Of a stretch of 64,000 nt of DNA, positions 1-64,000 are shown piece by piece. Under the pieces are notes generated by a model. That model did not search any database. It was not told the DNA's origin and worked only from the letters and a program-made list of their open reading frames with translations. Source of the stretch: Halorussus pelagicus (lineage in GTDB: Archaea > Halobacteriota > Halobacteria > Halobacteriales > Haladaptataceae); the NCBI RefSeq assembly GCF_004087835.1, contig NZ_CP035119.1, forward strand, positions 1,240,001-1,304,000, in the 5' to 3' direction. Within the stretch, counting starts at the first letter, position 1, and every line of letters starts with the position of its first letter. Both the position numbers and the translations under genes were made by a program.

Positions 1-633
1 CTCGACGACTTCCTCGACGAACCGCTTCTCGACGACCACTCACCAGAACCCCATCCGTTCCTCCGGGGGTCCATCGCCTGCACCGGAACGGAATACTGCT
101 CGCTCTCCATCGTGGAGACGAAGAATCGGATGGTCCGGTACGGCCGCTGGCTGAAGGAGAACGTGCCGGTTCCCGAGGGCGTCGAGGACTTCCACATCCA
201 CCTCTCGGGCTGTACGGCCTCCTGCGCACAGCCCCAAATCGCGGACATCTCCCTGCGCGGCATGAAGGCTCGCAAGGACGGCGAACCGGTCGAAGCCTTC
301 GACGTTGGTCTCGGCGGTGGTCTCGGCGAGAACCCCGAGTTCGCCGACTGGGTGGAGATGCGCGTCCCCGCCGACGAGGTGCCGGGCTACATCCGGAATC
401 TGTTGGCGACCTACGAGGAGGACCGCGAGGAGGGCGAGAGCTTCCGTGACTTCGTTCGGGACCGCGACGAGGACGAAATGCAGGCCCTCGCCGACCCCGA
501 GGAGACCGACTACGAGGACCCCTACATGCACAACACGAAGATGACGTGGTACCCCTACGCCGATGAGGACGCGATGGCCGACTCGCCAGCGCCGACCGAC
601 GGGCAGGGAGCGCCGCTTTCGGGGGACGACTGA
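1..633 (+). CDS. nirA: Ferredoxin-dependent nitrite (or sulfite) reductase, C-terminal part
   Basis: The gene is cut by the left edge; the frame is open from base 1 and about 210 C-terminal residues are visible. Two cysteine pairs typical of siroheme/4Fe-4S reductases are present: CTGTEYC (visible residues 27-33) and CTASC (71-75). In this family they ligate the 4Fe-4S cluster, and the last Cys bridges to siroheme. The enzyme class performs six-electron reduction of nitrite to ammonia (or sulfite to sulfide) in the cytoplasm with ferredoxin as donor. Siroheme-synthesis genes follow directly, which fits either substrate. Assimilatory nitrite reductase is inferred from similarity to haloarchaeal NasD/NirA proteins; a sulfite reductase role cannot be excluded. 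The acidic tail is typical of halophiles. Confidence 0.85.
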   Translation, partial: LDDFLDEPLLDDHSPEPHPFLRGSIACTGTEYCSLSIVETKNRMVRYGRWLKENVPVPEGVEDFHIHLSGCTASCAQPQIADISLRGMKARKDGEPVEAFDVGLGGGLGENPEFADWVEMRVPADEVPGYIRNLLATYEEDREEGESFRDFVRDRDEDEMQALADPEETDYEDPYMHNTKMTWYPYADEDAMADSPAPTDGQGAPLSGDD

Positions 634-963
634 ATGGCCGACCGCGTGCTGAAGGTCAACGCGTACACGACGCTTGACCTCGTGGACGCCCGCGTGGAGG
701 GCCACGGTTTCGAGGAGTCGGCGTACGCCACGCTGAACGCGACCGCGGCCCGCAACGCCCCCGAGCGCGTCGAGTTGCAACTCGAACTCGACAACACGGA
801 CCTCGACGCGCTCCCGTCCCACGCCGACAGCGTGGCTCTCTCGCCCGAACAGGCCCGGACGCTCGCCGCCGACTTGGAGAAACACGCCGAGCGAGTCGAG
901 CGAGCGCAGGCGAGTGCCGACGACAAGAGAGCCGAAAGCGGAACCACCGCCGACGATGACTGA
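634..963 (+). CDS. Small conserved haloarchaeal protein (DUF6360-like)
   Basis: A 109-residue acidic protein starting one base after the reductase stop codon, so almost certainly co-transcribed. It has no signal peptide or membrane segment. The N-terminal two thirds (MADRVLKVNAYTTLDLVDAR onward) resemble a conserved haloarchaeal family often annotated as DUF6360; that name is from memory. The C-terminal 25 residues are a charged, probably disordered tail. Its stop overlaps the next start. Position between the reductase and siroheme genes suggests a role linked to that enzyme, but nothing in the sequence defines a function. Confidence 0.8.
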   Translation: MADRVLKVNAYTTLDLVDARVEGHGFEESAYATLNATAARNAPERVELQLELDNTDLDALPSHADSVALSPEQARTLAADLEKHAERVERAQASADDKRAESGTTADDD

Positions 964-2560
964 GCAGGCGTTGATAATCGCGGGCCACGGCTCCCACCGG
1001 AATCCCGATTCGGCGACCCCGGTCCACCGGGCGGTCGCCGCGGCCCGCGATGACGGTTCCTTCGCCGAGGTCCGCCCGGCGTTCTGGAAGGAAGCGCCGT
1101 CGCTCCGCGAAGTCGTCCACACCGTAGACGCCGCGGAGGCCATCGTCGTTCCGCTGTTCGTCAGCGAGGGCTACTTCGTCGAGCAGGTCCTCCCCCGAGA
1201 GTTCGGTCTCGGCGAGGAGGACCGCGCCGGGGAAGGCGACGACGCGCCGACGCTGCGCTACGCCGACCCCATCGGCACCCATCCCGCGATGACCGAAGTT
1301 ATCGCGGCGCGCGCTCGGCGAATGCTCGGCGGTGAGTCCGCCGACGCGTCGGCGGACGAGGCGGCCGCGTCGGCGGAAGACGCCGCGCTCGCCGTCGTCG
1401 GACACGGCACCGAGCGCAACCCGAACAGCGCGGACGCAGTGTACGACCACGTCGAGGCGCTCCGCGAGGGGAGCGAGTTCGCGGCGGTCGGCGCGCTGTT
1501 CATGGACGAAGCGCCCTACGTCGAGGACGTTCTCGACGAGTTCGACGCCGACGAAATCGCCGTCGTCCCGCTGTTCACCGCCGACGGGTTCCACACCCGC
1601 GACGAGATTCCGGAACTGCTCGGCCTGACCGACGACCCGAAGACGGGCTATCCCGTCCCCGGAACCGTCGAGGACCGCCGCATCTGGTACTCCTCGGCGG
1701 TCGGCACCGACCCGCTCGTCGTGGACGTGGTTCTCGAACGCGCCGCGGAGGCGGGCGGAAACGTGGACGCCTCCGCCACGCCGACCGACTCGCGCTTCGT
1801 CCGCGAGACGGCGGGCGAGGCCTTCGTCTCGTGGGTCGAAGGAATTCCCAACGCCCGCGTCTGGGGCGAACTCGCCGTCGGCATGGCCGACGGCGAGACC
1901 GAGGGCTACGACCTGCGCCACCGGAGCGACCGCGGCGTGCCCGAGGCGGACCTCGAATCGCGGTCCGTCGCCGACCTGCGCGAAGAGGTCCGGTACGCCG
2001 ACGACGGACGATACCGGCCGTTCGCTGGCGAGGCGACGCTCCCGTCGGGATGGGTCGCCTCGGGTCTCGACCGCGGCGAGTTGTTGCAGGCCGTTTCGAC
2101 CGTCTACCCCGCCGGAGTCGAACAGTGGGCCGCCGAGCGCGCTGGCGACCTCGACCCGGTTCCGTTCCGGGCGGTCGCCGACCGCCAGACTGGCATCTAC
2201 GACTGTGTGAGCGACTGCTCGCGGGCGGAAGTGTCGGGAGCCGTCAAAGCGACCTGCGGCAACTGCGCGAAGCGGCGAGCGTGGGACGCCGAGGGCGAAT
2301 CTCCGGAGAGTAAGTCCGGCGAAGAGACCGCGCTCCCCTGCCGAGAGCCGTGTTCGTTCCTCGTCGCCGCGGCCCGCGAGTTCCACCGCCACGAGGGAGA
2401 CGCGAGCGACGACGAATCGAGCGGAGAGGCATCGACCGACGACCGACCGACCGAGAGCGACCCGTCCGTGCCTCGCGGCGACCTGACCGACCCGGCGAAC
2501 GTCTACCGGGTTCGGTACCGCCGGGCGCGAGACGGCCAGACGGAGCGACCCGAACCATGA
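956..2560 (+). CDS. cbiX: Two-domain CbiX chelatase fused to DR2241-type Fe-S domain
   Basis: A 534-residue protein; the start is the ATG that overlaps the preceding stop codon and begins MTEQALIIAGHGSH. Two CbiX-type chelatase domains lie in tandem: motif IIAGHGSHRNPDS with His11, and VVGHGTERNPNS with His150. These His residues are the expected metal/tetrapyrrole ligands. Residues about 250-534 resemble the DR2241 module, and a cysteine cluster (CVSDC, CGNC, CREPC, about residues 416-470) looks like a 4Fe-4S site. The family inserts Fe or Co into sirohydrochlorin. Next to a siroheme enzyme and a methyltransferase, ferrochelation to siroheme is the likely job. The Asp/Glu/Ser-rich tail is probably disordered. 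Which of the two chelatase domains is active cannot be told. Confidence 0.88.
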   Translation: MTEQALIIAGHGSHRNPDSATPVHRAVAAARDDGSFAEVRPAFWKEAPSLREVVHTVDAAEAIVVPLFVSEGYFVEQVLPREFGLGEEDRAGEGDDAPTLRYADPIGTHPAMTEVIAARARRMLGGESADASADEAAASAEDAALAVVGHGTERNPNSADAVYDHVEALREGSEFAAVGALFMDEAPYVEDVLDEFDADEIAVVPLFTADGFHTRDEIPELLGLTDDPKTGYPVPGTVEDRRIWYSSAVGTDPLVVDVVLERAAEAGGNVDASATPTDSRFVRETAGEAFVSWVEGIPNARVWGELAVGMADGETEGYDLRHRSDRGVPEADLESRSVADLREEVRYADDGRYRPFAGEATLPSGWVASGLDRGELLQAVSTVYPAGVEQWAAERAGDLDPVPFRAVADRQTGIYDCVSDCSRAEVSGAVKATCGNCAKRRAWDAEGESPESKSGEETALPCREPCSFLVAAAREFHRHEGDASDDESSGEASTDDRPTESDPSVPRGDLTDPANVYRVRYRRARDGQTERPEP

Positions 2561-3411
2561 GCCACCCGAACCAAAACGCGACTACCGGCACCGTCTCCCT
2601 CGTCGGCGCGGGACCGGGCGACCCCGAACTGCTAACCGTCAAAGCCCGGCGACTGCTCGACGTGGCCGACACCGTCTTCCACGACAACCTCGTGGGCGAC
2701 GCCCTCGTGGAAACGATTCCCGACTGCACGACCGTCGAGAACGTCGGCAAGCGACCCGGCGGCGAGCGGACGCCCCAAGCCGAAATCAACGATCTGCTCG
2801 TGCGCGAGGCGAAAGCGGGCCGCGACGTGGTGCGACTGAAGGGCGGCGACCCGACCACCTTCGGCCGGGGCGGCGAGGAGGCCGAATACCTCGCGCGCCA
2901 CGGCGTCTCCTTCGAGTTCGTGCCGGGCGTGACCAGCGCGATTGCGGGACCGAGCGCCGCAGGCATCCCGGCGACCCACCGCGACCACGCCTCGGCGCTC
3001 GCGGTCGTCACGGGCCACGAGGACCCGACGAAGGAGGACAGCGCCATCGACTGGGACGCGCTGGCCGACATCGTGTCGGCAGGCGGAACTCTCGTCGTGC
3101 TGATGGGCGTGGGCCGACTCCCCGACAACGTCGCCGCGCTCGAAGACCGCGGCGTCGGCACGGAGACGCCGGTCGCTATGGTCGAGCGCGCGACGCTCCC
3201 GAGCGAGCGGACCGTGACCGGCACCCTCGACACCATCGTCGAGCGCGCCCGAGCGACGGACATCGAACCCCCGGCCGTCACCGTCGTCGGCGACGTGGTG
3301 AACGTCCGCGAAACGGTCGCGGACTGCCTCGGCGGGGCCGCGGGCGAGTTGGGTCCGGCGGTCGGCGTCGGGGGTCGCGCCGAGGAGGAAATCGAGGTGA
3401 ACCAGCCGTGA
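2557..3411 (+). CDS. cobA: Uroporphyrinogen-III C-methyltransferase (SUMT)
   Basis: A 284-residue tetrapyrrole methylase; the ATG overlaps the stop of cbiX (ATGA), so translation is coupled. The N-terminal signature VGAGPGDPELLTVKA (about residues 14-28), the VRLKGGDPTTFGRGGEE block and the FVPGVTSAIAGPSAAGIP block are diagnostic of SUMT. It transfers two methyl groups from SAM to uroporphyrinogen III, giving precorrin-2, the precursor of siroheme and cobalamin. Upstream cbiX supplies the chelation step; the precorrin-2 dehydrogenase needed between them is not in this window. The length matches single-domain SUMTs rather than the trifunctional CysG. Confidence 0.95.
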   Translation: MSHPNQNATTGTVSLVGAGPGDPELLTVKARRLLDVADTVFHDNLVGDALVETIPDCTTVENVGKRPGGERTPQAEINDLLVREAKAGRDVVRLKGGDPTTFGRGGEEAEYLARHGVSFEFVPGVTSAIAGPSAAGIPATHRDHASALAVVTGHEDPTKEDSAIDWDALADIVSAGGTLVVLMGVGRLPDNVAALEDRGVGTETPVAMVERATLPSERTVTGTLDTIVERARATDIEPPAVTVVGDVVNVRETVADCLGGAAGELGPAVGVGGRAEEEIEVNQP

Positions 3412-4535
3412 GCGGCGAGCGAGTTCGGGATGGCGCGGTCGGTGCCGACGACGCCCCGGAAATCGACGGCGAGTGGCCGCTCCGCCGCCTCCTGACGGAA
3501 GGGGGTATCGGCTCCGGCCCGAAGACCGCCGACGACATGAGCTACGAGCAATCGCGCGAGGCGTTCGACCGCGTACTGGTCGGAAATCCGGACCCGGCCA
3601 CGCTCGGCGCGTTCCTGCTGGCGAATCGCTGGAAGGAGAGTACCCCCGAGGAGTTGGCCGGGTTCGCCGACTCGATGCGCGAGCGGTCGGTCGTCTCGGC
3701 GACCCCCGACGCCGACCCAGTGGACTGCGGGGGCAACTACGACGGCAAGCAAAAGACCGCGGTGCTGGGCGTCGCTTCGGGACTGGTCGCGGCCGCGGCG
3801 GGGACGCCCGTGGTCGCCCACAGCGGGCCGTCGCTCCCCGCCAAGCACGGCACGACCTACGGCGACGTGCTGGCGGCGTTGGGCGTTCCGACCGACCTCG
3901 ACCCCGCAGACAGCGCAGCGATGACCGACGAGGTGGGCTTCGGTTTCTACGCCCAGTCGCGGTTCAACCCGCTGGTCCACGACCTGCGGGAGACCCGCGA
4001 GTCAGTCGGCGTCCGGACCTCCATCAACACTGTCGAGACGCTGGCGAACCCGGCGAACGCCCCCGTTCACTTCGGGAGCTTCTACCACCTCTCGTACGCC
4101 GAGCGCATCGCGGGCACCGTCCGCGAGAGCACGGAACTGCCCTTCGAGCGCGTCGTGATGGCCCAAGGTATGGAGGGGTACGACGACGTGCGCCCCGGCA
4201 CGACGCGAGTCGCCGAGTGGGCCGCCGAGTCGGGAACCGAAGGCGGTCGAATCGAGGACGACGAAGTCGAGACGGCGAACTTCGGCGTCGAGTTCGAGCG
4301 CGATGACCTCCGGGTCGAGGACCTGCCCGCCGACTCCGCGCGCGTCACCGAGGCGGTGCTTTCGGGCGAGCGCGACGGACCGTTCGCCGACGCGGTGGCG
4401 CTCAACGCTGGATTCCGAATCTACGCGGGCGGCGGCGCGGAATCGGTCGGCGCGGGCGTCGAGCGAGCGCGAGACGCCCTTGCCGACGGGAGCGCGGCGA
4501 AACGGCTCGACGCGCTCCGCGCGTTCGAGCCGTGA
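3408..4535 (+). CDS. TrpD-like (anthranilate phosphoribosyltransferase family) protein
   Basis: A 375-residue protein with a GTG start overlapping the stop of the methyltransferase gene. Residues 40-100 match the TrpD N-terminal helical domain (LGAFLLANRWKESTPEELAG). The pattern VLGVASGLVAAAAGTPVVAH followed by KHGTTYGDVLAALG matches the TrpD catalytic core. The canonical GTGGDG phosphate-binding loop is replaced by CGGNYDGK (about 107-114), as in divergent TrpD2-type paralogs. It is unlikely to be the tryptophan enzyme because no other trp gene is nearby and the binding loop is altered. The context points to nitrogen assimilation or siroheme metabolism, but the substrate is unknown. Confidence 0.82.
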   Translation: MSGERVRDGAVGADDAPEIDGEWPLRRLLTEGGIGSGPKTADDMSYEQSREAFDRVLVGNPDPATLGAFLLANRWKESTPEELAGFADSMRERSVVSATPDADPVDCGGNYDGKQKTAVLGVASGLVAAAAGTPVVAHSGPSLPAKHGTTYGDVLAALGVPTDLDPADSAAMTDEVGFGFYAQSRFNPLVHDLRETRESVGVRTSINTVETLANPANAPVHFGSFYHLSYAERIAGTVRESTELPFERVVMAQGMEGYDDVRPGTTRVAEWAAESGTEGGRIEDDEVETANFGVEFERDDLRVEDLPADSARVTEAVLSGERDGPFADAVALNAGFRIYAGGGAESVGAGVERARDALADGSAAKRLDALRAFEP

Positions 4536-4587
4536 GCCGGTGGACAGCTACGTGCGTCTTTAACAGTTGTTCTGCGGTTTTAGACAA

Positions 4588-4595
4588 TTATATAG
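4588..4595 (+). promoter_or_regulatory. TATA box (TTATATAG)
   Basis: The box lies about 25 bases before the ATG at 4617, the spacing expected of an archaeal promoter for a leaderless transcript. It would drive the small ORF and the phosphatase gene. Confidence 0.5.
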
Positions 4596-4616
4596 TTAGT
4601 TTTACGTTGTTCAAAG

Positions 4617-4799
4617 ATGGCTAAGAGCGACCGCGAATCGACGGCGGGGCGACGAGACGACGCGACGATTGTCGTCGTTTCTGAGACTGGAAAAAGAGCT
4701 AAGACGGTAGAAGAAAGACCACGATTCGTGCAACGAGACGCGGCCCAGCGACGAGTCGTCGCCACCAAAGCGGGCGACGACTCGGAGGTCGAAGCGTGA
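4617..4799 (+). CDS. Small basic hypothetical protein
   Basis: A 60-residue ORF (MAKSDRESTAGRRDDATIVV...) that starts at the expected leaderless position behind a TATA box and overlaps the next gene by 4 bases. It is rich in Arg, Lys, Asp and Glu and has no Cys, membrane helix or recognisable motif. The promoter spacing and stop/start overlap are the main support. It might instead be untranslated leader. I do not recognise a family. Confidence 0.5.
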   Translation: MAKSDRESTAGRRDDATIVVVSETGKRAKTVEERPRFVQRDAAQRRVVATKAGDDSEVEA

Positions 4800-5206
4800 C
4801 GAAAATCGCCTTCGTCTGCGTTCAAAACGCAGGGCGGAGTCAGATGGCGACCGCGTTCGCGGAACAGGAAAGAGCGGACCGCGAGACGGAGTCCGTCGAA
4901 ATCGTCACCGGCGGCACCGACCCCGCCGACCACGTCCACGAGGAAGTGGTCGAAGTGATGGCCGAGCGCGACTTCGACCTCTCGGACCGGACGCCCCGCG
5001 AAGTGACCCGCGAGGAGTTGCATGACTGCGACTACGCCATCACGATGGGCTGTTCGGCCGAGGATGTCTGTCCCGCGACGTGGTCGGGCGAGAACCGCGA
5101 TTGGGGGTTAGACGACCCGGACGGGCAGAGTCTCGACGCCGTGCGGGCGATTCGAGACGAAATCGAGGGGCGAGTGGCCGACCTCTTCGACGAACTCGCG
5201 GACTGA
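4796..5206 (+). CDS. Low-molecular-weight phosphatase / ArsC-type arsenate reductase family
   Basis: A 136-residue protein with a GTG start overlapping the preceding stop. It shows the CX5R phosphate loop CVQNAGRS (Cys8, Arg14) and a DDPDG loop (around Asp106-107) that supplies the catalytic acid. Two further cysteines, Cys86 and Cys92 (GCSAEDVC), sit where ArsC enzymes carry their redox relay, which favours arsenate reductase over tyrosine phosphatase. The relay spacing is 6 rather than the 7 remembered for the staphylococcal enzyme. No other ars gene is adjacent. Confidence 0.87.
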   Translation: MTKIAFVCVQNAGRSQMATAFAEQERADRETESVEIVTGGTDPADHVHEEVVEVMAERDFDLSDRTPREVTREELHDCDYAITMGCSAEDVCPATWSGENRDWGLDDPDGQSLDAVRAIRDEIEGRVADLFDELAD

Positions 5207-5266
5207 ACTGGGACCTGTCGTCCCCGAGTAGGAAGATTCTTCCCTCCGCGTGTCCCAGATTGGCCC

Positions 5267-5443
5267 ATGAGTGAGTTTACTGTACGCGGCAAGTTCCAAG
5301 CCAGAGACGGCTGGCAAGAGTTCGAGACGAGTGTCAACGCAGAGAACGAGAACGTCGCCGAGGAGCGCACCTACACCAACTTCGGCGGTCGTCACGGTCT
5401 GAAGCGGACGCAGGTCGAGATCGAGGAGGTCGAAGGACAATGA
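5267..5443 (+). CDS. rpl18a: 50S ribosomal protein L18Ae (LX/L20e)
   Basis: A 58-residue protein, MSEFTVRGKFQARDGWQEFE at the N-terminus, matching archaeal LX in length and in the FTVRGKF and HGLKRTQVEIEEV regions. It is the first gene of a conserved archaeal order rpl18a-pfdA-ftsY. The stop overlaps the pfdA start (ATGA). The protein binds the large ribosomal subunit. No gene lies between it and the preceding phosphatase. Confidence 0.93.
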   Translation: MSEFTVRGKFQARDGWQEFETSVNAENENVAEERTYTNFGGRHGLKRTQVEIEEVEGQ

Positions 5444-5904
5444 TGGGCGGCGGCGGCAACCCCGAACTGCAGGAACTGTCCCAGCAGCTTCAGGAACTCG
5501 AAGAGCAACAGGAACAACTCGAAGGCGAAATCGAGGACCTCGAAGACGAGAAGGGCGACATCGACGAGGCCATCGAGACCATCGGCGCGCTGGACACCGG
5601 TTCCATCGTGCAGGTTCCCCTCGGCGGCGGCGCACACGTCCGCGCGGAAGTTCAGGACCTCGACGAAATCGTCGTGGAACTGGGCGGCGGCTACGCCGCC
5701 GAGCGCGACGAGGAGAACGCGGTCGAGACCCTCGAAAACAAGCAGGACACCCTCGACGAGCGCATTTCGGACCTCGAAGACGAAGTCAGCGAAGTCGAAG
5801 AGCAGAGTTCGGAACTGGAGCAGAAGGCCCAGCAACTCCAGCAACAGCAGATGCAACAGCAGATGCAGCAGATGCAGGGCGAGCAGAACGACGAGGACGA
5901 GTAA
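5440..5904 (+). CDS. pfdA: Prefoldin subunit alpha
   Basis: A 154-residue protein with the prefoldin layout: an N-terminal coiled coil (about residues 6-50, rich in Gln/Glu/Leu), a central beta-hairpin section containing GSIVQVPLGGGAHVRAEV (about 53-75), and a C-terminal coiled coil (about 88-150) ending in a Gln/Met-rich stretch. With the beta subunit, encoded elsewhere, it forms the hexameric cytosolic chaperone that passes unfolded proteins to the thermosome. Its start overlaps rpl18a and ftsY follows after 6 bases, so it is part of one operon. Confidence 0.95.
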   Translation: MMGGGGNPELQELSQQLQELEEQQEQLEGEIEDLEDEKGDIDEAIETIGALDTGSIVQVPLGGGAHVRAEVQDLDEIVVELGGGYAAERDEENAVETLENKQDTLDERISDLEDEVSEVEEQSSELEQKAQQLQQQQMQQQMQQMQGEQNDEDE

Positions 5905-5910
5905 TCGGCG

Positions 5911-7017
5911 ATGTTCGACAGCCTGAAGGACAAACTCGGGAGTTTCCGGAAAGACGTAGAGGAGACAACCGAGGAGAAGGCCGAGGAAGCCGAGGCGGAC
6001 GCGGACGCCGACGCGGAACCCGAAGCCCAACCCGAGACGACGGCCGACGCCGAGGCGCAGGCGGCGGCCGACCCTGAAACTGCGGAGTCCGAGGAGTCGT
6101 CGGACGACGAGTCCGACGCCTCGTCCGGCCGGAGCTTCGCGCAGAAGGCCAAGTCGTTCGCCAAAGGCGAAATCGTCATCGAAGAGCAGGACCTCGAAGA
6201 CCCCCTCTGGGAGTTAGAGATGGCTCTGCTGGAGAGCGACGTGGAGATGAACGTCGCCAACGAGATTCTGGAGAACATCCGCGAGGACCTCGTGGGCGCG
6301 ACGCGGTCGTTCAGCAGCGAGACTGCCGACGTGGTCGAGCAGGCGCTTCACGACTCCCTGCTGAAGGTCATCTCGGTCGGCCAGTTCGACTTCGACCAGC
6401 GAATCAGGGAGGCCGACAAGCCCGTCACCATCATCTTCACGGGCGTCAACGGCGTCGGCAAGACGACGACCATCGCAAAGCTCTCGAAGTATTTCGAGAA
6501 ACAGGGTCTCTCGGCGGTGCTGGCCAATGGCGACACCTACCGCGCCGGGGCCAACGAGCAGATTCAGGAACACGCCGACAACCTCGACAAAAAGCTCATC
6601 TCCCACGAGCAGGGCGGCGACCCCGCGGCGGTCATCTACGACGCCGTGGAGTTCGCCGACTCGAACGACATCGACGTGGTGCTTGGCGACACCGCCGGTC
6701 GCCTGCACACCGACGAGGGCCTGATGGACCAGTTGGAAAAAATCGGGCGCGTCGTGGACCCGGACATGACCCTCTTCGTTGACGAGGCCGTGGCCGGGCA
6801 GGACGCGGTCCAGCGCGCCAAGCAGTTCAACGAAGCGGCGGAAATCGACGGCGCGGTGCTGACGAAGGCCGACGCCGACTCCCAAGGCGGCGCGGCCATC
6901 TCCATCGCCCACGTCACGGGCAAGCCCATCCTCTTCCTCGGTGTCGGACAGGGCTACGACCACATCGAGAAGTTCGAACCCGAGGAACTCGTCGAAAGTC
7001 TCCTCGGTGAGGAGTAG
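5911..7017 (+). CDS. ftsY: Signal recognition particle receptor FtsY
   Basis: A 368-residue SRP GTPase. Residues 1-75 form a very acidic A domain (repeated EAD/DAD), followed by the N domain helices and the G domain. GTPase motifs are GVNGVGKTT (about residue 178), GDTAGR (about 259) and TKAD (about 318), with the SRP-specific GQGYDHIEKFEPEE near the C-terminus. It docks ribosome-nascent chain-SRP complexes at the membrane and forms the GTPase pair with Ffh, encoded at 7958. It is the last gene of the rpl18a-pfdA-ftsY operon; a short T run (7030-7034) follows. Confidence 0.97.
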   Translation: MFDSLKDKLGSFRKDVEETTEEKAEEAEADADADAEPEAQPETTADAEAQAAADPETAESEESSDDESDASSGRSFAQKAKSFAKGEIVIEEQDLEDPLWELEMALLESDVEMNVANEILENIREDLVGATRSFSSETADVVEQALHDSLLKVISVGQFDFDQRIREADKPVTIIFTGVNGVGKTTTIAKLSKYFEKQGLSAVLANGDTYRAGANEQIQEHADNLDKKLISHEQGGDPAAVIYDAVEFADSNDIDVVLGDTAGRLHTDEGLMDQLEKIGRVVDPDMTLFVDEAVAGQDAVQRAKQFNEAAEIDGAVLTKADADSQGGAAISIAHVTGKPILFLGVGQGYDHIEKFEPEELVESLLGEE

Positions 7018-7059
7018 TTCGGCGAGCCATTTTTCGCGTCAGGTTCGGAATTGACCCGT

Positions 7060-7329
7060 TCAGCCGCGGTATCGCAACGCGACCACGACGTTCGCCACGG
7101 TGAGCGCCAGGGTCACGAGACCGAGCGTGAACAGTTCGACCGGGAGATTCCGAAAGAGGAGCCAGTAGGCCGTCAACAGAAGTCCGAGCGCGGCGACGAT
7201 GTTGTATGGTTCGGCAGCCAGTTCGCTCGCCAGACTAGTCGTTCCGTCACTCGCGTCGCCTGCCACGCCGGTGCGCTCGCCCGTCGTTCCCACCGAGTTA
7301 TCGCGTGTCTTGTTTAAATCGCGTGCCAT
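7060..7329 (-). CDS. Small membrane protein, two predicted TM helices
   Basis: An 89-residue protein. The first 38 residues are hydrophilic (MARDLNKTRDNSVGTTGERT...). They are followed by two hydrophobic segments (about 42-60 and 66-84) separated by RNLPVE, and a short basic end (ALRYRG). The basic end after the second helix and the hydrophilic N-terminus suggest both termini face the cytoplasm. It lies convergent to ftsY and apart from other minus-strand genes. No family is recognised. Confidence 0.72.
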   Translation of the reverse strand: MARDLNKTRDNSVGTTGERTGVAGDASDGTTSLASELAAEPYNIVAALGLLLTAYWLLFRNLPVELFTLGLVTLALTVANVVVALRYRG

Positions 7330-7478
7330 ACATTGAACTTATGCGGACGGGAGTCCCTGACGATACGTAATAAGGATACCGGCCGGTTCAACGGCGGAGT
7401 TGTCGCTGGACGAGGTACCGAATACCGTCGAAAACTGTGTGGAGAGGTTACTAGAAAGTCTCCGTAGAACGGAAAATC

Positions 7479-7500
7479 GCGCGGTGCTAGGACACCGCGC
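7479..7500. repeat. Perfect hairpin A, loop CTAGGA
   Basis: An 8-bp perfect stem (GCGCGGTG / CACCGCGC) encloses the hexamer CTAGGA. It is followed by AACGATGATGTGGACTTC. Hairpin B at 7650 has the same loop and the same stem length but different stem bases. Confidence 0.85.
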
Positions 7501-7649
7501 AACGATGATGTGGACTTCCTTCTGGGTGCGATGGCCGAAGTAGTCTCGGTCTCCGGCTACAGCGATTCGTATTCGTTCTACCCATATAGGATTTTTGGTT
7601 CGTGAACTCTTTTTACAACATTTAAGTAATATAGTCGAAATCCACATTC

Positions 7650-7671
7650 GCGCAACGCTAGGACGTTGCGC
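7650..7671. repeat. Perfect hairpin B, loop CTAGGA, abutting a start codon
   Basis: An 8-bp perfect stem (GCGCAACG / CGTTGCGC) encloses CTAGGA. The last base touches the ATG at 7672. A TTTAAG/ATATAG-rich stretch at 7621-7634 would place a transcription start inside the palindrome, so it could act as an operator or as a 5' mRNA hairpin. Confidence 0.85.
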
Positions 7672-7836
7672 ATGAGAAAAAACATGTTGTGGCTAGCCTC
7701 TTCGCTGGTAGCGATGGTCGTAGTCGGTGTTCTCAGTCTCCGGTTCGTGCCGAGACGCTGGGAAAGCGTAGACCTGAAGGTCAGGCCGTGGGGTCTGACC
7801 GTGTCGGCAGACAGCGACCCCGATAATCCCGAATAG
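7672..7836 (+). CDS. Small single-pass membrane protein behind a hairpin
   Basis: A 54-residue ORF. After MRKN comes one strong hydrophobic helix ([18 protein letters not shown], about residues 6-23), then a basic patch (RFVPRR) and a polar tail ending SDPDNPE. The start codon directly follows hairpin B. It is too short for statistical certainty, but the helix, acidic end and promoter-like AT tract support it. A 52-residue membrane ORF at 51993-52151 has the same arrangement of palindrome then ATG. Function unknown. Confidence 0.5.
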
Positions 7837-7923
7837 GGCGAGGGGTCTCTGCCTTGGTCGGATTCCGAACGCGGTCGTCCTTGACTCGATAGCCGCCACT
7901 TCACTTGTAGCGGTAGAAAAAGG

Positions 7924-7930
7924 CTTTAAC
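7924..7930 (+). promoter_or_regulatory. TATA box of ffh (CTTTAAC)
   Basis: The box lies 28-34 bases before the ffh ATG at 7958, consistent with a leaderless or nearly leaderless mRNA. Confidence 0.5.
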
Positions 7931-7957
7931 GCCCGCGCGGTCTATCCTACGGTAACA

Positions 7958-9355
7958 ATGGTACTCGACGACTTGGGAAGTTCCCTCCGTGACTCCCTCG
8001 GCAAACTCAGCGGGCAGTCCCGCGTGACCGAGGAGGACGTGGAGGACATCGTCAAGGAGATTCAGCGGTCGCTCCTGCAGGCCGACGTGGAAGTCAGCCT
8101 CGTGATGGACCTCTCCGATTCCATCAAGGAGCGCGCGCTGGAGGAGGAGTCCCCGGCAGGCACCTCCGCTCGGGACCACGTCCTGAGCATCGTCTACGAG
8201 GAAATGGTCGCCCTCGTCGGCGATAGTACGGAAATTCCGCTGGAGAACCAGACCATCCTGCTCGCTGGCTTGCAGGGGTCGGGGAAGACGACCACGTCCG
8301 CGAAGATGGCGTGGTGGTTCGCCAAGAAGGGACTCCGACCGGCCATCGTCCAGACCGACACCTTCCGGCCCGGTGCGTACGACCAAGCCAAGGAGATGGC
8401 GAGTCGCGCCGAAGTGGACTTCTACGGCGACCCCGACTGTGAGGACCCCGTGGAAATCGCCCGGAAGGGCCTCGAAGCGACCAGCGAGGCCGACGTTCAC
8501 ATCGTGGACACCGCGGGTCGCCACGCGCTCGAAGACGACCTCATCGCCGAAATCGAGGAGATAGAGCGCGTCGTCGATCCCGACCGGAACCTGCTCGTCC
8601 TCGACGCCGCCATCGGACAGGGCGCGAAAGACCAAGCGAGCCAGTTCGACGACTCCATCGGCATCGACGGCGTCGCCATCACGAAACTCGACGGGACCGC
8701 GAAAGGTGGCGGTGCGCTGACCGCGGTCAACGAGACCGACTCCTCGATTGCCTTCCTCGGTACCGGTGAGGAAGTCCGGGACATCGAGCGCTTCGAGCCG
8801 TCGGGGTTCATCTCGCGCCTGCTCGGGATGGGCGATTTGAAGCAACTCACCGAGCGCGTCGAGCGCGCGATGGAGGAGACCCAGGAGGAAGAGGAGGACT
8901 GGGACCCCGAGGACATGCTCAAAGGCGAGTTCACCCTCAAAGACATGCGTCGCCAGATGCAGGCGATGAACAACATGGGACCGCTCGACCAAGTGATGGA
9001 CATGATTCCGGGCATGGGCGGCGGCGGTCTGATGGACGAACTCCCCGACGACGCGATGGACGTGACCCAAGACCGGATGCGGAGCTTCGAGGTCATCATG
9101 GACTCGATGACCGAGTTGGAACTCGAAAATCCGCGCGCCATCGGCGCGAGTCAGGTCGAACGCATCGCCCGCGGGAGCGGGAAAGACGAGGAGCGCGTTC
9201 AGGAACTCCTCGAACAGCACAAGATGATGTCCCAGACGCTCAAGCAGTTCCAAGGCATGGGCCAAGGAAACATGGAGCGCATGATGAAGAAGATGCAGGG
9301 CGGTGGCGGCGGCGGTGGCGGCGGCATGGGCGGCATGGGTCCGTTCGGCGACTGA
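7958..9355 (+). CDS. ffh: Signal recognition particle protein SRP54 (Ffh)
   Basis: A 465-residue SRP GTPase. The N domain covers residues 1-95. The G domain has GLQGSGKTT (about 105), VDTAGR (about 183) and TKLDG (about 242). A methionine-rich M domain (about 300-440, for example [11 protein letters not shown] and [11 protein letters not shown]) binds 7S RNA and signal peptides. It ends in a Gly-rich tail with nine consecutive Gly, common in archaeal SRP54. It pairs with FtsY encoded about 1 kb upstream. In many haloarchaea the two are close together; here a membrane gene and the hairpin patch lie between them. A T6 run follows the stop. Confidence 0.98.
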
Positions 9356-9366
9356 CGACACACCGC

Positions 9367-9372
9367 TTTTTT
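9367..9372 (+). terminator. T6 terminator tract after ffh
   Basis: Six consecutive T residues 12 bases after the ffh stop codon, as in archaeal U-tract termination. Confidence 0.5.
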
Positions 9373-9398
9373 GACTCCGGACCACCTGTTCAACATAG

Positions 9399-9986
9399 AT
9401 GTCCGTCCGCGAAGTCGCCGCGCAGGCGTACCGAGAAGCCCTCCCCGCGCTGGCCGCGAGCGTGGTCGGCGGCCTGTTCGCCGGGGTCGTCCTCGGCGGG
9501 ATGCGCGCGGAGTTGCGCGCCGTGCCCGGCCTGCTCGTCCTCGTGCCCGCCCTGCTGGCCACCCGCGGGAACGTCTACGGGTCGCTCGGCGCGCGCCTCT
9601 CGACCGGTCTCCATCAGGGGCTTGTCGAACCCGCGTTCGGGTCGGTATTCGACCGCGACAGTCGAGTGACGGCCGCGGTGGCCGCCGCGCTCGCCAACGG
9701 AATCTTGGCCAGTCTCTTCGCGGCGACCGTCGCGGTGCTGGTCCTCACCCTGCTCGCCGAACCGGTCGCGCCGCTGGCGACTCTGCTCGCCATCGCGCTG
9801 GTCGCGGGCCTGCTCTCGGGCGTCGCGCTGACGGTCGCAGTCGTCTCGGTCGTCTTCGTCGGGTTCCGGCGCGGGTACAACCCCGACACGCTGGTCGGCC
9901 CGCTGGTGACGACGACCGGTGACGTGTTCGGTATCGCCTTCCTCCTGCTCGCGGTCCGGTTCGTGCTGGCGCTGGGAGGGGCGTAG
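9399..9986 (+). CDS. MgtE-like divalent cation transporter half (first)
   Basis: A 195-residue integral membrane protein with about five hydrophobic helices. It matches the MgtE/SLC41 transmembrane domain, including LLVLVPALLATRGNVYGSLGARLSTGLHQG (split here as LVPALLATRGNVYGSLGA and RLSTGLH) and the C-terminal VTTTGDVFGIAFLLLA region, where the Asp is expected at the ion path. The cytoplasmic N and CBS domains of bacterial MgtE are absent. The next gene starts immediately after the stop codon and encodes a second such half, so the two probably form a heterodimeric Mg2+/Co2+-type transporter or channel. Confidence 0.87.
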   Translation: MSVREVAAQAYREALPALAASVVGGLFAGVVLGGMRAELRAVPGLLVLVPALLATRGNVYGSLGARLSTGLHQGLVEPAFGSVFDRDSRVTAAVAAALANGILASLFAATVAVLVLTLLAEPVAPLATLLAIALVAGLLSGVALTVAVVSVVFVGFRRGYNPDTLVGPLVTTTGDVFGIAFLLLAVRFVLALGGA

Positions 9987-10544
9987 ATGCAGACCGAGTG
10001 GCGCGTCCAGGCAATCACGCGGGCGACGCTCCCAATTTTGCTCGCGCTCACGGTGGTCGAAATCGGGAGCGGACTCGTCTTGGGGAGCTTCGAGGCGACC
10101 TTGCTGACCTACCCCTCGCTGTTGACGCTCGTGCCTGTGACCATCGGGACCGCCGGAAATCTCGGGAGCATCCTCGCGGCGCGACTCTCGACGGCATTTC
10201 ATCTCGGGACGCTCTCGTTCGACCCTTCAGACGAACAACTCGCGGGCAACGCGGTGGCGACGGTAGCGCTCGCACTGACCATCTTTCCAGTCGTCGGCGC
10301 GGGCGCGTGGGTGCTGTCGCTCGCACTCGGGAACGCCCAGTTGCCTCTGCACACTGTTGTCGCGGTGGCGCTTGCCAGCGGCGCGGCGCTCGCTGTGGTC
10401 GCCGTCGCGGTGACGCTGGTGGCGACCTACGCGGCGTATCGCTTCGAGTTGGACCCCGACGACGTGGTGATTCCGGTCGTGACGAACGTCTGTGACGTGC
10501 TGGGCGTCGTGGTGCTGTTCGCGGTGGTTCAGGTGATGGTCTAG
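9987..10544 (+). CDS. MgtE-like divalent cation transporter half (second)
   Basis: A 185-residue membrane protein beginning directly at the stop of its partner. It carries the same MgtE transmembrane-domain features: TLVPVTIGTAGNLGSILAAR followed by LSTAFHLG, and VIPVVTNVCDVLGVVVLFAV with the conserved Asp. There is no CBS or N domain. The two halves are clearly diverged from each other. Splitting of the SLC41-type pore into two adjacent genes is known in archaea. Substrate specificity is inferred from the family only. Confidence 0.87.
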   Translation: MQTEWRVQAITRATLPILLALTVVEIGSGLVLGSFEATLLTYPSLLTLVPVTIGTAGNLGSILAARLSTAFHLGTLSFDPSDEQLAGNAVATVALALTIFPVVGAGAWVLSLALGNAQLPLHTVVAVALASGAALAVVAVAVTLVATYAAYRFELDPDDVVIPVVTNVCDVLGVVVLFAVVQVMV

Positions 10545-10617
10545 GGATAGTTAGGAACGCGGGTCTTTCAACCGGCAAGTATCGTGTGGACAAACTGGCG
10601 ATGAGTGTCGGAGAGAC

Positions 10618-11112
10618 CTACGCTTGCGACGACGGGGGTGTCACCTCGTCGCCGCTCTCGGCGGGAGTTCGCAGTTTCGACCCCGCGATACCGGCACCGA
10701 TGAGCAGAAGCGCGCCACCGGCCAGCAGGAACGGCTCTGCCCCGAGGACGAACACGACAGTCTCTCCCTCGAAACCGGGGGCCTGAGGCGAGAACTCTCG
10801 ATAGAGCGGCCTTCTGGATGACTGAAACAGATTGAATACCGCTCGGAGCGCGTAGAACAGGACGACACCGCCCATCACGAACGGGACGCTCGCCAGACGT
10901 TTCCACCGGAGGGCACCAATCGCACCCCCGACACCGACGACGCCCAACTGTGCGAGCAACACCTCTTCGTGATTGAGGTCTCCGCCCCAACCGGATACGA
11001 TAGCCCCCTCGTACCCCGGCGCAACGTGAACTAATCCCTGATACACGCCGACGACGACGGCCGCACATCCAGCGACAGCCATCACCACCGGAACGAGTCG
11101 ATGATTTTCCAT
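10618..11112 (-). CDS. Predicted four-TM membrane protein
   Basis: A 164-residue protein with hydrophobic segments near residues 7-27, 50-66, 77-94 and 122-145, and a hydrophilic tail (RTPAESGDEVTPPSSQA). A conserved-looking motif, APGYEGAIVSGWGGDLNHEE, lies in the first extracytoplasmic loop. It starts opposite to kynU transcription read-out, with GTTAAAC-like AT sequence about 20-35 bases upstream of its ATG. No family is recognised; it looks like a haloarchaeal conserved membrane protein. Confidence 0.75.
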   Translation of the reverse strand: MENHRLVPVVMAVAGCAAVVVGVYQGLVHVAPGYEGAIVSGWGGDLNHEEVLLAQLGVVGVGGAIGALRWKRLASVPFVMGGVVLFYALRAVFNLFQSSRRPLYREFSPQAPGFEGETVVFVLGAEPFLLAGGALLLIGAGIAGSKLRTPAESGDEVTPPSSQA

Positions 11113-11263
11113 GGAGGGAGGTTGTTTAACTAACTGTTAAGTGTTGTCCTGACTTCACAAACGTCGGCGCACCGTTCCGATCCACAGTATGGGACCGTCG
11201 CTTCTTCGTCTTAAGCGACAGTCACGCGGCCGATTCTGAATAGAGAAATCGCACTACCTACCA

Positions 11264-12580
11264 TTAGGTCACCCCGCTCCCCCGAGTCTCGAAGTTCTCG
11301 TACTCCCGGTTTTCCACGACCTGCCGCAACTGCTCGACGACCTCCCACACGTCCTCGAAACTCGTGTACAGCGGCGAGGGACAGATGCGGACGACGTTCG
11401 GCGGCCGGAAGTCCACGACGACGCCGCGCTCCTTCAGCGCCTCGCTGACCCGGTAGGCCTCGGGATGTTCGACGGCGACGTGGCCGCCGCGGCGCTCGGG
11501 GTCCCGAGGAGTCCCGATATCGCAGTCGGGCAGGCGCTCGTCCGCGAGGAAGGTGAGATACGCCGTGAGCCGGAGGGACTTCTCGCGGACCGCTTCGATT
11601 CCCGAGCAATCGCTCGCCTCGCCCGCGTCCTCGAAAATCTCCAGCGACCCGGCGAGGGGCGCGGCCGAGAGAATCGGAATCGTGCCAATCTGGTAGGCCC
11701 CGGCGTCCTCGGCGGGGGTGTAGGTCGAGTTCATCTCGAACTGAGTCTCCTTCTCGTGGCCCCACCAGCCAGCGAGTGCGGGCGTCTCGCCGAAATGCTC
11801 CTCGTTGACGTAGAGACCGGCGATAGCCCCCGGCCCGGCGTTGAGGTACTTGTAACTGCACCAGACCGCGAAATCGACGCCGATTTCCGAAAGGTCGTGG
11901 GGCACGACGCCAACAGAGTGCGCGAGGTCGAAGCCCGCCAGAATCCCTCGCTCGTGGGCCGCCTCGGTGATTCGCTCGATGTCGAGCAACTGGCCGCTCC
12001 GGTAGAGGACCGAGGGCAGGAAGACCAACGCGGTGTCGTCGTCCAGCGCGTCGATAACGTCCTCGGTCTCGATGGTCCGGCCGTCGCGGCTCTCGACCAC
12101 GGTCAACGCCTCGTCGGGGTCCACGCCGCGCTGGCGCAACTGGGCGCGGACAGCGTAGTGGTCGGTCGGGAAGTCGAGGTCGTCCACGACGATTTTTGTC
12201 CGCTCGGGGTCTGCGTCCCGAACGCGGTCGTAGAAGGTGGCGACGAGCGTGTGGATGTTGACCGTCGTGGAGTTGGCGACGACGACCTCCTCGGGCTTGG
12301 CACCGACGAGCGGTGCCAGTCGGTCGCCCAACTGCTCACCGTAGTAGAACCACGGCGGGTCGGCATCGGTCCACCCGCGGATGGCCAGCTCCTTCCACTC
12401 GGCGACCGCTCGGTCTACGGCCTCCTCGGCCTCCTCGGAGCAGAGACCCAGCGAGTTACCGTCCATGTACCACTCGTCGTCGGGGTCGTAGAACCGCGAC
12501 GAGAGGTGGGCGAGCGGGTCGGCCGCGTCCAGTTCGGCGACGTAGTCGGTCCCGAGTTCGAACTCGTGGTCTGCGTTCAT
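11264..12580 (-). CDS. kynU: Kynureninase
   Basis: A 438-residue PLP enzyme; the start MNADHEFELGTDY was chosen because the open frame upstream belongs to a decayed gene of different composition. Kynureninase blocks are visible: FYDPDDEWYMDGNSLGL, VVANSTTVNIHTLVATFY, FDLAHSVGVVPHDLSEIG and WCSYKYLNAGPGAIAGLYV, where the Lys of SYKYLNAG binds PLP. C-terminal GHVAVEHPEAYRV and VVDFRPPNVVRICPSPLYTS also match. It cleaves kynurenine or 3-hydroxykynurenine to (hydroxy)anthranilate plus alanine. No other kynurenine-pathway gene is adjacent. Length and motifs are intact. Confidence 0.95.
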   Translation of the reverse strand: MNADHEFELGTDYVAELDAADPLAHLSSRFYDPDDEWYMDGNSLGLCSEEAEEAVDRAVAEWKELAIRGWTDADPPWFYYGEQLGDRLAPLVGAKPEEVVVANSTTVNIHTLVATFYDRVRDADPERTKIVVDDLDFPTDHYAVRAQLRQRGVDPDEALTVVESRDGRTIETEDVIDALDDDTALVFLPSVLYRSGQLLDIERITEAAHERGILAGFDLAHSVGVVPHDLSEIGVDFAVWCSYKYLNAGPGAIAGLYVNEEHFGETPALAGWWGHEKETQFEMNSTYTPAEDAGAYQIGTIPILSAAPLAGSLEIFEDAGEASDCSGIEAVREKSLRLTAYLTFLADERLPDCDIGTPRDPERRGGHVAVEHPEAYRVSEALKERGVVVDFRPPNVVRICPSPLYTSFEDVWEVVEQLRQVVENREYENFETRGSGVT

Positions 12581-12620
12581 GATGGGAGCGAACGGTGGAA
12601 TCGGGTTAGTCGTTTGGACT

Positions 12621-12922
12621 TTAGCGAGTGAGTCGTCTGTTTCGGAAACTGTTTTTCGATACGAACCCCGGCGGCCGGACGGTGAAGTGCTGGGTGGCTT
12701 CCATCGGTTTCCACGGTGCGTCCCGACCGCCGAGGCGGGAACTCGCCGCGCTGTTCGGTTCGGACGACTCGGACGTACGGTGGGCCGTCCGCGATAGCGT
12801 CGTCGAGATACTCGCGTACGGTCGGGGATTGTGCGAGGTCGTCGGGCGTGACCCACGGCGACGGCCGCGCCGAGACAGACCGCGGCCGCGCCGAGTCCTT
12901 TCAGAGCAGTCGTGACTCGCAT
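12621..12922 (-). pseudogene. Frameshifted, 3'-truncated DUF6920/DUF6544-like gene
   Basis: Read on the minus strand, three frames in turn give one plausible protein. It begins MRVTTALKGLGAAAVCLGAA (exported N-terminus), continues VTPDDLAQSPTVREYLDDAI and GPPYVRVVRTEQRGEF, then RLGGRDAPWKPMEATQHF and TVRPPGFV. Removing one G from the GGG near 12853 and one C from the CCC of TTCCCG near 12741 restores one frame. The order matches the N-terminal part of a family of about 270 residues known to me as DUF6544/DUF6920. After PPGFV the match ends and a stop follows, so the 3' two thirds are lost. Two indels in triplet homopolymers could be assembly errors, but the truncation argues for decay. Confidence 0.65.
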
Positions 12923-13069
12923 GCCTGACGTTCGGCGTGAAGAACGTCGCGGCGAGCGCGAGCGACCGCGGTCCGTCCAGACGCCGGGACCGAAGTGCGC
13001 CGACAGCCGCGTCGGTCGAGTGCCCGCCGACCACCGCTTCCTTTCCCGCTCGCCTCCCTACGCCCCGGC

Positions 13070-14071
13070 ATGACCGAACCCCTGCGCACGAAACTGGACC
13101 CGGAAGTCGCGGAAGTAATCGCGGACATCGAATCCGCAGGCGTCCCCGAGTGGTCGGCCATGTCGGTCGAGTCCGCGCGGCGCGTCGAGGACGAGGTGTT
13201 CTCCGGCGGCGACCCGCCGGAAGTCGGCTTCGTCCGAGACCTGTCGATTCCGGGACCGGGCGCGTCAGCGGAGGACTCTGGGCGCGAGATTCCGATTCGG
13301 GTGTATCGTCACGCCGCTCTCGACGCGACCGACGAAGGCGACCCCGCGCCCGTCCTCGTCTACTACCACGGCGGCGGATGGGTCCTCGGCACGCTCGACT
13401 CAATCGACGGCGTCTGTCGCCGCCTCGCGCGCCGCGGGGAGTGCGTCGTCGTCTCGGTCGATTATCGGCTTGCGCCCGAACACCCCTTCCCCGCCGCGGT
13501 CGAGGACGCCGACGCCGCGCTCCAGTGGGTCGCCGACCACGCCGAGACGTTCGGCGGCGACCCCGACCGCCTCGCCGTCGGCGGCACCAGCGCGGGCGGA
13601 AATCTGGCCGCCGTAACCGCGATGCGGGTGAGAGACGCGCGACGGGACCCCGAGCGCGACGAATCGGTCCCGGACATCGCGCGCCAGTTTCTGTTCTACC
13701 CCATCACCGACTACGCCTTCGACACCGACTCCTACGCCGAGAACGGCGACGGCCCGCTCCTAACCGAGACCGACATGCGCTGGTTCTGGGACCGCTACCT
13801 CCGGAGCGAGGTGGACGGCGCGAACCCCTACGCCGCGCCGCTCCGCGCGCCCGACCTCGCCGACCTCCCGCCCGCGACGGTCGTGACCTGCGGGTTCGAT
13901 CCCCTGCGAGACGAGGGTGTGGCTTACGCGAATCGACTCGCGGAGGCGGGCGTCGAGGTGCGCCACGACCACCACCCCGACCAGCCACACGGCTTCCTCA
14001 GCATGTCCGAGTCGGTCTCCGCGGCGGACGCCGCGCTGGACGAAATCGGCGAGGAGTTGCGGTCGCTGTAG
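13070..14071 (+). CDS. Alpha/beta hydrolase, HSL (GDXG) family
   Basis: A 333-residue protein; ATG 13070 (MTEPLRTKLDPEVAEVI) is chosen because upstream codons are not coding-like. Hormone-sensitive-lipase features are complete: the oxyanion motif YYHGGGWVLG, the nucleophile in VGGTSAGGNLAAV, Asp in CGFDPLRDEG and His in DQPHGF. Such enzymes hydrolyse carboxylesters with short to medium acyl chains in the cytoplasm; no signal peptide is present. A second family member is encoded at 46461. It faces away from kynU and converges with the giant surface-protein gene. Confidence 0.9.
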   Translation: MTEPLRTKLDPEVAEVIADIESAGVPEWSAMSVESARRVEDEVFSGGDPPEVGFVRDLSIPGPGASAEDSGREIPIRVYRHAALDATDEGDPAPVLVYYHGGGWVLGTLDSIDGVCRRLARRGECVVVSVDYRLAPEHPFPAAVEDADAALQWVADHAETFGGDPDRLAVGGTSAGGNLAAVTAMRVRDARRDPERDESVPDIARQFLFYPITDYAFDTDSYAENGDGPLLTETDMRWFWDRYLRSEVDGANPYAAPLRAPDLADLPPATVVTCGFDPLRDEGVAYANRLAEAGVEVRHDHHPDQPHGFLSMSESVSAADAALDEIGEELRSL

Positions 14072-14116
14072 GCCGTTTTCGTCGCAGTTAGGTCTCGATG
14101 CGGTCTGATTGGCTCG

Positions 14117-14122
14117 AAAAAA
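14117..14122 (-). terminator. T6 terminator tract for the surface protease gene
   Basis: Six A residues on the plus strand give a T6 run on the minus strand about 45 bases after the end of the 9.3 kb gene. Confidence 0.45.
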
Positions 14123-14167
14123 GTCGTATCCGTCAGAAGCGCTGGACGAAAAATCTCGTCCGAGGGG

Positions 14168-17100
14168 TCAGTCGAGTCGCCGACGCGCGGCGACCAGACC
14201 GGCTAGTAGCGCGGCCAGCGCAGTTGAGACGCCGAATCCGGGAATAGAGCCACTGCCGCCGTCCGTCGTCTCGCTGGCCGTCCCGTCGGCGTCGCCCGAC
14301 CCGGCGTCGGTCCCGTTGTCAGCGACCGAGACCAACCCGGCCGATTCGCCGTCAACCGCGAGTTCCCGCTCGCCCGGCAAGTCAAGCGCCACCTCGAAGG
14401 TGAGGCGCTTCGACTCGCCGCCCGCGAGTTCGACGCTCTTCTCGGCGACGACTTCGCCGTCCACCGAGACCGCCGCGGTGTCGCTGGCGGTGCCCGACCC
14501 GTCGTTTTCGACGGTCGCGGTGACTTCGACGCGCTCGCCCGGTTCGACGCTCGTCGCGCCGACCGACGCGTCGGTCACCGAGAGCGCGCCGCTCCGGACG
14601 CCGACCGCGAAGGTGCCGGTAGACGCGGCCGTGCCGCGCAGGACGTACTGCCCGCCGCCGGTCTCGACCACTTCGGTCTCGACCGCCTCCCACGACTCTC
14701 CGGAGAGTCGGTAGAGCGCGACGTTCTCCGGTGCGGCGGCCGCGCTCGCGGGCACCGAGAATTTGACGCCCGCGCGTTCGAGCGCCGAGGCGGAGAGGTC
14801 GGTCGTCGCCACCTCGACGTAGCCGAGCGTCGGCACGTCGGGCGCGCCCGCGCCACCCGGTGCGCTCGCGGCGACGCTGGCGTCAACGTAGAACTCCGAG
14901 ACGGGGTCCTCGCTACTCGGACGAATCGACACCCGCCGAACGGTCAGGTCGCCCGCCGAGACGCCGCCCTCGGGCGAAAGCCGACCGGGCGAGTCCGACC
15001 GGGCGCTGAGAATCTTCCCTCGGAAACCGCTCGGGGACAGGTCGGTCACGTCGTCGCGCACGTCCGGCACCGGGATGTCTACCGCGCCACCGCCGCCACC
15101 GCCTCCGCCGCCGGAGCTACCGCCGTCGCTTCCGACCGAGGACTCGTTAGCGACCGTGAACGAGACCGTCTCGGGTTCCGGGAGCGAGTTGCCCGCGTCG
15201 TCGGTCACGACGAGCGCGGCCTCGTAGCTCCCCGCCGAGAGGTTCCGGGTGAACGAAACCTCCCCGTCGGTCACCGTCGCCTCACTCGTCACATCCTCGC
15301 CGCCATTCTCGCCCTCGAACCGGAGCGTGACGTTCGCCGGGTCCACGCCGGAGTAGTCGTCGGCGTACGACCCCGAGAGGGTCACGTCGCCCGGCGTGAG
15401 GTCGTCAGTCGCCACGGCGAGCGAGGCAGTCGGCGGCGTCGATTCCTGTTCGCCGGTGATGGCGTACGTCGAGAAGTGCGGGGCCTCGATTTCGTAGGTG
15501 TACGTGCCGTCGGTCTCGCTGGCGTCAACGCGCTCGGCGTCAACTTTCTCCCATCCCGTCGATTCGTTCTCCTCTTCGACCCAGAACTTCACCGTGCCGG
15601 GCGTGATGTACCGCTGGCGGACGCGCGACTGCTCGACGGTCACCGTGACCGTCGCGTTACCGATGTTGTCGTTCGACACCGAGGTGTCTATCTGTGGGAA
15701 GTACAGGGAGGTCCCGTTCGTGACGGTCCGTTCCGGGTCCGGGTTCGTCGTCGCCGTCCCGACCGTCACGTTCGCCTCGCCGGTGTCGGTCTTCGTCTCG
15801 ATGGACACCTCGTTGACGTTCGTGTCGTTCGTCTCGGCCGCGAGCGTGTCGTTTGCCGTCTCGCTCATCTCGACATTCTGCCCGACGCTGTACTCGGCGG
15901 TCTGCACGACCTTCTCGTTGCCCGCCGCGTCGCGGACGACCACCTCGAAGGTGTGGTTGCCGAGCGGGGACGCCGCCTGAGCGAAGCCGTCGCCGTCCGT
16001 CCCGATTCGGTCGCCGCCGACCTCGATTTCCGCGACGCCGATGTTGTCGGTCGCGTTGACCGTGACCGGAACTCCGTGTTCGGGCAGGATTTCGGTTCGG
16101 TTCGACAGGTGCGTCCCGCTGACCGTCGGCTTCTGGGTGTCAATCTTGATGGTCTCGGACTGCGTGGTCTCGCGGTTGCCCGCCTCGTCCACGCTGTAGA
16201 ACTCGACGGTGTACTCGCCGTCGGTCGTGAGTTCGATGCCCTCGCTCTCGTCGTACTCGGTCCACTGCTCCGAGCCGTTGAGGCGGTACTTCGTCGCGTT
16301 CAGGCCGCCGGGCCGTTCGACTGCCGAGAGCGTGACGTTCACGTCGGAGGTGTACCAGCCTCGACGGTTTTCGGTGACGTTGGTCGTGAGGCTCGTCGTC
16401 GGCGTGAACGTGTCGATTTTGAACGAGACGGAGCCTGTTTCGGCGTTTCCGACTTCGTCGGTGCTTCGGTACTCGACGGTGTGGCGTCCGTCCGCGGACA
16501 TGGTGACGTTGCCGTCGTAAGTCTGCCAGTCGCCGCCCACGCGGTACTCCGTTTCGGCGACGCCTGACGTGGCGTCGAACGCCGAGACGTTGACCTCGAC
16601 GGCCGAGGTGTGCCACCCGTTCGTGGTTCCGACAGAGACCAGTCGGGTGTTGACGGTCGGCGCAGTCACATCGACGAACACCGAGTCGGTCTGGCCCCTC
16701 ACGCGGACGTTCCCGTCGTCGTCGGTGGCGTTCCGGAGCGTCGCCTCGAACGTTCCGCCCCGACCCGCCGAGACGTTCGCGCGGTAGGTGTACAGGTTCG
16801 AAGCGGAGTCGTACGTCTCGTCGAACGCCGCGAGCGAGAGCGTTCCGTCGGCGTCGCCGCCGAGCGAGACGTTCAGTTCGCTCAGGTCCTCGTCGGTGTC
16901 GAGGACCACGTCAACGTTCTGTCCGTCGGCGACGACATCGAAGTTCGCCACCGTCGGCGCGCGCGTATCGACCTCGACGTTTGCCACTGGGTCGTAGGTG
17001 GCCCCGTTCCAGTAACGGTCGGAGACGGATGTTAGTTCGACCGTGTGAGACTCCTCTACGCGGGACTGCACCTCGTAGGTCGCGGTGTAGGTGTACGACC

Positions 17101-20100
17101 CGGACACCTCGAAGGATTCGAGCGTTGCGACCTCGCTCTGGTTCGCGTTCGTGACCGTCACCGTCGTCAACGTCTGGTTCAGCGGTTCGTCCGAGTCGAA
17201 GGTGACTGTCACCATCTCGTCGGCGAACGTCGCGTCAAGGTCCGAGATGTTCGGCGCGGTCGTATCGGCGGGCGTCGTGTCGGTCTGTCCGTCAGCGCCG
17301 TCGTTGCCGTCGTCGTCCTCTGCCCGCGTCAGGGTCGCAGTCCATGTCTCGTCGAGACCGCTCGACACGTCGTACTGGGCGTAATACGTCTCGCCGTATC
17401 TGGAGAACGACGAGACGGTGCCAACGGTCTGGCCCGACGCGTCGGTCAGTTCGACGGCCAGTGCAGAGGTATTCAGTTCCTCGCTGGAGTCGAGCGAGAC
17501 CCTCACGCTTCCGGGGTACATCTTCGCCGAGAAGTTCGAGATGGTCGGTGCGGTCGTATCGACGGTGGTGGTGTCAGTCGTCGCTCCGGTGAAGTTCTCG
17601 TTACCAGCCGCGTCCGTGGCTTCTTCTAACGTTGCTCGATACGTGCCGTCGTTATCCGTAACGTTAGAGAACTGATATTTGTATCCAACAGAAACGTCTC
17701 GGACCGCCATATCATTCTTTTCAAGCGATTTGAGTACATTTCCGTCGCTCTCAGCGAGAGATAGACGAAGAGTATCGAGTTCTTCCTCTGTAACGAGCGA
17801 AATCTCAACACTCTTTTCCGAGTCGTACGAGGAGATATCTAGCTGACGTATGTGTGGCGCTTCGTTATCCGCGACGACCGAATCATCCTCGCTGTTCGCG
17901 TTTTCGTTGCCGTCGGTGGCCGTCACTGTGACGGTCCGGGTGCCGTTGCCCGCGTCGGCAACCGTCACGGTCGCCGCGTAGGTGTCCCCGCTGGCGTGTG
18001 CGAGCGTGACGCTACCAGCGCCGAGACCGGTCGCGTCGGCAGTCACGGAGTCCACGCCGGTGTCGCTGTCGGTCGCCGTCGTCTCAATTCGGACTTCGTC
18101 GCCGTCGTTCACGACGCCGTCGCCGTCGGTGGCGTCGGTGAGGTTCACGGATAACGTCGGAGCAGTCACGTCCACCGTGACCGAGTCGGTCTGGCCCCTC
18201 ACGCGGACGTTCCCATCGTCGTCGGTGGCGTTCCGGAGCGTCGCCTCGAACGTTCCGTCCCGACCCGCCGAGACGTTCGCGCGGTAGGTGTACAGGTTCG
18301 AAGCGGAGTCGTACGTCTCGTCGAACGCCGCGAGCGAGAGCGTTCCGTCGGCGTCGCCGCCGAGCGAGACGTTCAGTTCGCTCAGGTCCTCGTCGGTGTC
18401 GAGGACCACGTCAACGTTCTGTCCGTCGGCGACGACATCGAAGTTCGCCACCGTCGGCGCGCGCGTATCGACCTCGACGTTCGCCACTGGGTCGTAGGTG
18501 GCCCCGTTCCAGTAACGGTCGGAGACGGATGTTAGTTCGACCGTGTGAGACTCCTCTACGCGGGACTGCACCTCGTAGGTCGCGGTGTAGGTGTACGACC
18601 CGGACACCTCGAAGGATTCGAGCGTTGCGACCTCGCTCTGGTTCGCGTTCGTGACCGTCACTGTCGTCAACGTCTGGTTCAGCGGTTCGTCCGAGTCGAA
18701 GGTGACTGTCACCGTCTCGTCGTCGAGCGTCGCGTCGAGGTCCGAGATGTTCGGCGCGGTCGTATCGGCGGGCGTCGTGTCGGTCTGTCCGTCAGCGCCG
18801 TCGTTGCCGTGGTTGTCCTCTGCCCGCGTCAGATTCGCGGTCCACGTCTCGTCGAGACCGCTTGGTATGTCGTGTTGGGCGCGGTACGTCCCGGATAGTT
18901 TGTAGAACGATGTGACGGTGCTAGCGGTCTGTCCCGACCCGTTGATGAGTTCGACGGCTATCGCAGAGGTGTCCAAGTCCTCGCTAGACTCGAACGAGAC
19001 TCTCACGCTTCCGGGGTACATCTCCGCCGAGAAGTTCGAGACGGTCGGTGCGGTCGTATCGACGGTGGTGGTGTCAGTCGTCGTTCCGGTGAAGTTCTCG
19101 TTGCCAGCCGCGTCCGTGGCTTCTTCTAACGTTGCTCGATACCTGCCGTCACTAGAAACGGTGAACGTCGTATTATACTCGTAGGAGTCAAGACTTTTGT
19201 CGGTACTCAACCTCGTGACATTTTTCACTACGTTACCGTCGCCGTCACTCAGAGTTAGACGAGTAGCTTTTAATTTCTCATCTGAGTTGAACGTGAGTTC
19301 TAATTCGTTTTCCTGATTGACAAATGATTGGAGATTGAAATATGGGATATTAGCTCCGGCGTTATCCGCGACGACGGAACCACTCTCGCTGTTCGCGTTT
19401 TCGTTGCCGTCGGTGGCCGTCACCGTGACGTTCTGGGTACCGTTGCCCGCGTCGGCGACCGTTACGGTCGCCGCGTAGGTGTCCCCGCTGGCGTGTGCAA
19501 GCGTGACGCTTCCAGCGGCCAGCTCGGTCGCGTCGGCGGTCACAGCGTCGATGTCGCTACCGTTGTCGGTCACCGTCGCCTCGATTCGGACCTCGTCGCC
19601 GTCGTTCACGACGCCGTTGCCGTCGGTGGCGTCAGTGAGGTTCACCGACAGCGTTGGAGCGTTCAGGTCCACCGTCACCGAGTCTGTCTGTCCGCTCGCG
19701 CCCTCGTTGCCGTCTGCGTCCTCCGCATCGAGGAGCGTGGCCTCAAACGTCCCGTCTTGGCCCTCAGAGACGTTTGCGCGGTAGATGTAGGGACCGGATT
19801 CGTTCTCCGTGAAGTCCGCGCGCGTCAAGGTCCCCGACGCGTCACCGCCGAGTCCGACCGTGACGTTCGACAACTGCTCGCTCGACACGAAGGTCACGTC
19901 CGTGTCCTGCCCGATCGCGGTCACGTCGAACGCCGAGATGGTCGGTTCGGGGGTTTCGAGCGTGACCGTGACGTTTCGGTCGTCGGTCAGCGTGAACGAC
20001 TTATTCTGTGTCTGATTCGGGAATCGCGTGCTGTTCTCCGGAGGACTGACCGCGAGCGACACGTTGCCCGCGAACTCCATCCCTCGACGGCCGGTCCGCC

Positions 20101-23100
20101 TCGGAGTCATGTACCCCTCCGCGTCCGTCGGCGTGAAGGCGAACAGAGCCGTCGCGTTCGCGTGATGGTGGGTGATGTCCACGCTCGCGTTCTCCACCGG
20201 CCTCCCAACTTCGTCTACGACCCGGACGTTCAACATCGACGCGTTAGGGAGGTCGAGCTGACCGAGGTCGGCGTCCGCCGTCGCGTTCACGCTGTCCAGC
20301 GCGTACACGTCGGGAACGCCGTCGTGGGGGTACGGATTGTCGTCGCTACCGAAGCCTTGGAAGAAGGTGGCGCTGTAGGGCTGCCCGGTGTAAACGTCGC
20401 TGACGGTGAACCCTCCGTCGGCGTTCGTGTAGTCGTACAGGAACCGACTGGACGACGGACTGTCGAAGGACACGAAGCTCTCGTTCACCGGATTTCCGTC
20501 CGGCGCGTTGACCTGCCCGGAGACATCGACCTTCTCCTGTAGCCTGAACGTGACGTTAGCGTCTGACGAGAGATCGCGGAAGTTCCGCGAATATATCTGG
20601 TCCACGAATCGGTCGGAGTCCGGTGCGTGGACCCGTGCTGTGACATCCCCGAGAACCTCGATACCGGGCGCGTCACCCGGCGAAATCGCTCCGTTCTCGC
20701 CGGTCGGAGTGAAGAATCCGGTTCCGGCACCGATACCGTCTTCCGAGCGAACGTGACCGACGTACACGGTCACGTTCGGCACGGGGTCGCCGCTCGCGTC
20801 CACGACGGAGACGTTCAGGACGTGTGCCTCGGGGAGCGTCGTGTTCCCGATGTCGGTCGAGTTCGTCCCGTTGACCAAGTCCACCGTGTAGAGGTCGGGC
20901 GACCCGTCGCGGGGCATGAACTCGCTCCCGTGCTGGTCGCGGTCGCCCTGATAGTACCGGATAGCGTACGCGAGATTCTCGTCGGCCGCACGGACCGAGA
21001 AGTTCCCCGTGTCGTCGGTGGTCGTGGAGAACTTGTCGCGTCCGGCGCGTTGGGCGGCGACTACGTCGTCGTTCACTGCGGGGTCGCCGTCGGTCTCGCG
21101 GATTTGTCCGGAGTACGACACGGCGTCGTCTTCGAGCGTGACCGTGAGGTCGGTATCGCTCGTCACGTCGAGGTCGCGTGTGTAGGTTTGGTTGACGTAG
21201 AGTCCGTTATCCGGCGGAGTGACCTCGACGGTGACGTTGCCGGTCATCTCGATGCCCCGGCCTTCACCGGGAGTGATGTACCCCTGCGAGTTCATCGAGA
21301 GGTTACCCAAGCCGGTGGAGGCGCCGAGACGGTGATGCGTGACCGAGACGCTCGCTTCGGGAACAGGGTTGCCGTCCTCGTCCACGACCTGCACGTCGAG
21401 GAGCGATGCGTCCGGTACCGTCCGAGAGCCGACGTTCACGTCCTCGGTGGCGTTCACGTCGTCGAGGACGTAGATGTCGGCGGTCCCGTCCTGCGGAAAG
21501 ACGGTGGTCGCGTTCCAGTCTTGGAAGTAGCCGACGCTGTAGCGCGTTCTGGAGTCGATGCCCGCTACTGAGAAGTTCCCCGACGAGTTCGTGACGGCGA
21601 GGTGGCTACTCTCCGAGGTCGTATCATCGGCGTAGACTCCGTCGTCGGTGGAGGGGTTGCCGTCGGCGTCCAAGACGGTCCCGGCATACTCGACGTGGTT
21701 GGGTGACGTTTCCTCGACCGAGGGAATCGCCCCGTCGGCATCGACGAGTCCGTATCCGGTCTCGTTGTTCGGTTCGGTGCGGCGAAGCGGCGTCGCCGAA
21801 GACTGAAGCCGCGACTTGACCTCGGCGGGCGTGAGAGTCCGGTCGGCGTCAAGCATCAACCCGACGACGCCAGCGGTGTGGGGTGCGGCGGCAGAGGTGC
21901 CGTAGAAGCCGTCGGGATACACGTCCGTCGGGACGCCGTCGGGCGCGACCACGTCGGGCTTGAGGCGGCCGTCGATGGTCGGTCCCCGAGAGGAGAAGCC
22001 TTCGAGTTCGTTATTGCTGTAGTGGACTGCCCCGACCGTGATGGCGCGCGGACCAGTCGCCGGGACGGTGATGCTCCGCGCGTCCGTGTCGTACTCGGGG
22101 TCGGCGCTCCCCCCGAAGAACACGTCGAAATCCGCCGACCCGTTGGCGTCGGCGTTCCAGAGCCGCAGGTAGACGTTCTCGGAGGCGTAGTGAGAGATGT
22201 ACTCCGTCGGTCGCTGTGTCCCGTTCTGAACGTTTGACGAGGAGGCGACGATTTCGTTGCTCTCGTTGACGAGTATCGCATCGTAGTCCTCGTCGCTAGC
22301 GGACCAGTCGTCCCAGCTAATCGCCATCTGAACGCTCCCCGAACCACCGGCCGGAGTGACGTTCATTCGCTCGTCGAGTCCGTCGAAGTTCATCCACTGG
22401 TTGTCGTCGCGGTCCGACCACGTACCGTTCCAATGGCCGCCGTTCGCCTCGTTGCCAGCGGAGATGACCCACGGCGTGCCCGAATCAACCGACTCTCCAA
22501 TCTCGCGGTTCATTTCGGCGGTTCCGTCAAGCGGACCGACGTTGTACCAGCCGACCGACATCGAGACCACGTCGGCGGACGTGTTCTCCCGTATCCAGTC
22601 GATTGCCTCGTACAGTTCGAGCGGGTAGTTCACCTTCGCCGCGACGATGGAGGCGTTCGGTGCGGTGTCGGCCACGAGTTCCGCCGTCCCGGTACCGTGG
22701 AGACCGCTCTCGTTCGCCATCGTTCGGGGGCTATCCGGTGAACTGAAGTTCCGCCAGTTCACGAGTTGGTCCGAGATTTCGGGGTTCGTAACGTCGAACC
22801 CGAGGTCAACCACTGCGACGGTTACGTTGTCGCCGGTGTAGTTCGCGTCGTGGACGTTGCCCACGTCCATGTTCTCCAACCCGGCGCTCGTGACATCGGT
22901 GGTGAACGCCTTCTGTGGCTGGCGAACGAACTCGACCGCGCCAGAGTCGGCGAGCGCCTGTACGGCCGCCGCGGGGACGCGCGCCTGCACCAAGTTCTCG
23001 TGGCGGACCTGTACGTCGCCGCCGTTCGTGCCGACCAGTCCGGCAACGTCGTCGCTCCGGCCGGGCGTCGCCCGAACGACGACCTGAACGAACTCGGTGC

Positions 23101-23506
23101 CGCCGACGCTCTGAGCGGACGGGCCGCGCTCGCTCGATTCGACCCGAGTGAGAAGCGACGACGAGACCTTGGGGTCGGACTTCGGTACTGGCAGGGTCTG
23201 CTGTCCCGTCGTCTCGTTCGACGTGTCGTCAACGGTAGTCGTCGTGGTCGTTTCCGTGAGAGTCGTCGTTGCAGTGTTATCTGCTGTCGTGGTCGTTTCT
23301 ACGACCGTCGTGGTCGCCGTATTGCCCGCCGTCGTAGTCGTTTCCGTGAGAGTCGTCGTCGGGGTGTTGCCCGACGTGTTCCCGGCGGTGTTCCCGACCG
23401 AAAGCGACCCCGCGGAGGTGACTGCCGCGGCCGGAACTGCCGCAGTCGCGGCCGAGACGACCAGTAGAACCGAGAAGACGATTGCGGAGAGGCGGTCGTC
23501 GGTCAT
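14168..23506 (-). CDS. Giant secreted subtilisin-like protease, Ig-like repeats, PGF-CTERM anchor
   Basis: A 3,112-residue protein. Order: Sec signal peptide (1-28); Thr-rich linker (about 38-100); propeptide-like region (137-200); peptidase S8 domain (about 215-600) with Asp234, His270, oxyanion Asn352 and Ser538 in GTSAAAPHTAG, so a complete catalytic site. About four carboxypeptidase-regulatory-like repeats (600-1180) follow, recognisable by a YxxxFxQ...F-P-DG-x-D-x-Y-x-LD-x-VN pattern. Next come many Ig-like repeats (about 1180-2480), including a 500-residue tandem duplication. Then a Gly9 linker, a PGF-pre-PGF-type domain (about 2760-2960), a CARDB-like domain, and the end PGFGVSTALAALLAG-LVAARR, an archaeosortase A signal. 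Many NxS/T sites suggest N-glycosylation. It is likely a lipid-anchored cell-surface protease or adhesin. Substrate unknown. Confidence 0.95.
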   Translation of the reverse strand: MTDDRLSAIVFSVLLVVSAATAAVPAAAVTSAGSLSVGNTAGNTSGNTPTTTLTETTTTAGNTATTTVVETTTTADNTATTTLTETTTTTTVDDTSNETTGQQTLPVPKSDPKVSSSLLTRVESSERGPSAQSVGGTEFVQVVVRATPGRSDDVAGLVGTNGGDVQVRHENLVQARVPAAAVQALADSGAVEFVRQPQKAFTTDVTSAGLENMDVGNVHDANYTGDNVTVAVVDLGFDVTNPEISDQLVNWRNFSSPDSPRTMANESGLHGTGTAELVADTAPNASIVAAKVNYPLELYEAIDWIRENTSADVVSMSVGWYNVGPLDGTAEMNREIGESVDSGTPWVISAGNEANGGHWNGTWSDRDDNQWMNFDGLDERMNVTPAGGSGSVQMAISWDDWSASDEDYDAILVNESNEIVASSSNVQNGTQRPTEYISHYASENVYLRLWNADANGSADFDVFFGGSADPEYDTDARSITVPATGPRAITVGAVHYSNNELEGFSSRGPTIDGRLKPDVVAPDGVPTDVYPDGFYGTSAAAPHTAGVVGLMLDADRTLTPAEVKSRLQSSATPLRRTEPNNETGYGLVDADGAIPSVEETSPNHVEYAGTVLDADGNPSTDDGVYADDTTSESSHLAVTNSSGNFSVAGIDSRTRYSVGYFQDWNATTVFPQDGTADIYVLDDVNATEDVNVGSRTVPDASLLDVQVVDEDGNPVPEASVSVTHHRLGASTGLGNLSMNSQGYITPGEGRGIEMTGNVTVEVTPPDNGLYVNQTYTRDLDVTSDTDLTVTLEDDAVSYSGQIRETDGDPAVNDDVVAAQRAGRDKFSTTTDDTGNFSVRAADENLAYAIRYYQGDRDQHGSEFMPRDGSPDLYTVDLVNGTNSTDIGNTTLPEAHVLNVSVVDASGDPVPNVTVYVGHVRSEDGIGAGTGFFTPTGENGAISPGDAPGIEVLGDVTARVHAPDSDRFVDQIYSRNFRDLSSDANVTFRLQEKVDVSGQVNAPDGNPVNESFVSFDSPSSSRFLYDYTNADGGFTVSDVYTGQPYSATFFQGFGSDDNPYPHDGVPDVYALDSVNATADADLGQLDLPNASMLNVRVVDEVGRPVENASVDITHHHANATALFAFTPTDAEGYMTPRRTGRRGMEFAGNVSLAVSPPENSTRFPNQTQNKSFTLTDDRNVTVTLETPEPTISAFDVTAIGQDTDVTFVSSEQLSNVTVGLGGDASGTLTRADFTENESGPYIYRANVSEGQDGTFEATLLDAEDADGNEGASGQTDSVTVDLNAPTLSVNLTDATDGNGVVNDGDEVRIEATVTDNGSDIDAVTADATELAAGSVTLAHASGDTYAATVTVADAGNGTQNVTVTATDGNENANSESGSVVADNAGANIPYFNLQSFVNQENELELTFNSDEKLKATRLTLSDGDGNVVKNVTRLSTDKSLDSYEYNTTFTVSSDGRYRATLEEATDAAGNENFTGTTTDTTTVDTTAPTVSNFSAEMYPGSVRVSFESSEDLDTSAIAVELINGSGQTASTVTSFYKLSGTYRAQHDIPSGLDETWTANLTRAEDNHGNDGADGQTDTTPADTTAPNISDLDATLDDETVTVTFDSDEPLNQTLTTVTVTNANQSEVATLESFEVSGSYTYTATYEVQSRVEESHTVELTSVSDRYWNGATYDPVANVEVDTRAPTVANFDVVADGQNVDVVLDTDEDLSELNVSLGGDADGTLSLAAFDETYDSASNLYTYRANVSAGRDGTFEATLRNATDDDGNVRVRGQTDSVTVDVTAPTLSVNLTDATDGDGVVNDGDEVRIETTATDSDTGVDSVTADATGLGAGSVTLAHASGDTYAATVTVADAGNGTRTVTVTATDGNENANSEDDSVVADNEAPHIRQLDISSYDSEKSVEISLVTEEELDTLRLSLAESDGNVLKSLEKNDMAVRDVSVGYKYQFSNVTDNDGTYRATLEEATDAAGNENFTGATTDTTTVDTTAPTISNFSAKMYPGSVRVSLDSSEELNTSALAVELTDASGQTVGTVSSFSRYGETYYAQYDVSSGLDETWTATLTRAEDDDGNDGADGQTDTTPADTTAPNISDLDATFADEMVTVTFDSDEPLNQTLTTVTVTNANQSEVATLESFEVSGSYTYTATYEVQSRVEESHTVELTSVSDRYWNGATYDPVANVEVDTRAPTVANFDVVADGQNVDVVLDTDEDLSELNVSLGGDADGTLSLAAFDETYDSASNLYTYRANVSAGRGGTFEATLRNATDDDGNVRVRGQTDSVFVDVTAPTVNTRLVSVGTTNGWHTSAVEVNVSAFDATSGVAETEYRVGGDWQTYDGNVTMSADGRHTVEYRSTDEVGNAETGSVSFKIDTFTPTTSLTTNVTENRRGWYTSDVNVTLSAVERPGGLNATKYRLNGSEQWTEYDESEGIELTTDGEYTVEFYSVDEAGNRETTQSETIKIDTQKPTVSGTHLSNRTEILPEHGVPVTVNATDNIGVAEIEVGGDRIGTDGDGFAQAASPLGNHTFEVVVRDAAGNEKVVQTAEYSVGQNVEMSETANDTLAAETNDTNVNEVSIETKTDTGEANVTVGTATTNPDPERTVTNGTSLYFPQIDTSVSNDNIGNATVTVTVEQSRVRQRYITPGTVKFWVEEENESTGWEKVDAERVDASETDGTYTYEIEAPHFSTYAITGEQESTPPTASLAVATDDLTPGDVTLSGSYADDYSGVDPANVTLRFEGENGGEDVTSEATVTDGEVSFTRNLSAGSYEAALVVTDDAGNSLPEPETVSFTVANESSVGSDGGSSGGGGGGGGGAVDIPVPDVRDDVTDLSPSGFRGKILSARSDSPGRLSPEGGVSAGDLTVRRVSIRPSSEDPVSEFYVDASVAASAPGGAGAPDVPTLGYVEVATTDLSASALERAGVKFSVPASAAAAPENVALYRLSGESWEAVETEVVETGGGQYVLRGTAASTGTFAVGVRSGALSVTDASVGATSVEPGERVEVTATVENDGSGTASDTAAVSVDGEVVAEKSVELAGGESKRLTFEVALDLPGERELAVDGESAGLVSVADNGTDAGSGDADGTASETTDGGSGSIPGFGVSTALAALLAGLVAARRRLD
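16681..18180 (-). repeat. 1.5 kb in-frame tandem repeat, copy 2
   Basis: Aligns with 18181-19680 at a constant offset of 1,500 bases (500 codons). In 16681-17220 against 18181-18720 only five mismatches were counted in 540 bases. Similarity falls in an AT-rich stretch (about 17630-17860) and returns from about 17890. Encodes residues about 1777-2276. Confidence 0.9.
18181..19680 (-). repeat. 1.5 kb in-frame tandem repeat, copy 1
   Basis: Partner of 16681-18180. Contains its own AT-rich divergent stretch at about 19150-19370. Encodes residues about 1277-1776; the Ig-like module that follows (from 19681) resembles the repeat start again but is more diverged. Confidence 0.9.
23226..23372 (-). 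repeat. Thr-rich coding repeats in surface protease
   Basis: Three imperfect units of about 57-60 bases encode TTTLTETTTTAGNTA-like segments (residues about 46-92). Such Ser/Thr-rich linkers in haloarchaeal surface proteins are often O-glycosylated; that is inference here. Confidence 0.75.
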
Positions 23507-23794
23507 GCTGACCCTTTGACCGAGGTGGTCGTTCGAGTCGCCGCGGTCGGAACCGACGACCTAAACGGAGCGACGAGACGCTCGAAAGCACGAGAGCGAA
23601 CCGCCGCGTCGTCTCTTATCCGCTTCCTAATGTATCTCTGTACGTTCATTAACTCCAAATTATAGTAGTTGCATATAAGAATTTTGTAATTGAAAGTATT
23701 AGTCGATAAAATAGTAATAGTCTATCAGTAGAACCACAGTCAAGCCAGCGATTTCAGGGACGAGAATCGGAATAGAGCGGGAGAGAACGTCGCC
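23507..23794. other. AT-rich promoter region between surface protease and RNA-binding gene
   Basis: No gene was found. Bases 23640-23740 are strongly AT-rich, unlike the surrounding genome. They lie upstream of the surface protease start, with a leader of over 130 bases if the AT tract holds the promoter. The minus-strand gene at 23795 ends on its other side. Confidence 0.5.
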
Positions 23795-24214
23795 TTACTC
23801 GAAGTCGTCCTGCGTGACGGGTTTCCCCTCCTCCGTCGGCGGCGCGATGTGGTCGATGAACTCCTCGACGGACGGTTGCTCGACGCGAACCCGGACGTGG
23901 ATGTCGCCGAGTTCGTCGGGGTTGCCGACCGCGAAGTTGACGACGCCCTCGAAGGCCGCCTGCTTCTTCAGGTCGAACGCGAAGGTGTCGCCGCGCCGCG
24001 TGCTGAAAAACTCCCCGCGAGCGGTGTCGAGTATCTCTTGGCGGTGGAGCAGTTCCGAGAAGTGGTCGAGCGAGTGGACCTCCGCGACGACTTCGCCGTG
24101 CCGTTCCTCGGGTTCCGCACCAGGGAAGACGTTGGCGACGGCGGTCGAAACGCGGTCGGCGATTTCGGTGTCCTTGACGGGTGCCGTAATCTGCACGTCG
24201 ATGCTGTAAATCAT
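23795..24214 (-). CDS. COG1325-type RNA-binding protein
   Basis: A 139-residue acidic protein that resembles the archaeal COG1325 (UPF0201/exosome-associated) RNA-binding family: N-terminal IYSIDVQITAPVKDTEIADR, central LLHRQEILDTARGEFF and a beta-rich end DIHVRVRVEQPSVEEFID. No membrane segment or cysteine is present. It starts 6 bases after the upstream kinase-like gene, so the two form an operon, an arrangement seen in other haloarchaea. A role in RNA metabolism is inferred from the family; no catalytic residues are identifiable. Confidence 0.85.
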   Translation of the reverse strand: MIYSIDVQITAPVKDTEIADRVSTAVANVFPGAEPEERHGEVVAEVHSLDHFSELLHRQEILDTARGEFFSTRRGDTFAFDLKKQAAFEGVVNFAVGNPDELGDIHVRVRVEQPSVEEFIDHIAPPTEEGKPVTQDDFE

Positions 24215-24220
24215 GGTGAA

Positions 24221-24793
24221 TCAGGCCTCCTGTGCGCGTTCGCGTTCGAGTCCTTCGACGCCCTCGGCCAGCAGGGCGCGAATCTTCTCGTGGAACGCCT
24301 CCAGCGTCGCGGTGTTGTCTATCTCGGCGTCGGCGCGGGCGATGGCTTCGTCCATGCCGAACCCGCGCTCGCGCTCGTCGCGCTCGCGCAGGGTCTCGGC
24401 GTCGGTGGCGTCTCGTCCCCGCGACTGGACGCGGTCGGCCCGGACCTCGAACGGCGCGTGGATGCTGACCAGCGTGAAGTCGTCGCCAAAGGCCTCCTCA
24501 AAGCGCTCGGCTTCGACGCCCGCCCGGATGCCGTCCACGAGGACGGTCTCGTTCGCGTCGAGTTCGTCCTCGATAATCGGGAGCGAGCGCTGGGCGATGG
24601 CGTCCGGACCGTTCTCCTCGCGGAGCGCGCCCGCGATTTCGCCGTGGTGTTCGGCAGGGTCCAGTCCCCGGTCACGGCACTCCGCGCGAATCACGTCGCC
24701 CATCGTCACGACGGGAATCCCGTGTTCCTCGGCGACCGAGGCGGCCTCGCCCTTGCCGCTCCCCGGTAGACCCACGGTTCCGATTACTCTCAT
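24221..24793 (-). CDS. UPF0200-family nucleotide kinase-like protein
   Basis: A 190-residue P-loop protein beginning MRVIGTVGLPGSGKGEAASV, with Walker A GLPGSGKG at residues 8-15 and a second kinase-like block VLVDGIRAGVEAERF (about 84-98). It resembles archaeal proteins related to adenylate and dephospho-CoA kinases. The lid-like region RDATDAETLRERDERERGFG is rich in charge. The substrate is not established from sequence. It is the first gene of the pair with the RNA-binding protein. Confidence 0.87.
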   Translation of the reverse strand: MRVIGTVGLPGSGKGEAASVAEEHGIPVVTMGDVIRAECRDRGLDPAEHHGEIAGALREENGPDAIAQRSLPIIEDELDANETVLVDGIRAGVEAERFEEAFGDDFTLVSIHAPFEVRADRVQSRGRDATDAETLRERDERERGFGMDEAIARADAEIDNTATLEAFHEKIRALLAEGVEGLERERAQEA

Positions 24794-24939
24794 TGGATTC
24801 TGGTAGTGGTGAGCGGCGCTTAAACGCTGTGTTCCGGTGAAGGGAATCGGCGACGGCGTCGGTCGGGACCGCAGTCCTCGCTAGTCGGTGTGGACGAATC
24901 CTAAGTTCTTTTGCCACCCGGTGATATACGGAGAAACGA

Positions 24940-25045
24940 GGGCACGTAGCTCAGTCTGGAAAGAGCGTCGGACTTCTATCCCGGTCGGTTTCGGCCGAGT
25001 GGGGAAGACATCCGACGGTCGTGGGTTCAAATCCCATCGTGCCCG
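24940..25045 (+). tRNA. tRNA-Arg (anticodon TCT) with 31-nt intron
   Basis: Acceptor stem GGGCACG pairs with CGTGCCC (25038-25044), with discriminator G at 25045. D stem is GCTC/GAGC, anticodon stem TCGGA/TCCGA, T arm GTGGG-TTCAAAT-CCCAT. The anticodon loop is interrupted after position 37. A canonical bulge-helix-bulge forms: helix CTTC/GAAG between the three-base bulges TAT and ACA. Cutting there removes 24979-25009 and leaves loop CTTCTAA, anticodon TCT. The mature length is 75 nt without CCA. It lies in the plus orientation between two minus-strand genes. Introns are usual in haloarchaeal tRNA-Trp and tRNA-Met; one in an Arg tRNA is less familiar to me. Confidence 0.93.
24979..25009 (+). 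other. Archaeal bulge-helix-bulge tRNA intron
   Basis: A 31-nt intron starting TCCCGGTCGG and ending GGGGAAGAC. It folds on CCC/GGG with an inner GGTCGG-type hairpin and leaves 3-nt bulges separated by a 4-bp helix, the substrate of tRNA splicing endonuclease. Confidence 0.88.
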
Positions 25046-25139
25046 TCAACCTGTTACTGCGCTCGTACAGTCGGTGCTCCCAACGACGACTTCCCGGACG
25101 CCTACAACGACGGAGCAAGAAAACAAACGGACCGCGGGG

Positions 25140-25289
25140 TCAAAACAAATCGCCGACATCGTTGATGTCCGACCGACAGAACGGACACCGATAGTTAGTC
25201 TGGAAGTCGTTACGCTGCGCGACGGTTCGCGTTTCGAGTTCGTGCATTGCGATACTGCGACCACAGTCGGGACACGCTACCTTCGTCAC
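25140..25289 (-). CDS. Small zinc-ribbon protein
   Basis: A 49-residue protein read from a GTG start (VTKVACPDCGRSIAMHELET). This start is chosen because a TATA box (TTTAAG) lies about 25-32 bases upstream, giving a leaderless mRNA. Two CxxC knuckles, CPDC (6-9) and CPFC, flank an acidic centre, typical of a rubredoxin-like zinc ribbon. Longer reading to upstream ATGs would place the promoter inside the gene. Probable DNA/RNA- or protein-binding role; no specific family assigned. Confidence 0.72.
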   Translation of the reverse strand: MTKVACPDCGRSIAMHELETRTVAQRNDFQTNYRCPFCRSDINDVGDLF

Positions 25290-25313
25290 AGGGTGTGTGT
25301 CTATGGCCCAAAC

Positions 25314-25321
25314 ACTTAAAT
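25314..25321 (-). promoter_or_regulatory. TATA box (ATTTAAGT) of zinc-ribbon gene
   Basis: Lies 25-32 bases upstream of the GTG at 25289 on the minus strand and decides the start codon choice. Confidence 0.55.
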
Positions 25322-25525
25322 TGCAGTGTAAGGTTAATAGAGAAATCTTACGGCCAGTACGGACGAAAATCACCGGTCTTCGTTAGCTCGTGCGCAAAGT
25401 AGATTGAAATAAATCTTCGAGTGCCGGACTGAGCTTCGAAAGTATTCCTGTTAACGATTCACAGGCTCGGATTCAAATTGGGCCGGGAAAAACGTCAGTG
25501 AAAATACGCTCTCCACTCCCCCTCG

Positions 25526-25565
25526 AAAACCGCCTTACTCCTCGAAACCGTCCTCGAACCGGAAC
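25526..25565. repeat. 40-bp direct repeat, outer copy
   Basis: Identical over 40 bases to 25645-25684. The flanking AAAAACGTC..TGAAAA sequences before both copies also agree, so the duplicated unit is about 75 bases. Confidence 0.85.
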
Positions 25566-25644
25566 CTCCCAGTCCGACCTTTTTCCTCGTCGCGTCGCCT
25601 TCGGCGACTCTCCTCGCAAAAACGTCGATGAAAAAGACCGCCCC

Positions 25645-25684
25645 AAAACCGCCTTACTCCTCGAAACCGTCCTCGAACCGGAAC
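25645..25684. repeat. 40-bp direct repeat, copy at aminopeptidase 3' end
   Basis: Includes the stop and the last ten codons (RFEDGFEE region) of the M29 aminopeptidase gene; the outer copy at 25526 is a free-standing duplicate 119 bases away. Confidence 0.85.
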
Positions 25685-26748
25685 GTACCGTTGCGCTGGA
25701 CGACCTCACCGTCGATTTCGATGTAGGAATCCTCGGCCATGTCCACGATCATGTCCACATGGACCGCACTCTCGTTGCCGGTCTCGCCTTCGGGTAGACA
25801 CTCGTCGTACGCGCGGCCGACCGCGAGGTGGATGGTGTCTCCCATCTTCTCGTCGAAGAGCATGTTGTAGGTGAACTGGTCGATGTCGCGGTTCATCCCG
25901 ATGCCGAGTTCGCCGAGGCGGCGCGCGCCCTCGTCGGTGTCGAGAATCTGGCCCAGCACGTCCTCGTTCTTGCTGGCACCGTACTCGACGACCTCGCCGC
26001 CCTCGAACCGGAGGTAGCCGTCGGTGACCTCGTGCCCCTCGTGGATGAGGGGCTTGTCGAACAGCACTTCGCCCGCCACGGAGTCGGCGACCGGCGCGGT
26101 GAACACCTCGCCGCCGGGCAGGTTGTTCTTCGCGTGGTCGTTGATAGTCGTCATCCCCTCGACGCTCATGGTGAGGTCGGTGGAGTCGCCCGAGACGATG
26201 CGGACCTCCTCGCCAGCGTCCAGAATCTCGACCATCTGTTGCTGGTGGGCCTTCTGCTCGTCCCAGTCCTTGCCGATGGCCGACCAGACGAACTCCTCGT
26301 ACTCTTCCGTACTCATCTCGGCGTTCTGGGCGTCGGCGGGCGCGGGGTACTGGGTCAACACCCACGTCGTGTCCAGAATCTCCTCGCGGACGGGGAGTTG
26401 GGCCTTCCGGAAGGCCGACATGGTGTCGCTATCGACCGCGCTCATCTCGGCAACGTTGTCGTGGGCACGGACGTGAATCCATACGTCGGCGGCTTCCGCC
26501 AGCGCGAGTTCGTGGTCGGGCGTGTCGATGTCCTCGGGGGCGACGGCTTCGAGAAACGCCGCTCGGCTTCGGTCCTTGCGGAACGAGACGTGGAACGGGA
26601 ACGCCCCCCGTTCGCCGATGGTCTCGCAGAGCGCGAGCGTCAGGTCCTCGGCGGCCGACGAGGCGCTGACGACGACGTTGTCACCGGCCTCGATTTCGGT
26701 GGAGTGATCGACGACGATTTCGGCGTGCTCTCTGACTCGGGAGTCCAT
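25654..26748 (-). CDS. M29 family aminopeptidase
   Basis: A 364-residue metallopeptidase; start MDSRVREHAEIVVDHSTEI. The M29 (AmpS/PepT-like, thermophilic aminopeptidase) fold is shown by IEAGDNVVVSASSAAEDL, and by metal-ligand candidates: HLAVGRAY (His and Tyr seven residues apart, as known for the family) and AVHVDMIVDM (HxD). FEGGEVVEYGASKNEDVL and MNRDIDQFTYNMLFDEKM contain further family positions. It cleaves N-terminal residues from peptides in the cytoplasm using two metal ions. The 3' end is duplicated just downstream. Divergent from the threonine aldolase gene. Confidence 0.92.
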   Translation of the reverse strand: MDSRVREHAEIVVDHSTEIEAGDNVVVSASSAAEDLTLALCETIGERGAFPFHVSFRKDRSRAAFLEAVAPEDIDTPDHELALAEAADVWIHVRAHDNVAEMSAVDSDTMSAFRKAQLPVREEILDTTWVLTQYPAPADAQNAEMSTEEYEEFVWSAIGKDWDEQKAHQQQMVEILDAGEEVRIVSGDSTDLTMSVEGMTTINDHAKNNLPGGEVFTAPVADSVAGEVLFDKPLIHEGHEVTDGYLRFEGGEVVEYGASKNEDVLGQILDTDEGARRLGELGIGMNRDIDQFTYNMLFDEKMGDTIHLAVGRAYDECLPEGETGNESAVHVDMIVDMAEDSYIEIDGEVVQRNGTFRFEDGFEE

Positions 26749-26916
26749 ACCGAAAGATGACGGGGAAAGCCGCAAACCGCTTTCGGTCCGGGACAGCGAG
26801 GCGAACGCCGCTATTGACGCGTGGTAGCGACGGTCGAACTCGCGGCAGTGCGGGGCGAGGTGAATCGACTCGCCGCCACCGCGGGGTATTTCACCCGTCG
26901 CGGACAAGGAAGTGAC

Positions 26917-27945
26917 ATGATGGACCTCCGGAGCGACACCGTGACGACGCCCGACGAGGAGATGCGCGAGGCCGCCCGCGACGCCGACGTGGGCGACGAC
27001 GTGTACGGCGAGGACCCAACGGTCAACCGGTTAGAGACCGAGGCCGCCGACCTCGTCGGCATGGAGGACGCCCTCTATGTGCCGTCCGGAACGATGGGCA
27101 ATCAGGTCGCGGTTCGGACCCACACCGAGCGGGGCCAAGAGGTGCTGACCGAGCGCGAGAGCCACGTCGTCAAGTGGGAACTCGGCGGGATGGCCCAACT
27201 CTCGACCCTACAGGTCCGGACGCTCGACGGCGGCGAGCGGGGGGTACCGACCCCCGAGCAGGTCCGCGAGGAGTACGTCGAGGAGGACCTCCATCGACCC
27301 GGAACCGGCCTGCTGACGCTCGAAAACACGCACAACAGCAAGGGCGGGGTCGCCGTCGCACCCGAGAAAATCGACGCGGCGGCTGAGGCCGCGAGCGACC
27401 TCGGCGTCCCGGTCCACCTCGACGGCGCGCGAGTGATGAACGCCGCGGTGGCCCACGACGTGGCTCCGGAGCGAATGACCGAGAGCGTCGATTCGGTGAT
27501 GTTCTGTCTCTCGAAGGGACTCGGCGCGCCTGTCGGGTCGATACTGGCCGGAAGCGAGGAGTTTATCGACCGCGCCCGGCGCAACCGGAAACTGTTCGGC
27601 GGCGGGATGCGCCAAGCCGGAATCGTCGCGGGACCGGGCCGACTCGCGCTGGAGAACGTCGAGCGACTCGCCGACGACCACGAGAACGCCCGCGTGCTGG
27701 CCGAGCAGTTGGCGGGCGTCGAGGGCCTGTCCGTTCAGGACCCCGAGACGAACATCGTCCTCGTGAACACCGAGGGCACGGGCCACGAAGCGGACGCGTT
27801 CCTCGACGCGTGCGCCGACGAAGGAGTAGAGGGCACCCAGTTCGACACGCACGTCGCGCGCTTTTGCACGCACTGGGACGTGGACCGCGAGGATGTAGAG
27901 ACGGTCCCAGAGCGCGTGAGCGAGGCCGTCGAAAAACTCGACTGA
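26917..27945 (+). CDS. ltaE: Low-specificity L-threonine aldolase
   Basis: A 342-residue PLP enzyme starting [19 protein letters not shown], the standard family N-terminus. Motifs: [36 protein letters not shown] (Asp binding the PLP nitrogen) and [13 protein letters not shown], where Lys200 is the Schiff-base lysine. It splits L-threonine and allo-threonine to glycine and acetaldehyde. Upstream ATG-initiated extensions into the divergent promoter region are not coding-like. Possible role in glycine supply; threonine synthase lies 20 kb away and is not linked. Confidence 0.95.
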
Positions 27946-27995
27946 GCGAGGGCGGGCAGGCAAGCGACTCGTCGGGTATCGTCGGAAATCGTCGG

Positions 27996-28130
27996 CTACT
28001 TGCGACCGTTGTTCACGCCGTCTCGGAATCCAGTGATGGTTCGTCGAACGAACAGATACATGAAGAGGACGAACCCGAGCAGGACGGCCAGAAAACCGAG
28101 GACGAGCGGGTCGTTAAACACTGATGCCAT
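27996..28130 (-). CDS. Small single-pass membrane protein
   Basis: A 44-residue protein, MASVFNDPLVLGFLAVLLGF at the N-terminus, with one long hydrophobic helix (about 9-29) followed by a basic patch (VRRTITGFRDGVNNGRK). This positions the N-terminus outside. Short proteins of this type are widespread in haloarchaea and usually carry only a DUF name. It is divergent from the winged-helix gene at 28226 with a shared promoter region of under 100 bases. Confidence 0.68.
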   Translation of the reverse strand: MASVFNDPLVLGFLAVLLGFVLFMYLFVRRTITGFRDGVNNGRK

Positions 28131-28225
28131 GTGTCGCCATTGCCGTTCGGCTAACAAATTCGTTTCGACGTTCGTGTCGCGTGTAGGGAACAAAATTCAT
28201 GAGACGTGGGAGCCAACGCCGAGAC

Positions 28226-28882
28226 ATGGCTGATTTGCTGCCCTCCACGTCGGACGCCACGGTTCCGCAGTCCTCCGAACCGCGGGTCATCGGCGTCGAT
28301 AGCGACGACGCCGACGACCTGCTCGGGGCGCTCTCGTCGGACACCGCCCGCGAACTGCTGGCGGCGCTCCACGAGGACCCCGCGACGCCCTCCGACCTCG
28401 CCGAGACCATCGACACTTCGCTCCAGAACACCCAGTACCACCTCGGCAAACTGGAAGACGCGGACGTGATTCAGGTCGCCGATACTGTCTACTCCGAGAA
28501 GGGCCGCGAGATGAAGGTGTATGCGCCCGCCGACCGACCACTCGTCGTGTTCGCTGGCAACGAGGAGAAGACGACCGGCCTTGAGTCCGCGCTCTCGCGC
28601 CTGCTGGGCGCGTTCGGTGCGCTCGGTCTCCTGAGCGCCGCGGTCCAGCAGGTCTACGGCGACGGACTCGGAGAACTGTTCGGTCTCGCCGGAAGCGGCG
28701 GCGAAAGCATGTCCGAGACCGGGGGCCGTGGCGGCATCTCGGTCCAGTCCACCGACGCCGCCGGACAGGCCGCTGACGCCGCGGCCAACGCCATCCCGCC
28801 GGGGCTGGTCTTCTTCGCCGGGGGCGCGCTGATCCTTGCGCTCGGGTTCGCGTGGTGGTACTACGCGAACGGCGGCGAGTGA
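28226..28882 (+). CDS. ArsR-type winged-helix protein with C-terminal TM helix
   Basis: A 218-residue protein; start MADLLPSTSDATVPQSSEPR. The winged-helix domain (about 27-105) includes LLGALSSDTARELLAALHED and TSLQNTQYHLGKLEDADVI, the recognition helix region. It is followed by a KTTGLESALSRLLGAFGALGL segment and a single TM helix near the end (LVFFAGGALILALGFAWWYY). A membrane-tethered ArsR-like regulator is a common haloarchaeal architecture. The ligand or target is unknown; no metal-binding Cys is present. Confidence 0.87.
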   Translation: MADLLPSTSDATVPQSSEPRVIGVDSDDADDLLGALSSDTARELLAALHEDPATPSDLAETIDTSLQNTQYHLGKLEDADVIQVADTVYSEKGREMKVYAPADRPLVVFAGNEEKTTGLESALSRLLGAFGALGLLSAAVQQVYGDGLGELFGLAGSGGESMSETGGRGGISVQSTDAAGQAADAAANAIPPGLVFFAGGALILALGFAWWYYANGGE

Positions 28883-29135
28883 GGCGCTGGCGAGCGCGAA
28901 CTGAACAACCGAGCGGATAACTAAAACGGGTTTTTGAGCTTACGGGAGCTATTTGATAGCCCAGAATGTAGTGGGTACCGTACCGCCCCGCTTCGGCCCT
29001 CCACCACCGCTGACCCGCTCCGTACGTACCCCGCCAACGGGTCGCCGCGCCCTCCACTGCCCTCTCCTGTGCCTCTCGCGGCGGGGCGGTCGCCCGATAC
29101 TCGACTCGTCGAGCGACAACTCCGCCGAGGAGGTG
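28883..29135. other. Intergenic region, no feature seen
   Basis: A convergent region between the winged-helix gene and the phosphoesterase gene. Reading frames here are Arg/Pro-rich and unlike the acidic proteins around. A T5 run (28931-28935) shortly after the regulator could terminate it. Confidence 0.4.
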
Positions 29136-29675
29136 TCACTCGACTTCGAACGACTCCACGACCGAGCCGTCGCGGTGGCGAATCTCGCCGACGAGTCGCG
29201 CGTCGGTCGCCGCGTCGCCGCGGTCGCCGTTCTCGGTCGGCCGCCTGAGTTCCGCGTGGGTCGGGATACCCCCGCGCGGGTCGGCGTGACTGCCCGGATT
29301 GAGCAGGAGCACGTCGTCGGCGTCGGTGGCCGCGTGGCGGTGGGAGTGGCCGAACACCACCACGTCAGCGGCCTGCTGGCGACCCAACAGCGAGAGACCG
29401 GTCGCGCCGCGGTCGTCGCCGTGAGTCAGGACGAACCGGACGCCCTCGATTTCGAATGTGCGTTCGGGCGGAAGACGCTCTCGAACCTCGGGCGTGGCGT
29501 TGTTGCCGTAGACGCCGTAGAGTCGGGGGGAAACCGACTCGAAGGCATCGAGCGCGGTCGCGTTCAGGAAGTCGCCCGCGTGGACGACGGCGTCGCTCCG
29601 CTCGACGGCCTCCCTCGCGCGGCCGGAGAGTTCGTGGCCCGAACGACTGTGCGTGTCCGAGAGGACGGTAATCAT
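29136..29675 (-). CDS. YfcE/MJ0936-type metallophosphoesterase
   Basis: A 179-residue protein; start MITVLSDTHSRSGHELSGRA. All five calcineurin-like motifs are visible: DTH (about 7-9), GD in VVHAGDF, GNN in VYGNNATPE, TH in FVLTHGDD, and GHSH in VVFGHSHRHAA, followed by LLNPGSH. These bind a di-metal centre. The family hydrolyses phosphodiesters, but physiological substrates are mostly unknown. Divergent from the CDF transporter gene. Confidence 0.92.
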   Translation of the reverse strand: MITVLSDTHSRSGHELSGRAREAVERSDAVVHAGDFLNATALDAFESVSPRLYGVYGNNATPEVRERLPPERTFEIEGVRFVLTHGDDRGATGLSLLGRQQAADVVVFGHSHRHAATDADDVLLLNPGSHADPRGGIPTHAELRRPTENGDRGDAATDARLVGEIRHRDGSVVESFEVE

Positions 29676-29760
29676 GGCCAGACATACGGTCGGCGGGGTC
29701 CTGAGCGTTTCCGTCCGGCTTGCAATCACTTTCTTACCCGGCGGCCGAGAAGATAGGTCA

Positions 29761-30735
29761 ATGGCCGAAAGCAAATCCGTCGTTGTCGCCGCGCTCATCG
29801 CCAACGGGGCGATAGCGATACTGAAGTTTCTCGGGTTCCTGCTGACCGGGAGCGCGGCGATGCTCTCGGAGACGTATCACTCGGTTTCCGACACCGGCAA
29901 TCAGGTGTTCCTGCTCATCGGTCTGCGCTACAGCGAAAAGGACGCGAGTCGGGGACATCCCTTCGGGTACGGGAAAGCCGAATTCTTCTACAGTTTTCTC
30001 GTGAGCGTCCTGCTGTTCGGCATCGCCGGGTGGGAGAGCGCGAAGCACGGCTACAGCGCCATCATGCATCCACACCCCGTCGAACAGGGGTCGGCGACGC
30101 TAGTCGGTGCGACGTTCCCGGCGGTCTGGGTCAACTACGGCGTCCTCCTCGGTGCCATCGCGTTCGAGAGCTACGCCCTGAAGAAGGCCTACGCCGGGAT
30201 GCAAAAGGACATCGAGGAACACGAGTGGAGCGGTCTGGTCGAGGCGTTCAAGAAGACCGCGAACGTGACCACGCTGACCGCGTTCACCGAGGACACCATC
30301 GCAATGGCTGGGGCCGGGTTCGCGCTGGTCGGGGTCTACCTCTCGCGGGCCACCGGCAACCCCATCTACGACGCCGTATCCGCTCTGCTTATCGGTCTCA
30401 TGCTGATGGGCTTCGCCGTCGCGCTCGCGTGGGAGAACAAGCGACTCCTTCTCGGCGAGAGCCTTCCGAAAAGCGAGGAACAGGAGCTTCGCCGAATCGT
30501 CGAGGAGTGGGAGGGTGTGGTCCGCATCGTGGACTTCCGGACGGTCATCTTCGGTCCCGACGACGTGCTGGTCACCGCCGACATCGCCTTCGAGAAGGGC
30601 ATCGCCACCGCCGAGATGGACGAGACGATTACCGACATCGAGGACGCGCTGGTCGAGTCGAACAAGAGCGTGTTCAAGGTCTACATCGAACCCGAGAAGG
30701 GGCGGCAGAGCAGGCGCGGGGAAGCGGCGGAATAG
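29761..30735 (+). CDS. Cation diffusion facilitator (CDF) family transporter
   Basis: A 324-residue membrane protein with about six TM helices; start MAESKSVVVAALIANGAIAI. The first metal-binding motif is HxxxD in YHSVSDTGNQ (TM2). In TM5 the usual HD..D site appears as FTEDTIAMAG, an acidic variant also found in some CDF groups. The C-terminal cytoplasmic domain (VVRIVDFRTVIFGPDDVLVT) is present. The family exports Zn2+, Mn2+, Fe2+ or similar by proton antiport; the changed second site makes the metal uncertain. Confidence 0.92.
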   Translation: MAESKSVVVAALIANGAIAILKFLGFLLTGSAAMLSETYHSVSDTGNQVFLLIGLRYSEKDASRGHPFGYGKAEFFYSFLVSVLLFGIAGWESAKHGYSAIMHPHPVEQGSATLVGATFPAVWVNYGVLLGAIAFESYALKKAYAGMQKDIEEHEWSGLVEAFKKTANVTTLTAFTEDTIAMAGAGFALVGVYLSRATGNPIYDAVSALLIGLMLMGFAVALAWENKRLLLGESLPKSEEQELRRIVEEWEGVVRIVDFRTVIFGPDDVLVTADIAFEKGIATAEMDETITDIEDALVESNKSVFKVYIEPEKGRQSRRGEAAE

Positions 30736-30757
30736 GAGGACAGCACCGACAGGTCGA

Positions 30758-31096
30758 TTAGTCGTCCATCTCGAACAACCGATTTAGAGTCACCCCCTCC
30801 AGTCGAACTAATTCCTCCGCAATCTCGCTGTCCTCGCTCAGTTGGTACATCGGACTTCCGCCCACATCGCGGGTGTGTTCGACGACGCCGAGGGCCTGTA
30901 GGTCATCGAGGTGGTCGTATACCGTGCTTCTGGCAACCCCCGCGAGGTCTGCGACGTAGCTCACGTTCAGATCGCGGCCGCGTTCGCTCACGAACGCGGC
31001 GAGAATTTTGGTTCGTGCCGGTTGGCCGAAAAGAGAGACGAAAGGGCTGTCCTCAGCATAGGAATCCGTGTCACTGTCTTCTTTGACGAGGGACAT
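30758..31096 (-). CDS. Winged-helix transcriptional regulator
   Basis: A 112-residue protein; start MSLVKEDSDTDSYAEDSPFV, chosen because a TATA-like CTTATTATG lies 29-37 bases upstream. The winged helix (about 27-90) reads FGQPARTKILAAFVSERG then VADLAGVARSTVYDHLDDLQ, the HTH, then ALGVVEHTRDVGGSPMYQLS, the wing. It resembles haloarchaeal ArsR/MarR-like regulators found near mobile or small genes. It is divergent from the 92-residue ORF at 31217, which it may control. Confidence 0.88.
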   Translation of the reverse strand: MSLVKEDSDTDSYAEDSPFVSLFGQPARTKILAAFVSERGRDLNVSYVADLAGVARSTVYDHLDDLQALGVVEHTRDVGGSPMYQLSEDSEIAEELVRLEGVTLNRLFEMDD

Positions 31097-31124
31097 TTTG
31101 GCTACATGGATAGATACACTCCGA

Positions 31125-31133
31125 CATAATAAG
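31125..31133 (-). promoter_or_regulatory. TATA box (CTTATTATG) of winged-helix gene
   Basis: Lies 29-37 bases upstream of the ATG at 31096; the whole 31096-31217 divergent region is AT-rich. Confidence 0.5.
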
Positions 31134-31175
31134 CGTTGTCCATATAATACTATATCGTAGTTTCCAAGCAACATA

Positions 31176-31185
31176 CTTAAATATA
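31176..31185 (+). promoter_or_regulatory. TATA box (CTTAAATATA) of the 92-residue gene
   Basis: Lies 32-41 bases upstream of ATG 31217, giving a very short leader. Confidence 0.5.
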
Positions 31186-31216
31186 GGACGTGAGTCAATT
31201 ATGACGATATGCGAAA

Positions 31217-31495
31217 ATGACAGAGAAGCATATCCAGAACCGAATAGTGGAGAAACTTCTCCGAAACAGAATCATCGGAAGTCATAAAATCCGAGTTGAC
31301 ACGGCAGTTAATCGGTATCTCCCGAGTCACGAGCAGGGTCAAGGAAAGAAACTCATTCGAGAGATGATTCGTGACCCAGACGGTCCAATCGAGGGCTACG
31401 GAGGAAGTCGGGACAACGTCCGACTTACCAGCAAGGAGGACGCAGTGGAGTTCCTGAAATCGAACGACGGTAACGTACCGTTCGGGTTCGACTAA
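31217..31495 (+). CDS. Hypothetical haloarchaeal protein
   Basis: A 92-residue protein (MTEKHIQNRIVEKLLRNRII...) with two parts. The basic helical N-terminus (1-35) looks like a winged-helix or nucleic-acid-binding half. The C-terminus PIEGYGGSRDNVRLTS ... GNVPFGFD has a conserved-looking GYGG and PFGFD end. Codon use is less GC-rich than the neighbours and Lys/Ile/Asn are more frequent, suggesting a different origin. It is divergent from a winged-helix regulator. I do not recognise an assigned function. Confidence 0.72.
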   Translation: MTEKHIQNRIVEKLLRNRIIGSHKIRVDTAVNRYLPSHEQGQGKKLIREMIRDPDGPIEGYGGSRDNVRLTSKEDAVEFLKSNDGNVPFGFD

Positions 31496-31528
31496 CCCTC
31501 TCCTGACACTTCCACTCGCAAGCGAGAG

Positions 31529-31535
31529 TTTAAAC
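31529..31535 (+). promoter_or_regulatory. TATA box (TTTAAAC) of XPD-like helicase gene
   Basis: Lies 24-30 bases before the GTG at 31559, supporting that GTG as a leaderless start. Confidence 0.55.
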
Positions 31536-31558
31536 GTAAAGCCGAGCAAACCCCTTCC

Positions 31559-33754
31559 GTGGCAGAGACGAACGGGTACATGCGGTTTTTCCCTTACGAG
31601 GAGCCGTACCAGAACCAGCGGGAGGCGATGGACCGCATCTACAACGCCTTCTCCCGCGGGCAAGACGTGCTGTTCGAGGGGGCCTGCGGGACGGGCAAGA
31701 CCCTGTCGTCGCTCGTGCCCGCGCTGGAGTACGCCCGCGAGGAGGACAAGACGGTCGTCATCACGACTAACGTCCACCAGCAGATGCGCCAGTTCGTGGC
31801 CGACGCGCGGGCTATTACCCAGGAGGAACCGATTCGCGCCGTCGTCTTCCGCGGGAAGGGGTCGATGTGTCACATCGACGTTGGCTTCGAGGAGTGTCAG
31901 GTCCTGCGAGACAACACCTACGAGGTCGTGGACGCCGAGAGTGACCTCGCGGAGTTGGAGGACCGCCAAGAGGAACTGCTCGAAGCGAGTCGGGAGGGCG
32001 ACGAGCGCGCGGCCGAGGCCCGGAGCGCGGTCATGGACGAGTTAGAGCAGGTCCAAGAGCGCGTCGAGGGCTTGGAGGAGCAAAACACCTGCGAGTATTA
32101 TTACAACAACCTCGTCGGGGACAACGACGAGTTCTATTCGTGGCTCTACGACGACGTGCGCACGCCCGACGACATCTACGAGTTCGCCGAGCAACAGCAA
32201 CTCTGTGGCTACGAACTCCTGAAAGACGGGATGGAGGGGGTCGATTTAGTCGTCTGTAACTACCACCACCTGCTCGACCCGATGATACGCGAGCAGTTCT
32301 TCCGATGGCTAGACCGGGACCCCGAGGACGTGATTACCATCTTCGACGAGGCGCACAACGTCGAGGACACCGCCCGCGAACACGCGACCCGGACGCTGAC
32401 CGAGAACACCCTCGACTCCGCGCTCGACGAGTTACAGGATTCGGACGACGCGCGGAGCGAACCCGCCTACAACGTCGTTTCGGCGTTCCGCGCGGCGCTC
32501 GAAGCGACCTACGAGGATAGTTTCGGGTTCGGGGACCGAGAGAAGGTCGGCGACGACTGGGAGGACGTATCAATCGCCAACGACGACAAGCGCGACGACC
32601 TGACACTCGCGTTCCTCCAGCAGTACACCGGGAAGGGAATCGACACCGAGTTGGAACTCGCGGTCCACCTCGGCCGCGAGTTGGACGAGGAGTACGAGGA
32701 GGCGTACAAAAACGGCGAGTCAACGACGCGCCAAGAGTGCCAGACGCTTCAGGCCGCGACGTTCATCCAGTCGTTCATGGACGAGAGTGCGGAGTTGGGC
32801 CAGTACCCCGTGGTCTCGGTACGGCGCGACGAGGCGACCGAGGAGGTGTACGGCCGGGCGGAACTGTACACCTGTATCCCCCGAGAAGTCACCGAAGACC
32901 TCTTCGGCGAGGTGTACGCGACGGTGTTGATGAGCGCGACCCTCCGGCCGTTCGACGTGAGCGCGGCCGTGCTGGGCCTGGACGACCCCGTCGAAATCGC
33001 CTACGGGCTTCAGTTCCCCGAACAGAACCGCCGGACGTTCGCCGTCGAGACGCCCGCGCTCTTCTCCAGCGAGCGCGACGACCCCGAAACCCAAGCGGCC
33101 ATCGCGGGCGTCCTCCGCGACTCGGTGGAGTTCACGGCGGGCAACACCCTGCTGTTCTTCCCGAGCTATGCGGAAGCAGAGCGCTACTACGACCGACTGA
33201 ACCGCGAACTCGGCAACGACGGCTCGGACACGACGCTCTACATGGACGAACCCGGCACGTCGGTCGAGGAGTTGCGCCAGCGGTTCGTCGCCGACGACGA
33301 CGCCGCGCTGTTCACCTCGCTGTGGGGCACCCTCGCGGAGGGCGTCAGTTTCGACGGCGACGAAGCCAGGACGGTGGCGGTCGTCGGCGTGCCCTACCCG
33401 CACCTGAACGACCGGATGGATGCCGTCCAAGAAGCCTACGACCGGACGTTCGCTGACCGCTCTGGCCGCGACTCGGGATGGGAGTACGCTGTCGAGATTC
33501 CGACGATTCGCAAGACTCGGCAGGCGCTCGGCCGAGTGATTCGCTCGCCCGACGACTTCGGCGTCCGCGTGCTGGTGGACAAACGCTACACCGAGGCGGG
33601 CGAGCGCGAGATGGGCAAGTACAGCGTCCGCGGAACCTTTCCGCCCGAGGAGCGCGCCGAGATGTTAGACGTGCAAGCCGAGAAGTTGAAGTTCGCCATG
33701 TTGAACTTCTACAGCGATAAGGACGCGTGGCGCGGCGAACCCCCGACGCCATGA
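31559..33754 (+). CDS. XPD/Rad3-type Fe-S DNA helicase
   Basis: A 731-residue superfamily 2 helicase with GTG start. Walker A GACGTGKT (Lys47) and DEAH (263-266) are intact. Four cysteines Cys104, Cys113, Cys178 and Cys216 lie between motifs I and II where XPD holds its 4Fe-4S cluster. The 60-residue charged coiled-coil insertion between the second and third Cys enlarges that domain. Later motifs include VLMSATLRPFD (III region), TLWGTLAEGVSF-like SLWGTLAEGVSFDGDEAR (V) and QALGRVIRSPDDFG (VI). It unwinds DNA 5'-3' and is likely involved in repair. Gene names such as rad3 vary among paralogs, so none is given. Confidence 0.94.
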   Translation: MAETNGYMRFFPYEEPYQNQREAMDRIYNAFSRGQDVLFEGACGTGKTLSSLVPALEYAREEDKTVVITTNVHQQMRQFVADARAITQEEPIRAVVFRGKGSMCHIDVGFEECQVLRDNTYEVVDAESDLAELEDRQEELLEASREGDERAAEARSAVMDELEQVQERVEGLEEQNTCEYYYNNLVGDNDEFYSWLYDDVRTPDDIYEFAEQQQLCGYELLKDGMEGVDLVVCNYHHLLDPMIREQFFRWLDRDPEDVITIFDEAHNVEDTAREHATRTLTENTLDSALDELQDSDDARSEPAYNVVSAFRAALEATYEDSFGFGDREKVGDDWEDVSIANDDKRDDLTLAFLQQYTGKGIDTELELAVHLGRELDEEYEEAYKNGESTTRQECQTLQAATFIQSFMDESAELGQYPVVSVRRDEATEEVYGRAELYTCIPREVTEDLFGEVYATVLMSATLRPFDVSAAVLGLDDPVEIAYGLQFPEQNRRTFAVETPALFSSERDDPETQAAIAGVLRDSVEFTAGNTLLFFPSYAEAERYYDRLNRELGNDGSDTTLYMDEPGTSVEELRQRFVADDDAALFTSLWGTLAEGVSFDGDEARTVAVVGVPYPHLNDRMDAVQEAYDRTFADRSGRDSGWEYAVEIPTIRKTRQALGRVIRSPDDFGVRVLVDKRYTEAGEREMGKYSVRGTFPPEERAEMLDVQAEKLKFAMLNFYSDKDAWRGEPPTP

Positions 33755-33782
33755 GACGCGATGACGAACTCCGAGGAAAACG

Positions 33783-34064
33783 ATGAGTCAGGAATCGAAC
33801 GACGACGGAGACGACGAAGCGACGACTCACGAACCGAACAGCGACGGCGGTGCGACCGACAGCGACGGAACCAACCACGAAACGACTGACGCCGACGCAA
33901 CCAGCGACGACGCGACCGACGCCGAGCAGGCCGCGAAGGCGGCCGAGGCGATAGCGGAAATCGGCGTCGAGCGCCTGACCGAGGAAATCGTCGGCGCGTG
34001 GCAAGCGGCCGGGATGGAACCGTTCGACGCCGAAGAGGATAGCACCGACCGCGACGACGACTGA
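33783..34064 (+). CDS. Small acidic protein
   Basis: A 93-residue protein. Residues 1-48 are a disordered Asp/Thr/Asn/Ser-rich stretch. Residues about 49-78 form a likely amphipathic helix pair (AAKAAEAIAEIGVERLTEEI, then VGAWQAAGMEPFD). The tail is acidic. It follows the helicase gene by 29 bases in the same direction and may be co-transcribed. Length and composition match small haloarchaeal accessory proteins. No function can be assigned. Confidence 0.62.
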   Translation: MSQESNDDGDDEATTHEPNSDGGATDSDGTNHETTDADATSDDATDAEQAAKAAEAIAEIGVERLTEEIVGAWQAAGMEPFDAEEDSTDRDDD

Positions 34065-34065
34065 G

Positions 34066-34572
34066 TCAACCGGGAAGCGAGAAGGTGGCGACTTCCTCCT
34101 CGTACCTCGCGTCCCAGAGCGCGAGTCTGTTTACCGTCCACGTCACCGGGTCGATGTCGCGCTCCACGAGTCGGCGGGCCGCCAGCACGTCGCCGCCGCG
34201 GGCTAGCGTGACGTGGGGCACGTAGTCGTCGCCCTGAAACTCATCGATTGCGGAGAACCCGTCGAGCAGTCGGTCGTGGACCCGACGCAGGCCCGGACTC
34301 TCGACGGCGAGATAGACCACCGGACCCTCGCCAACCGGCGGATACTCGAAGCAGTCGATGCCCGTGACCCGGACCTCGAAGGCTGGCGCGCCCGCGAGTT
34401 GGGTCCGGACCTGCTCGCGGAGGCGCGGGGTACCGCCGGGCGGCGCGTCGCCGAGGCGCTTGCAGAGGAGGGTGTGGCGCTCCCGGATGCTGTCGAACTC
34501 AAGCAGTACGGGCCGGAGGTCCTCGGCGAGGCGTTCGACTTCGCCGGGAACCGGGACGTTGAGGCTATACAC
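34066..34572 (-). CDS. 2'-5' RNA ligase (LigT-like) family protein
   Basis: A 168-residue protein starting with GTG (VYSLNVPVPGEVERLAEDLR). The 2H phosphoesterase fold is suggested by VYSLNVPVPG at the N-terminus and by DDYVPHVTLARGGD near residue 127. The second HxTx motif is clear (HVTL). The first is degenerate: RERHTLLCKRL has HTLL rather than HxT. The family ligates or hydrolyses 2'-5' phosphodiester or cyclic phosphate bonds; the altered first motif makes catalytic activity uncertain. It converges with the small acidic gene, ending one base away. Confidence 0.83.
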   Translation of the reverse strand: MYSLNVPVPGEVERLAEDLRPVLLEFDSIRERHTLLCKRLGDAPPGGTPRLREQVRTQLAGAPAFEVRVTGIDCFEYPPVGEGPVVYLAVESPGLRRVHDRLLDGFSAIDEFQGDDYVPHVTLARGGDVLAARRLVERDIDPVTWTVNRLALWDARYEEEVATFSLPG

Positions 34573-34732
34573 TGTCGGACAGTCGGGCGTAGTGACACAT
34601 GAGGATAGCGGTCGTCGGGCGAGGAGAGGACGGTCGTCGGCGAAGAGAGAAGCGTTGTCGGACTGGAAAGTTACTTCTTTTCGGCCCAAATCTGTCGAAT
34701 CCGCGACTGCAAACGTTGCCGCCCCGAAAGAG

Positions 34733-34755
34733 TTTAAAACCCTTGGCTCTCAAGG
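34733..34755 (+). promoter_or_regulatory. TATA box and adjacent palindrome upstream of argG leader
   Basis: TTTAAAA (34733-34739) is followed at once by CCTTGGCTCTCAAGG (34741-34755), an inverted repeat CCTTG/CAAGG that lies between TATA and the expected start site near 34762. A repressor bound there would block initiation. The regulator is unknown. Confidence 0.45.
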
Positions 34756-34763
34756 AGTAATCG

Positions 34764-34856
34764 ATGACCGAGACTCGCGGTCTGGGAACGCGCTCGCTTT
34801 CCCCGAGCCGTGAGTCTACCCTCGTTCTCGCGCGACGACGACCGGGGCGTCTTTAG
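34764..34856 (+). CDS. Possible Arg-rich leader peptide of argG
   Basis: A 30-residue ORF starting at the leaderless position 25 bases after a TATA box. It contains seven Arg, three of them consecutive (RRR at residues 24-26, then PGRL and stop). Downstream lie 108 untranslated bases to argG. Arg codons are common by chance in GC-rich DNA, so translation is unproven. Confidence 0.35.
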   Translation: MTETRGLGTRSLSPSRESTLVLARRRPGRL

Positions 34857-34964
34857 CCCCACTAGTATCCTTACCCCCTGACTCCGCTGGTTTCGTCCCC
34901 ACGACGACACCCGTATCGTCCGCGAACTATCCACCAGACACGCTGACAACACACACCACCCAAA

Positions 34965-36215
34965 ATGACAGATAAATCGAAAGTCGCGCTCGCCTTCTCG
35001 GGCGGACTCGACACCACCGTATGCGTCCCGCTGCTCGAAAAGGAGTACGACCACGACGAAGTAATCGGCGTCACCGTAGACGTTGGCCAACCGGCCGAAG
35101 AGTTCGACGAGGCCGAGGAGACCGCCGAAGCCCTCGACCTCGACCACTACGTCGTGGACGCGAAGGACGCCTTCGCCGAACAGTGCCTCGACGCCGTGGC
35201 CGCCAACGCGACGTATCAGGGCTACCCGCTCGGAACCGCGCTGGCGCGCCCCGTCATCGCCGAAGCCATCCTCGACGTGGCGAAAGACGAGGACTGCGAC
35301 GCCATCGCGCACGGTTGCACCGGCAAGGGCAACGACCAGTTGCGCTTCGAGGCGGTCTGGCGCGAGTCCGATTTGGAGGTCATCGCGCCCGTCCGCGAAC
35401 TCGGCCTCACCCGCGAGTGGGAGATGGAGTACGCCGACCAGAAGGACCTGCCCGTCGAGGGCGGCAACGAGGGTGACTGGTCCATCGACACGAACCTCTG
35501 GAGTCGCTCGGTCGAGGGCGACGACCTCGAAGACCCCGGCTACGTTCCGCCGGAGGACATCTACGAGTGGACCGACGCGCCCGGCGGGAAGAACGTAGAG
35601 ACCATCGAAATCGCCTTCGAGGAGGGCAAGCCCGTGGCAATCGACGGCGAGGAGCTACCCGCCGTCCAACTCATCGAATATCTCAACGACCTCGCCGGAA
35701 GCCACGGCGTCGGCCGCACCGACATGATGGAAGACCGCATGCTCGGCCTGAAAGTCCGCGAGAACTACGAGCATCCGGCCGCGACGACCCTGCTCAACGC
35801 CCACGAGGCGCTCGAAGGACTCGTCCTCACCGAGGAAGAGCGCGCGTTCAAGACGCAGGTAGACCAGCAGTGGGCCGAGAAGGCCTACGAAGGCCTCCTG
35901 TCCGCGCCGCTCGTGGACGCCCTCGACGGATTCGTAGACACGACCCAACAGAAGGTCACGGGCACCGTCACCGTCAAGTTCGAGGGCGGACAGGCCCGTC
36001 CGGTCGGCCGCGAGAGCGACTACGCGGTCTACTCGGAGTCGGCCGCCTCGTTCAACACCGAGTCGGTTGACGGCATCGCCCAATCGGACGCGACCGGCGT
36101 GGCGAAGTACCACGGGTTCCAGTCGCGTCTCGCCAACGAAGTCACCGCGAACGCCGAGACGAAGAAAGCGGAACTGCTGGCCGACGGCGGCGACGACGCG
36201 GAGACGGAGGAGTAG
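34965..36215 (+). CDS. argG: Argininosuccinate synthase
   Basis: A 416-residue enzyme. The ATP pyrophosphatase P-loop is AFSGGLDTTVCVPLL (residues about 9-23). AHGCTGKGNDQLRFE and EGGNEGDWSIDTNLWSRS are substrate-binding blocks of the family. It condenses citrulline with aspartate, using ATP, to argininosuccinate. argH follows after 4 bases, so they are one operon. The N-terminus (MTDKSKVALAFSGG) fixes the start. Acidic tail ADGGDDAETEE. Confidence 0.98.
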   Translation: MTDKSKVALAFSGGLDTTVCVPLLEKEYDHDEVIGVTVDVGQPAEEFDEAEETAEALDLDHYVVDAKDAFAEQCLDAVAANATYQGYPLGTALARPVIAEAILDVAKDEDCDAIAHGCTGKGNDQLRFEAVWRESDLEVIAPVRELGLTREWEMEYADQKDLPVEGGNEGDWSIDTNLWSRSVEGDDLEDPGYVPPEDIYEWTDAPGGKNVETIEIAFEEGKPVAIDGEELPAVQLIEYLNDLAGSHGVGRTDMMEDRMLGLKVRENYEHPAATTLLNAHEALEGLVLTEEERAFKTQVDQQWAEKAYEGLLSAPLVDALDGFVDTTQQKVTGTVTVKFEGGQARPVGRESDYAVYSESAASFNTESVDGIAQSDATGVAKYHGFQSRLANEVTANAETKKAELLADGGDDAETEE

Positions 36216-36219
36216 ACCG

Positions 36220-37671
36220 ATGGCGAGCGAGGAATCCAGCGACGTGGTTCGCCGCGACCGCTTCAGTGGCGGTCCCGCCCGCGGGTTCCTCTCCTCGATG
36301 GCCGACGACGAACGCATCTTTGCGGCCGACCTCGCTACCGACCGCGCCCACGTCGTGATGCTGGCCGAGCAGGGAATCGTGGACGACGAGGAAGCCACCG
36401 CTATCCTCTCGGCGCTCGATGAAGTCGAGCAGGCGGGTTTCGATGCGTTGCCCGACGGTGAGGACGTACACGCCGCCATCGAGACCGCGGTCATCAACCG
36501 TGTGGGCGACGTTGGCGGGAAGATGCACACCGCTCGTTCGCGCAACGACGAGGTGGCGACCTGCATCCGCTATCGCCTGCGCGAAGACGTGCTGGACATG
36601 GTGGAGGCGACCCTCGGGCTTCGCAAGTCGCTCACGGAGGTGGCCGAGACTCACGCCGAGACCGTGATGCCCGGCTACACCCACCTCCAGCCCGCACAGC
36701 CGACGACCGTCGGCCACTACCTGCTCTCCTACGAGCAGGCGGTCGCCCGCGACACCGCGCGCCTCTTCGACGCCTACGGGCGCGTGAACCGATCACCCCT
36801 CGGGTCCGCGGCGTTCGCGGGCACGCCCTTCGACGTAGATAGGGAGCGCACGGCCGAGTTGTTGGGCTTCGACGGAGTCGCGGCGAACTCGATGGACGCA
36901 GTCTCGTCGCGCGACTTCCTCGTGGAGGTCGTCGCCGCGCTCGCCAACCTCGCTACGACCGTCTCGGGACTCGCCGAAGACCTCGTGGTGTTCTCGAACA
37001 AGGGCCTCGTGGAACTGTCCGATGACTACTCCTCGACCTCCTCGATAATGCCCCAGAAGAAGAACCCCGACACGCTCGAACTCGTCCGCGCGACCGCAGG
37101 GGACGCCGCGGCGGGGCTGAACGGCCTGCTCACGACGCTGAAGGGTCTGCCCCGCGCGTACAACCGCGATTTGCAGAACGCCACGCCCCATGCGTGGGAG
37201 ACCGTTGACGCGGTGAGCGAGGCGGTCGCGGTCGCCGCCGGAGCGGCGGCGACCGCGACGTGGGACGAGGACGCGCTCGCCGAGGCGGCCGGGGAAGGGT
37301 TCTCGACGGCGACCGGGGTCGCCGACCTGTTGGCGATGGTCGGGGTCCCCTTCCGGAAGGCGCACGAGATGGTGGCCAGCGCGGCTGAAACCGGAAGCGA
37401 CTACGCTGCGCTCGACGCGGCGGCCGAGGAGATTCTGGACGACTCGCTGTCGGCCTACGTCGAGCGCGAGGCGGTCGAGGCCGCGCTCGACCCCGCCGAG
37501 AGCGTCGCGTCGCGCGACTCGACTGGCGGTCCCGCGCCCGAGGCGGTCGCCGCGGGCCTGACTGAGGCCAAGGAGACAGTCGCGGCCGACGAGACGACGC
37601 TGGCCGACGCCCGCGGCGCACTGGCCGAGACCGCCGACCGACTCGACGAGGAGGTGAGTCGATATGCCTGA
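36220..37671 (+). CDS. argH: Argininosuccinate lyase
   Basis: A 483-residue fumarase-superfamily enzyme; start MASEESSDVVRRDRFSGGPA. Signature SSIMPQKKNPDTLEL contains the catalytic serine loop. HTARSRNDEVATC and MPGYTHLQPAQPTTVGHYLL match substrate-binding motifs. It cleaves argininosuccinate to arginine and fumarate. The last 40 residues form an acidic, Ala-rich helix. A small inverted repeat follows the stop. Together with argG it completes the pathway begun in the downstream LysW operon. Confidence 0.98.
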   Translation: MASEESSDVVRRDRFSGGPARGFLSSMADDERIFAADLATDRAHVVMLAEQGIVDDEEATAILSALDEVEQAGFDALPDGEDVHAAIETAVINRVGDVGGKMHTARSRNDEVATCIRYRLREDVLDMVEATLGLRKSLTEVAETHAETVMPGYTHLQPAQPTTVGHYLLSYEQAVARDTARLFDAYGRVNRSPLGSAAFAGTPFDVDRERTAELLGFDGVAANSMDAVSSRDFLVEVVAALANLATTVSGLAEDLVVFSNKGLVELSDDYSSTSSIMPQKKNPDTLELVRATAGDAAAGLNGLLTTLKGLPRAYNRDLQNATPHAWETVDAVSEAVAVAAGAAATATWDEDALAEAAGEGFSTATGVADLLAMVGVPFRKAHEMVASAAETGSDYAALDAAAEEILDDSLSAYVEREAVEAALDPAESVASRDSTGGPAPEAVAAGLTEAKETVAADETTLADARGALAETADRLDEEVSRYA

Positions 37672-37680
37672 ACCGCGACC

Positions 37681-37696
37681 GGTCCCCCTCGGGACC
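37681..37696. terminator. Hairpin after argH
   Basis: A 6-bp stem GGTCCC/GGGACC with loop CCTC directly downstream of argH. It lacks a strong T tract, so termination is uncertain. Confidence 0.35.
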
Positions 37697-37809
37697 ACAT
37701 TTATAACCTATCGAAGTCCGAAATCGGGTTTCGTCTGACTCGGTATTTGCCATTTTCCACCGTTAGAGACGTTTTTGCGCAACATAAATTCTTTGACACT
37801 TTCGATGTC

Positions 37810-37815
37810 TTTAAG
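37810..37815 (+). promoter_or_regulatory. TATA box (TTTAAG) of the LysW arginine operon
   Basis: Lies 28-33 bases before the lysW ATG at 37843. The preceding 60 bases are AT-rich, as in a strong haloarchaeal promoter. Confidence 0.55.
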
Positions 37816-37842
37816 TAGTTATGCGGGATACAATGGATTGCT

Positions 37843-38007
37843 ATGACCGAATGCGTCGAATGCGGGGCCGACGTGACCCTGCACGACAATGCCGAAGTAG
37901 GAGAGATACTCGACTGCACGACCTGCGGCGCGGAACTGGAACTCGTCGAGCGAACCCCGCCAGTCCTCCAGCGAGCCCCGGAGCTCGAAGAGGACTGGGG
38001 GGAGTAA
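37843..38007 (+). CDS. lysW: LysW amino-group carrier protein
   Basis: A 54-residue protein with zinc knuckles CVEC (4-7) and CTTC (about 28-31), an acidic globular part, and the diagnostic C-terminus EDWGE whose terminal glutamate is the attachment point. Biosynthetic intermediates are coupled to that glutamate's side-chain carboxyl and carried through the following enzymes. In this operon with argF it most likely carries glutamate for ornithine/arginine synthesis; some species also use it for lysine via aminoadipate. It is the first gene of a seven-gene operon. Confidence 0.96.
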   Translation: MTECVECGADVTLHDNAEVGEILDCTTCGAELELVERTPPVLQRAPELEEDWGE

Positions 38008-38008
38008 G

Positions 38009-38881
38009 TTGCAGGTTGGACTACTCTACTCCCGGATTCGGAAAGACGAGAAGCTCCTGCTCTCCGAACTCCGCGAGCGCGGCCACGACGTGGTGAAAAT
38101 CGACGTGCGCGAGTTGCAGTTCGGGCTGGACGAAGCGCCCGAAATCCTCGCGGACCTCGACGTGGTGGTGGACCGCTGTCTCGCCACGAGTCGGAGCCTC
38201 TACGCCACGAAGTTCTGCGAGGCGTACGGCGTCCCCGTGGTCAACTCCGCGGAGACGGCACGGACCTGCGCCGACAAGGTGCAAAACAGCCTCGCGCTCG
38301 CCGGGGCGGGCGTGCCCACGCCCGCGACGGACGTGGCGTTCACCACGGAGTCGGCGATGGAGAGCATCGAGAAGTTCGGCTACCCCTGCGTCCTCAAGCC
38401 CGTCGTCGGGTCGTGGGGTCGCCTGATGGCGAAAATTGACTCCGAGAGCGCCGCCGAGGCGATTCTCGAACACAAGGCCACGCTCGGCCACTACGAACAC
38501 AAGGTGTTCTACGTCCAAGAGTTCGTGGACAAGCCCGGACGTGACATTCGCGTACTGGCGACCGACGGCGACCCCGTCGCCGCGATGGTCCGCTCGTCGG
38601 ACCACTGGCTCACGAACGCCGCGAAGGGTGCCGAGACGGAGACCTTCGAACTCGACGCCGAGGCCGAGAAGCTGGTCCAGCAGGCCAGCGACGCAGTCGG
38701 TGGCGGCCTGCTCGGCGTGGACCTGATGGAGACCAGAGATTCGTACACCGTCCACGAAGTCAACCACACCGTCGAGTTCAAGGCGCTGAACGACGCCGCA
38801 GACGTTGACGTGCCCGCGACGGTGGTCGATTGGCTCGAAGCGAAGGCCGCACAGGAAGCGAAGCAGGAGGTGGTCGCCTGA
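38009..38881 (+). CDS. argX: Glutamate-LysW ligase ArgX
   Basis: A 290-residue ATP-grasp enzyme with a TTG start one base after the lysW stop codon. Characteristic pieces: LLYSRIRKDEKLLLSELRER, CVLKPVVGSWGRLMAKI (ATP-grasp lysine and loop), FYVQEFVDKPGRDIRVLATD and YTVHEVNHTVEFKALN (Mg ligands in the EVNHTVEF block). It ligates the amino group of glutamate to the LysW C-terminal glutamate. The paralog LysX uses aminoadipate; no alpha-aminoadipate pathway genes are adjacent, so ArgX is preferred. Confidence 0.94.
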   Translation: MQVGLLYSRIRKDEKLLLSELRERGHDVVKIDVRELQFGLDEAPEILADLDVVVDRCLATSRSLYATKFCEAYGVPVVNSAETARTCADKVQNSLALAGAGVPTPATDVAFTTESAMESIEKFGYPCVLKPVVGSWGRLMAKIDSESAAEAILEHKATLGHYEHKVFYVQEFVDKPGRDIRVLATDGDPVAAMVRSSDHWLTNAAKGAETETFELDAEAEKLVQQASDAVGGGLLGVDLMETRDSYTVHEVNHTVEFKALNDAADVDVPATVVDWLEAKAAQEAKQEVVA

Positions 38882-39975
38882 TGGCGGTCGGAGACGCGGA
38901 CGCGGCCGACGCCACGGCGTCGGCCGCGAGCGAAGCGCTCTCGGCAACCGTCGTCGGCGCGAGCGGATTCGCTGGCGGCGAACTCCTGCGCATTCTCGCG
39001 GGCCACCCGAACGTTGACCTCGCGGGTGCGACCAGCCGCGAGTACGCGGGCAAGTCCGTCGGGTCGGTCCACCCGAACCTGCGCGGGACCGACCTGCGCT
39101 TTTCCGACCCCGCGGACCTCGCCTCGGTGGACGTGCTGTTCGCCGCGACGCCCCACGGCGTCTCGATGGAACAGATAGACGCCTTCTACGAGTCGGCCGA
39201 TACCGTCGTGGACCTGAGCGCCGACTTCCGATTGAACACCGAAGCGCAGTACGAGGAGTGGTACGACGGCCACGACGCGCCCGAGTATCTGGACGAGGCG
39301 GTCTACGCCCTGCCGGAACTCCACCGCGAGGAACTGCCCGGCGCGGACCTCATCGCCGCTGGCGGCTGTAATGCCACCGCGACGATTCTGGGTCTCTGTC
39401 CGTTGTTCGACGCCGGAGTTCTGGACGGGGCGGGCGACGAGCAAATCGTCGCAGACGTGAAAGTCGGCTCTTCGGAGGGCGGCGCGACCGCGAGCAAGGC
39501 CGGAAGTCACGCCGAGCGCTCGGGCGTCGTCAGGCCCTACGCGCCGACCGGCCACCGCCACGAGGCCGAAATCGAGCAGGAACTCGGTACCTCGGTGTCC
39601 TTCTCGGCGCACGCCGTGGACATGGTCCGCGGTGCGGCCGCGACGTGTCACGTCTTCCCGGATTCGCCCGTCTCGAAGGGCGACCTCTGGGGAGCCTTCC
39701 GCGGGACCTACGACGACGAACCGTTCGTCCGCCTGCAGTCGGGCGGGTCGGGCGTCTATCGCTACCCCGAACCGAAGGCCGTGGCGGGGACCAACTACGC
39801 GGAGGTCGGCTTCGAGTTGGACCCCGGTAACGAGCGCGTCGTCGTCTTCAGCGCCATCGACAATCTGGTGAAAGGAACGGCCGGGCAGGCGGTCCACGCC
39901 GCCAACCTCGCGCTCGGTCTCGAAGAGACAGCGGGACTTGACTTTCAGGGACTCCACCCGGTGGGAAGCCCATGA
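38881..39975 (+). CDS. argC: [LysW]-glutamyl-phosphate reductase
   Basis: A 364-residue NADPH-dependent dehydrogenase; ATG overlaps the argX stop (TGATG). The first 20 residues are an Ala/Asp-rich extension, then the Rossmann motif VVGASGFAGGELLRIL. The catalytic cysteine lies in AAGGCNATATILGL, and the His-containing VKVGSSEGGATASKAGSH matches ArgC. It reduces LysW-bound glutamyl phosphate to the semialdehyde. The downstream gene start overlaps its end. Confidence 0.96.
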   Translation: MAVGDADAADATASAASEALSATVVGASGFAGGELLRILAGHPNVDLAGATSREYAGKSVGSVHPNLRGTDLRFSDPADLASVDVLFAATPHGVSMEQIDAFYESADTVVDLSADFRLNTEAQYEEWYDGHDAPEYLDEAVYALPELHREELPGADLIAAGGCNATATILGLCPLFDAGVLDGAGDEQIVADVKVGSSEGGATASKAGSHAERSGVVRPYAPTGHRHEAEIEQELGTSVSFSAHAVDMVRGAAATCHVFPDSPVSKGDLWGAFRGTYDDEPFVRLQSGGSGVYRYPEPKAVAGTNYAEVGFELDPGNERVVVFSAIDNLVKGTAGQAVHAANLALGLEETAGLDFQGLHPVGSP

Positions 39976-40955
39976 CGGACTACACGAAATCGGAACTCGA
40001 AGCGGCACACGCAGAGCTACTGGACAACGACCTCGGCGACGACGGACTGCGGACTGATGGGGGTCTCGTGGACGACGAGCAGAACCCGCCCGTCGTCGTC
40101 AAAATCGGCGGCGCGCGAGCGGTGGACCCCGAAGGGGCGCTCGCGGACATCGCGCACCTCGTCGCCAACGGCGAGGAGGTCGTGGTCGTCCACGGCGGTT
40201 CGACCGCGGTAGACGACACCCTGGAGCGCATGGGCGAGGAGTCCGAGTACGTCGAGACGCCCGGCGGCGTCGTCGGGCGCTTCACCGACGAGACGACGAT
40301 GGAAGTCTTCGAGATGGTGCTTCCGGGCAAACTCAACACCGACCTCGTCGCCGGACTCCAGAATCAGGGCGTGAACGCGGTCGGTCTCTCGGGCGCGGAC
40401 GGGAAACTCCTGACCGGCCCGCGCAAGTCCGCGGTCAAGGTCGTCGAGGACGGCCGCAAGAAAATAAAGCGCGGCGACCACTCGGGGAAAATCGAGGCGG
40501 TCAACGACGACCTGCTCTCGAAACTGCTGGCCGGAAGTTACGTCCCGGTCGTCACGGTGCCGATGCTGGCCGAAGAGGGCGGCAGTGACGAAACCGGCGA
40601 GGGAGGCGGCGCGGGCGCGACCGAGTACACGCCCGTCAACGCCGACGCCGACCGCGCGGCCGCCGCGATTGCGGGGGCGTTAGGCGGCGAGTTGGTCGTT
40701 CTGACCGACGTGGCGGGCGTCTACGAGGACCCCGACGACTCCGACACGCTCATCGAATCGGTCGGGACCCCCGCGGAACTGGACGCCGCCGAGGACGCCG
40801 CGGAGGGGTTCATGATCAAGAAGGTCATGGCCGCGGTCGAAGCCTTAGCGGGCGGCGCGGCCTCGGTGACGGTCGCGGATGCGAACAACCGCGACCCCAT
40901 CACTGCGGCCCGGACCGGCCACGGAACCACCTTCGAACCGGAGGCGGTGAGATAA
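39972..40955 (+). CDS. argB: [LysW]-glutamate kinase
   Basis: A 327-residue amino-acid kinase family member. Motifs VVKIGGARAVDPEG, VVVVHGGSTAVDDTL, LPGKLNTDLVAGLQ and NADADRAAAAIAGALG are those of ArgB/LysZ. It phosphorylates the side chain of LysW-bound glutamate. The first 38 residues form a charged extension not found in most bacterial ArgB, and a Gly/Glu insertion EEGGSDETGEGGGAG lies before the nucleotide-binding strand. The start overlaps argC by 4 bases. Confidence 0.95.
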   Translation: MTDYTKSELEAAHAELLDNDLGDDGLRTDGGLVDDEQNPPVVVKIGGARAVDPEGALADIAHLVANGEEVVVVHGGSTAVDDTLERMGEESEYVETPGGVVGRFTDETTMEVFEMVLPGKLNTDLVAGLQNQGVNAVGLSGADGKLLTGPRKSAVKVVEDGRKKIKRGDHSGKIEAVNDDLLSKLLAGSYVPVVTVPMLAEEGGSDETGEGGGAGATEYTPVNADADRAAAAIAGALGGELVVLTDVAGVYEDPDDSDTLIESVGTPAELDAAEDAAEGFMIKKVMAAVEALAGGAASVTVADANNRDPITAARTGHGTTFEPEAVR

Positions 40956-42091
40956 TGTCCGGATTCGTCTACTCCGAGAAACCGATTCAGATAGAGTCGG
41001 GCGAGGGCGTCCACCTCTACGACGACGCCGGAAACGAATATCTCGACTTCGGCGCGAGTTACGGGGTCGCCGCGGTCGGCCACTGCCACCCCGAAGTCGT
41101 GGAGACCGTCCAATCGCAGGTCGAGAAGTTGACCTTCGTGCAGGCCAGCTATCCCAACTCGGCGCGCGACGCGCTCTACGAGAAACTGGCCGCGGTCGCG
41201 CCCGGCAACATGGGGAACGTCTGGCTCTGTAACTCCGGCACCGAGGCCAACGAGGCGGCCATCAAGTTCGCACGGAGCGCCACGCAAAACTCCAAAATCG
41301 TCGCGGCCCAGCGCGGGTTCCACGGCCGGACGATGGGGTCGCTCTCGGCGACGTGGAAACCGAAGTACAAGAAGCCCTTCGAACCGCTCGCCGAGGACTT
41401 CGAGTTCGTCCCCTACGGCGACGACGAGGCGCTTGCCGACGCCGTGGACGACGACACCGCCGCGGTCCTGCTCGAACCGATTCAGGGCGAGGGCGGCGTC
41501 AACCCCGCACCAGAGGGGTATCTCCAGACTGCCCGCGAGGTGACCGAGGAAACGAACTCGGCGCTGATTCTGGACGAGATTCAGACCGGACTCGGCCGGA
41601 CGGGCGCGCTCTGGGCCTGCGAGAAGCGCGGCATCGTGCCCGACATTCTCACGTCGGCGAAGGGACTCGGCGGCGGTCTCCCGATAGGGGCGACCCTCTG
41701 CGCCGACTGGATAGCCGAGGACGCGGGACCGCACGGCTCGACGTTCTCGGGCGGGCCGGTCGTCAGCGCGGCCGCCGACGCCACGCTCTCGGTCGTCGCC
41801 GAGCAGGACCTCGCGGCGAACGCCGCGCAGGTTGGCGACTATCTCCAGTCGAAACTGAGGGGTTCCGAGCTACCGATTCGCACGATTCGTGGCGAAGGTC
41901 TGCTCCTCGGCGCGGAGGTCGGCCGCGGCGCGAACCGCGTCCTGAAGGAACTGGCGATGCACCACGGGATTCTGGCGCTCCCCGCGGGTCGGACCGTGGT
42001 CCGCCTGCTCCCGCCGCTGACCGTCTCGGAAGTTCACGCCGACGAGGTAGTCGCGGCGCTCGAAAGCGTCCTCGCGGAGGCGAAGACGTGA
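40955..42091 (+). CDS. argD: [LysW]-glutamate semialdehyde aminotransferase
   Basis: A 378-residue class-III PLP aminotransferase. It shows LDFGASYGVAAVGHCHPEVV, NSGTEANEAAIKFAR, FHGRTMGSLSATW, LDEIQTGLGRTGALWA (Asp-Glu PLP region) and TSAKGLGGGLPIGA with the Schiff-base lysine. It transfers the amino group from glutamate to LysW-bound glutamate semialdehyde, giving LysW-ornithine. ATG overlaps the argB stop by one base, and the next gene overlaps its end. Confidence 0.96.
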   Translation: MSGFVYSEKPIQIESGEGVHLYDDAGNEYLDFGASYGVAAVGHCHPEVVETVQSQVEKLTFVQASYPNSARDALYEKLAAVAPGNMGNVWLCNSGTEANEAAIKFARSATQNSKIVAAQRGFHGRTMGSLSATWKPKYKKPFEPLAEDFEFVPYGDDEALADAVDDDTAAVLLEPIQGEGGVNPAPEGYLQTAREVTEETNSALILDEIQTGLGRTGALWACEKRGIVPDILTSAKGLGGGLPIGATLCADWIAEDAGPHGSTFSGGPVVSAAADATLSVVAEQDLAANAAQVGDYLQSKLRGSELPIRTIRGEGLLLGAEVGRGANRVLKELAMHHGILALPAGRTVVRLLPPLTVSEVHADEVVAALESVLAEAKT

Positions 42092-43224
42092 GCCAGAGCG
42101 CCGACGCGGGCGTCACCGACGGGGCGGCCCGCGAACTCCTCTGCGACCTCGTGGAAATCCAGTCGCCGAGCGGCGACGAGCGCGAGTGCGCCGAACGCCT
42201 CGCGGCCTTCTTCGCCGAGCGCGGCCGAGAAGTCTGGCTCGACGAAGTCGGCAACGTCCGCGCGCCCGCCGACGACTCGGTCCTGCTGACCTCGCACATC
42301 GACACCGTGCCGGGCGACATTTCCGTCGAAGTCACCGACGGCGAGCTCTGGGGCCGCGGAAGCGTCGATGCGAAGGGTCCGCTCGCCGCGATGGCCGCGG
42401 CCGCAGTCGAAACCGGCGTCAGCTTCGTCGGCGTCGTCGGCGAGGAGACCGACTCGCGGGGCGCGCGCCACCTCGTCGAGGACCGCGAGCAACCCGACGC
42501 CGTGGTCAACGGCGAACCCTCCGGGTGGGACGGCGTGACGCTGGGCTACCGGGGCCTTCTGGCGGGCGAGTACGCCGTCGAGACGGACTCGGCCCACACA
42601 TCGCGGCCCGACCCGAACGCGATTCAGGACGCGATGGCGTGGTGGCAATCGGTCGAAACGGCGTTCTCGTCGTCGGCCGACGACGAGAACGCCGAGACCG
42701 CCGAGAAAGACGGGAACACCGAGAATGCAGAGAAAAACGGGACCGCCGAGAAAGACGACAGCGACGAACCGGCCGTCTTCGAGCAGGTGACCGCCAAGCC
42801 CGTCGAGTTCTCGGGTGGCGTCGCCGCGGACGGTCTCTCGGTGGAGGCGACCGTTGAGGCGCAGTTCCGGATTCCGCAGGGTGAGACCGCGGCGGGGATT
42901 CGGGAGACCGTCGAGCGCGAGTTGGACGGAGGGAAAATCGACTGGCGGAAGCCGATTCCGCCCGTGATGGAGACGCCCCGGAGCGAAGTTGCGCGAGCGT
43001 TCCGGACCGCGATACGACGAGTCGGGGGCGATCCCCGACTCCTCCGCAAAACCGGAACCAGCGACATGAACCTCTACGCCGGAGCGTGGGACTGCCCGAT
43101 GGCGACCTACGGTCCCGGCGACTCCGAGTTGGACCACGTACCGAACGAACGCCTCGACCTCGGGGAGTTCGACCGCGCCGTCGCGGTTCTCGAACGCGTC
43201 TCCGAGCACCTCGCCGATCAATGA
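42088..43224 (+). CDS. argE: [LysW]-ornithine hydrolase
   Basis: A 378-residue M20-family metallopeptidase with a GTG start overlapping argD (GTGA). Metal-binding regions are LLTSHIDTVPGD (His and Asp), GRGSVDAKGPLAAM, and VVGEETDSRGARHLV (Glu-Glu catalytic pair). The C-terminal TGTSDMNLYAG block fits LysK. It releases ornithine from LysW. A highly charged insertion of about 35 residues (about 194-228; AENAETAEKDG-like, tandem EN/EK units) interrupts the lid domain and looks like a recent low-complexity expansion. Called lysK in other organisms. Confidence 0.93.
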   Translation: MSQSADAGVTDGAARELLCDLVEIQSPSGDERECAERLAAFFAERGREVWLDEVGNVRAPADDSVLLTSHIDTVPGDISVEVTDGELWGRGSVDAKGPLAAMAAAAVETGVSFVGVVGEETDSRGARHLVEDREQPDAVVNGEPSGWDGVTLGYRGLLAGEYAVETDSAHTSRPDPNAIQDAMAWWQSVETAFSSSADDENAETAEKDGNTENAEKNGTAEKDDSDEPAVFEQVTAKPVEFSGGVAADGLSVEATVEAQFRIPQGETAAGIRETVERELDGGKIDWRKPIPPVMETPRSEVARAFRTAIRRVGGDPRLLRKTGTSDMNLYAGAWDCPMATYGPGDSELDHVPNERLDLGEFDRAVAVLERVSEHLADQ

Positions 43225-44189
43225 GCAAACACGCCACCGAATCCACGACCGACGTGACCGACCACAACACCGAACCGCCAGCCAACCACTTCCTGCAAAT
43301 CGACGACCTCTCGGCGGACGAACTCGCCGAGTTGGTCTCGACCGCCGCGGAGTTGAAGCGCGCCCATCACGCCGGAGAAAGCCACGCGGTCCTGCCGAAC
43401 CAGAGCCTCGCCATGCTGTTCGAGAAGCCAAGCACCCGGACGCGGGTCTCCTTCGAGACGGGGATGACCCAGTTGGGCGGCCACGCCGTGTATCTCGGCC
43501 CGGACACGACCCACCTCGACCACGGCGAACCGGTCGCCGACACCGCTCGCGCCCTCTCGCGGTACGTCGATGCGGTGATGGCCCGCGTGTTCGACCACGG
43601 CGCGCTCGAAGCGATGGCGGAGTACGCCACGGTGCCGGTAATCAACGGTCTCTCGGACGCCGCTCACCCCTGCCAGACGCTCGCGGACCTGTTGACCGTC
43701 TACGAGCAGTTCGGCGGGTTCGAGGACGTGACCGTCGCGTGGGTCGGCGACGGGAACAACGTCGGGCAGTCGTTCGCCGTCGGGGCCGCGATGGCGGGCG
43801 TGGACCTGACGATGGCGACGCCCGAGGGGTACGGACCCGACGAGGACGTGCTGGCGCGGGCCGACGCATCCGGGCAGGTCCCGGAGGTCGTCCACGACCC
43901 CGAGGCGGCCGTCGAGGGCGCGGACGTGGTCTACACCGACGTGTGGGTCAGCATGGGGCAGGAGGACGAACGCGAGGCGAAACTGGACGATTTCGCGGGC
44001 TTTCAGGTGAACGACGACCTGCTCGCGGCCGCGCCCGAGGCCAGCGTGATGCACTGTCTGCCCGCCCACCGTGGCGAGGAGATAACTGGCGACGTGCTGG
44101 AGAGCGACCGGTCGATGGTCTGGGAGCAGGCCGAGAACCGGATGCACACCCAGAAGGCGCTGTTGACCCATCTGCTCGGCGAGAAGTAA
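43221..44189 (+). CDS. argF: Ornithine carbamoyltransferase
   Basis: A 322-residue enzyme; the ATG overlaps the argE stop. Carbamoyl-phosphate motif KPSTRTRVSFETGM, the HPCQTLADLLT motif, ornithine-side DVWVSMGQE and the catalytic HCLPAHRGEEIT are intact. It forms citrulline from ornithine and carbamoyl phosphate, feeding argG. It has a 22-residue hydrophilic N-terminal extension. It is the last gene of the operon, with a T6 run 25 bases after the stop. Confidence 0.97.
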   Translation: MSKHATESTTDVTDHNTEPPANHFLQIDDLSADELAELVSTAAELKRAHHAGESHAVLPNQSLAMLFEKPSTRTRVSFETGMTQLGGHAVYLGPDTTHLDHGEPVADTARALSRYVDAVMARVFDHGALEAMAEYATVPVINGLSDAAHPCQTLADLLTVYEQFGGFEDVTVAWVGDGNNVGQSFAVGAAMAGVDLTMATPEGYGPDEDVLARADASGQVPEVVHDPEAAVEGADVVYTDVWVSMGQEDEREAKLDDFAGFQVNDDLLAAAPEASVMHCLPAHRGEEITGDVLESDRSMVWEQAENRMHTQKALLTHLLGEK

Positions 44190-44213
44190 GTTCGGTGGGA
44201 AAGTAGTACAAAC

Positions 44214-44219
44214 TTTTTT
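44214..44219 (+). terminator. T6 tract after argF
   Basis: Six T residues 25 bases after the argF stop mark the likely end of the LysW operon and lie just upstream of vapB. Confidence 0.45.
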
Positions 44220-44247
44220 GTCTTAACCGAGAGTAGAGTAAGACAAG

Positions 44248-44550
44248 ATGAGCAGTAAAACGGACGGCGGAAAAGTCGTTCGCGTCTCCAAGAAGGGACA
44301 GACGACGATTCCGAAGCCGCTCCGGGAGAAGTTCGATATCGACGCCCCCGGACGTGTTCGATTTCGAGAGACCGAGGACGGGGAAATCGTCGTCGAACCA
44401 GTTCCACACCCCACCGACCTTCGCGGGTCACTCGCCGACGAAGACGCCGAACCCGGCGAGGTGTGGGAGGAGTTAGACGAGATGCGGGAGCGCGATAAAC
44501 GACGCGAGGAATCGGAACTCGAACGACTCGAAGGGTTGGAAGACGAATGA
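44248..44550 (+). CDS. vapB: VapB-type AbrB-domain antitoxin
   Basis: A 100-residue protein. Residues 9-52 are an AbrB/SpoVT swapped-hairpin domain (VVRVSKKGQTTIPKPLREKF then DIDAPGRVRFRETEDGEIVV). The C-terminal half is a charged helix (about 65-100) expected to bind the toxin. The stop overlaps the PIN-domain gene start (ATGA), the usual toxin-antitoxin arrangement. It should bind its own promoter with the toxin as co-repressor. Location between argF and catalase suggests an acquired module. Confidence 0.92.
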   Translation: MSSKTDGGKVVRVSKKGQTTIPKPLREKFDIDAPGRVRFRETEDGEIVVEPVPHPTDLRGSLADEDAEPGEVWEELDEMRERDKRREESELERLEGLEDE

Positions 44551-44990
44551 CGGGACCGTACGTGTTCGATGCGGAACCTCTCATCGCGTTCCTCAACGAC
44601 GAACCGGGGTCCGACCCCGTCGAACGTATCCTTGGAGCAGTGTACGACGACGAGGAGGACGCCGCGATGAGCGAAGTGACCGCGACGGAAGTCGCGTACA
44701 AAATCGCACGTATTCAGTCCGACGGTCAACCGACTGACGACCACCTCGCGCTCGGTCGTCGTCAAGTCCGAAACTTCGTAGACGGTGGCATCGAACTCGT
44801 TCCACCGACCGAATCGTGGGAAACCGCCGCGGCAGTGAAGATGCGAGGCGGAATCGCGCTCGGCGATGCGTTCGCAATAGCGTTGGCTGTCAACCGCGAA
44901 GCGACGCTTCTCGTCGGCGCAGACGACGACTTCGAAGATGTCGGTGTCTCGGCCGAGATACGCCGACTCCGAACCGAGCCTGCGCCCTAA
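44547..44990 (+). CDS. vapC: VapC-type PIN-domain ribonuclease toxin
   Basis: A 147-residue PIN-domain protein. Acidic active-site residues are in place: Asp8 (YVFDAEPLIAFL), Glu48 (TATEVAYKIA), Asp107 (GIALGDAFAIALA) and Asp126/127 (LLVGADDDF). The length is typical for VapC. It is predicted to cleave RNA, often tRNA, when not bound by VapB. All catalytic positions are conserved, so it is probably functional. Confidence 0.92.
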   Translation: MTGPYVFDAEPLIAFLNDEPGSDPVERILGAVYDDEEDAAMSEVTATEVAYKIARIQSDGQPTDDHLALGRRQVRNFVDGGIELVPPTESWETAAAVKMRGGIALGDAFAIALAVNREATLLVGADDDFEDVGVSAEIRRLRTEPAP

Positions 44991-45140
44991 TCGGCCACCG
45001 AGAGTTCGTCGTCTCGCTCGGTGCGAAACGACGCCACGGAGAGAGGCGGCGTTTTGTTTGTTTTTCAACTAGGAGTCATAAATGTCATCTGCCAAAACTG
45101 ATTACGGTCAGTCCGTCGTGGCTCCGCTGGGAGTCAACCA

Positions 45141-45956
45141 ATGTTCTACCACGACAACGAGCTTCAGTACGAAGTCGAAGTCGAAGAGCCGGACCCGTAC
45201 TTCGCAAAGATGCTCCAGCAGGCCATCGGCGGCGTCGAGGGCGAGATGCGCGTCGCGCTCCAGTACATGTTTCAGGCGTTCGGGCAACCGAAGGAGAAAC
45301 AGGAGTACCGCAATCTCCTGATGGAGACTGCGGCCGAGGAGTTAGGTCACATCGAGATGCTGGCCACCGCCGTCTCAAAGAACTTGCAGGGCGCGCCCGA
45401 GGAGATGCGCCGGGAGGCCCGCGAGAACGACGCCGTCATCGACGCGATGATGGGCGGCGGGCAACCGAGACAGGCGCTGTCGGCCGGACTCCACGCGATG
45501 CCGGTGGACGCCAACGGCAACCCCTTCAGCGGGAACTTCGTCGTCGCCAGCGGGAACCTCGCGGCGGACATGTACGCGAACATCATGGCCGAATCGACCG
45601 GGCGACTGCTGGCGACGCGGTTGTACGAGATGACCGACGACGAGGGGATGAAGGACATGCTCGCGTACCTCATCGCCCGTGACACGATGCATCAGAATCA
45701 GTGGCACGCCGTTCTCGAAGAGATGGGCGAGACGGTCCCCGTGCCCGCGAGTTTCGATCAGGAGAAGGAGAAAGAGGACTACAACTACGAGTTCATGTCC
45801 ACGTACCGTGAGGACCGCGAGAATCCCCACGAGCGCTGGACCGAAGGGGTCTCCGTGGACGGAAAGGGGGAGTTCTCGTTCGGCACCCAACCCGGCGGCG
45901 GCAACCCGCAACTCGAAGCGGTCATCGAGGAGATGCACAACGAGGCCAGCAAGTAG
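45141..45956 (+). CDS. Manganese (non-haem) catalase
   Basis: A 271-residue ferritin-fold catalase. The start MFYHDNELQYEVEVEEPDPY matches the family N-terminus; an ATG at 45082 opens only a different short frame. Di-manganese ligand candidates are Glu35 (VEGEMRVALQY), Glu66-Glu67..His70 (AAEELGHIEML), a later Glu in NIMAESTGRLLA, and His in RDTMHQNQW. It disproportionates hydrogen peroxide in the cytoplasm. Upstream is a T-rich promoter area near 45055-45070. No other oxidative-stress gene is adjacent. Confidence 0.95.
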   Translation: MFYHDNELQYEVEVEEPDPYFAKMLQQAIGGVEGEMRVALQYMFQAFGQPKEKQEYRNLLMETAAEELGHIEMLATAVSKNLQGAPEEMRREARENDAVIDAMMGGGQPRQALSAGLHAMPVDANGNPFSGNFVVASGNLAADMYANIMAESTGRLLATRLYEMTDDEGMKDMLAYLIARDTMHQNQWHAVLEEMGETVPVPASFDQEKEKEDYNYEFMSTYREDRENPHERWTEGVSVDGKGEFSFGTQPGGGNPQLEAVIEEMHNEASK

Positions 45957-45971
45957 GGGCGAACGGCCGCT

Positions 45972-46247
45972 TCAGTTTCGCAGAACGCCGTACGCGACGC
46001 CGAGGACCGCGCCGTAGAGGACGTGCCCGACGAGACTGCTGACGCTCAACTCGGGAATCGGCAGTATCCAGACGGTGTTCGCCAGCGCCCAGAACGCGAC
46101 GGCGACACCGGTTCCGACCGCCCAGAGCGCGACGCCGTAGCAAGCACCGAGGACGACCACGCTCGTCGGAAAGAGAGATAAATAGGAGTAGGTGAGCGCG
46201 AGCCGCGAGTGCCAGTGCGCGCCAGCGAAATTTCGGCCAGCGAGCCA
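45972..46247 (-). pseudogene. 5'-truncated membrane protein remnant
   Basis: The minus-strand frame from 46247 to the stop at 45972 encodes about 91 residues ending FWALANTVWILPIPELSVSS and LVGHVLYGAVLGVAYGVLRN. It has two or three TM helices and looks like the C-terminal half of a YagU/DUF1440-like or related haloarchaeal four-helix membrane protein. An in-frame stop at 46248-46250 and an AT-rich region follow upstream, and there is no plausible native start. A shorter translation from an internal ATG (46160) would give 62 residues and cannot be excluded. Confidence 0.55.
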
Positions 46248-46287
46248 TCATAACCGGACAGACATGTTCGATTTCTGTTTTCAGTCA

Positions 46288-46302
46288 AGGTACCGTTTAT
46301 CA
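46288..46302. repeat. 15-bp direct repeat, copy 1 (AGGTACCGTTTATCA)
   Basis: Identical to 46347-46361, 59 bases away, in an AT-rich intergenic region. The bases before it (GTTTTCAGTCA and GTTTACAGCCG) are also similar. It could be a regulator-binding site for the hydrolase at 46461. Confidence 0.7.
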
Positions 46303-46346
46303 CAGCGTAGTTCCAATTACTTTTATCGACATTTCGTTTACAGCCG

Positions 46347-46361
46347 AGGTACCGTTTATCA
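46347..46361. repeat. 15-bp direct repeat, copy 2 (AGGTACCGTTTATCA)
   Basis: Second copy, about 100 bases before the hydrolase start, followed by TTAATACCGGTTAAATC, which repeats part of the motif in altered form. Confidence 0.7.
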
Positions 46362-46460
46362 TTAATACCGGTTAAATCAGCTTACGAGTGTCTGATTCTC
46401 CCAGTTACTGTCTAAAAATAAATGAGTAGATTTTTGTAAGGGGTGTTCTTGCGATGGAAT

Positions 46461-47411
46461 ATGTCAGAGGCCCACCCCGACATCGAAGCGGTCGTTTCCG
46501 AAGTACCACCCCTGCACCAGTTCTCGGTCGAGCAAGCGCGCGAGGGCTACGCCGACTACCTCTCGGTCGAGCAGGACCTCGTCTCGCTCGCGGACGTACG
46601 CGACAGTGTCGTCCACGGACCGGACGGCAACAACGTTCCGATTCGGGTGTACACGCCTGAAGGCGACGGCCCGTTCCCGGTCATGGTCTGGATGCACGGC
46701 GGTGGCTTCCTCCTCGGTGACATCGAGACCTACGACCCCGTCTGTCGGGTTCTCGCCGACGAACTCGGCTGTATCGTCGTCTCGCCGGACTACCGACTCG
46801 CTCCCGAACACAAGTTCCCGGCCGGACTGCAGGACTGCTACGCCGTCGTCGAGTGGGCGTCCTCTCGAACCGACGTACTCGGCACCGACTCGGACAAACT
46901 CTTCGTCGGCGGGGACAGCGCTGGCGGTAACCTCGCGGCCGCGGTCTCGCTCATGGCCCGCGACAAGGGCGGACCTGACATCGACTATCAGGTGTTGGTC
47001 TACCCGACGACCACCTTTTCCTACGAGTTCGACGACGACTCGAGCGGCGACGAGAGCTACTTCATCACCGAACCCGACCTCCAGTGGTCGTGGGAACACT
47101 ACCTCGAAAACGAAATCGACGGGATGAGCCCCTACGCCTCCCCGCTACAGGCCAACGACCTGAGCGGCCTGCCGCCCGCCACCGTCCTCACCGCCGAGTT
47201 CGACCCGCTCCGCGAGGAGGGCGTCGCCTACGCCGAACGACTCGAAGACGCCGGGGTTCCCGTCGAACACGCTCATTACGACGAGATGGTCCACTCGTTC
47301 TTCACGAACGTCGCCGAACCGCGAGTCGAACAGGCGTGGGACGCGATGGCCGAAATCGGCGCTCACCTCGACGAAGCCTTCGCCGACGAGAAAGAGCTGC
47401 TGGTCGCCTGA
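46461..47411 (+). CDS. Alpha/beta hydrolase, HSL (GDXG) family
   Basis: A 316-residue hydrolase; start MSEAHPDIEAVVSEVPPLHQ. Oxyanion motif WMHGGGFLLG, nucleophile GGDSAGGNLAAA, Asp in TAEFDPLREEG and His in DEMVHSFF give a complete catalytic set. It is a paralog of the hydrolase at 13070 with the same order of motifs but is clearly diverged. Expected to hydrolyse short-chain carboxylesters in the cytoplasm. The upstream AT-rich region with direct repeats suggests specific regulation. Confidence 0.92.
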   Translation: MSEAHPDIEAVVSEVPPLHQFSVEQAREGYADYLSVEQDLVSLADVRDSVVHGPDGNNVPIRVYTPEGDGPFPVMVWMHGGGFLLGDIETYDPVCRVLADELGCIVVSPDYRLAPEHKFPAGLQDCYAVVEWASSRTDVLGTDSDKLFVGGDSAGGNLAAAVSLMARDKGGPDIDYQVLVYPTTTFSYEFDDDSSGDESYFITEPDLQWSWEHYLENEIDGMSPYASPLQANDLSGLPPATVLTAEFDPLREEGVAYAERLEDAGVPVEHAHYDEMVHSFFTNVAEPRVEQAWDAMAEIGAHLDEAFADEKELLVA

Positions 47412-47528
47412 CGATGGACCGACGACTCCGAGCAGTGCGGTCGATTTCCACGCCGTAGTTGGACACCGAATCCCGTAGTAATACCGCTAACCGGCCCTTT
47501 TTCCCGGTGCCCACCTTCTCGGAGAACG

Positions 47529-48788
47529 ATGACTCTCAGTCTCTCCGAGGAGCGACCCGACCCGCCGCGAGCGGCCGACGACGGGGTCTGGCTGGCCTGT
47601 ATCGAGTGTGGAGCGACCTTCACGCCGTTCGATGCGGTCCGGTACACCTGCGATGCCTGTGACGGCCTACTCGAAGTCCGATACGCCGACCTACCGACCT
47701 TCGACGACTTCGAAGGGCGGGGCGTCTGGCGGTACGCCGACGCGCTCCCCTTCGCGGAGGGCGTGAGTATCGAGGAGGGCGACACGCCCCTCTACGAGGT
47801 GCCGACCATCGAGGACGAGACCGGCGTCGCGGACCTCCGAGTCAAACACGAGGGGATGAACCCCACGGGGAGTTTCAAGGACCGCGGCATGACCGTCGGC
47901 GTCCGCGTCGCCGAGAAACTGGGCGTCGGCCGCCTCGCGTGCGCCTCCACGGGCAACACGAGCGCGGCGCTCGCCTGCTACGGCGCGCGCGCGGGCACGG
48001 AAGTTCTGGTTTTGCTCCCCGCCGGGAAAGTCGCCGCGGGGAAGGTGGCACAGGCCAGCCTCCACGGCGCGCGAATTCTGGAAGTCGATGGCAACTTCGA
48101 CGCCTGTCTCGACATCGTCTCGGACCTCGCGGCCCGCGGCGAGGCGTACCTGCTCAACTCGCTCAACCCCTTCCGACTGGAGGGCCAGAAGACCATCGGT
48201 CTCGAAATCGTCGAGCAGTTCCGGGACCAGACGGGCGACCTTCCGGACCGCATCGTCCTGCCGGTTGGCAACGCGGGCAACACCGCCGCGCTCTACAAGG
48301 CGTTCCGCGAACTGGTCGCGGCCGGGGCACTCGACCCCGCGGAGGTTCCCACACTCACTGGCGTGCAGGCCGAGGGCGCGGCCCCGATGGTCGAAGCCGT
48401 CGAAGAGGGACGAGACGAGGTGCGCCGCTGGGAGGAAGTCGAGACGCGCGCGACGGCCATCCGCATCGGCAACCCCGTCAACGCGCCGAAGGCGCTTCCC
48501 GGCATCCGGGAGACCGGAGGTACCGCGGTCGGGGTCTCCGACGAGGAAATCACTGACGCCCAGCGCGCGCTCGCCCGCGACGGCGTGGGCGTCGAACCCG
48601 CGAGTGCAGCGTCGGTCGCTGGACTCCGAAAGCTCCGCGAGTCGGGCGATATCGCGGCCGACGAGCAGGTCGTCTGTCTCACGACGGGCCATCTTCTGAA
48701 GGACCCCGACGCCGCGGCGGCCGCCGGGGCGGACCCGGAACCGGTTCCGGCCGACACCGACGGCGTACTCGACCAACTCGGCGAGTAG
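47529..48788 (+). CDS. thrC: Threonine synthase
   Basis: A 419-residue PLP enzyme. The N-terminal zinc-ribbon-like segment has Cys24, Cys27, Cys41 and Cys44 (CIEC, CDAC). EGDTPLYEVP and HEGMNPTGSFKDRGMTV follow, with Lys117 binding PLP. ACASTGNTSAALACYGARAG and VLPVGNAGNTAALYKAF are further family blocks. It converts O-phosphohomoserine to threonine. It stands alone with its own promoter region. The acidic tail ADPEPVPADTDG is typical of haloarchaea. Confidence 0.95.
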   Translation: MTLSLSEERPDPPRAADDGVWLACIECGATFTPFDAVRYTCDACDGLLEVRYADLPTFDDFEGRGVWRYADALPFAEGVSIEEGDTPLYEVPTIEDETGVADLRVKHEGMNPTGSFKDRGMTVGVRVAEKLGVGRLACASTGNTSAALACYGARAGTEVLVLLPAGKVAAGKVAQASLHGARILEVDGNFDACLDIVSDLAARGEAYLLNSLNPFRLEGQKTIGLEIVEQFRDQTGDLPDRIVLPVGNAGNTAALYKAFRELVAAGALDPAEVPTLTGVQAEGAAPMVEAVEEGRDEVRRWEEVETRATAIRIGNPVNAPKALPGIRETGGTAVGVSDEEITDAQRALARDGVGVEPASAASVAGLRKLRESGDIAADEQVVCLTTGHLLKDPDAAAAAGADPEPVPADTDGVLDQLGE

Positions 48789-48967
48789 CGGCGCGTCCTG
48801 GGTCGAGGCGGCGGCGTGTATCGGGACGACGCACGCTCGTTTCGGCGAGAAAACGCGCGTTCAGTTTAGTATTCTTTACATAAATTCTTCTATTTTAAAT
48901 TACGTCTATATAGCCCTCAATCGTCTTATACCGGTGCGCTTCGCCCGATTCGGTATCGAGCAGATGA

Positions 48968-48975
48968 TTTATATA
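48968..48975 (+). promoter_or_regulatory. TATA box (TTTATATA) of sensor kinase gene
   Basis: Lies 40-47 bases before the ATG at 49015, so a leader of about 15 bases is expected. It sits at the end of an AT-rich 48860-48925 tract. Confidence 0.5.
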
Positions 48976-49014
48976 TGGCGGACGGAATGAAACTGGTAAC
49001 ACGTTTCAGAAACG

Positions 49015-50718
49015 ATGCACCTCACGTACTCCGTCGTCTTGTCGATGTTCGCGTGTCTCGTCTCCGTCACTGTCAGCGTCCTCTCGTGGCGGCGCAGAGA
49101 GGCGCGCGGAGCGCTCCCGATAGTGGTGTTCACTGCGGCGACTGCAATCTGGACCGCCGGGAACGGGCTTCAGGTGGCGAGTACGACGATTTCGGCCAAG
49201 CTGTTCTGGGTGAGCGTGGAGTACGTCGGGACCGCCGTCGTCCCGCTGGCATGGTTCGCGTTCGCATGCGAGTACACCGACAACCGCGAGTGGCTCTCGC
49301 GTCGCGCGCTCGTCGCGCTCGCGGTTCCGAGCGCGCTCACGCTCGTCCTCGCGTGGACGAACGAATACCACCACCTTGTCCGAACGTCGGCCGAACTCGT
49401 GACGGTAAACGGCACCGTCGTTTTGCGCCGGACGTTCGGGCCAGCGTTTTTCGCGGGAACGGTGTACGCCAACATCGTCAACGGCGTCGGCACCGTCCTC
49501 CTCCTCCGCGGACTGGTCAGGTCACAGGACCTCTTTCAGAAACAGACCGTCGCGGTACTCGCGGGGACGACGGTCCCGTGGGCCGCGTCCGGACTGTACT
49601 ACAACGGCTTTCTCTCCGTGCAACCGGAGGTCTTCTTTGCGGTTACCGGCGTGGCCTTCGCTTACGCGATTTCGAGGTACGAACTGCTCAAGGTTGCCCC
49701 TATCGGCCGCCGGACCGTCGTCGAGGAGATAGACGACCCGGTGTTGGTTCTCGACGCGAAGGACCGAATCGTTGACGCGAACCCGGCGGCGCGGCGCGTC
49801 TTCGGATGGGCGCGTGCGGCCGACCCGATAGGTCGGCCGCTGGCGGCGGTCCGTGACTCGCACCCATCGGTCCTCGACGCGTACGAGTTGGGCGACCAGT
49901 CGGAGAAAATTGCCGTGGAGAGCGACGACGGCGTGCACCGATACTTCGACGTGCAACGGTCCTCGCTGTCGGACCGAGGTCGCTCGGTTTCGGGGTCGGT
50001 TCTCGTCCTCAACGACGTGACCGCCCACAAACGCTACGAGGAGCATCTGGAGCGACAGAACGAGTATCTCGAACACGTCGCACAGAACCTCGCTCACGAC
50101 CTCCGGAACCCGCTGAACGTCGCGCAGGGCCACCTCGAATTCGCCCGAACGGCCGACGACGACTCCGCCCATCTCGACAAGGTCGAGGGCGCACACCAGC
50201 GCATGGACGACATCGTGGACGAAATCCTCGACATGGCCAACGGCGAAGTGCCGGTCCAACTCGACCATCTCTCGGTCGAGGGCGTCGCGCGGAACGCGTG
50301 GGAGAACGTCGAGACGTACGACGCGACGCTCGCGTTCGACGGGACCGAACTGTCGGTCCGGGCCGACCAGCGGCAACTGGCGAGCGTGTTCGAGAACCTG
50401 TTTCGGAACGCGATAGAGAACGCCGGACACGACGCCGCGGTCCGGGTCGGCAGCCTCGGGTCGGACGGCGACAACGGAGTTGCGTCCCTCGCGCCCCAGA
50501 GCGGGTTCTACGTCGCCGACGACGGGCCGGGAATCCCCGAACGCGAGCGCGAGCGCGTGTTCGAGCGAGGATACACGACCCGCGAAGACGGAACGGGCGT
50601 CGGTCTCGCGTTCGTCCGCGACGTGATTGAGCGCCACGAGTGGGAGGTCTGCGTGGCCGAGAGCGACGCTGGCGGAACGCGAGTCGAAGTCCGCGAGGTC
50701 ACGGTGGCACCGACCTGA
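49015..50718 (+). CDS. Membrane sensor histidine kinase with PAS domain
   Basis: A 567-residue protein. Residues 1-220 form about seven TM helices of the histidine-kinase N-terminal 7TM type. A PAS domain follows (about 235-345; VLDAKDRIVDANPAARRVFG). The HisKA domain has phosphoacceptor His361 in NLAHDLRNPLNVAQ. The ATPase domain has N box LFRNAIENAG, DDGPGIPERERERVF and GTGVGLAFVRDVI. It should autophosphorylate and pass phosphate to a response regulator, which is not encoded nearby. The stimulus is unknown. Confidence 0.95.
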   Translation: MHLTYSVVLSMFACLVSVTVSVLSWRRREARGALPIVVFTAATAIWTAGNGLQVASTTISAKLFWVSVEYVGTAVVPLAWFAFACEYTDNREWLSRRALVALAVPSALTLVLAWTNEYHHLVRTSAELVTVNGTVVLRRTFGPAFFAGTVYANIVNGVGTVLLLRGLVRSQDLFQKQTVAVLAGTTVPWAASGLYYNGFLSVQPEVFFAVTGVAFAYAISRYELLKVAPIGRRTVVEEIDDPVLVLDAKDRIVDANPAARRVFGWARAADPIGRPLAAVRDSHPSVLDAYELGDQSEKIAVESDDGVHRYFDVQRSSLSDRGRSVSGSVLVLNDVTAHKRYEEHLERQNEYLEHVAQNLAHDLRNPLNVAQGHLEFARTADDDSAHLDKVEGAHQRMDDIVDEILDMANGEVPVQLDHLSVEGVARNAWENVETYDATLAFDGTELSVRADQRQLASVFENLFRNAIENAGHDAAVRVGSLGSDGDNGVASLAPQSGFYVADDGPGIPERERERVFERGYTTREDGTGVGLAFVRDVIERHEWEVCVAESDAGGTRVEVREVTVAPT

Positions 50719-50783
50719 CGGTTGGGTGGCGTGGAGTCCGAGCGACGACGGACTCGCGTCGCGGAAACCGTCCGAGTGCGTTC

Positions 50784-51011
50784 TCAGAGCGCCACCGACG
50801 CGAAGTAGACGCCAGCACCGACGAGCGCCACGCCGACGACCTGCACTACCCGTCGCCACCGACCTGCCGACGAGTTCTCGCCGTACTCGCCCCCGCGGCC
50901 GGGCGGCGCCCGACCCGCGGTGTGTATCTGGACGACCGCGTCCGGGACCGCGAGGAAAAACAGTCCGAGTCCGACGCCGAGGACGGCCGCAAGCAGGGTT
51001 CGGAGGTCCAT
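50784..51011 (-). CDS. Small two-TM membrane protein
   Basis: A 75-residue protein with two hydrophobic helices (about 4-26, TLLAAVLGVGLGLFFLAV, and 56-74, VVQVVGVALVGAGVYFASV) joined by a hydrophilic Gly/Arg-rich loop. It is encoded 11 bases downstream of htpX on the same strand, so probably co-transcribed with it. Small haloarchaeal proteins of this layout are common and uncharacterised. Confidence 0.75.
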   Translation of the reverse strand: MDLRTLLAAVLGVGLGLFFLAVPDAVVQIHTAGRAPPGRGGEYGENSSAGRWRRVVQVVGVALVGAGVYFASVAL

Positions 51012-51022
51012 CGTGGTCGGAG

Positions 51023-51847
51023 TCAGTAACGTAGGCGTTCGATTCGCTTCTCGACCGGCGGATGAGTGGCGAACAGTTGCGCGAGACCGGTGCCCTCGCC
51101 GAAGATGCAGAGTGCGCCGACCTCCGAGTCGATTTTCGACTCTTGGGCGCGTTCGCTTCCGCGGCTAATCTTTTCGAGCGCGCTGGCCAGCGGTTCGCCG
51201 CCGCCGATTTCGTCGGCGGCGTCGCGGTCCGCGACGTACTCCCGGTAGCGCGAGATGGCGAAGACGAACACCATCACGAGCATCTGGGTGATTTGGCCGA
51301 CGACGATGGCGAGAAAGAAGTCCGCGAGGTCGTTGTCGCCGGTCAGCAGGACCGCCCACTGAGCGACGATGGCGACGATGGAGGCGACGCCCTGCCCGAG
51401 GACCATCATCACCACGTCTCGGTTCCGGATGTGGGCCAGTTCGTGCGCGAGGACGCCTTCAACTTCGCGGGCGTCAAGCAACTGGAGCAGTTCCTCGGAG
51501 ACGACGACGGTGCCCGCGCCCTTGCGCCCGACGGCGAAGGCATTGGGTACGCCCATCCGGGCGACCATCAGTCGCGGCTTGTCGATGCCCATGTCCTTCG
51601 ACAGCGACTCCACTTGTCGGTGAATCTCCGGGAAACGGTCCTCAGGCATGTCCTCGGCACCGACGCTCCGGAGGGCGGCCCACTTGCCGATTTTGTACTG
51701 GACGCCGACGAAGGCGACGCTTCCGAGCGCGACGAGTACCGGCGAGAAACCGAAGATCCCCATTGCGGCGACGGCGGCCACGGCGTAGAACGCGAACAGC
51801 ATCGACCCGACGACGGCCATTCGGGCCTTCAGACCGAGATGTTTCAT
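51023..51847 (-). CDS. htpX: HtpX family membrane zinc metalloprotease
   Basis: A 274-residue M48 protease. Two N-terminal TM helices (about 10-50) precede the catalytic domain with HELAH at residues 135-139 (GVLAHELAHIRNRDV). Two more TM helices follow (about 150-205), and the third zinc ligand lies in SRYREYVADRDAA. The C-terminal TGLAQLFATHPPVEKRIERL is typical. It degrades damaged membrane proteins at the cytoplasmic face. Start MKHLGLKARMAVVGSMLFAF fits the family. Confidence 0.96.
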   Translation of the reverse strand: MKHLGLKARMAVVGSMLFAFYAVAAVAAMGIFGFSPVLVALGSVAFVGVQYKIGKWAALRSVGAEDMPEDRFPEIHRQVESLSKDMGIDKPRLMVARMGVPNAFAVGRKGAGTVVVSEELLQLLDAREVEGVLAHELAHIRNRDVVMMVLGQGVASIVAIVAQWAVLLTGDNDLADFFLAIVVGQITQMLVMVFVFAISRYREYVADRDAADEIGGGEPLASALEKISRGSERAQESKIDSEVGALCIFGEGTGLAQLFATHPPVEKRIERLRY

Positions 51848-51992
51848 GTGCGGGTGTGGACAGTGACGCCACTAATAGCCGGTGGTTGTTGTAGTAGAGC
51901 AATTGTCTCGACTCGAGACGAAAGAGGTGGAAACTTCGACCAGTCGTCAGTCCGGTTGCCACTTCCCCGAGGAGTCAGTGAGCAGGATTACC

Positions 51993-52151
51993 CTACTGTG
52001 ACTCCGTGTGGGTCAGGCGTCGGTACGTGTGATATAGCCCCACGAGAGCGGTCATCAGTCCGACGAGTGCGGTCGCCAGTTCGACGACGACCGTCGCTCG
52101 CTGAACGGTGACGCTCACACCGACGATGACAACCGGCCAAGGTGTAATCAT
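51993..52151 (-). CDS. Small membrane protein behind a perfect palindrome
   Basis: A 52-residue ORF, MITPWPVVIVGVSVTVQRAT then VVVELATALVGLMTALVGLY, with one or two hydrophobic helices and a basic/polar end HTYRRLTHTESQ. Its ATG begins 3 bases after a 10-bp-stem palindrome (52155-52179). A TTATAG box at 52184-52189 lies 33-38 bases upstream of the ATG, so the palindrome covers the likely start site. Its first codons are duplicated in inverted orientation at 52340-52356. The layout parallels the ORF at 7672. Confidence 0.52.
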   Translation of the reverse strand: MITPWPVVIVGVSVTVQRATVVVELATALVGLMTALVGLYHTYRRLTHTESQ

Positions 52152-52356
52152 CGTACACTACTGCGCGAGGCAGTAGTGTTCAGCTATAACGACTACTTAG
52201 TCAAAAATTTTCCTGTTGGCTCCTGTTCGTAGTTTCGAAGAGAGCAGTCAATTCAGCTGTGAAACCAAGATAACACTGCACAGAGCTGCAACTGAAGGAG
52301 CGAGTTCCAAAAGGAATCATCGGATGCAGTAGTGCACCGATGATACACCTTGGCCG
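52134..52356. repeat. 223-bp element with imperfect terminal inverted repeats
   Basis: The left end CGGCCAAGGTGTAATCATCG (52134-52153) continues to CACTACTGC. The right end, read on the opposite strand from 52356, is CGGCCAAGGTGTATCATCGG continuing to TGCACTACTGC. The arms of about 31 bases differ by one indel and few substitutions. Inside are a perfect hairpin ACACTACTGC/GCAGTAGTGT (52155-52179, loop GCGAG) at the left and a bulged hairpin ATCATCGG..CCGATGAT (52316-52344) at the right. The core is AT-rich and non-coding. It could be a MITE-like element or an inverted duplication of the small gene's 5' end. Confidence 0.7.
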
Positions 52357-52410
52357 TATAGACGAACTCCTGCTTTCGATAAAAACGTTTCCCCAAAGTG
52401 AGCGTCCGCC

Positions 52411-53997
52411 CTACTCCGCGCCGTTCAGTTCGATGTAGCGCGCTTCGATGATTCGCTCGTCGGCCTCCAGCGTCTCCTTCGCGTCGTCGGGGACCTGCTC
52501 GTCGAGCGTGTACACCGTCAGCGCCTCGCCGCCGTGAGTCTCGCGGGCGTTGAACATCCCCGCGATGTTGACTCCGTGGTCGCCGAGGATGGTGCCGATG
52601 AAGCCGATGACGCCCGGCGCGTCCTCGTTACGGGCGACGAGCATGTGGCCGTGCGGGATGGCGTCGATGCGGTAGTCGTCCACGCGGACGATGCGGGGGT
52701 CCTCGTCGGCGAACAGGGTGCCTTCGACGCTGATGGACTCGTCGTCGCCCGAGACGGTCACGCGGACGAGGCTCTGGAAGTCCTCGGTCTGGCGAGTCTT
52801 GGACTCCGTGACCTCGACGCCGCGCTCCTCGGCGATTTGGGGCGCGTTGACCGCGTTGACCTGCCACTCCAGCGGTTGGAAGACGCCCTTCTGGGCGCTG
52901 GCGGTCACGAGTTCCACGTCCTCCTCGGCGATGTCGCCCTCGTAGTGGACCTCGATTGAGGCGATGCGCTCGTCTAACAGTTGCGTGGCGATTTTGCCCG
53001 CGGTCTCGGCGAGACCGATGTACGGTTCGACGCGGGGGAACGCGCTCTCGTCGATGGACGGGGCGTTCAGCGCGTTGACGACCGGTTCTTCGGCGAGCGC
53101 CGCGACAACTTGGTCGGCGGTGCTGGTGGCGACGTTCTCTTGGGCGGCCTCGGTACTCGCGCCGAGGTGGGGCGTGACCACGGCGTCCTCGACATCCAAC
53201 AGGGGATTGTCCGGCGAGATGGGTTCGTCGGCGAACACGTCCACCGCGGCACCCGCGAGGACGCCCTCCTCGACGGCCTCGGCGAGCGCGTCCTCGTCCA
53301 CGACGCCGCCGCGGGCGCAGTTGACGAGGTAGCCGCCTTCGAGTTGTGCGAGTTCCTCGTCGCTGATGAGGCCCTCGGTTTCGGGGGTCAGCGGCGTGTG
53401 GACCGTCAGGAAGTCCGCGCGGTCGAGACAGTCGTCCAAGTCCACCAGTTGCGCGCCGAGTTGCTTGGCGCGTTCCTCGCTGATGTAGGGGTCGTAGGCC
53501 ACGAGGTCCATCCCGAGCGAGTCGAGTTTCTTGGCGACCTCTTGGCCGACCCGACCGAGACCGACGACGCCGAGCGTCTTGCCGTTGAGTTCGGTGCCCA
53601 GATAGTCGCCCTTAGCCCACTCGCCGCCCTTGAGTCGCGCGTGGGCCTGCGGGATGGACCGCGCACTGGCGAACGCCATGGCGACGGTGTGTTCGGCCGC
53701 GGCCCGGACGTTGCCCTCCGGCGCGTTGGCCACGATGACGCCGTGTTCGGTCGCCGATTCGATGTCGATGTTGTCAACGCCGATTCCCGCCCGGCCGACG
53801 ATGACGAGTTCCGGAGCGGCCTCGAAGAGTTGCTCGTTCACGTCGGTTCCCGAGCGAACGATGAGACCGTTGGCGTCCGAGACGGCGGCCAGAAGTGCGT
53901 CTCCTTCCACGTCGTAGGCGGTTTCGACTTCGTGACCCGCCTCACGAAGTCGCTCTAAGCCTGCGTCGGCGATAGGGTCCGTTACGAGAACTTTCAT
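52411..53997 (-). CDS. serA: D-3-phosphoglycerate dehydrogenase
   Basis: A 528-residue enzyme; start MKVLVTDPIADAGLERLREA. Substrate/NAD domains: GRAGIGVDNIDIESATEHG, VVGLGRVGQEVAKKL (NAD-binding), NCARGGVVDEDALAEAV (Arg), DVFADEPISPDNPLL (Glu) and VVTPHLGASTEAAQEN (His). An intervening ASB domain (about 320-440) and a C-terminal ACT domain (about 455-528; HMLVARNEDAPGVIGFIGTI) indicate allosteric control, in this family usually by serine. It oxidises 3-phosphoglycerate in serine synthesis. It is divergent from the first PiT gene. Confidence 0.96.
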   Translation of the reverse strand: MKVLVTDPIADAGLERLREAGHEVETAYDVEGDALLAAVSDANGLIVRSGTDVNEQLFEAAPELVIVGRAGIGVDNIDIESATEHGVIVANAPEGNVRAAAEHTVAMAFASARSIPQAHARLKGGEWAKGDYLGTELNGKTLGVVGLGRVGQEVAKKLDSLGMDLVAYDPYISEERAKQLGAQLVDLDDCLDRADFLTVHTPLTPETEGLISDEELAQLEGGYLVNCARGGVVDEDALAEAVEEGVLAGAAVDVFADEPISPDNPLLDVEDAVVTPHLGASTEAAQENVATSTADQVVAALAEEPVVNALNAPSIDESAFPRVEPYIGLAETAGKIATQLLDERIASIEVHYEGDIAEEDVELVTASAQKGVFQPLEWQVNAVNAPQIAEERGVEVTESKTRQTEDFQSLVRVTVSGDDESISVEGTLFADEDPRIVRVDDYRIDAIPHGHMLVARNEDAPGVIGFIGTILGDHGVNIAGMFNARETHGGEALTVYTLDEQVPDDAKETLEADERIIEARYIELNGAE

Positions 53998-54099
53998 GCC
54001 TACGTTGAGTCGTGCCGCCGGGATAACCCTTTCTGCGCCTGTGTCTTTTGCCAGAATCGGGTCAACTCGACGTTCGAAGTTGCGACCGGACAAGGAGGA

Positions 54100-54105
54100 T
54101 TTAAT
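54100..54105 (+). promoter_or_regulatory. TATA box (TTTAAT) of first PiT gene
   Basis: Lies 25-30 bases before the GTG at 54130, supporting the GTG start of a leaderless mRNA. Confidence 0.5.
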
Positions 54106-54129
54106 CCGTCTTCGCCCGAGATACCCCTA

Positions 54130-55344
54130 GTGAGCAATCTACTCCTCTTGCTCGGCGTCGTCGTCGCCATCTTCGTCGGCTTCAACATCGGCGGGTCGAA
54201 CACAGGCGTCGCGTTCGGCCCGGCGGTCGGCAGCGGGACCGTCTCGAAACTCGGTGCGGGCGCGCTGATGAGTTTCTTCTTCCTGCTCGGCGGGTGGACG
54301 CTCGGCCGCCGCGTGGTCGATACGCTCGGTAAGGACCTCGTCTCGGGCGACCCCTTCACGATGCGCGTCGCCGTCGTCGTCCTGCTGTTTATCGGTCTCG
54401 CGCTGTTCGCGGGGAACGTCCTCGGCGTCCCCGCCTCTACCTCGATGACCGCGGTAGGCGCAATCGTCGGTCTCGGTCTCGCCATCGGCCAGTTGAAGGT
54501 CGAGGCCGTCCTCGAAATCGTCGGCTGGTGGCTCGTCGCGCCCATCGTCGGCTTCTGGGTGAGCGCGGTGGTCGGCCGCTACTGGTACGACGACTTGGAC
54601 GAGTTCATCAACATCGACCAGAGCAAGGGGCGACTCGTGGCGTTCGACACCGCCGGGAGCCTCCCGCGCCCGGAACTCGGGCCGGGAACCACCCGCCGGG
54701 AGTTCGTCGGCACGCTGCTCGTCATCGCTATCGGCTGTTACATGGCGTTCTCCGCGGGGACGAGCAACGTGGCGAACGCCGTCGCGCCGCTGGTCGGCAA
54801 CGGCGCGATTTCGATGACCGAGGGCGTCCTGTTGGCGTCCGGCGCGACCGCAATCGGCGCGTTCACCATCGCTCGGCGCACCCTCGACACGGTGGGCAAC
54901 GACCTCACCGACCTGCCGCTGGTCGCGGCAGTCGTCGTCGCCGTCGTGAGTTCCTCCATCGTGACGGTGCTGTCGGCGCTCTCCATTCCCGCGAGTTTCG
55001 TCGTCATCGCCACCATGAGCGTGGTCGGTCTCGGGTGGGGCCGCGCCACGGTCGCCGACCCGGTCTCCGAGACACCACCGGTTCCGGGCGCGAGCGTCGG
55101 CGTCCCCGGCGAGAGCGCCGCCATGCCCGGCGAGAAGCGAACTGCTCCCAACGAGACCAAGACCAGCGACTTCGATGGCGACCGCGACGCCGCCGACTCG
55201 GAGGTGGCCGCGGACGGCCCGCCGTCCCCGGCCGAACTCTACCAGCCAGCGACGACCGCGAGGGTCGTTCTCCTCCAGAATCTCGTGCCCGGAATTGCGA
55301 CGGTCGTCGCGTACGTCGTGTTCCGCTACGTGCCGATTCTGTGA
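54130..55344 (+). CDS. PiT-family inorganic phosphate transporter (first)
   Basis: A 404-residue membrane protein with GTG start and about ten TM helices. The two inverted PiT repeats are visible: FVGFNIGGSNTGVAFGPAVG near the N-terminus and MAFSAGTSNVANAVAPLVGN in the second half, plus VPASTSMTAVGAIVG. A hydrophilic loop of about 60 residues (about 320-375, ETPPVPGASVGVPGESAAMP) precedes the last helix. It imports phosphate with a cation. A tandem paralog follows at 55471 with its own promoter. Confidence 0.93.
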   Translation: MSNLLLLLGVVVAIFVGFNIGGSNTGVAFGPAVGSGTVSKLGAGALMSFFFLLGGWTLGRRVVDTLGKDLVSGDPFTMRVAVVVLLFIGLALFAGNVLGVPASTSMTAVGAIVGLGLAIGQLKVEAVLEIVGWWLVAPIVGFWVSAVVGRYWYDDLDEFINIDQSKGRLVAFDTAGSLPRPELGPGTTRREFVGTLLVIAIGCYMAFSAGTSNVANAVAPLVGNGAISMTEGVLLASGATAIGAFTIARRTLDTVGNDLTDLPLVAAVVVAVVSSSIVTVLSALSIPASFVVIATMSVVGLGWGRATVADPVSETPPVPGASVGVPGESAAMPGEKRTAPNETKTSDFDGDRDAADSEVAADGPPSPAELYQPATTARVVLLQNLVPGIATVVAYVVFRYVPIL

Positions 55345-55352
55345 GCGGAGTC

Positions 55353-55424
55353 GGGTCTCGTTCTGCGAGGCAGGACGGGTCTCGTTCGGTGAGAAAGGCC
55401 AGACCTCGTTCCGCGAACCCGAAG
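55353..55424 (+). repeat. Three 24-bp imperfect tandem repeats
   Basis: Units start at 55353, 55377 and 55401 and share the core G(G/A)(T/C)CTCGTTC. They lie in the intergenic space between the two PiT genes, immediately upstream of the promoter of the second. Confidence 0.7.
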
Positions 55425-55440
55425 AATCGAGAACGATACG

Positions 55441-55447
55441 ATTTAAC
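55441..55447 (+). promoter_or_regulatory. TATA box (ATTTAAC) of second PiT gene
   Basis: Lies 24-30 bases before the GTG start at 55471. Same spacing as for the first PiT gene. Confidence 0.5.
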
Positions 55448-55470
55448 GGCCGTCGTGTCTTGGTAAACGT

Positions 55471-56676
55471 GTGATTAGCGTACTCCTCCTCGTCGGACTT
55501 GCGGTCGCCGTCTTCGTCGGCTTCAACATCGGTGGCTCCTCGACCGGCGTCGCGTTCGGCCCGGCAGTCGGAAGTGGCGTCCTCTCGAAACTCGGTGCCG
55601 CCGGGTTGATGGCGACGTTCGCGCTGCTCGGCGGGTGGACCGTCGGTCGAAACGTCATCGACACGATGGGCGGCCAAATCGTCCCGTCGGCACTGTTCAC
55701 GCTCCCCGCGAGCGTCGGCGTCCTCTTCTTTGTCGGTCTTGCGCTTCTCGTCTCGAACCTGTTCGGCGTCCCCGCCTCCACCTCGATGACCGCCGTGGGT
55801 GCCATCGCCGGGTTGGGCGTCGCGGCCGGTGACATCAACTGGGAAGTGATGGGCCAAATCGTCTCGTGGTGGCTGGTCGCGCCCATCGTCGCGTTCTGGG
55901 TCTGTGCGGTTATCGGGCGCTACCTCTACCCGTATCTGGACGTGTGGTTCCGCATCGACCGCTCGGAGGGACCGCTGTTCGAGTACAACCGCGTGGGTTC
56001 GATTCCGTATCCCGTCCCGAGCGCGACCACGAATAATCGGGAGCTTGTCAGTAGCGTCCTCGTGGTCGTCATCGGCTGTTACATGGCGTTTTCCGCGGGT
56101 GCGAGCAACGTGGCAAACGCGGTCGCACCGCTCGTCGGGAGCGGCGAGGTGGGCGTCAATCAGGGTATCCTCCTTGCGGCGGGTGCCATCGCGCTCGGCG
56201 CGTTCACCATCGCTCGGCGCACCCTCGACACCGTCGGCAACGACCTCACCGACTTGCCCCTGCTAGCCGCGCTTATCGTGGAGGTCGTCTCGGCGTCGCT
56301 CATCACGATGCTGTCGTATCTGGGCATCCCGGCGAGTCTTGCTGTGAGTGCGACGATGTGCATCATCGGTCTCGGGTGGGGCCGAGCGACGCGGGCCGTC
56401 AGAGTTCGAGACGCCGCGACCGCGGCGGTCCGAGGCGACGGCGAAAAAGACGGCGAGAGAACCGGCGAGAAGTCGAAGATGTCCGTTGACGCGCTGACGG
56501 CCGAACCAGAGGACGAAGTCCAGAAAATCGGCGAGGAAGACCCCGACGACCTCCAGACCAAAGACCTGTTCGACCCCTCTTCGACTGGTCGCGTCATCAT
56601 GCTCTGGATTCTGACGCCGAGCATCTCGGCGGTGGCGTCGTTCCTCCTGTTCGAGTTCTTCCCGATTTATCAGTAG
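55471..56676 (+). CDS. PiT-family inorganic phosphate transporter (second)
   Basis: A 401-residue paralog of the preceding transporter, clearly a tandem duplicate: FVGFNIGGSSTGVAFGPAVG, VPASTSMTAVGAIAG, MAFSAGASNVANAVAPLVGS and ARRTLDTVGNDLTDLP all recur. GTG start. The hydrophilic loop before the last helix differs in sequence (DGEKDGERTGEKSKMSVDAL), as expected for a fast-evolving cytoplasmic region. Separate promoters suggest different regulation, for example under different phosphate levels; that is inference. Confidence 0.93.
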   Translation: MISVLLLVGLAVAVFVGFNIGGSSTGVAFGPAVGSGVLSKLGAAGLMATFALLGGWTVGRNVIDTMGGQIVPSALFTLPASVGVLFFVGLALLVSNLFGVPASTSMTAVGAIAGLGVAAGDINWEVMGQIVSWWLVAPIVAFWVCAVIGRYLYPYLDVWFRIDRSEGPLFEYNRVGSIPYPVPSATTNNRELVSSVLVVVIGCYMAFSAGASNVANAVAPLVGSGEVGVNQGILLAAGAIALGAFTIARRTLDTVGNDLTDLPLLAALIVEVVSASLITMLSYLGIPASLAVSATMCIIGLGWGRATRAVRVRDAATAAVRGDGEKDGERTGEKSKMSVDALTAEPEDEVQKIGEEDPDDLQTKDLFDPSSTGRVIMLWILTPSISAVASFLLFEFFPIYQ

Positions 56677-56738
56677 CATCGCCGCGTTCGGGCGGAAACA
56701 ATAACTACTAACCATGTCGCGGCCGAACCATCGTCTTG

Positions 56739-57128
56739 ATGCCAACAGTAGAATACCTTAACTACGAGGTACTGGACGACCAAGGCTGGGACATGGACGA
56801 CGACGACCTCTTCGAGCAGGCCGCCGACGCCGGTCTCGACGGCGAGGACTACGGTAGCCTCGAGGTCTCGGAAGGCGAGTACATCCTCGAAGCCGCAGAG
56901 GCGCAGGGCTACGACTGGCCCTTCTCGTGCCGCGCTGGTGCCTGTGCGAACTGCGCCGCCATCGTCAAAGAGGGCGAAATCGACATGGACATGCAGCAGA
57001 TTCTCTCCGACGAAGAGGTCGAAGAGAAGAACGTCCGCCTGACCTGCATCGGTAGCGCCGCTACCGACGAGGTCAAGATCGTCTACAACGCCAAGCACCT
57101 CGACTACCTCCAGAACCGCGTCATATAA
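56739..57128 (+). CDS. fdx: Haloarchaeal 2Fe-2S ferredoxin
   Basis: A 129-residue plant-type ferredoxin, start [20 protein letters not shown] (a TTG one codon earlier is less likely). The 2Fe-2S loop CRAGACANC (Cys-x4-Cys-x2-Cys) and the fourth Cys in [11 protein letters not shown] are complete. The acidic helical insertion [20 protein letters not shown] near the N-terminus is the haloarchaeal hallmark. It is the main electron carrier for 2-oxoacid oxidoreductases and is a plausible donor to the nitrite reductase at the left end. A T6 run follows. Confidence 0.97.
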
Positions 57129-57147
57129 CTGCCCTTCCGGATTTCGA

Positions 57148-57153
57148 TTTTTT
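57148..57153 (+). terminator. T6 tract after ferredoxin gene
   Basis: Six T residues about 20 bases after the fdx stop codon. Confidence 0.5.
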
Positions 57154-57228
57154 GCACGAGTGCGACCGACGAGCGGTCGCTCTACGGACGGTAGCTTTAC
57201 CGTCGTCGCTGGCGTTGCGGGCTAGTCG

Positions 57229-57489
57229 ATGACCGGCGACCCCGACGATTCGACGCGAACGATGCGCGACGCCTTCCGCGTCTGGAACGTCGATGCGGTG
57301 GAGCGCGAACTCGTCCTCCGGAGTTCCGACGACCAGTACGTCGCCGTCCCGCTTCCTGCAGAGAACAAGGACCTGTTCGAGCGACTGGTGGACTCGGAGG
57401 GAACCGTCGAGGCGACGTTGGTGGCGGTTGGCGGGGACGGCCCCTCGTGGCGGATAGCGGAGGTTCACGGCGTCGGTGAGGAGAGTTGA
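57229..57489 (+). CDS. Small hypothetical haloarchaeal protein
   Basis: An 86-residue acidic protein (MTGDPDDSTRTMRDAFRVWN). Predicted beta strands VERELVLRSSDDQYVAVPLP and VEATLVAVGGDGPSWRIAEV suggest a compact beta-rich fold. There is no Cys or membrane segment. It is oriented as fdx, about 100 bases downstream of it, beyond the T6 tract. Composition is typical of host genes. No function recognised. Confidence 0.72.
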   Translation: MTGDPDDSTRTMRDAFRVWNVDAVERELVLRSSDDQYVAVPLPAENKDLFERLVDSEGTVEATLVAVGGDGPSWRIAEVHGVGEES

Positions 57490-57792
57490 CCGACGTGAAG
57501 CGTAAATCCGTCTCGGCGGTGGCATTCAGCGACATAAACGGTCGCTGCGGACACTGGATTTTTACATCCTGAGATCGGACTTGTGAATATGAAAGAAAGT
57601 CGGCCCATTCATCCCGCGGAAAAGGGCCAGCGAAGTAACAAAGGCTCTGCGCTCTTTACTCGCCTCTCACGGTATCTGCAGCCAGATGGCGATTCGAAGT
57701 AACGTACTTTTCTCGAATCGTACCCGACGGAAGGTCCTCTTAGATTTATATAGGAAGCCGAAACAAACCTCGGTCACGGAGAGATACACGCC
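57490..57792. other. Intergenic region between small gene and pibD
   Basis: The only candidate gene is the 37-residue ORF at 57589. The last 60 bases before pibD contain AT-rich TTAGATTTATATAGG (57737-57752), a good TATA box about 45 bases before the pibD GTG. Confidence 0.5.
57589..57702 (+). CDS. Possible 37-residue basic protein
   Basis: A short ORF MKESRPIHPAEKGQRSNKGS... with a T-rich TATA-like element (TTTTTACA) about 25-30 bases upstream. It is basic (several Lys/Arg), unlike most proteins here, and could be a small nucleic-acid-binding protein or a chance ORF. Evidence is promoter spacing only. Confidence 0.3.
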   Translation: MKESRPIHPAEKGQRSNKGSALFTRLSRYLQPDGDSK

Positions 57793-58812
57793 GTGGTTTC
57801 CCCCATCGACGCCTCGATACCCGACGTTCTACGATTGCTCGTCGTCCCCGTCTTCGGTTGGGCCGCGTGGCGGGACGTGAAGACCCGCCGGATACCGAAC
57901 CGGACGTGGTACCCCCTCGCCGCGCTCGCGGTCGTCCTGCTCGCGGTCGAGGGGTGGCAAGCGTGGACCGGCACCGCCTACGAGACCCGGTGGTTCGCCC
58001 TCCGGGCCGCCATCAGCCTCGGCTTCGTCGCGCCGCTGGTCGTCGCTTTCTGGTGGTTCCGAGCGTTCGGCGGCGCGGACGCCAAGGCATTTCTCGTCGT
58101 CGCCGTACTGTTTCCGACGTTCCCGACCTACGAGGTTGCCGGGTGGGTGTTACCTTACCAGCAGACCGCCGTCGGCGTGTTCTCGCTGACCATCCTGACG
58201 AACACGGTGCTGTTCGGCGCTCTCTACCCGGTCGCCGTCCTCACGCGGAACGCGGTCGCCGGGCGGTTCTCGTCGGTGATGTTCGTGGGCAAGCCCGTCT
58301 CGTGGGACGCGATTCCGACAGAACACGGGCGTCTGCTGGAGACGCCGGAGGGCACGACGCGGAGCGGCGTGGACTTAGACGCGGTTCGGATGTACCTCCG
58401 GTGGCGCGGCCTGACGCTGGCGGAGTTGCGCGAGCGCGCCGACCACTTCCGAGACCCCGCGACCCTGCCCGCAGCGCCGAATCCGCCCGGCGACGGCGCA
58501 GTCAGCGTCGAGGAGCTTCGGGCCGACGGCGGCCAGAGCGCGACAAGAGAGGCGACGCCGAAATCGGACGCCTCCGAGGCAGACCCGTGGGGCGCGGCGG
58601 CGTTCCTCGACGACATCGACCACGGCGCGTACGGCACGACGCCCGAGGGCCTGCGCGACGGTCTGGACGTGCTGGTCCGCGACGACGAGGTGTGGGTCTC
58701 TCCGGGTATCCCCTTCGTCGTCCCCCTGTTCGTCGGGACGGTCGTGGCGCTGACCTACGGCGACCTGCTGTTCGGCGCGCTCGACCTGCTCGGACTGACC
58801 GGACTGGCCTAA
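57793..58812 (+). CDS. pibD: Prepilin/preflagellin peptidase PibD
   Basis: A 339-residue A24-family aspartic protease with GTG start. Catalytic Asp28 ([12 protein letters not shown]) and Asp96 in FGGADAKAF (the GxGD-like motif) are present. About six TM helices surround them. An unusually long hydrophilic segment (about residues 170-300) lies between the penultimate and last helices. It cleaves class III signal peptides of archaellins and type IV pilins. No pilin gene is in the window. Its stop overlaps the end of the convergent TRAP permease gene by 4 bases. Confidence 0.92.
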
Positions 58813-61517
58813 TCGGCGGCTTCGGTCGCGCCGGTTTCGGTCGCTCGCTCTGTGTCGGCCCGGCGTCGATTCCGGAGCGCGAGCGCGCCGAATAGCACGC
58901 CGCCGACGGCTCGGAGTCCGAGGTCGAACAGTCCGGCTTCGAAGCCCGACGGGAGACCCAACAGCGAGAGCAGGGCAGTTACCGTGTTAAACAGTAACAA
59001 CGGAGCCATCAACAGGAGCGCCGCGAGCGCGAACCCCGTACGAGCGAGGTCGCTCACGTCCGTGTAGAGGTACGCGATGATGGTCGCGCCGAGCGCCACG
59101 ACGCCGACGAACACGCCGACGACCGGAATCACCACCTCCGGGAGGAAGTAACCGAGGTCGGCCACGTCCGAGAATCCGATGACGCGGACCTCTTGGCCGG
59201 TGCCCGTCCCGCGGAGCAGAAGGATGCCCGGCGTCAGCACGAACGCGAACGGGACGATGGCCTTGTTGAGCGACAGCGAGAACGCTTTGACCCCCGTCTC
59301 GAACTGGTCGGATTGGGCGATGCCCGAGGCGGCGTAGGCCGCGACCGCGACCGGCGGCGTGATGTCGGCGATGACGCCGAAGTAGAGGATGAACAGGTGC
59401 GCCGCGAGAATCGGAATCCCCAACTCGCTGATGGCCGGGCCGAGCATCGAGACGAGGATGATGTAGGTCACGGTGGTCGGCATCCCCATCCCGAGGATGA
59501 TGGAGGAGATGGCGGTCAGCACGAGTAGCGCGACGATTGAACCGCCCGCGACGGTGCGGATAAGCGAGGTCAGGTTCGGTCCGAGACCGCTCACGCTGAT
59601 GACACCCGGAATCACCCCCGCGGCGGCAACCGCGATGACGACCGCTGTCGCGGTCCGCGCGCCCGCGTCCATCGACTTCAAGACGAACCCGCCGTATTGG
59701 AACGGACGGTTATCGGCCAGTTGCGGCCGTCGAAGCGCGCTCGCGGCCGCCGACACCGCGCCGTCTACCTGCGGGTCGAAGTCCAACAGCGGCGCGCCGC
59801 CTCGCGGCCGGGCGAGCATCGTGACGAGACTGATCACCAGCGTGAGCCAACCGAGTTTTCCGGCCGCGGCCAACAGCGCCGCGACGGGAGCCATCCCCGT
59901 ACCGGGTGCTGAACCCGCGAGCGCGTCCGCGATGCCTGCGCCGGTCACAGCGAACGCCGCCGTCTCCAGCACGAAGAGGCCCGCGATGGTACCGAGGAGT
60001 GGCACGCGGGTCTTCTCGCTGTAGGCCGCGACGAGCGCGATGAGCGCCGCGATGGCGACCAGCGTGAACCACGCCGACCGGGCCACCGACAGGCGCTCGA
60101 TGATGAGGTAGTAGAGCAGGAGGACAAGCGGGACGAGGTAGAACCACCCGCGTGCGAGGTGGGGCCGCCACGACACGATGTCCTCAATGGCGAGACCGCC
60201 GATGTTTCGCTTCGACGCTTCGAGGTGGACCATCACCCAGACGCCGAAGAAGAACACGATGGCGGGAATCGCGGCCGCCATGATAACGTCGCGGAACGGC
60301 GTCAACGTGTACTCCACGATGAGGAACGCGGCCGCACCCATCACCGGCGGGAGAATCTGGCCGCCCGACGACGCCGAGGCCTCGACTGCGCCCGAAAACT
60401 CGGGGCTGTAGCCCGACCGCTTCATCAGCGGAATCGTGAACGCGCCGGTGGTCACGGTGTTGGCGATGGACGACCCGCTGATGGTGCCCATGAACCCGCT
60501 GGCGATGATGCTCGCCTTCGCGGGACCGCCCTTGCGCTGACCGGTCGCCGAGTACGCGAGGTCGATGAACCACTTGCCAGCGCCGCTCATCTCCAGAAAC
60601 GCACCGAACAGGATGAAGATGTAGATAAACCGGACGCTGACGGTCACGGGGATGCCGAAGACGCCGTTCTCGGTGTTGTACCAGAGGTTCTGAACGATAG
60701 AGTCCCAGCCGAGTCGCGGAATCGAGAGAACGCCGACGTAGGCCGCGTCGAGCGGAATCAGGTACCCCCACCGCGCGTAGATGATGAACGACGCGACGAT
60801 GAACATCAGGTAGACGCCGAGCGCGCGCCGGGTCGCCTCCAGCACGAGCAGGACGCCAATAGCGCCCAGCAGGAAGGCGTAGGACACGTCTCCGAGCGGA
60901 ATCCCCACCGAAGAGAGCGCGTCAACGACGGGCGCGAGGGCCGGGTAGTATTCGCCGATAGTTCGGCCGAACCCGAGACCGAGCGCCCGCATCCGACGAA
61001 TCTCGCCGAACTCGGTCAACATGTACGTCACCGAGAGGAGCGTGAATGCGACGAGTAACCAGTCGAAAGGAGTGACGCGTCGGCTCTCGGGGTCTGTGAA
61101 CAGCCACCGAATGACGCCGCGAGTGCGCTCTCCGGCGCGCGTCGCCGCGCTGTCGTCGCCGAACCTGTCGCGGAGACCGGGGACGACCCGCCCGAGTCGC
61201 CGGGACAGAAAGCCGTCGCCCGTCGAGGGCGGAAAGAGCAGGAACGTGAGGACGAGCGCGAACGAGACGTGGACGGCGTTTATCTGGAGCAGTTGGAGCG
61301 ACCCGAGTTCGACGCGACCGACCAGCGGGAGCGTCGCCGCGAACTCGAAGCCGCGGGCCGCCAACCACATCTGAAACGCGGAAAACGAGATGGCGACGAC
61401 CGACACCGCGAGCGCGAGGATACCCCGGTGGGAGCGCCGCCGTTCCAGTTGCTCGATGAGTTCCTGCTGGTCGGTCTCCGGGGTGACCGTCTCGTCGGAG
61501 CGTTCGGTGTCGCTCAT
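58809..61517 (-). CDS. Fused TRAP transporter permease (TAXI type)
   Basis: A 902-residue polytopic membrane protein with roughly 18-20 TM helices. The N-terminal part (about 30-270) corresponds to the small DctQ-like subunit. The rest is the DctM-like large subunit, with characteristic [59 protein letters not shown] and [20 protein letters not shown]. Such 4TM/12TM fusions work with TAXI-type binding proteins to import organic acids or similar, driven by an ion gradient. Its ATG overlaps the DUF1850 stop (ATGA), third gene of the operon. Confidence 0.95.
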
Positions 61518-62017
61518 AGGTGCGATTCGGTCGTCGAGCGAGAGTCGTTCGTCACGAACAGTTCCACCGAGCGCGCGTCCGAGAGCGCGACGAGGTCGTA
61601 CGTTCGGTCCTTCACGAGCAGTCGGTGGCCCGCAATCTCACCCGGTTTGACGTAGATTCGGTCGTAGCGCCCCTCCGGGTCGAAGACGAAGGTTCCGTCC
61701 TCCGTGACGTTCACATCCGCGCGGGCCGGGAGACCCGCGCCGTAGGACTGAAACTCCATCCGGACCATCTCCAGCGAGGTCCCGTTGACCGCGTACACGT
61801 CCAGTACGGGCGTCTTCTCGACGCTATGAGTGTAGTTCAGCGCCACCGTGTCCCCCTCGGCGACCGGAACCGTCAGCAGTCGCTCGCCCGTCTCGGCGTC
61901 CGCGACGACCAGCGCGCGGTCCGCCTCAGTTTGCGGACTCGCGTCGCCGACCGCGCCGACGCCAGCGACCGCTGCGACTAGCAGACAGACGCTCGCCAAG
62001 AGGGGGAGTCGAGTCAC
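61514..62017 (-). CDS. DUF1850 protein of TAXI-TRAP operon
   Basis: A 167-residue protein with GTG start (VTRLPLLASVCLLVAAVAGV), immediately after the TAXI gene stop. It has an N-terminal signal or anchor helix and an extracytoplasmic beta domain with LNYTHSVEKTPVLDVYAVNG and MEFQSYGAGLPARADVNVTE, the DUF1850 hallmark. DUF1850 genes commonly sit between TAXI binding protein and fused permease genes. A role as an accessory subunit is inferred from this context; nothing catalytic is visible. Confidence 0.9.
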   Translation of the reverse strand: MTRLPLLASVCLLVAAVAGVGAVGDASPQTEADRALVVADAETGERLLTVPVAEGDTVALNYTHSVEKTPVLDVYAVNGTSLEMVRMEFQSYGAGLPARADVNVTEDGTFVFDPEGRYDRIYVKPGEIAGHRLLVKDRTYDLVALSDARSVELFVTNDSRSTTESHL

Positions 62018-62018
62018 G

Positions 62019-63047
62019 TTAGCTTTGAGTTGTGGTTCCCATCCCGGTCTCGGTTGTTTCGGTTTCGGTTCCACCGCCCGCCGCCGTGGTCGCGGGACCG
62101 AAGACGGCGCGTGCGCCCTCGTGAAGCGGGATGGACATCCCGTCGAGCGCGGTGTCCTCGCTGATGAAGTCGGCCTTTATCGTTAGCCCGCCGGTGTTCT
62201 CGAAGATGGCCCGCGTGACGGTCTCGACCGTTGCGGCCTCAAGGTCTTCGCGGGTCGCTATCATCGCCTGCACCGAGACGGTGGGCACGTCCTCGCCGAC
62301 GCCGTTGTACGTCCCGCCCGGAATCATGTCCTCGGCGAACCACGAGGAGGCGTCGAGAATCTGCTGGCGGGCGTCGCCCGAAATCTCCACGATGGAGATG
62401 TCGGAGGTCGTCGCCAGTTCCTCGATGGCACCGAGCGGCCACCCGCCGACGACGAACGCGGCGTCGATGTCGCCGTCCCGAAGCTGGTCGGCGGCCTGCG
62501 AGAAACTCGCGTTCTGCTCGTTGAAGTCGTCGGTAGTGATGCCGACGGCTTCGAGAATTTGGAGCGCGTTGACCTGCGTCCCGCTCCCGAGGTCCCCGGT
62601 GTTGATGGTCGCGCCCTCTAAGTCCTGAAGCGTCTCGATGCCGGTCCCCGGTCGCGTCACGACGTGAATCGTCTCCGGGTAGAGCGTGGCGACGCCCCGA
62701 AGACTCTCGACCGCGTTGCCGTCGAAGGCGTCGATACCTGTCCCGTTGTACGCGAAATACGCCACGTCGTTCTGGATGAGCGCGAAGTCGGCGTCCCCGC
62801 TTGCGAGACTCCCGACGTTCTCGACGCTCGCGCCCGTCGATTGGACCTGTATCGTGAAGTCCGTGTCCTCCTCGATGACCGTCTTGAACTCGTTCGAGAG
62901 CGGGAAGTACGTGCCGCCGGTCCCGCCCGCATGCCACGAGAGGCGCTGGCCCTGTCCAAGAGTCGTTCCGGTGAAACCTATCAGCCCTGCAAGGCCAGCG
63001 GCTCCGCCCGTCTTCAGTACGTCGCGTCTGTTGATTTCCCCCACCAT
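62019..63047 (-). CDS. TAXI-family TRAP transporter substrate-binding protein
   Basis: A 342-residue protein; start MVGEINRRDVLKTGGAAGLA, with a twin-arginine signal (RR at 7-8, RRDVLK). The TAXI fold is shown by LSWHAGGTGGTYFPLSNEFK, VQSTGASVENVGSLASGDAD, FALIQNDVAYFAYNGTG, and ATINTGDLGSGTQVNALQIL. The Thr/Glu-rich tail TETETTETGMGTTTQS is probably flexible. It captures substrate outside the cell and delivers it to the permease. It is the first gene of the operon, with TATA at about 63074-63082. Substrate unknown; glutamate or other dicarboxylates are typical of the family. Confidence 0.94.
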   Translation of the reverse strand: MVGEINRRDVLKTGGAAGLAGLIGFTGTTLGQGQRLSWHAGGTGGTYFPLSNEFKTVIEEDTDFTIQVQSTGASVENVGSLASGDADFALIQNDVAYFAYNGTGIDAFDGNAVESLRGVATLYPETIHVVTRPGTGIETLQDLEGATINTGDLGSGTQVNALQILEAVGITTDDFNEQNASFSQAADQLRDGDIDAAFVVGGWPLGAIEELATTSDISIVEISGDARQQILDASSWFAEDMIPGGTYNGVGEDVPTVSVQAMIATREDLEAATVETVTRAIFENTGGLTIKADFISEDTALDGMSIPLHEGARAVFGPATTAAGGGTETETTETGMGTTTQS

Positions 63048-63073
63048 AACGGAGAGTACGTATTCGGCAACGT

Positions 63074-63082
63074 GCATATAGC
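63074..63082 (-). promoter_or_regulatory. TATA box (GCTATATGC) of TAXI-TRAP operon
   Basis: Lies 27-35 bases upstream of the ATG at 63047 on the minus strand, supporting that start and a leaderless mRNA. Confidence 0.5.
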
Positions 63083-63330
63083 TTGTTGACCCTCCGGGGT
63101 CGAAATCCGGTGTTTCGGGTCTTGAACCGCGGCATTCCCCCGACGCGCTCCGCGGTACGCCGTGGTTTTCGATAACGAACGGGTAGAAATTCGACGTTTC
63201 GCCAGCCGTCAGTCTCGACGCCAGCGCGGAAACGACGCCATACACCACGGAGACGACAGGTAAGAGCGGATACGACGGAGATGTATTTCGAATCGAAATT
63301 GTATTACTGGTTCACCAGCATGTGACGGAT

Positions 63331-64000
63331 ATGGAAACAGTTCGTGCGAGAGATTATCACGACATCGCACAGGTCGAGGAGACTCGGATTTCGCCCGACG
63401 GCGAGCGGGTCGCCTTCGTCCGAAAGCTCCCGGACGGCGACGACGAGTACGAGGCCACAGTGTACGTCGTCTCGGTCGGCGGCGACGAACCGCGCCAGTT
63501 CACCGTCTCGGAAGGCATCGACACTCAACCGCGGTGGAGTCCGAGCGGCGACCGCCTCGCGTTTGTCAGCACGCGGGGCGCTGACGACGACCGACCGCAA
63601 CTCTGGGTCATGCCGACCGGCGGGGGCGAGGCCCGGCAGGTGACGGACGTGGTCGGCGGCGTCGCCGAAATCGCGTGGTCGCCCGACGGAAGCAAAATCG
63701 CGTTCACCCAGCAGGTCACGGCGGACGACCGCGAGGAGGGCCGGGACACCGGTCTCGACGGCGAGGACTTCGAACCGGAAGAGTCGGACCCGCGGGTCAT
63801 CGACCGAAAGGTGTACCGGGCGGGTCAGCGCTACTTCGACGGGAAACGCGCTCACGTCTACGCGGTCGATTTGGAAGGCGAGGCGCAACGCGCCTCGGGA
63901 GACCGAGCGGGGGAGCCGCGAGGCGACGACGTTCGGCGACTCACCGACGGCGATTACGACCACGTCAATCCCGAGTGGGCCGACGCGACGACGTTGCTCT
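63331..64000 (+). CDS. S9 family peptidase (acylaminoacyl-peptidase-like), N-terminal part
   Basis: The gene runs off the right edge; 223 residues are visible from METVRARDYHDIAQVEETRI. They form the start of a beta-propeller with repeated blades such as ISPDGERVAFVRKL, WSPSGDRLAFVSTR and WSPDGSKIAFTQQV, the TolB/DPP-IV-like pattern in front of an S9 alpha/beta hydrolase. The catalytic domain is outside the window. Family members release N-acylated amino acids or cleave short peptides in the cytoplasm. No signal peptide is seen. A charged insertion (SGDRAGEPRGDD) is present. Confidence 0.88.
   Translation, partial: METVRARDYHDIAQVEETRISPDGERVAFVRKLPDGDDEYEATVYVVSVGGDEPRQFTVSEGIDTQPRWSPSGDRLAFVSTRGADDDRPQLWVMPTGGGEARQVTDVVGGVAEIAWSPDGSKIAFTQQVTADDREEGRDTGLDGEDFEPEESDPRVIDRKVYRAGQRYFDGKRAHVYAVDLEGEAQRASGDRAGEPRGDDVRRLTDGDYDHVNPEWADATTLL

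What the first reader, a model, noticed from the sequence alone, without database searches (positions are those of the whole stretch)
7479..7836. Two hairpins with the same CTAGGA loop, one touching the start of a tiny membrane gene
Two 22-bp perfect palindromes lie 171 bases apart. Both have 8-bp stems starting GCGC and an identical CTAGGA loop, but different inner stem bases, so the stem pairing is kept while the sequence differs. Next to each is an ATG context: AACGATGATGTGGACTTC after the first, and directly ATG after the second. GATGTGGACTTC after hairpin A is an approximate inverted match to GAAATCCACAT before hairpin B, so the hairpins may mark the ends of a roughly 190-bp element. It could be a non-autonomous IS200/IS605-like remnant, or a regulatory hairpin for the 54-residue membrane protein.
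Basis: seen in the sequence. Interest (0 to 1): 0.62.

Follow-up and report, generated by a model that had tools for sequence, protein, structure and literature searches.

The report
Antisense-controlled small membrane toxin-like gene

Summary
Two perfect 8-bp/6-nt hairpins with the same CTAGGA loop lie 171 bp apart between ftsY and srp54. No same-loop pair arose in 200 simulated windows. The pair recurs in the genus Halorussus, as do paralogous pairs at other loci. In all nine intact pairs the two loops are identical (0/54 differences) while the stems differ (21/144), and the loop differs between loci. Hairpin B begins the leader of a 50-aa single-span membrane protein. Hairpin A plus about 60 nt is a truncated copy of that leader and gene start. 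A conserved archaeal promoter lies between them on the minus strand. A's two helices pair properly only when read from the minus strand (15 G-U against 1 A-C cells), and antisense-A binds its own mRNA best in 8 of 9 loci. Three of five broken loci keep the antisense. The best reading is a type I toxin-antitoxin-like module, resembling par/Fst in layout: loop-loop contact, then a duplex over the start codon. RNA control is well supported by sequence; toxicity is inferred. A second, unrelated small-membrane-protein plus complementary-sRNA module lies in the same window (51993-52360). The IS200/IS605 reading is not supported. In the papers searched I found no archaeal type I system.

The parts
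7479..7500 (-). Hairpin A: 3' hairpin of the predicted antisense RNA (antisense loop UCCUAG)
   Evidence: Perfect 8-bp stem; in relatives its non-Watson-Crick pairs are G-U only on the minus strand
7471..7562 (-). Predicted antisense RNA (antitoxin-like), about 85-90 nt: 5' hairpin, about 30-nt linker complementary to the gene start, 3' loop hairpin, short U-run (GAUUUUCC)
   Evidence: Covariance-model match 7479-7560(-), E 1.5e-16 (a training member); two covarying helices; ends inferred
7535..7549 (-). 5' hairpin of the antisense RNA (CCGAG-ACUAC-UUCGG)
   Evidence: Compensatory changes across 9 loci: 4 of 7 pairs with both sides changed
7581..7598 (-). Predicted BRE/TATA promoter of the antisense RNA (CCAAAAATCCTATATGGG)
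   Evidence: TATA-like box 22-24 nt before the antisense start in all seven srp54-locus antisense copies; similar boxes at the other loci
7621..7633 (+). Predicted TATA box of the small-protein mRNA (TTTAAGTAATATA)
   Evidence: TTTAA or near variant about 30 nt before hairpin B in 8 of 9 loci
7650..7671 (+). Hairpin B: 5'-terminal hairpin of the mRNA leader (loop CUAGGA)
   Evidence: Perfect stem; recurs with changed stem and identical loop
7684..7836 (+). 50-aa single-span membrane protein (toxin-like), [50 protein letters not shown]
   Evidence: Homologues in 8 Halorussus genomes; C-terminal codons vary mostly at third positions (10/2/21), dN/dS mostly 0.26-0.6
7501..7560 (.). Truncated direct copy of the leader and gene start, complementary to the mRNA when read from the minus strand
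   Evidence: 62/96 aligned identities in this genome, 61-88 identities in the others; duplex covers the start codon here
51993..52151 (-). Second, unrelated small-membrane-protein module: 52-aa ORF MITPWPVVIVG...RRLTHTESQ
   Evidence: 7 loci in 6 Halorussus genomes, E 3e-25
52154..52178 (-). Leader hairpin of the second module (ACACTACTGC-CTCGC-GCAGTAGTGT)
   Evidence: Sequence; pairs with the sRNA hairpin loop in the predicted duplex
52309..52360 (-). Predicted sRNA of the second module: complement of the start region, then terminator-like hairpin and U-rich tail
   Evidence: Duplex -56.7 kcal/mol against shuffled mean -28.3 (z -6.8); all 7 loci z -5.1 to -7.3

Best explanation
The region is a compact RNA-regulated module of type I toxin-antitoxin layout. 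The mRNA starts about 30 nt after a TATA box, opens with hairpin B and encodes a 50-aa membrane protein from 7684. A divergent minus-strand promoter in the A-B interval makes an antisense RNA of about 90 nt from a truncated copy of the leader: a 5' hairpin, a linker complementary to the gene start, and hairpin A. The two RNAs first touch through complementary hairpin loops (CUAGGA with UCCUAG). Pairing then spreads through the linker across the start codon, so the protein is made only when the antisense runs short. The loop is a locus-specific address that keeps paralogous modules apart. Shown by sequence: structures, promoter-like boxes, strand, pair-specific complementarity, conservation. 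Inferred: transcription, kissing contact, translational block, toxicity.
For: Recurrence in pairs with a flanking small ORF. Loops identical in 9/9 intact pairs while stems differ, 0/54 against 21/144, p=0.0013; loops of different loci differ by 3.3 of 6 on average. A is a truncated copy of the leader and gene start. Promoter-like boxes on both strands, and antisense binds its own mRNA best in 8/9 loci, -73 against -47 kcal/mol with hairpins excluded. Antisense structure 99.3% paired with covariation; G-U 15 to A-C 1 on the minus strand, whereas B hairpins give G-U on the plus strand in 2 cases against 1 contrary. Duplex covers the start codon, at least in part, in 5 of the 6 srp54-locus pairs. 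Protein under purifying selection. Decay pattern: antisense kept while the gene or its leader is gone in G013s, G000d and G024b; G011s lost the gene's promoter. A second, unrelated family of the same logic.
Against: No transcript or toxicity data. All sequences come from one genus, so counts are not independent. A-B similarity could partly come from gene conversion, though that would not spare loops while stems differ. Protein hydrophobicity is ordinary. G021c has the ORF with one hairpin and no partner found. G021d B has one outer pair of the wrong strand type and only a weak TATA. In this genome, with the hairpins included, the A RNA ranks its own mRNA only fourth because the two stems have diverged.
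Confidence: 0.72

Rival explanations
1. The antisense RNA controls a useful, non-toxic small membrane protein; it is a riboregulated gene, not a toxin-antitoxin pair.
For: Everything that supports the RNA pairing is silent on toxicity; the protein is conserved with purifying selection.
Against: Patchy presence (8 of 18 species), orphan antisense copies left where the gene is gone, gene copies left without a promoter, and a second unrelated family with the same logic fit addiction modules better.
Confidence: 0.2
2. A partial tandem duplication kept similar by gene conversion, without function for copy A.
For: A and B are homologous and more alike within a genome than between genomes; both loops are flipped together.
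Against: Loops identical while stems differ; A has its own 5' hairpin that B lacks, with compensatory changes and minus-strand G-U bias; minus-strand promoter in the interval.
Confidence: 0.05
3. Non-autonomous IS200/IS605-type element with hairpin ends.
For: Two hairpins in the same orientation; paralogues at other sites; relatives that lack the module.
Against: Loops differ from locus to locus but match within a locus, the opposite of ends read by one transposase; no transposase; no relative in the searched plasmid or viral collections; the protein gene lies outside the A-B interval; A can lie downstream of the gene (G021d).
Confidence: 0.01
4. The inverted repeats are operators for a dimeric DNA-binding protein.
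For: Palindromes next to promoters.
Against: Strand-specific G-U pairs and kept loop identity make sense for RNA, not for duplex DNA.
Confidence: 0.02

Closest known systems
par/Fst type I toxin-antitoxin (Enterococcus plasmid pAD1; PMC7472228)
   Same: Small membrane peptide with charged tail; toxin and antitoxin RNAs read in opposite directions across DNA direct repeats; contact starts at hairpin loops and spreads over the translation start.
   Different: Archaeal; unrelated protein (50 aa); mostly divergent rather than convergent promoters; no shared bidirectional terminator; hairpins at the mRNA 5' end and antisense 3' end; the loop varies by locus.
Other bacterial type I modules (hok/sok, tisB/istR, msoT1/msoA1; PMC12390103)
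   Same: Small hydrophobic protein plus small complementary RNA.
   Different: Reported only from bacteria in the papers read; no match of this protein to any family model searched.
CreTA / CrePA (haloarchaeal CRISPR-guided toxin-antitoxins; PMC12737573)
   Same: RNA antitoxin in haloarchaea.
   Different: Those use CRISPR-repeat RNAs and Cascade to repress transcription; here the RNA is complementary to the mRNA and no repeat-like sequence was noticed.
IS200/IS605 non-autonomous elements
   Same: Paired hairpins in the same orientation.
   Different: Loops are locus-specific and the hairpins lie in predicted transcripts on opposite strands.

Membership tests
Type I toxin-antitoxin | Small (under 60 aa) hydrophobic protein encoded | tested here: met
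   50 aa, one hydrophobic stretch (mean hydropathy over 19 residues 2.3), conserved as protein
Type I toxin-antitoxin | RNA complementary to the toxin mRNA encoded nearby | tested here: met
   Own-pair duplex best in 8/9 loci; complementarity only, expression not shown
Type I toxin-antitoxin | The RNA is transcribed and blocks translation or stability of the mRNA | not testable with these tools
   Promoter and structure inferred
Type I toxin-antitoxin | The protein is toxic when expressed alone | not testable with these tools
   Only indirect: decay pattern
par/Fst family | Direct repeats transcribed in opposite directions, loop-initiated pairing | tested here: inconclusive
   Direct-repeat copies with promoter-like boxes on opposite strands; loop contact only inferred from loop identity
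par/Fst family | Convergent RNAs sharing a bidirectional terminator | tested here: not met
   At the srp54 and serA loci A and B are divergent with separate hairpins
par/Fst family | Toxin homologous to Fst/Ldr | tested here: not met
   No Pfam, NCBIfam or PADLOC family matches convincingly
CreTA (type VIII) | CRISPR-repeat-like antitoxin RNA near cas genes | not tested
   Locus lies between ftsY and srp54; repeats not compared by computation
IS200/IS605 non-autonomous element | The same end hairpins recognised at all copies | tested here: not met
   Loop differs between loci and matches only within a locus
IS200/IS605 non-autonomous element | Precise insertion junctions / empty sites | tested here: inconclusive
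   Ten Halorussus genomes lack the module, but flanks are too diverged for an exact junction by eye

The most novel reading that the evidence does not exclude
Archaea possess true type I toxin-antitoxin systems. Halorussus carries at least two unrelated families. In the first a swappable hairpin loop is the specificity address, and it has been inverted on separate branches, in both partners together. The families replace one another at shared chromosomal sites such as the serA-htpX interval.
Probability: 0.55. Interest if true: 0.85.

Novelty: new variant of a known kind. Interest (0 to 1): 0.78.

Why it matters
A 2025 paper states that type I toxin-antitoxins were known only from three bacterial phyla before its own cyanobacterial case (PMC12390103). 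A module of this layout in archaea would extend the class to another domain of life, where the membrane lipids and translation initiation differ. The kept-loop, free-stem pattern gives a natural experiment on how loop-loop addresses evolve without cross-talk, and it gives a search rule (two nearby hairpins with one shared loop) for finding such modules without relying on protein similarity.

Tried and rejected
Rfam: only a chance match (E 0.37) to a Staphylococcus sRNA below its cut-off. Transposon reading: rejected, see rivals. A relaxed CTAGGA pattern search gave scattered non-palindromic hits. The stem-only pattern with free loop gave many GCGCGGCG palindromes with other loops, mostly single and unrelated; it did reveal the orphan antisense in this genome. 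Haladaptatus hits of that pattern lie in what looks like a protein-coding sequence. Plasmids and viral contigs: no relative. Covariance model over 295 genomes of the order: one weak non-Halorussus match (G120, E 6e-4), not followed. Other weak model matches (L108, L117, L120) were judged chance. No bacterial U-turn loop rule was claimed, because only the CUAGGA-type loops fit it.

Full report
Observation. The two hairpins are present as stated, at 7479-7500 and 7650-7671. They are the only such sites in the 3.49-Mb genome. Among eight perfect 8-bp/6-nt hairpins of the window they are the only pair within 500 bp that shares a loop, and 200 simulated windows gave none. They lie between ftsY and srp54. 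Homologous public records are Halorussus amylolyticus, Halorussus ruber and a halobacterial MAG, so the genome belongs to or near Halorussus.

Recurrence. Of 18 genomes of the genus, six carry both hairpins at this place (G000, G021, G022, G024, G025, G026) and two a reduced form (G011, G013); the other ten lack the module. Where hairpin B is present the small ORF follows it. Homologues of the ORF also occur elsewhere: beside serA in G021 and G013 ('b' loci), and at two further places in G021 ('c' and 'd'). The b and d loci again have two hairpins, but with other loops: TTGCAG, CTGCAA and CTACAA. In all nine intact pairs the loops of A and B agree (0 of 54 positions differ), while the stems differ at 21 of 144 positions (Fisher p=0.0013); between loci the loops differ on average at 3.3 of 6 positions. 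In this window the stems differ at six positions and the loop at none. All loops have the form C-NNNN-A or its complement T-NNNN-G.

Copy A. The sequence after hairpin A is a truncated copy of the leader and gene start after hairpin B, lacking the short GTGAGA-like element that follows hairpin B. Read from the minus strand it forms two helices joined by a linker of about 30 nt. Over nine loci 99.3% of pair cells are standard, five pairs show changes on both sides, and slid versions of the structure fail. The direction is told by G-U pairs: on the minus strand there are 15 G-U and 1 A-C cells, and the one A-C lies in this genome, where the helix pairs one position out of register. B hairpins show G-U on the plus strand in two cases, with one contrary outer pair. 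So A looks like minus-strand RNA and B like plus-strand RNA. These counts come from related sequences and are not fully independent.

Promoters and pairing. Between A and B there is a TATA box for the gene, about 30 nt before hairpin B in eight of nine pairs (weak in G021d), and a BRE/TATA on the minus strand 22-24 nt before the antisense start in all seven srp54-locus copies, with AT-rich boxes at the other loci. Predicted duplexes of antisense A with mRNA B are strongest for the own partner in eight of nine loci, with or without hairpins; leaving the hairpins out, own pairs average -73 and foreign pairs -47 kcal/mol. At the srp54 locus the duplex covers the start codon at least in part in five of six pairs. 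A and B occur together in all intact loci, so their split predates the species; own-pair matching is therefore not expected from descent alone.

Protein. The conserved start is 7684, not the ATG touching the hairpin: relatives have GTG there, out of frame in several. The 50-aa protein has one hydrophobic span and a polar tail with invariant LR-VP-RW. In the tail, codon positions 1/2/3 vary at 10/2/21 sites, and dN/dS is mostly 0.26-0.6. It matches no Pfam, NCBIfam or PADLOC family. In 394 genomes of the order it is found only in Halorussus, apart from one weak partial match in another genus; plasmid and viral collections have none.

Decay. G011 has a single hairpin and the gene, with the gene's promoter deleted. 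G013s keeps the antisense with its promoter but has lost hairpin B and the gene's promoter. This genome keeps an orphan d-type antisense near G000:C1:374850-374976, where the gene was removed. G024 keeps an orphan b-type antisense at serA. Antitoxin-like parts thus outlive the gene or its expression signals in three of five broken loci. G021c (gene with one hairpin, no partner found) is not explained.

Loop inversion. G025, G026 and G011 carry the loop as TCCTAG (TCCTGG in G011). They lie on separate branches of an SRP54 tree; G011 (inverted) is sister to G022 (not inverted). The b loop is inverted between G021 and G013. CTAG and TGCA are self-complementary, so one inverted partner could still make four base pairs; I infer that this makes inversion tolerable.

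Second module. At the serA site of G024 a different 52-aa membrane ORF has a 30-nt inverted copy of its start region upstream. A search found seven loci in six genomes, one of them in this window: ORF 52151-51993 on the minus strand, leader hairpin 52178-52154, and a predicted sRNA at 52360-52309 on the same strand. In all seven the upstream sRNA is complementary to the start region, with duplex energies 5.1 to 7.3 standard deviations below shuffled sRNAs, and most end in a terminator-like hairpin and U-run. In G013 the start codon reads ATA while the sRNA is kept. In the serA-htpX interval this genome has the second family, G013 and G021 have the first, and G024 has the second plus an orphan of the first. 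This was outside the finding but supports its reading.

Mechanism. Best reading: type I toxin-antitoxin-like control (RNA control about 0.85; that the protein is a toxin about 0.6; combined statement 0.72 as put). The layout is most like par/Fst, where RNAs read across direct repeats in opposite directions meet first at hairpin loops and then cover the translation start (PMC7472228). It is not a member of that family: the protein is unrelated and the shared terminator is absent. Transcription, loop contact, translational block and toxicity are inferred.

Novelty. A 2025 paper reports type I systems only from Proteobacteria, Firmicutes and Tenericutes, plus its own cyanobacterial case (PMC12390103). 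My searches found none described in archaea, but subscription journals and preprints were not searchable, so absence from the literature is not proven.

Noticed in passing
window 51993-52360 (-): A second, unrelated 52-aa membrane-protein ORF downstream of serA with a leader hairpin and an upstream complementary sRNA; same design in 7 Halorussus loci.
   Followed up: yes
L112 / L125 (G024, serA-linked interval): Two module families meet at one site: an orphan first-family antisense RNA beside an intact second-family module; the same interval holds different families in other species.
   Followed up: partly
L094 1341-1500 (near G000:C1:374850-374976): Orphan antisense RNA of the d type in this genome (antisense loop CTGTAA) next to a succinyl-CoA-ligase-like gene; its small membrane gene is gone.
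   Followed up: partly
L003-L010 and others: The srp54-locus CTAGGA-type hairpins read CTAGGA on the contig plus strand in every genome, although the gene lies on either strand; contig orientation is arbitrary, so this is probably chance, but unexplained.
   Followed up: no
G013, G015, G023, G024: Palindrome GCGCGGCG-CACGAG-CGCCGCGC recurs many times in several Halorussus genomes (18 stem-pattern sites in G013), at one inspected place just after a gene end; possibly a dispersed terminator-like repeat.
   Followed up: no
L030 1466-1650 (G021 'c' locus): Small membrane ORF with one A-type hairpin (loop CGGCAA) and no partner hairpin found; status unclear.
   Followed up: partly
window 7060-7329 (-): Conserved 89-aa membrane-protein-like ORF of unknown family between ftsY and the module; no NCBIfam match.
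   Followed up: no
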